From Syntrophobacterales bacterium (GTDB lineage Bacteria; Desulfobacterota; Syntrophobacteria; BM002), in NCBI GenBank assembly GCA_030613915.1, contig JAUWKY010000024.1:1-11750 (forward strand): a stretch of DNA of 11,750 nucleotides. Reading direction: 5' to 3'. The translations under genes were made by a program, and so were the position numbers. Positions 1-11,750 of this stretch are shown here, piece by piece; the stretch's first letter is position 1, and each line of letters begins with the position of its first letter. The notes under the pieces are model-generated. The model saw only the letters and a list, made by a program, of their open reading frames with translations, was not told the DNA's origin and did not search any database.

Positions 1-1
1 T

Positions 2-163
2 GAGAAGGAGCAGGAGACCATCACTGAGGACGGTGAACCCATAACGCTTTCGGTCAAGGGAAGACATGACGTCTCGGCCATACCCCGCATCGTGCCCGTT
101 TGCACAGCCATGGTGCGGTTGGTTCTGGCGGACATGTTGCTACAACAGAAAGCGATCCGGTAA
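2..163 (+). CDS. aroC: Chorismate synthase, C-terminal end (partial)
   Basis: This is the last 53 codons of chorismate synthase, cut by the window edge and ending at TAA 161-163. The enzyme converts 5-enolpyruvylshikimate-3-phosphate to chorismate, the last common step to aromatic amino acids, folate and quinones, using reduced FMN in the cytoplasm. The visible tail matches the conserved C-terminal block: [14 protein letters not shown], then a helix ending LVLADMLL, the usual end of the family. One oddity is a threonine (residue 35 of the fragment, in VCTAM) at a position where I recall the family signature having glutamate. The stop codon is followed at once by a heptad repeat array, and the next gene (230-562) converges on it from the other strand. 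Confidence 0.93.
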
Positions 164-232
164 GTGGTGAGCAGTAAGCAGTAAGCAGCGTATGATTATT
201 TTGTCCAGCCGCTTACGGCTTACCGCTTACTA
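161..232. repeat. Heptad-repeat inverted repeat between convergent genes
   Basis: Starting at the aroC stop codon, 7-base units follow one another: GTGGTGA (164-170), GCAGTAA twice (171-184) and GCAGCGT (185-191). After a loop of about 18 bases the complementary strand version appears as three units of the CGCTTAC type (210-230), running up to the stop codon of the - strand gene. The arms can pair with roughly one mismatch per heptad. Its position between two gene ends suits a bidirectional terminator or RNA-stabilising hairpin. There is no clean T-tract, so that role is inference. Confidence 0.7.
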
Positions 233-562
233 AGTCTTGAGCTTTAATTTCTCAAACAACCCGTCTGCGTACTCCAGAATATAGTCGCGCTGGTTTTTGT
301 TAGCATACTGAACGCACCCACAGCGGAGACGAGCCCGGGTGCGAATTAACAGTTCGAAGCTCACGGACTGGCGGTCCAGATTGACGGCGAAATAATAAGG
401 CTGACAGTCCGTGTGTTCTAACTGCAGCTCTCCATAAAGCGATTCAGGCACGAGGACCCAGTAAATCCCTGGTAGATCGCCAGCCTCTGAATTGCCGTTG
501 AAATAATCTTCCAGCTTTAGAAAATCCCCTTCTCGCAATTGGTCTATCACGTATTGTTTCAT
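230..562 (-). CDS. Conserved-looking small protein of unknown function
   Basis: A 110-residue protein starting MKQYVIDQLREGDF. I do not recognise the family. It reads as a real soluble protein: no signal peptide or membrane helix, balanced composition, and a recognisable alternation of helices and strands. Notable pieces are HTDCQPYYFAVNL near the middle, a CxC pair (RCGCVQYA) at about residues 80-87 and a helical C-terminus. The CxC and the single earlier cysteine could bind metal, but nothing proves it. The start is supported by an AAAAGG-like ribosome site about 10 bases upstream. The gene stands alone, convergent with aroC and separated from it only by the heptad inverted repeat. Confidence 0.75.
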   Translation of the reverse strand: MKQYVIDQLREGDFLKLEDYFNGNSEAGDLPGIYWVLVPESLYGELQLEHTDCQPYYFAVNLDRQSVSFELLIRTRARLRCGCVQYANKNQRDYILEYADGLFEKLKLKT

Positions 563-644
563 AGCGTCTATGCACCTTTTCTATTCGGCCCCAACTAAAT
601 TTATTATGTCCACTATTTTCTCAAGATTTAACAGCCTCCCTTTG

Positions 645-715
645 CTGGAGTAATGGAGTGTTGGAAAAACCCATAAGTTGTAGATCTGCGACAACCCGTT
701 ACTCCAGCACTCCAG
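645..715. repeat. Inverted repeat with 8-base periodic arms
   Basis: The left arm (645-663) is two TGGAGT-containing units 8 bases apart. The right arm (697-715) is the complementary form with two ACTCC units 8 bases apart. Fourteen of 19 arm positions are complementary, plus some possible G-T pairs. It resembles the heptad repeats elsewhere in the window but has an 8-base period. The function is unknown. Confidence 0.65.
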
Positions 716-924
716 TGAGGTAGTTAGCAGCTGCAAGCTCGGAAAGAGATGTACCATTTGCTCGCCTACCATAGTCTCGCACGACTTAATTGTAAAATCG
801 TTTTTGCTGGATTTCCGGGAAACCTTTCGCTAGAATGCTTAGAAGGATGTACTATGCAATAACTAGTTTTCGTACACGATCACAAGTTCTGCTTCAGGGA
901 CCATCGAGTCGCCGAATTGAGCGT

Positions 925-953
925 TTGAATTTTGTTAATAGTCACATCATAAT
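925..953 (+). promoter_or_regulatory. Possible sigma-70 promoter for the isomerase gene
   Basis: TTGAAT (925-930) and CATAAT (948-953) are separated by exactly 17 bases, matching 4/6 and 5/6 of the sigma-70 consensus hexamers. They lie about 85 bases upstream of the GTG start at 1036. This is seen by eye only; transcription has not been shown. Confidence 0.45.
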
Positions 954-1035
954 CCAAAAAATACCAGAGGTGCATTGATACATTGCCAGCAGTGAAAATG
1001 TGCCTGACGCCATGAGTATGGGAAGCTGAAAGACA

Positions 1036-1878
1036 GTGGGAGATCAAATCCTTGACCCAAAGAGGCGTTATGGCAGATTGTTGGATCAAGTGCAGGTGAA
1101 CGCACCTTACCGGCAACTTGTAGACCGATACCTAGAGTCATTTGTTCACTACGGCCTAAACCCGGAGATAGGCTTTGACGCTCATGTCCTGAAAACATTC
1201 AGTGAGGAGGGCATGGCAAAAGTGGCCCGCCTCATTGCAGATTGCGGTAGAACCACTACTTTCCACGGACCATTTATGGACCTTGCTCCCGGGGGTATCG
1301 ATGAACAAATCCGGGCAGTCACAGCCCGGCGGCTGCAACGGACCATGGAACTGGTTCCCCTTTTCCGCCCGCTCAGCATAGTGTTTCATGCGGGTTATGA
1401 TGAACGTCGTTATCACGCACACCGTGCAGAGTGGTTGTCCGGAAGCTTGGCCACCTGGGAACCTCTCATTCGGCAGGCCGAAGAGATGGGGGTGGTGATC
1501 CACCTTGAAAACGTTTATGAGCAAACGCCGGAGATGATCCTTACCCTCATAGAAGAGATGGACTCAGAAAATCTCGGTTTTTGTCTGGATATGGGTCATA
1601 TGAACGTTTTCGGAGAAGTTGCCTTAGCGGAATGGCTTGACGCTTTGGGTCCCCATCTCAAAGAGGTTCACCTTCATGACAACAACGGCCACAGCGACAG
1701 CCACGGTCCCATCGGCAGCGGCACAGCACCATTTAAGGAGCTATTTCAGTACTTGCACGATCAAGAAAAGAGACCCGTGGTTACTCTCGAGCCGCATGAA
1801 GAGGCGACGCTCTGGGCGAGCCTGGAAAACCTGGAGAAGCTCTGGCCTTGGCAGGAGGAGGGCCCCCAGCGATTTTAG
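1036..1878 (+). CDS. Sugar phosphate isomerase/epimerase-like TIM-barrel protein
   Basis: A 280-residue protein of the xylose isomerase-like / AP endonuclease 2 superfamily: metal-dependent TIM barrels that isomerise or epimerise sugars and related compounds. Candidate metal or catalytic residues sit at strand ends as expected: H77 (FHGPF), H118 (FHAG), E158 (HLENV), D185 and H188 (DMGH), H212/H214 (HLHDN), H223 (near GPIGSG) and E252 (LEPH). There is no signal peptide. The substrate cannot be told from the sequence or from the neighbours. The start is uncertain: GTG 1036 lies just after an in-frame stop (1027-1029) and has a weak ribosome site. TTG 1078 or 1081 would begin just before the first conserved block (VNAPYR) and has AGAGG upstream, so the true protein may be about 265 residues. 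Confidence 0.85.
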   Translation: MGDQILDPKRRYGRLLDQVQVNAPYRQLVDRYLESFVHYGLNPEIGFDAHVLKTFSEEGMAKVARLIADCGRTTTFHGPFMDLAPGGIDEQIRAVTARRLQRTMELVPLFRPLSIVFHAGYDERRYHAHRAEWLSGSLATWEPLIRQAEEMGVVIHLENVYEQTPEMILTLIEEMDSENLGFCLDMGHMNVFGEVALAEWLDALGPHLKEVHLHDNNGHSDSHGPIGSGTAPFKELFQYLHDQEKRPVVTLEPHEEATLWASLENLEKLWPWQEEGPQRF

Positions 1879-1965
1879 ATTTAGGAATGCGGATTGCGGA
1901 ATTCGAAATAAGTCCTTTATTTAAGCTTTATTAATTTCAATCCGAAATCCGAGATCCCCAATCCG
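1876..1965. repeat. Heptad-repeat array with inverted arms at a gene end
   Basis: Beginning with the TAG stop codon, 7-base units run to about 1910, for example CGGATTG (1890-1896) and CGGAATT (1897-1903). After a 27-base A/T-rich loop the opposite-strand form follows as four units in strict 7-base register: CAATCCG (1938-1944), AAATCCG (1945-1951), AGATCCC (1952-1958) and CAATCCG (1959-1965). The arms are partly complementary, so a long imperfect hairpin could form downstream of the isomerase gene. There is no T-tract. Confidence 0.7.
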
Positions 1966-2105
1966 AAATGTTAGGAGGGGCGTGCTTATAAGAATTGGCT
2001 GACGGACAAAGTTTTCACGATCCACCGTAGATTCGTGGTTGAATGAGGCAACAAACCAGTGAGAATCCGAAAGGGCGAGCCGTGGAAGCACTAGAGGAAA
2101 GGTCG

Positions 2106-2336
2106 ATGAAGACGCTGGTGGAATACATTGTCAAAGCCCTGGTTGACGATCCTGATCAAATCGTGATAGCCGAGAGAATTGGCCGCAACACCACCATTAT
2201 TGAGTTGTCGGTTGCCAAGGAAGACATTGGTAAAGTTATCGGCAAAGAGGGACGCACCATTAACGCCATCCGCACCATAGTCAATGCTGCCGGTGCCAGT
2301 CAAAAGAAGCGGGTGGTACTTGAGGTTATGGGTTAA
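2106..2336 (+). CDS. khpA: KH-domain RNA-binding protein KhpA
   Basis: A 76-residue protein of the KhpA (YlqC, formerly UPF0109) family, a single KH domain that binds RNA. In Gram-positive bacteria it works with KhpB/Jag and affects cell division and small-RNA biology; its role in Desulfobacterota is less clear. The KH signature is clear: IGKVIGKEGRT with the GKEG loop at residues 46-49, then a helix (INAIRTIVNAA) and the last strand (KKRVVLEVMG). ATG 2106 is chosen over the in-frame ATG at 2043 because AGAGGAAAGG (2094-2103) lies directly upstream and the family starts at this MKTLVEYI-type motif. In many bacteria the gene lies between rpsP and rimM; here it stands alone. Confidence 0.92.
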   Translation: MKTLVEYIVKALVDDPDQIVIAERIGRNTTIIELSVAKEDIGKVIGKEGRTINAIRTIVNAAGASQKKRVVLEVMG

Positions 2337-2495
2337 ATCTAATTGGCTCCTGATCGACGGCCATCGGGGTTTGGGTTTCCTCTTCCCTAATCTTTATTAT
2401 TAAAAATTAGGATCGGACATAATGGATAGCGGAACTGTGGTATTTTTATGTGTAGGAGTACAATGTATACTGACTGCGCTCGATGGTGGAGCTTG

Positions 2496-2517
2496 GCAAT
2501 TGCCATCTTGCAATTGC
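2496..2517. promoter_or_regulatory. Paired GCAATTGC palindromes upstream of the Lon-like gene
   Basis: The 8-base palindrome GCAATTGC occurs at 2496-2503 and again at 2510-2517, one and a half helical turns apart, about 60-80 bases before the protease start. It could be an operator or a small hairpin. A TACAAT -10-like box lies at 2459-2464 without a convincing -35. No known regulator is matched. Confidence 0.3.
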
Positions 2518-2577
2518 TAGAAGCGCTATGATATTTAGATCGCGTTCGCACTTACTGATATCTCAAGGAGGGACGTA

Positions 2578-5028
2578 ATGGCCAAGAAGTTCAAAGAAGT
2601 GCCGGTTGATCAGCTCTACACTCGCATTGATCCTGAGTCTCTCGGTTTTGATACCACCGAAAAACTCTGCGCCCCCGAGGAAGGAGTGGTGGCTCAGGAG
2701 CGGGCCATTGAAGCGCTCAAATTCGGCATGGGCATGCAAGATATCGATTACAATATTTTCGTGGCGGGACAGCCCAAGACGGGACTGACGTATATTGCCA
2801 GGACCTTTCTTGAAAAGACAGCCAAAGAGGAACCGACCCCTCCTGATTCGTGTTATGTCTACAATTTCAAAGAGCCTGATAGCCCAAAATGTATCAGTCT
2901 GTCTGCCGGGCGCGGGAAAGATTTGAAAAAAAGCATGGAGCAGTTCGTGCAAACGCTCCAGGAAAAAATACCCGAGGTTTTTGACAGCGAGGACTACAGT
3001 GCCAAAGAGGCCGAAGTCCATCAAGGATTTGAAAGCAAGAGGCGTGATATCATTGACGCCCTCTCCAAAAGAGCGAAAGAGCAGGGGTTCATTCTCCAAT
3101 TCTCCCAAGTAGGAATGGTGATTGTTCCCGGCACCGAAGAGGGCCAGCCCATGTCACAGGAGGAGCTCAGTCAGCTTCCTGAAGACAAAAAGAAGGCCCT
3201 CAGGGAGAAAAGCGACCAGTTGCAGAAAGAGATGAAAGATGCCATCAAGGAAATCCGCAAGGCGGAAGTAGCTTTCCGGGAGAAGCACAATAAGTTGGAT
3301 GCCGAAATAGCCATGTACGTGGTCGGCCACCTTATGGAAACTCTGGAAGAGCAATTCAAGGACGAGGAAGAAGCACTGGAGTATTTCAAAGAAGTACAAG
3401 AAGACATACTGGACAGCATCGATGACTTCAAAACCAAGCCGGAGCCCCAACAGCAGGCTGCTCCTATGCCTATGCCGCCAAAGGAAGTGACGTTTCGTAA
3501 ATACGACATCAATGTACTCATAGATCATTCGGAGACTGAAGGGGCACCAGTTATCATCGAATCAAATCCCAGTTATCCGAATCTATTTGGCAGCATTGAG
3601 CGTCAGGCCTATTTTGGCGCCCTCTTTACCGATTTCACCATGATCAAGCCTGGAGCCCTTCATAAGGCCAATGGGGGTTACCTGGTAATGAAGGCCCTGG
3701 ATCTTTTGAAATACTGGATATCATGGGAGGCCCTGAAGCGGGCCATTAAAGATCGGGAGATCAAGATAGAAGATCTCGGCGAACTCTATGGCCTCTTCAG
3801 CACCCGCACCCTGAAACCAACGCCCATACCCCTCAATGTTAAACTGGTTCTCACCGGTGATCCCTATCTCTATCAGTTGCTCTACATTTACGACGATCGT
3901 TTCCCCAAGCTGTTCAAGGTCAAGGCTCACCTGGACACCGAGGTAGATAACACTGAGGACAATCTCAAACAGGGTGCCTGCGTGATGTCCAAGTTCTGTG
4001 TTGATCGAGGACTACGTCATGTGACTAATGATGGCGTCGCTCGGGTTCTCGAGCATAGCATGGAGGTCACCGGTGATCGGGAGAAGCTTACCCTGAAACT
4101 CGCCGACATCAGTGATCTGCTCAAAGAGGCTGATTATTACGCTGGTGTGAATAAATCTAAACACATCAAGAGCGAGCATGTGCAAAGGGCAATAGATAAG
4201 AAGAGGTTTCGAGCCAGTCTCTATGAAGAAAAAGTTCAGGAACTGGTCAAGAAAGATATTTTTTGGATTGAAACCGACGGCCATAAAGTGGGCCAGGTCA
4301 ATGGCCTCTCCATTCTGATGACGGGGGATCACGAATTTGGTAAACCAAGTCGTATCACTGCCACGGTCTCCATGGGTAAAAGTGGGGTGGTAAACATTGA
4401 CAGAGAGGCGAAACTAAGCGGGAACATACACACAAAGGGTGTTATGATCCTTAACGCCTACATCAAGGAGAAGTTTGCTCACAATAAGCCTTTGAGCCTG
4501 TCGGCCAGTCTCTGTTTTGAACAGAGTTATGGCATGATTGATGGAGACAGCGCCTCCAGCACCGAACTCTACGTGCTGCTCTCTGCTATCTCCGGAGTGC
4601 CAATCTACCAGGGCCTTGCTGTTACCGGCTCAGTGAGCCAGAAGGGAGAAATCCAGCCCATCGGTGGGGCGACCCGCAAAATCGAGGGTTTCTTCGATAT
4701 CTGTAAGCATAAGGGGCTCACTGGTAAACAAGGGGTAATGATCCCGGAGAAAAATGTCAATAACTTGATGCTTCGACGTGATGTGGTGGAGGCAGTGGAG
4801 AAAGGTAAGTTCCATGTTTACCCGGTCACCACCGTTGAAGAGGGTATTGAAATTCTTACCGGAATGGAAGCCGGCGAGATTCAGGAAGACGGCACCTACC
4901 CGGAGGGCACTCTTTATCGCAAGGTGGACGACAGACTCAGAGAGATGGCCGAAATGGAAAAAGAGTTTGGCAAGGGCAAGGAAGATGAAGAGGAGAGTCA
5001 AAAAGAAGACAATGAAAATGCTGAATAG
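2578..5028 (+). CDS. Lon-family protease, LonC-like, with degenerate Walker motifs
   Basis: An 816-residue cytoplasmic protease of the Lon-like (AAA_32 / Lon_C) group, started at ATG 2578 after a strong AAGGAGGGA site. Order: an N-terminal AAA-like region; a long charged helical insert (about 140-290, probable coiled coil); the rest of the AAA-like core; and a C-terminal Lon protease domain (about 570-780) with a highly charged tail. The protease dyad is intact: S658 in DGDSAS and K701 in GGATRKIEG, 43 residues apart as in E. coli Lon (S679/K722). The Walker A position reads GQPKTGLT (64-71), with leucine at the usual P-loop lysine. The Walker B region (GGYLVMKALDLL, 366-377) lacks the Asp-Glu pair. 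This recalls LonC, described as an ATP-independent Lon-like protease. It has its own terminator and is apparently a single-gene unit. Confidence 0.9.
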   Translation: MAKKFKEVPVDQLYTRIDPESLGFDTTEKLCAPEEGVVAQERAIEALKFGMGMQDIDYNIFVAGQPKTGLTYIARTFLEKTAKEEPTPPDSCYVYNFKEPDSPKCISLSAGRGKDLKKSMEQFVQTLQEKIPEVFDSEDYSAKEAEVHQGFESKRRDIIDALSKRAKEQGFILQFSQVGMVIVPGTEEGQPMSQEELSQLPEDKKKALREKSDQLQKEMKDAIKEIRKAEVAFREKHNKLDAEIAMYVVGHLMETLEEQFKDEEEALEYFKEVQEDILDSIDDFKTKPEPQQQAAPMPMPPKEVTFRKYDINVLIDHSETEGAPVIIESNPSYPNLFGSIERQAYFGALFTDFTMIKPGALHKANGGYLVMKALDLLKYWISWEALKRAIKDREIKIEDLGELYGLFSTRTLKPTPIPLNVKLVLTGDPYLYQLLYIYDDRFPKLFKVKAHLDTEVDNTEDNLKQGACVMSKFCVDRGLRHVTNDGVARVLEHSMEVTGDREKLTLKLADISDLLKEADYYAGVNKSKHIKSEHVQRAIDKKRFRASLYEEKVQELVKKDIFWIETDGHKVGQVNGLSILMTGDHEFGKPSRITATVSMGKSGVVNIDREAKLSGNIHTKGVMILNAYIKEKFAHNKPLSLSASLCFEQSYGMIDGDSASSTELYVLLSAISGVPIYQGLAVTGSVSQKGEIQPIGGATRKIEGFFDICKHKGLTGKQGVMIPEKNVNNLMLRRDVVEAVEKGKFHVYPVTTVEEGIEILTGMEAGEIQEDGTYPEGTLYRKVDDRLREMAEMEKEFGKGKEDEEESQKEDNENAE

Positions 5029-5053
5029 ATAGTAACGACATTCTAACCGAAGC

Positions 5054-5092
5054 GGGCGCTCTCGAGGGTTTTCTTGAATGAGGCGCCCTTTT
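5054..5092 (+). terminator. Intrinsic terminator of the Lon-like gene
   Basis: GGGCGC (5054-5059) pairs with GCGCCC (5083-5088), extended imperfectly by CTC/GAG, and is followed by TTTTC. It lies 26 bases after the protease stop codon. The loop is rather long (about 20 bases), but position and T-tract fit. Confidence 0.75.
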
Positions 5093-5102
5093 CATTTAGT
5101 AA

Positions 5103-5158
5103 AAGGCACAAGGCTCAGGGCGCAAGGCATAAGGTAAAGGAGGCAGAATTCAGGAGTA
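5103..5158. repeat. Array of eight degenerate heptads
   Basis: Eight consecutive 7-base units fill 5103-5158: AAGGCAC (5103-5109), AAGGCTC (5110-5116), AGGGCGC, AAGGCAT, AAGGTAA, AGGAGGC, AGAATTC and AGGAGTA. The section 5131-5157 matches 11640-11666 at 25 of 27 positions, so this is a dispersed repeat with at least two good copies in the window. It runs straight into the hairpin at 5160-5195. Confidence 0.75.
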
Positions 5159-5159
5159 G

Positions 5160-5195
5160 GTCGGATGGTTTCCGCCTCGGCGGAGTTCATCCGAC
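5160..5195. repeat. REP-like hairpin
   Basis: GTCGGATG (5160-5167) pairs with CATCCGAC (5188-5195), and inside it CCGCC (5172-5176) pairs with GGCGG (5179-5183) around a 2-base loop. The 36 bases make an almost continuous stem, preceded by TAG as in many REP sequences that begin GTAGG. It is probably a non-autonomous REP element; no REP-associated transposase is in the window. Confidence 0.7.
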
Positions 5196-5210
5196 GCCAA
5201 TCTGGGGCTA

Positions 5211-5252
5211 AACCACTAAGATCCCAAAGCACACTTTGTGACCTTTGTGGTT
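5211..5252. repeat. Imperfect 42-bp palindrome ahead of the HAD gene
   Basis: AACCACTAAG (5211-5220) mirrors the right end, which closes with TTTGTGGTT (5244-5252); CAAAG and CTTTG pair near the centre. It is one of a type of AACCACNAAG...CTTNGTGGTT repeat often seen between bacterial genes. It lies 25 bases before the HAD start codon, so it would fall in that gene's leader if transcription starts upstream. Confidence 0.65.
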
Positions 5253-5277
5253 GGTTCTGAATTACAGAAAGAAAGTG

Positions 5278-5958
5278 ATGAGAAAACAGGCTGCACTAGA
5301 AGCTGTCTTATTCGATATGGACGGGGTGATTATCGACAGTGAACCGCTATGGTCGAAAGCTGAGCAACAGCTCCTGGCTCGCAGGAATCTTCGCTACTCG
5401 CCACAACTGAAAACTGTCATGATGGGACTAGACTCCAGTGAAGCTGTTGGCTTTTTGATAAAACACTACGATCTCAAAGAGAGCGTAAGCGATGTGGTTG
5501 AGGAGCGTAACCAGCTGATTGCCGGCCTCTTCCGGCAGTTCCTCCGACCGATGCCGCATGCTTTGCAGTTGCTCAGATCAGTGCGGGACTCTCAGATTAA
5601 GACTGGCTTGGCCTCCTCATCACCGAAGGAGCTTGTGGATTTGGCCTTGGGCAGGCTCAATATCACCAGGCTGTTCGATCTCATTTTGAGTGGTGACCAG
5701 GTGGCTCGCGGAAAGCCTGCACCGGATATCTATCTGACGGCGGCCAGGAAGTTGGGGGTGAGTCACGAGAGTTGCCTCGTGATTGAAGATGCCCCCCATG
5801 GGGTGGCTGCGGCGAAAGCCGCCGGCATGTGCTGTCTGGCGATCAGCACGAGTGCGAGCGAGCCAGAACTTGCCGCCGCTGACAGGGTGGTGGGGGATTT
5901 TGACGAGGTGAATCTTCAAACGCTGCAAGAACTCATGCAGCGAGCTCAGGTTGAATAA
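5278..5958 (+). CDS. HAD-superfamily phosphatase or phosphomutase
   Basis: A 226-residue cytoplasmic HAD hydrolase, subfamily IA, like beta-phosphoglucomutase and sugar-phosphate phosphatases. All four motifs are present: FDMDG with nucleophile D13 and acid/base D15; S113 in GLASSS; K146 in RGKPAPD; and E170/D171 in VIEDAPHG. Residues about 18-90 form the alpha-helical cap. The DSEPLW sequence after motif I is typical of the phosphatases acting on small sugar phosphates, so hexitol or deoxyhexose phosphatase activity is plausible, but the substrate is unproven. ATG 5278 is preferred over the TTG at 5245, which lies inside the palindrome and adds residues unlike the family. The ribosome site (AAAGAAAG) is weak. 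Confidence 0.9.
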   Translation: MRKQAALEAVLFDMDGVIIDSEPLWSKAEQQLLARRNLRYSPQLKTVMMGLDSSEAVGFLIKHYDLKESVSDVVEERNQLIAGLFRQFLRPMPHALQLLRSVRDSQIKTGLASSSPKELVDLALGRLNITRLFDLILSGDQVARGKPAPDIYLTAARKLGVSHESCLVIEDAPHGVAAAKAAGMCCLAISTSASEPELAAADRVVGDFDEVNLQTLQELMQRAQVE

Positions 5959-5979
5959 CAAAGCGATATAAAGTAGAAT
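5951..5979 (+). promoter_or_regulatory. Possible sigma-70 promoter for the gene at 6056
   Basis: TTGAAT (5951-5956) and TAGAAT (5974-5979) are 17 bases apart (4/6 and 5/6 consensus matches). The -35 box overlaps the last codons of the HAD gene. The next start codon is about 75 bases on. The -35 hexamer is the same as at 925-930. Not tested. Confidence 0.45.
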
Positions 5980-6055
5980 TTTAATGGTAGTGGTTTAATA
6001 AAGACAATCTTTTTGGGTTCAGAAAATAATCCCAGATTTTTTTACAAGGAAAGTT

Positions 6056-6571
6056 ATGGCCCGTATTATCTATGACTTGGCCTCCAAGGGCAAGGGACTG
6101 TACCATATCTACACAGATCTTGATTTCTGGGATGCCCGCGGTGTGGTTAAAGGTCTTGCCAAGGTAAGAAGAAATTTTGGCAATTCGCCGCCGGGTGATC
6201 AGTACCCCACCCAGGTGGTGGTTGAAGATATGAGCCAAAGGGTTAAGGGTGAGATCGAGAAACGGTTAAAGCGCGCCATACCGTCCCCGCCCCGCCACCT
6301 TATCGTTCAGGCCATCATTTTTTCGGGAAAGTTCGAGTTTGACTGGCGCCAATACTATCCTGATCGATGGTCTGCGGACAGAGTACTCTTTTTTACCCGC
6401 AAGCGGCTGCCCATGAATCAACCCGTGATCAATAGCGCCTACAAGTGGGTGGAACTTGCCATCAACGACAATATTGTTACCATTCAACAACACCAAGGAG
6501 CCCGACCGGAAGAAATCCGGAAAAGTGGAAGAAAGCAAAAAGAAACACCATTTGGTCCCACATGCTTTTAG
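6056..6571 (+). CDS. Unrecognised 171-residue basic protein
   Basis: I do not recognise this protein. The start is well supported by AAGGAAAG (6046-6053) three bases before ATG 6056. It is soluble, with no signal peptide or membrane helix. It has an ordered N-terminal part (ARIIYDLASKGKGLYHIY) and a core of alternating strands and charged helices, including a strand at HLIVQAIIFSGKFEF and a WRQYYPDRW segment. The C-terminal 25 residues are polar, basic and probably disordered. Its TAG stop is formed by the first bases of the 30-bp palindrome at 6570-6599, so the present C-terminus may have been set by insertion of that element. It has its own putative promoter overlapping the end of the HAD gene. 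No function can be assigned. Confidence 0.75.
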   Translation: MARIIYDLASKGKGLYHIYTDLDFWDARGVVKGLAKVRRNFGNSPPGDQYPTQVVVEDMSQRVKGEIEKRLKRAIPSPPRHLIVQAIIFSGKFEFDWRQYYPDRWSADRVLFFTRKRLPMNQPVINSAYKWVELAINDNIVTIQQHQGARPEEIRKSGRKQKETPFGPTCF

Positions 6572-6605
6572 CCCGGATGATTCATGAATCATCCGGGCTG
6601 GTTTT
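6570..6605 (+). terminator. Perfect 30-bp palindrome, probable terminator
   Basis: The half-site AGCCCGGATGATTCA (6570-6584) is followed directly by its exact reverse complement to 6599, with no unpaired spacer, then GG and TTTT (6602-6605). The stop codon of the preceding gene (6569-6571) overlaps its first bases. It can act as an intrinsic terminator, with the central bases forming the loop. It could equally be a dispersed palindromic element. Confidence 0.65.
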
Positions 6606-6653
6606 GACGGGTAGTTCGGACCGGCTTCGGAATAGGAGAGAAAGGCAGCGAAG

Positions 6654-6938
6654 ATGACTGATAAAGAAATAAGGGTCAAACTGAAAGAGCTGGATCGATT
6701 ATATGCAGAACATGCTAACAATCAAGGCCAGGGCGACTTCGAAATGCAGAACAAGCTGCGGATAGAACTCCTTGACTCATTTCTCGCTTTGAAACCTTAT
6801 CTCAAGAAACAAACGAAACTGCAGTGGTATGAGCCCACATACAACTATGCGATAACTGGGAATCTAGAGTATATCGAAGCGGCGAGAGAGGACCTGGCTC
6901 ATATCATTGGCCAGGAGACGGATCCGGATTCACCCTAA
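6654..6938 (+). CDS. Unrecognised 94-residue helical protein
   Basis: A small acidic soluble protein starting MTDKEIRVKLKELDRLY. I do not recognise a named family. The first 20 residues and residues about 30-52 are amphipathic helices. The middle carries aromatic residues (LQWYEPTYNYAITGN) and the C-terminus is a third helix ending in a short polar tail. The start is supported by GGAGAG and AAAGG in the 25 bases upstream. It lies 82 bases after the gene at 6056, separated from it by the palindromic terminator, so shared transcription would need read-through. Coding statistics look normal beside its neighbours. No function can be assigned. Confidence 0.72.
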   Translation: MTDKEIRVKLKELDRLYAEHANNQGQGDFEMQNKLRIELLDSFLALKPYLKKQTKLQWYEPTYNYAITGNLEYIEAAREDLAHIIGQETDPDSP

Positions 6939-6984
6939 CAGTGAGTCCAGCCACCGTTAGTATCCAACGAGCAGCTATTTGCAA

Positions 6985-7061
6985 GCAGCGGGCGGGTAAA
7001 CTAGGCACTAGTCACTAAGCACCATCTGATCGCGTGGAATGCTTGGTGCTTAGTGACTAGT
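6985..7061. repeat. Heptad repeat with perfect 18-bp inverted arms
   Basis: ACTAGTCACTAAGCACCA (7007-7024) is exactly complementary to 7044-7061, with a 19-base loop. The left side is built of 7-base units (GCACTAG 7005-7011, TCACTAA 7012-7018, GCACCAT 7019-7025). The segment 6985-7011 aligns with 9476-9503 (GCAGCGGGC...CTARGCACTAG). It sits between the end of the gene at 6938 and the end of the convergent gene at 7099, so it may also terminate transcription from both sides. Confidence 0.8.
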
Positions 7062-7098
7062 CGAAGAATAAATGTGGGGTGTCCTGATCGGGGCTCAA

Positions 7099-7509
7099 TC
7101 AGAGTTCGTACTGCCCTTCCATGTCCAGAGTGAACTCGTTTGTGTTTTCCCCTGTGGTGACCCTGAACGTACCCTCGCCCTTGATGCCGGCTAGCTTGCC
7201 TGTTCCTTTATAGGTCTCCCAGGTTCCTGTACTTACTTTGGTGTTACCGTCTCGCTTCCCCTCAAAACGACTATACACCGAACCGTACTGAAAATTGGTT
7301 ATGGTGTAACCCTGCATAGGCCCCGAGCCCTTTATACGGTCGTGGAAATTTACACTTCGGCGCGAGACAAATTCGCCTGCCACCCCCACCTCGTATTCAA
7401 TAGGCTCTCCCTCCAATTCAAGTACCATCAGGCTGTGGTCGGGTTCGTCATGGACATAGATGCACTCTCTCCGGGTAACGCGAAGTTTATAGGAAGCTTT
7501 TCTTTTCAT
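7099..7509 (-). CDS. Small probable beta-barrel protein of unknown function
   Basis: A 136-residue protein with no signal peptide or membrane helix. Strand-rich sequence with glycine-turn motifs (GTWETYKGTGKLAGIKGEGTF, split here as GTWETYKGTGKL and AGIKGEGTF, then MEGQYEL at the end) recalls small calycin-like or allene-oxide-cyclase-like barrels and DUF3224-type proteins. This is resemblance by eye, not a firm family call. The start is very well supported: AAAGGAG lies six bases before the ATG on the - strand. It is an isolated gene on the opposite strand, convergent with the gene ending at 6938 and divergent from the DUF4301 gene. It might bind a small hydrophobic ligand, but no binding residues can be named. 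Confidence 0.78.
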   Translation of the reverse strand: MKRKASYKLRVTRRECIYVHDEPDHSLMVLELEGEPIEYEVGVAGEFVSRRSVNFHDRIKGSGPMQGYTITNFQYGSVYSRFEGKRDGNTKVSTGTWETYKGTGKLAGIKGEGTFRVTTGENTNEFTLDMEGQYEL

Positions 7510-7720
7510 GGCCTTCTCCTTTCATCAGGGATTAATAATTGCATCCATTTTGCGTTCCGTTCACTGGAGACGTGTCTGGACGCGCTCGGCAAGATGGTCC
7601 GGAGAGATACCTTGTGTAGGCAAATCTTTTGCCGGAAATGGATCCACCGATTTGACCTCACGGCTTGTTCCAGTGTACAAAAAAACTCCGCATTGGCAAC
7701 TAGTTTTTCGCAGAGCGCAG

Positions 7721-7760
7721 CCTTCGACTCCTTCGACGTGCTCAGGACAGGAGGCTCAGG
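7721..7760. repeat. Dispersed CTTCGAC...GCTCAGGACAGG-type repeat
   Basis: CCTTCGAC and CTTCGAC (7721-7737) followed by GTGCTCAGGACAGG (7739-7752) resemble a short intergenic repeat seen in many environmental bacteria. The function is unknown and only one copy lies in this window. Confidence 0.5.
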
Positions 7761-7765
7761 CCAAG

Positions 7766-7800
7766 TAGGCATAGGGCATAGAGCTGAATCAGGAGAGTGA
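7766..7800. repeat. Decayed heptad array
   Basis: Five 7-base units can be read: TAGGCAT (7766-7772), AGGGCAT, AGAGCTG, AATCAGG and AGAGTGA (ending at 7800). They resemble the AAGGCAT...AGGAG series at 5124-5158 but are more worn. As at 5103-5195, a GTAGG-led hairpin follows closely. Confidence 0.45.
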
Positions 7801-7804
7801 TACC

Positions 7805-7830
7805 TGTAGGAGCGACCTCCCGGTCGCGAT
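7805..7830. repeat. REP-like hairpin
   Basis: TGTAGGAGCGACC leads into GCGACC (7812-7817) paired with GGTCGC (7822-7827) across a 4-base loop. This is the common GTAGGAGCG...CGCGA form of bacterial REP sequence. It lies 53 bases before the DUF4301 start codon. Confidence 0.65.
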
Positions 7831-7882
7831 CAAATAGAACTGGCACATTGCCGAACCATGAAAGATCAAGAGGTACATATCG

Positions 7883-9469
7883 ATGACCAACGATTTGTTC
7901 ACACAGGCAGACCTGGATCAGATGAAACAGTTGGGGATCACCGAGGAAGAGGCCAGGAGGCAGATGGCCATCCTGGAAAAAGGTCCGCGACTGGTTGCCC
8001 TGCAACGGCCTTGCACACCCGGGGATGGGATTGTTGTGCTCGATACCCAGGATCAGAGCCGTTTGCTTGCTCTGTGGGAGGAAACAGCTGCCAAAGGGCG
8101 TTTTAGCGTTTTTTTGCCGGCCTCCGGTGCAGCCACTAGGATGTTTGCCTTTCTGCAACGCATCCGAAGCCGAGCGGACGAGATAACTTCAAGCAAGAAG
8201 GCCGAGGAGTTAGACCAAGCAGATAGTGACTACCATGATTATCAGGATTTTATAAAGTCCTTGGGGGAGTTTGCCTTTTATGAGCCACTGGCGGAAGTTA
8301 TGGCCAGGGCCGGGATTTCCCTGCAAGAGCGGTTGGACTCGGAGGACTGCACTGAAATTCTGGACTTTCTTATGGAAGCACAGGGGCTCAACTATAGTTC
8401 GCTGCCTAAGGGGCTGATTCCCTTTCACCGCTATTCTGATCATTATCGGACCGCGCTGGAAGAGCACCTGGGTGAGGCTATACCCACAGTGCGAGATGGC
8501 AAACAACGGTGCCGCCTTCATTTCACCGGGGCGGCGGAGAATGAAAAGGAGGTCAAGGATCATGGCCGAGGGGCAGCCGCAAATTATGGTGCGAGCTCCG
8601 GAGTGGAATATGAACTAAGCTTTTCCTTACAAAGCCCTGCCACCAATACATTGGCGCTAGATCTGGAAAACCGTCCCTTTCGTCGGCCTGATGGTAGCCT
8701 CCTATTTCGGCCCGGCGGCCATGGCGCTTTGCTGCAAAACCTAAATAGATGTCAAGGAGACATCGTTTTCATCAAGAATATTGACAACGTGGTAACCGAT
8801 GGCCATCGTGATCAGGTGGTGCATCTTCAGAGAATACAGGCCGGCATGCTTTTAGAGCTTCAGGAAGCGATTTTCAGTTACTTGAGCGTCCTGCAGTCGA
8901 GGTCGGTTGAATCAAGAGTATTACAGGAAGTGCTCGACTTTGCGGTTCATCGTCTCAGCGTATCTCCACCAGAGGGTTTTTCGCAGTGCAGCGAAAAAGA
9001 AAAGGGTTCGAGGCTTTCGGAGCTCTTGAACCGACCCTTACGTGTTTGCGGTATGATTAAGAATCGTGGCGAGCCAGGCGGTGGCCCCTTTTGGGTGCAA
9101 GAACCGTCAGGTGGGCTCAGCCTGCAAATAGTGGAATATGCTCAGATCGATCAGAATTCGCCAGAGCAGATGGCCATCTTAGGGGCTTCCACCCATTTCA
9201 GTCCAGTACAGATTGTTTGTGGGCTGCGTGATTTCCAGGACCGTCCTTTCAATCTGACTAAATTCTACGACCCACAAGCGGTGTTTATCTCCCGAAAAAC
9301 CGAGGACGGTAGGGAATTGAAAGCATTAGAATTGCCGGGTTTGTGGAATGGAGGCATGGCCTACTGGAACACAGTGTTCGTTGAGATACCTGAGGAGACA
9401 TTCAATCCAGTTAAGACTATAAACGACCTGCTGCGACCGGGGCACCGCGCGGGACAAGCGGGCAGCTAG
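7883..9469 (+). CDS. DUF4301 family protein, nucleotidyltransferase-like
   Basis: A 528-residue cytoplasmic protein that I recognise as DUF4301, a family without an established function. Landmarks: PASGAATRMF (79-88); LPKGLIPFHRY (174-184) followed by RTALEEHL; RLHFT (211-215); RPGGHGALLQNLN (276-288); and DIVFIKNIDNVV (293-304). The order of a glycine-rich loop ending in R, a PK motif, a GGHGAL loop and an NxDN motif after a hydrophobic strand resembles sugar nucleotidyltransferases with a GT-A-like fold, such as UDP-sugar pyrophosphorylases. A nucleotidyl-transfer role is my inference. ATG 7883 has AGAGGT nine bases upstream. The last bases and the TAG stop belong to the first units of the heptad array at 9462-9524. 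The gene is not in an operon. Confidence 0.88.
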   Translation: MTNDLFTQADLDQMKQLGITEEEARRQMAILEKGPRLVALQRPCTPGDGIVVLDTQDQSRLLALWEETAAKGRFSVFLPASGAATRMFAFLQRIRSRADEITSSKKAEELDQADSDYHDYQDFIKSLGEFAFYEPLAEVMARAGISLQERLDSEDCTEILDFLMEAQGLNYSSLPKGLIPFHRYSDHYRTALEEHLGEAIPTVRDGKQRCRLHFTGAAENEKEVKDHGRGAAANYGASSGVEYELSFSLQSPATNTLALDLENRPFRRPDGSLLFRPGGHGALLQNLNRCQGDIVFIKNIDNVVTDGHRDQVVHLQRIQAGMLLELQEAIFSYLSVLQSRSVESRVLQEVLDFAVHRLSVSPPEGFSQCSEKEKGSRLSELLNRPLRVCGMIKNRGEPGGGPFWVQEPSGGLSLQIVEYAQIDQNSPEQMAILGASTHFSPVQIVCGLRDFQDRPFNLTKFYDPQAVFISRKTEDGRELKALELPGLWNGGMAYWNTVFVEIPEETFNPVKTINDLLRPGHRAGQAGS

Positions 9470-9524
9470 CAGCAGGCAGCGGGCAGTAAATACTAAGCAC
9501 TAGGAACTAAACACTATGCACTGA
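9462..9524. repeat. Array of nine degenerate heptads overlapping a stop codon
   Basis: Exactly nine 7-base units fill 63 bases. The first three are GCAG-type (GCAGCTA 9462-9468, then GCAGCAG and GCAGCGG), then GCAGTAA (9483-9489), and the rest are of ACTA type, such as GCACTAG (9497-9503) and GCACTGA (9518-9524). The DUF4301 stop codon (9467-9469) lies in the first and second units. The middle matches the repeat at 6985-7011. Confidence 0.8.
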
Positions 9525-9555
9525 GGAATAATGGGTTGGGGCTAGGAAGTAGTGC

Positions 9556-9737
9556 CTAGCAGGCTGCTGAAAAAGCCTGGAAACGGCCCCAAACGTCATA
9601 CCGGACGAGACGAAGTCGAGATCCGGTATCCAGTAAACTATTGTTTTTTCTGGATTCCGGATAGTCGCTTCGCGCCTTCCGGAATGACGGACCTGATGCT
9701 CGTACTCTAAATATTGAGTTTTTCAGCAGCCTGCTAG
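9556..9737. mobile_element. MITE-like element with perfect 19-bp terminal inverted repeats
   Basis: CTAGCAGGCTGCTGAAAAA (9556-9574) is exactly complementary to 9719-9737, enclosing 182 bases without a gene. Inside are two nested hairpins, ATACCGGA/TCCGGTAT (9598-9629) and ATTCCGGA/TCCGGAAT (9654-9685). They are bracketed by CGTCATACCGG (9594-9604) and CCGGAATGACG (9679-9689) and joined by ATCCAG/CTGGAT. The ends carry CTAG, which could be part of the terminal repeats or a palindromic target duplication. It is non-autonomous; no transposase is nearby. Confidence 0.82.
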
Positions 9738-9783
9738 TTAGGACAGCTTTTCCTTTGCTTAAACTTTGCACCAATAGGATTTC

Positions 9784-10545
9784 ATGACTGTGTTGTACCA
9801 GATACTCAAACGACTCATTTTGCCACCCGGCTTTTTGATCTTGCTTTTGGTGGTCGGTTTCACTTTCAGTTTTTTGAAGTTCCGAAGACTGGGCAGGGTA
9901 ATCCTGGCTGTCGGTATTTTGTTTCTTTATCTTCTGAGCATCTCACCCACTGCAGACTTGCTATTGACCCCTCTCGAGTCTAAATATACCCCTCTTAATC
10001 CTGAGCGACTTCCCAGGACTGGAACCCTGGTAGTGCTCAGCGGCGGCGCTTCGGCGGCAGATTCCCTGCCGGTCTCAAGTCGGCTAACCCAAAGTTCCAC
10101 TAAACGGCTTGTTGAGGCGGTGCGACTGTATCACCTCATGGATCGACCCAAAATAGTGATCTCCGGCGGTAGTGGCAATCCTTTGGTACAGGTTACGGAA
10201 TCAGCGCTTATGCGTGAACTGCTCCTAGATCTTGGGATACCCGGCAAGAGAATTGTGATCGAAGGGAAATCGCGGAATACTTTTGAAAACGGGAAGGCCA
10301 TTCAGCAATTGCGGCTTACACCCCCTATCGTTCTTATAACCTCGGCCAGCCACATGGAGCGAGCTGCCAAGGTTTTTAAAACACTCGGCATACACTTTTT
10401 GCCGGCGCCCTGTGATTTCAAGGCTCGCTGGAGTGCGAACGATCCCCTTCGTTTCTTCCCCTCAGGAGGCGCGCTGAATACCTCCACCGCAGCAATTTAC
10501 GAATACCTTGGCACCTGGTGGTACGATCTAACGGGCAAGTTCTAA
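9784..10545 (+). CDS. Membrane-anchored DUF218 / YdcF family protein (ElyC-like)
   Basis: A 253-residue protein with two N-terminal membrane helices (about 11-30 and 37-54) and a DUF218 domain (about 79-245) probably on the periplasmic side. This matches E. coli ElyC (about 260 residues), an inner-membrane factor for envelope integrity linked to peptidoglycan and the undecaprenyl lipid carrier; the biochemical activity is not settled. Family motifs: TLVVLSGGAS (81-90), SSRLTQSSTKR, IVISGGSG (124-131), the conserved glutamate in VTES (E139), SRNTFENG (163-170) and ITSASHM (185-191). ATG 9784 has AGGAT a few bases upstream. A MITE-like element begins two bases after the TAA stop, and a hairpin terminator lies about 195 bases downstream. 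Confidence 0.88.
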   Translation: MTVLYQILKRLILPPGFLILLLVVGFTFSFLKFRRLGRVILAVGILFLYLLSISPTADLLLTPLESKYTPLNPERLPRTGTLVVLSGGASAADSLPVSSRLTQSSTKRLVEAVRLYHLMDRPKIVISGGSGNPLVQVTESALMRELLLDLGIPGKRIVIEGKSRNTFENGKAIQQLRLTPPIVLITSASHMERAAKVFKTLGIHFLPAPCDFKARWSANDPLRFFPSGGALNTSTAAIYEYLGTWWYDLTGKF

Positions 10546-10546
10546 C

Positions 10547-10682
10547 TAGTGCTCATCCGGATATCCTGCATTGTCATTCTGAGCGAAGCGAAGAATCTCC
10601 CGCGAACCCGCGAACTAAGAGATTCTTCGTCGCTTTGCTCCTCAGAATGACAACCGAAAAGAGGGTTTCCGGATGGACACTA
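10547..10682. mobile_element. MITE/REP composite directly after a stop codon
   Basis: The outer ends TAGTGCTCATCCGGA (10547-10561) and TCCGGATGGACACTA (10668-10682) are inverted repeats, with two mismatches, ending in TA. Inside, TTGTCATTCTGAG (10571-10583) pairs exactly with CTCAGAATGACAA (10641-10653), and GAAGAATCTC pairs with GAGATTCTTC (10619-10628). The inner part is a type of TGTCATTCTGAGCGAAGCG repeat common in bacterial intergenic DNA. TA ends would fit an IS630/Tc1-like target duplication, but this is inference. No gene inside. Confidence 0.72.
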
Positions 10683-10740
10683 ACTCATATCGTCCTCGAT
10701 TTTTGCTCTGGTCATTGTACAGAAAACCACTTATGATGAG

Positions 10741-10773
10741 AACCAGCCGCGTTCACGCGGCTGGTTATGTTTT
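10741..10773 (+). terminator. Strong hairpin terminator
   Basis: AACCAGCCGCG (10741-10751) pairs perfectly with CGCGGCTGGTT (10756-10766) over the 4-base loop TTCA, then ATG and TTTT (10770-10773). It lies before the HtrA-like gene and most likely ends transcription of the DUF218 gene, from which the element at 10547-10682 now separates it. Confidence 0.75.
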
Positions 10774-10800
10774 GGCCTGCATTATTAGGGACGGAGAGGC

Positions 10801-11628
10801 ATGAGAGTTACAACCATAACAGGTCGAAAGCTTAGGTTGCTGCTCATAATGGGTATTTCTGCAATTATTGCGGGGATGGTAGGAGAAGCTGCGGCCCTCA
10901 CCCGTAGCGAGCAAAACACCATCCGCGTTTTTCATCAAGTTTCAGCCGGTGTTGTGAACATCACCACCACGAGCATTGGCCGGGATTTCTTTTTTAATCC
11001 TATGCCAGCAGAAGGAAGCGGATCCGGCGTTATTGTTGATAAAGCAGGCCATATAGTCACCTCCTACCACGTGGTGAACGGCAGCAGTCTTCTGGAGGTG
11101 ACCCTTGCAGACGGCAGTAGATGGGAGGCCACTCTGGTTGGCAGTTCTCCCAGTAGCGATCTGGCGGTGATCAAAATCGAGGCACCGCCAGAGCAGCTCA
11201 AGTCCCTGCGATTGGGCTCTTCGAAGAATCTACGCGTGGGCCAGAAAGTGCTGGCCCTGGGCAATCCATTTGGCCTGGGACAGACACTGACCACGGGAAC
11301 TATCAGCTCGTTGGGGCGAGATGTTCGGATCAGCGGCGATGTGATCATTCATAATGTCATTCAGGCCGACGCCGCAATCAATCCAGGAAATTCTGGCGGT
11401 CCGCTCATCAATTCTGACGGCGAGGTAATTGGTATTAATACTGCCATCTTCAGCCCAACTGGTAGTAGTGTGGGCATAAGCTTTGCCATTCCCGCGGACA
11501 CGGTACGGAGGATTCTACCAGGCATGGTCTCTATTTGGCCCAAGCTCGTGAGTTGGGCCCTGGCCGTGATACTGGTGGGGGTGTTCCTCTGGTGGTTTTG
11601 GCGGAAAATACAACCACGGGGGCTGTAA
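10801..11628 (+). CDS. HtrA-type trypsin-like serine protease with C-terminal membrane anchor
   Basis: A 275-residue envelope protease of family S1C (DegP/DegS/HtrA type), which degrades or senses misfolded periplasmic proteins. The N-terminus has a signal sequence or membrane helix (about 11-28) with a possible cleavage site after AAA (30-32). The catalytic triad is complete: H90 (SYHVVNG), D120 (SSDLAVIK) and S198 (NPGNSGGP). The surrounding segments (ALGNPFGLG, TTGTISSLGR, VGISFAIP) are typical. HtrA proteins usually continue into one or two PDZ domains. Here the protease domain ends near residue 240 and is followed by one membrane helix (about 249-266) and a short basic tail. ATG 10801 follows GGAGAGG (10793-10799), rather close. 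It is a single gene after a terminator; its stop codon starts a heptad array. Confidence 0.9.
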   Translation: MRVTTITGRKLRLLLIMGISAIIAGMVGEAAALTRSEQNTIRVFHQVSAGVVNITTTSIGRDFFFNPMPAEGSGSGVIVDKAGHIVTSYHVVNGSSLLEVTLADGSRWEATLVGSSPSSDLAVIKIEAPPEQLKSLRLGSSKNLRVGQKVLALGNPFGLGQTLTTGTISSLGRDVRISGDVIIHNVIQADAAINPGNSGGPLINSDGEVIGINTAIFSPTGSSVGISFAIPADTVRRILPGMVSIWPKLVSWALAVILVGVFLWWFWRKIQPRGL

Positions 11629-11688
11629 GCACTGGGCACAAGGTAAAGGAGACAGAATCCAGGAGTCAGAATCTAGAATTCAGGAGAA
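11626..11688. repeat. Array of nine degenerate heptads starting at a stop codon
   Basis: From the TAA stop, 7-base units run for 63 bases: TAAGCAC (11626-11632), TGGGCAC, AAGGTAA (11640-11646), AGGAGAC, AGAATCC, AGGAGTC, AGAATCT, AGAATTC and AGGAGAA (ending at 11688). The part from 11640 is nearly identical to 5131-5157. The AGAATYC and AGGAGNN units alternate, giving a 14-base super-period. Confidence 0.78.
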
Positions 11689-11731
11689 AAGCAAAAAAGG
11701 GGACTTCCACTCAAGAGACTGTGTTGCAATT

Positions 11732-11750
11732 CGTCATCCCGGCCAAGTCC
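11732..11750. repeat. Start of a CGTCATNCCGG palindromic element (cut by window edge)
   Basis: CGTCATCCCGG (11732-11742) matches CGTCATACCGG inside the MITE-like element (9594-9604) at 10 of 11 positions. It probably opens another copy of this palindrome type; the partner arm would lie beyond the window. Confidence 0.4.

Follow-up and report, generated by a model that had tools for sequence, protein, structure and literature searches.

In Xanthomonas, intergenic GGGAATC repeats consist of heptamers (GGGANTN) with fixed and free positions, mostly in four units; they lie near the 5′ neighbouring ORF, are rarer between divergent genes, form two close sites in convergent orientation in 70 and 75 cases, and, at the same genes, are of different length and sequence in two related species (Rehm et al. 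2015, PMC4692102). Geobacter metallireducens carries paired "global regulator binding sites" on opposite strands, in which class 1 comprises octamers (GTTGCTYN), class 2 TCTCCGTS[Y] repeats and class 3 five tandem heptamers (MTYCTGA), and for which IHF/HU were proposed as binders (Aklujkar et al. 2009, PMC2700814). In the passages considered here, these sites are read as protein-binding, number a few dozen copies and come with no account of slot turnover and no polarity count. As far as the cited passages go, these two systems, each with a single family, are closer precedents for the arrays reported here than the cyanobacterial STRRs. Among simple sequence repeats, which include the STRRs, heptamers are the most frequent unit class in many genomes (Mrazek 2007, via PMC4679880 and PMC4692102); heptanucleotide repeats change by whole units, as a few clean cases here also do, whereas polarised families or convergent pairs are not described for them in the parts of these two papers considered. 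The Beggiatoaceae TAACTGA repeat is an abundant intergenic direct heptamer repeat in two to six copies, distributed patchily among phyla, with other heptamers rare; unlike the arrays described below, it has one unit, occurs in 169 direct sets vs one indirect, and sits just upstream of start codons (MacGregor 2015, PMC4679880).

The stretch of DNA analysed here (the window) comprises 11,750 nucleotides from a Syntrophobacterales bacterium. Its intergenic DNA (12 stretches, 2,651 bp; gene calls by a simple ORF-length rule) had a lag-7 identity of 30.5% vs 25.3% in dinucleotide shuffles (z 6.1); against the same shuffles, lag 14 reached z 4.9 and all remaining lags from 2 to 30 lay between z -2.5 and 2.6. 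The autocorrelation of the window's coding DNA showed no lag-7 excess (identity 0.241), and heptameric arrays are nearly absent from coding DNA. Nine lag-7 segments scored at least 9, vs 0.16 in mononucleotide shuffles. At score 8 there were 11 vs 0.74 expected, so that the two weakest, 11629-11679 and 7768-7784, are individually insecure. The intergenic excess extends genome-wide, with z 18.5 in the own genome (computed without the window) and z 30 in a congener, corresponding to 60 and 164 lag-7 arrays where 0.2 and 0.8 were expected; a locus consisting entirely of N (L008) and arrays containing N were left out before counting. The 7-base register claimed for the intergenic arrays in a preliminary description, which had called for comparison with shuffled intergenic and coding DNA, is thus confirmed, with coordinates and pairing corrected (Table 1). 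Lag-8 and lag-9 arrays each amounted to about one tenth of the lag-7 number, and period-8 hairpins share the plan of the heptamer hairpins; the period of seven is dominant but not exclusive.

Table 1. Periodic arms and hairpins in the window.
Feature	Position	Strand	Score and remarks
5′ arm, GCAGTAA family, 4 units	159..188	+	lag-7 score 15; directly after presumed stop 160-162
3′ arm, GCAGTAA family on other strand	211..230	-	lag-7 score 11
Octamer hairpin TGGAGTNN	~646..715	.	8-base period, not heptameric; lag-8 score 8 at 646-665; lag-8 segment 701-715
5′ arm, GGATTKC family	1871..1909	+	lag-7 score 14
3′ arm, AATCCGM units (complement of GGATTKC)	1939..1969	-	lag-7 score 12
Single arm, AAGGCAC family	5103..5134	+	lag-7 score 13
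5′ arm, ACTAAGC family, between convergent genes	7000..7022	+	lag-7 score 10
3′ arm of ACTAAGC hairpin	7040..7061	-	lag-7 score 9; 18-base exact inverted match to 7007-7024
Two units, GGCATAG family (decayed array of the preliminary description)	7768..7784	+	lag-7 score 8, noise level alone
Arm, CAGCAGG family	9457..9486	+	lag-7 score 13; overlaps stop 9467-9469, ORF end
Arm, ACTAAGC family, directly after CAGCAGG arm	9487..9522	+	lag-7 score 11
Weak composite arm, GGCACAA then AGGAGTC/AGAATCC units	11629..11679	+	lag-7 score 8

The arrays earlier placed at 164-230 and 1883-1965 are real, but each is two opposite-strand arrays around a loop rather than one. In the former, 159-188 pairs with 211-230, and 160-232 folds as RNA with z -5.65; in the latter, the fold of 1880-1970 is weak (z only -1.63) and the 5′ arm covers the stop codon of the gene that ends at 1878. 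The array at 6998-7025 likewise exists, just as the left arm of a hairpin ending at 7061 (6998-7064 folds, z -5.98), and that at 9462-9524 is composed of two unit families in succession, not one. Neither the second of these arms, 9487-9522 (z 1.99), nor the arm at 5103-5134 (z 0.40) has a fold of its own. A composite of CAGCGGG then ACTAGGC, similar to 9457-9522, stands before 7000 and is found again, as partial matches (query bases 1-38), in the own genome and in the genome G007. The arrays described at 11626-11688 and 7766-7800 were recovered, at score 8 only, as the two weakest segments. Read on the opposite strand, the AGGAGTC/AGAATCC units of the former are MTYCTGA, which matches, by eye only, class 3 of G. 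metallireducens (PMC2700814); TRF called 11647-11673 within it as a 14-base period. No known RNA family was found in the window at gathering scores.

The units had been regarded as unrelated between arrays, a view that did not survive in the wider genome, where they fall into recurring families: 25 unit classes were seen at least three times vs 2.0 for uniform random units, and 20 classes are common to two species (3.4 expected). GCAGTAA- and GCACTAA-type units adjoin in congeners. In 12 of 12 families the seven positions vary unevenly, some being near-invariant and others free, a likeness to the tandem heptamers of the Xanthomonas type as far as the passages cited describe it. An inverted partner lies within 150 bp of 33 of 60 own arrays and of 77 of 156 arrays in a second genome, G002 (reversed control, 1 and 9), so that about half of the arrays form hairpins. 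Many arrays stand without an inverted partner. Each family has a fixed polarity: of 60 hairpins from 20 unit classes, 59 agreed, where coin flips gave 43.3 and at most 52; opposite-strand pairs in constant order, and an intergenic position close to the upstream stop, are further likenesses to the Xanthomonas repeats in the passages cited (PMC4692102). There, however, one G-rich, G-quadruplex-capable family is described, and here dozens of families share slots.

Across public genomes of several phyla, 28 of 29 paired places kept the order CGGATT...AATCCG, which was less clean in viral contigs. When cross-phylum hairpins of other families were compared with the genus units, one mismatch gave 8 of the same and 9 of opposite polarity, which is uninformative, and exact identity gave 5 and 0, numbers too small to support a conclusion. 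A strict hairpin pattern matched 2 of 395 genomes of the phylum, and none in reverse order; with zero matches in the own genome too, this pattern is too narrow. No array at score 12 was present in 1 to 20 kb stretches, of small non-coding share, from 20 relatives including G007 and G009, both of which carry many pattern matches outside the sampled stretches. Same-family arms 1 to 3.5 kb apart (10 in paired order, 5 reversed) gave no sign of long elements. In 72 hairpins, the unit order of the two arms was no closer than permuted (12.26 vs 12.50, none at p 0.05), a comparison of low power given the few units per arm; unit-by-unit pairing is not kept, and the two arms gave no sign of being fresh copies of each other.

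At least one family has dispersed together with its loop. The AGGTTTC family had 17 matches at ~15 places, and 10 of the 17 carried the same loop string, which lay outside the search query. Five array-bearing pairs in the own sample were 82 to 94% identical over 92 to 116 bases, and the window's hairpin at 1879 is 78% identical over 103 bp, including the loop, to a locus elsewhere in the own genome (L056). For the window's ACTAAGC hairpin, no second copy with loop was found in four genomes.

Slot persistence in congeners was 30/37 vs 1/27. No ortholog was found for 4 of 27 slots, and the orthologs of L019 were located and left out, the contig having no array at score 10. Nine of 13 slots contain a pair without a common unit family; the 67-bp slot of the 159-230 hairpin is orthologous in G001 and G007, with substitutions the only differences. 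In 19 of 34 cases in the own genome (8.7 expected) and 39 of 89 in G002 (25.6 expected), the array begins no more than 15 bp from a stop or overlaps it; arrays occur in 22 of 52 convergent, 88 of 243 tandem and 13 of 52 divergent spacers. That the slots persist may also reflect function. The hairpins could have been selected as gene-end structures, for transcript 3′ protection or neighbour decoupling, the slot being kept and the sequence free to change; persistence, the enrichment near stops, the spacer distribution and the strong folds at 160-232 and 6998-7064 agree with this. We nevertheless consider it unlikely, as a stem requirement predicts neither the 7-base period nor the fixed polarity, many arrays are partnerless, arm pairing is not kept unit by unit, and promoter avoidance would yield an identical position bias. 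Nor are T-runs after the 3′ arm in excess: of 89 cases, 2 on one strand and 5 on the other had one, against 6 at random, and intrinsic terminators were rejected or demoted on this count.

Between relatives, clean length steps of 7, 14 and 21 bp occur; one slot shows a 21-bp change in both of its arms. Unit gain and loss in orthologous regions had been named in the preliminary description as a further check; neither a missing genome-wide excess nor unit counts that never vary in 7-base steps between close relatives, the two outcomes that it named as refuting, was found. Such steps, together with the predominance of heptamers and the near absence of arrays from coding DNA, are what replication slippage with a preferred 7-base step would leave if it built each array in place and fold-back copying made the inverted partner, slippage being the explanation given by Mrazek 2007, as reported in passages of MacGregor 2015 (PMC4679880) and Rehm 2015 (PMC4692102). 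However, among array indels of at least 3 bases only 9 of 45 were multiples of seven (21 of 235 outside arrays), though many of the rest came from poorly alignable pairs even with slot pairs below 78% identity left out. Units recurrent and common to species, fixed polarity, conservation specific to unit positions, copies dispersed together with the loop, and arms that do not match unit by unit also stand against slippage; on the recurring units, polarity, position conservation and loop-including dispersal, slippage alone is ruled out or demoted, and we regard the full account as improbable.

Operator arrays for DNA-binding proteins, in which each subunit reads one heptad and the heptads lie in direct and inverted order, have a working model in the omega repressor heptads of plasmid pSM19035. 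Position-specific conservation within each heptad, convergent pairs of fixed polarity and the arithmetic by which three 7-base units equal about two helical turns would suit such a reading, but dozens of unit families per genome would demand many readers, arrays are commoner after stops than at promoters, and slots often fail to conserve their family, all of which makes it very doubtful. G-quadruplexes were dismissed, four G3 runs being present in none of the 81 own arrays and in 1 of the 189 in G002 (1 of 270; four G2 runs in 24 of 81 and 45 of 189).

On balance, we modestly prefer the reading in which the arrays are arms, some of them lone survivors, of short dispersed hairpins that resemble REP/MITE elements, have heptameric arms and belong to many families, with unit slippage in addition. 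The unit-step changes require slippage as well. REP/BIME and MITE elements are dispersed short palindromes in intergenic DNA; about half of the arrays here share the terminal inverted repeats of MITEs, but their arms are tandem heptamers of many families, and an associated transposase was not found. A mobilising gene was not identified. The Y1 transposase family (PF01797) is present in 7 of 12 genomes overall and has 1 match in the own draft and none in G007 (95% complete), where there are yet 114 GCAGTAA-pattern matches, and REPs driven by RAYT were rejected or demoted on that ground. An own hairpin is lacking at 3 of 6 window places, which counts against hairpin elements. The earlier proposal of a common generating mechanism rather than the spread of one element holds in that the spread of a single element is not the case; a generation step alone is not supported by the recurring units, the polarity, the dispersed loop, the array indels and the period-8 hairpins, and the spread of many families is a better fit than no spread at all.

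An element would consist of an array of ~3 to 6 heptamers, followed by a loop of roughly 5 to 100 bases and then a same-family array on the other strand, with a preferred site just 3′ of a stop codon. A trans-acting enzyme may draw on a genome-wide pool of elements and copy or convert them into permissive slots, new elements perhaps often being placed beside or within older ones, and slippage or unequal exchange between units would then alter copy number. The 7-base spacing may be a footprint left by the factor that recognises the arms. The slots read showed neither a clean insertion with target duplication nor a clean empty site. It is conceivable, though rather unlikely, that one machinery across many phyla reads convergent heptad arrays by 7-base spacing and hairpin plan instead of one sequence and repeatedly rewrites what fixed post-stop slots contain; position, period and polarity would then be inherited and sequence would not.

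In the cited literature, as far as the passages used here go, a heptamer excess is ascribed to polymerase slippage, or single repeat families are treated alone, and a search with narrow terms brought up no account in which many heptamer families share slots. Here there are dozens of unit classes with a common period, hairpin plan, fixed polarity and gene-end slots, the polarity of one family being held across several phyla. The old oddity of why the period is seven becomes a testable question, namely what recognises or moves heptad hairpins, and this would explain part of the fast-changing intergenic DNA in such genomes.

The seven-base period of the intergenic arrays extends well beyond the window, which is the complete contig C29 of a draft genome (2.25 Mb, 351 contigs, 79% complete). 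In the window's intergenic DNA, lag-7 identity came to 30.5%, where shuffled sequence gives 25.3% (z 6.1); lag 14 was raised as well (z 4.9), and coding DNA was flat at lag 7. The lag-7 excess foreseen in the preliminary description was borne out in 34 further contigs of the same genome (35 drawn by number order, one all N) and in twenty 20-kb pieces of the congener G002: z reached 18.5 (harmonics at 14, 21 and 28) and 30, with 60 vs 0.23 and 164 vs 0.77 arrays relative to shuffles, and arrays occupied 40 of 149 and 97 of 292 intergenic stretches, respectively. Coding DNA gave no lag-7 excess, only the usual lag-3 series. The harmonics weaken by lag 28 to 35, which fits arrays some four units long.

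The period is dominant rather than absolute. At score 12, lag 7 yielded 60 arrays in our own sample, which here includes the window, and 156 in G002, compared with 7 and 15 at lag 8, 10 and 19 at lag 9, and 0 to 6 at lags 5, 6 and 10–13. Some octamer arrays follow the same plan as the heptamer ones: none of 7 non-coding octamer arrays in the own genome had an inverted partner, vs 7 of 12 in G002, and by reading, an octamer hairpin of the congener G003 occupies a slot (orthologous intergenic place) at which the own genome and G007 have heptamer hairpins. Given these lag-8 and lag-9 arrays and octamer hairpins, the polymerase with a seven-base step that had been proposed as generator is not required.

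Many arrays are arms of hairpins. Within 150 bp and at score 11, an inverted partner was found for 33 of the 60 arrays in the own sample and for 77 of the 156 in G002; reversed controls gave 1 and 9, direct controls 7 and 16. The hairpins measured, 89 in all from the own genome, G002 and further loci of congeners, had a median arm of 31 and a median loop of 26 bases; paired arms share the unit family, not the order of unit variants. Polarity, i.e., which strand form comes 5′, was constant within class in 59 of 60 hairpins (20 classes with at least two each); 2,000 coin-flip runs averaged 43.3 and never exceeded 52. The lone exception belongs to a CAGCTG class, whose core is self-complementary. 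The 5′ arm was richer in G than C in 65 of the 89 hairpins and poorer in 22, hence base composition cannot account for polarity in every family.

Consensus units from 81 own and 189 G002 arrays occupied 111 of 1,172 possible classes. Twenty-five classes were seen three or more times, where uniform random units would give 2.0, and 20 were common to the two species, vs 3.4 expected. All of the twelve families that we picked for testing varied unevenly over the seven unit positions: in GGCATAG, position 2 was fixed in 87/87 units and position 7 in 86/87, with position 1 free, and in CATTTCT bases 1–3 hardly varied and the last two were free. Mixed sub-families may play a part, but units inside one array show like positional differences.

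The AGGTTTC family is plainly a dispersed element. Searching the loci of the genus with both arms, the loop being left out of the query, gave 17 matches with varying heptamer number, spread over about 15 places whose flanks differ; 10 of the 17 carried the loop string TGTTTYT. Among the 40 longest pairs listed for the own sample, five bear arrays and are 82 to 94% identical across 92 to 116 bases; the window hairpin at 1879 matched another own locus, L056, at 78% over 103 bases, loop included. For the window ACTAGGC/ACTAAGC hairpin, only the arms matched elsewhere in four genomes, and dispersal as a whole element was not seen; the first 38 query bases (a CAGCGGG stretch, then ACTAGGC units) recur.

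Some length changes between relatives came in seven-base steps, as expected from unit gain and loss. In same-family comparisons, each arm differed by 21 bp in the own genome vs G001; G001 vs G003 gave steps of 14 and 7 bp, and G003 vs G007 a step of 14 bp, but only 9 of 45 array indels of three or more bases were multiples of seven, vs 21 of 235 outside.

Slots outlast the families that fill them. At 163–229, G002 holds ACTAAGC units, G006 GGCTCAA and GGTACAA types, and G004 a GGTNATA type (anchored on one side only); G005 has no array. We compared 27 slots on five own contigs, four of these contigs having been picked as array-rich; for 23 slots one or more of G001, G003, G005 and G007 had an ortholog. 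Where the own array was present the other genome had one in 30/37 comparisons, and where absent in 1/27 (p 1.6e-10, the comparisons not being independent); among slots of similar length the counts were 30/37 vs 1/18. Arrays were present in at least two genomes at 13 slots, nine of which include a pair without a common family; by pairs, 27 comparisons had a common family, 26 had none, and in 21 just one member had an array. One slot holds several families in its G007 copy, as if nested, inside an outer hairpin that G001 and G003 have too. Slot persistence points either to targeting of arrays already in place or to a function of the slot itself, which these data cannot separate.

By spacer type, arrays were found in 22/52 convergent, 88/243 tandem and 13/52 divergent cases, and in tandem spacers they lean toward the upstream stop (quartiles 58, 35, 37, 21). 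They start within 15 bp of a stop or overlap it in 19/34 own (8.7 expected) and 39/89 G002 cases (25.6 expected). Rehm et al. (2015, PMC4692102) describe similar positional leanings for Xanthomonas heptamer repeats, which resemble our arrays in spacer type and upstream-stop preference.

At least 119 public-genome stretches carry the pattern AATCCGMAATCCGMAATCCG; the 80 titles listed include Acidobacteria, Verrucomicrobia, Planctomycetes, Nitrospirae, Chloroflexi, Bacteroidales, Saprospiraceae, Gemmatimonadetes, Armatimonadetes and Deltaproteobacteria. These 119 loci, selected through one family and uninformative on overall prevalence, held 60 additional non-coding arrays of lag 7 outside the matched place. 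Lag 8 gave 12, lag 9 gave 15, the harmonic 14 gave 36, and each of the remaining lags from 4 to 15 gave 0 to 5. The order CGGATT...AATCCG held at 28 of 29 paired places, at least five of the 28 from one Acidobacteria assembly, and at 36 places (31 loci) vs 4 opposite (3 loci) in a looser count. Viral contigs gave 30 places (12 loci) vs 7 (6 loci), so the order is not universal. Of 395 genomes from the window's phylum, two had the strict two-by-two-unit hairpin and none its reverse order. The GCAGTAA pattern was more frequent in G009, from another genus of the same family (60 and 76 matches, control 4 and 2), than in the own genome; G010 and G011 gave few, a patchy distribution within the family.

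Coordinates of arrays, neighbouring repeats and a reference gene
Locus	Positions	Feature	Observation
Window	160–232	Array region	RNA folds far better than shuffles (z -5.65)
Window	163–229	Slot	67-bp hairpin same in own genome, G001, G007; substitutions only
Window	646–715	8-base-period hairpin, TGGAGTNN	Similar one in G003 at heptamer-hairpin slot of own genome and G007
Window	1880–1970	Array region	RNA folds slightly better than shuffles (z -1.63)
Window	2578–5028	Gene	Protein identity 97% G003, 95% G001, 94% G007
Window	5100–5160	Array region	RNA fold no better than shuffles
Window	6998–7064	Array region	RNA folds far better than shuffles (z -5.98)
Window	9457–9528	Array region	RNA fold no better than shuffles
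Window	9556–9737	MITE-like element, terminal repeats CTAGCAGGCTGCTGAAAAA	Matches L050 (96%, 188 bp) and L007 (84%, 194 bp); adjoins ACTAGGC-type array in window and L050; similar element in G003 copy of L049 slot, beside TAGTGC units
Window	10573–10652	Inverted repeat GTCATTCTGAGCGAAGCGAAGAATCT ... AGATTCTTCGTCGC...CAGAATGAC	Looks like a separate dispersed palindrome
Window	11626–11690	Array region	RNA fold no better than shuffles
L016	2210–2452	Non-heptameric dispersed element, ~184 bp (TAGCCCGGAT...)	82–90% identity between contigs; relatives also in G002 pieces
L017	2211–2424	Same element	
L018, L045, L047		Same element	
L019	133–316	~184-bp stretch	Scores of matches (86–94% identity) in each of four congener genomes; judged from these to be a very abundant dispersed repeat

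A G-quadruplex reading fails (1 of 270 arrays qualifies), as does a terminator reading of the hairpins, and the occurrence of Y1 transposase, a candidate agent, does not track the arrays. The single-family form is already known from Xanthomonas (GGGAATC pairs; Rehm et al. 2015, PMC4692102) and Geobacter metallireducens (paired sites; Aklujkar et al. 2009, PMC2700814); for the many-family, slot-sharing form we found no description in the literature searched. Polarity, families and dispersal together favour copying of hairpins, and the unit-step length changes argue for slippage as a second process.
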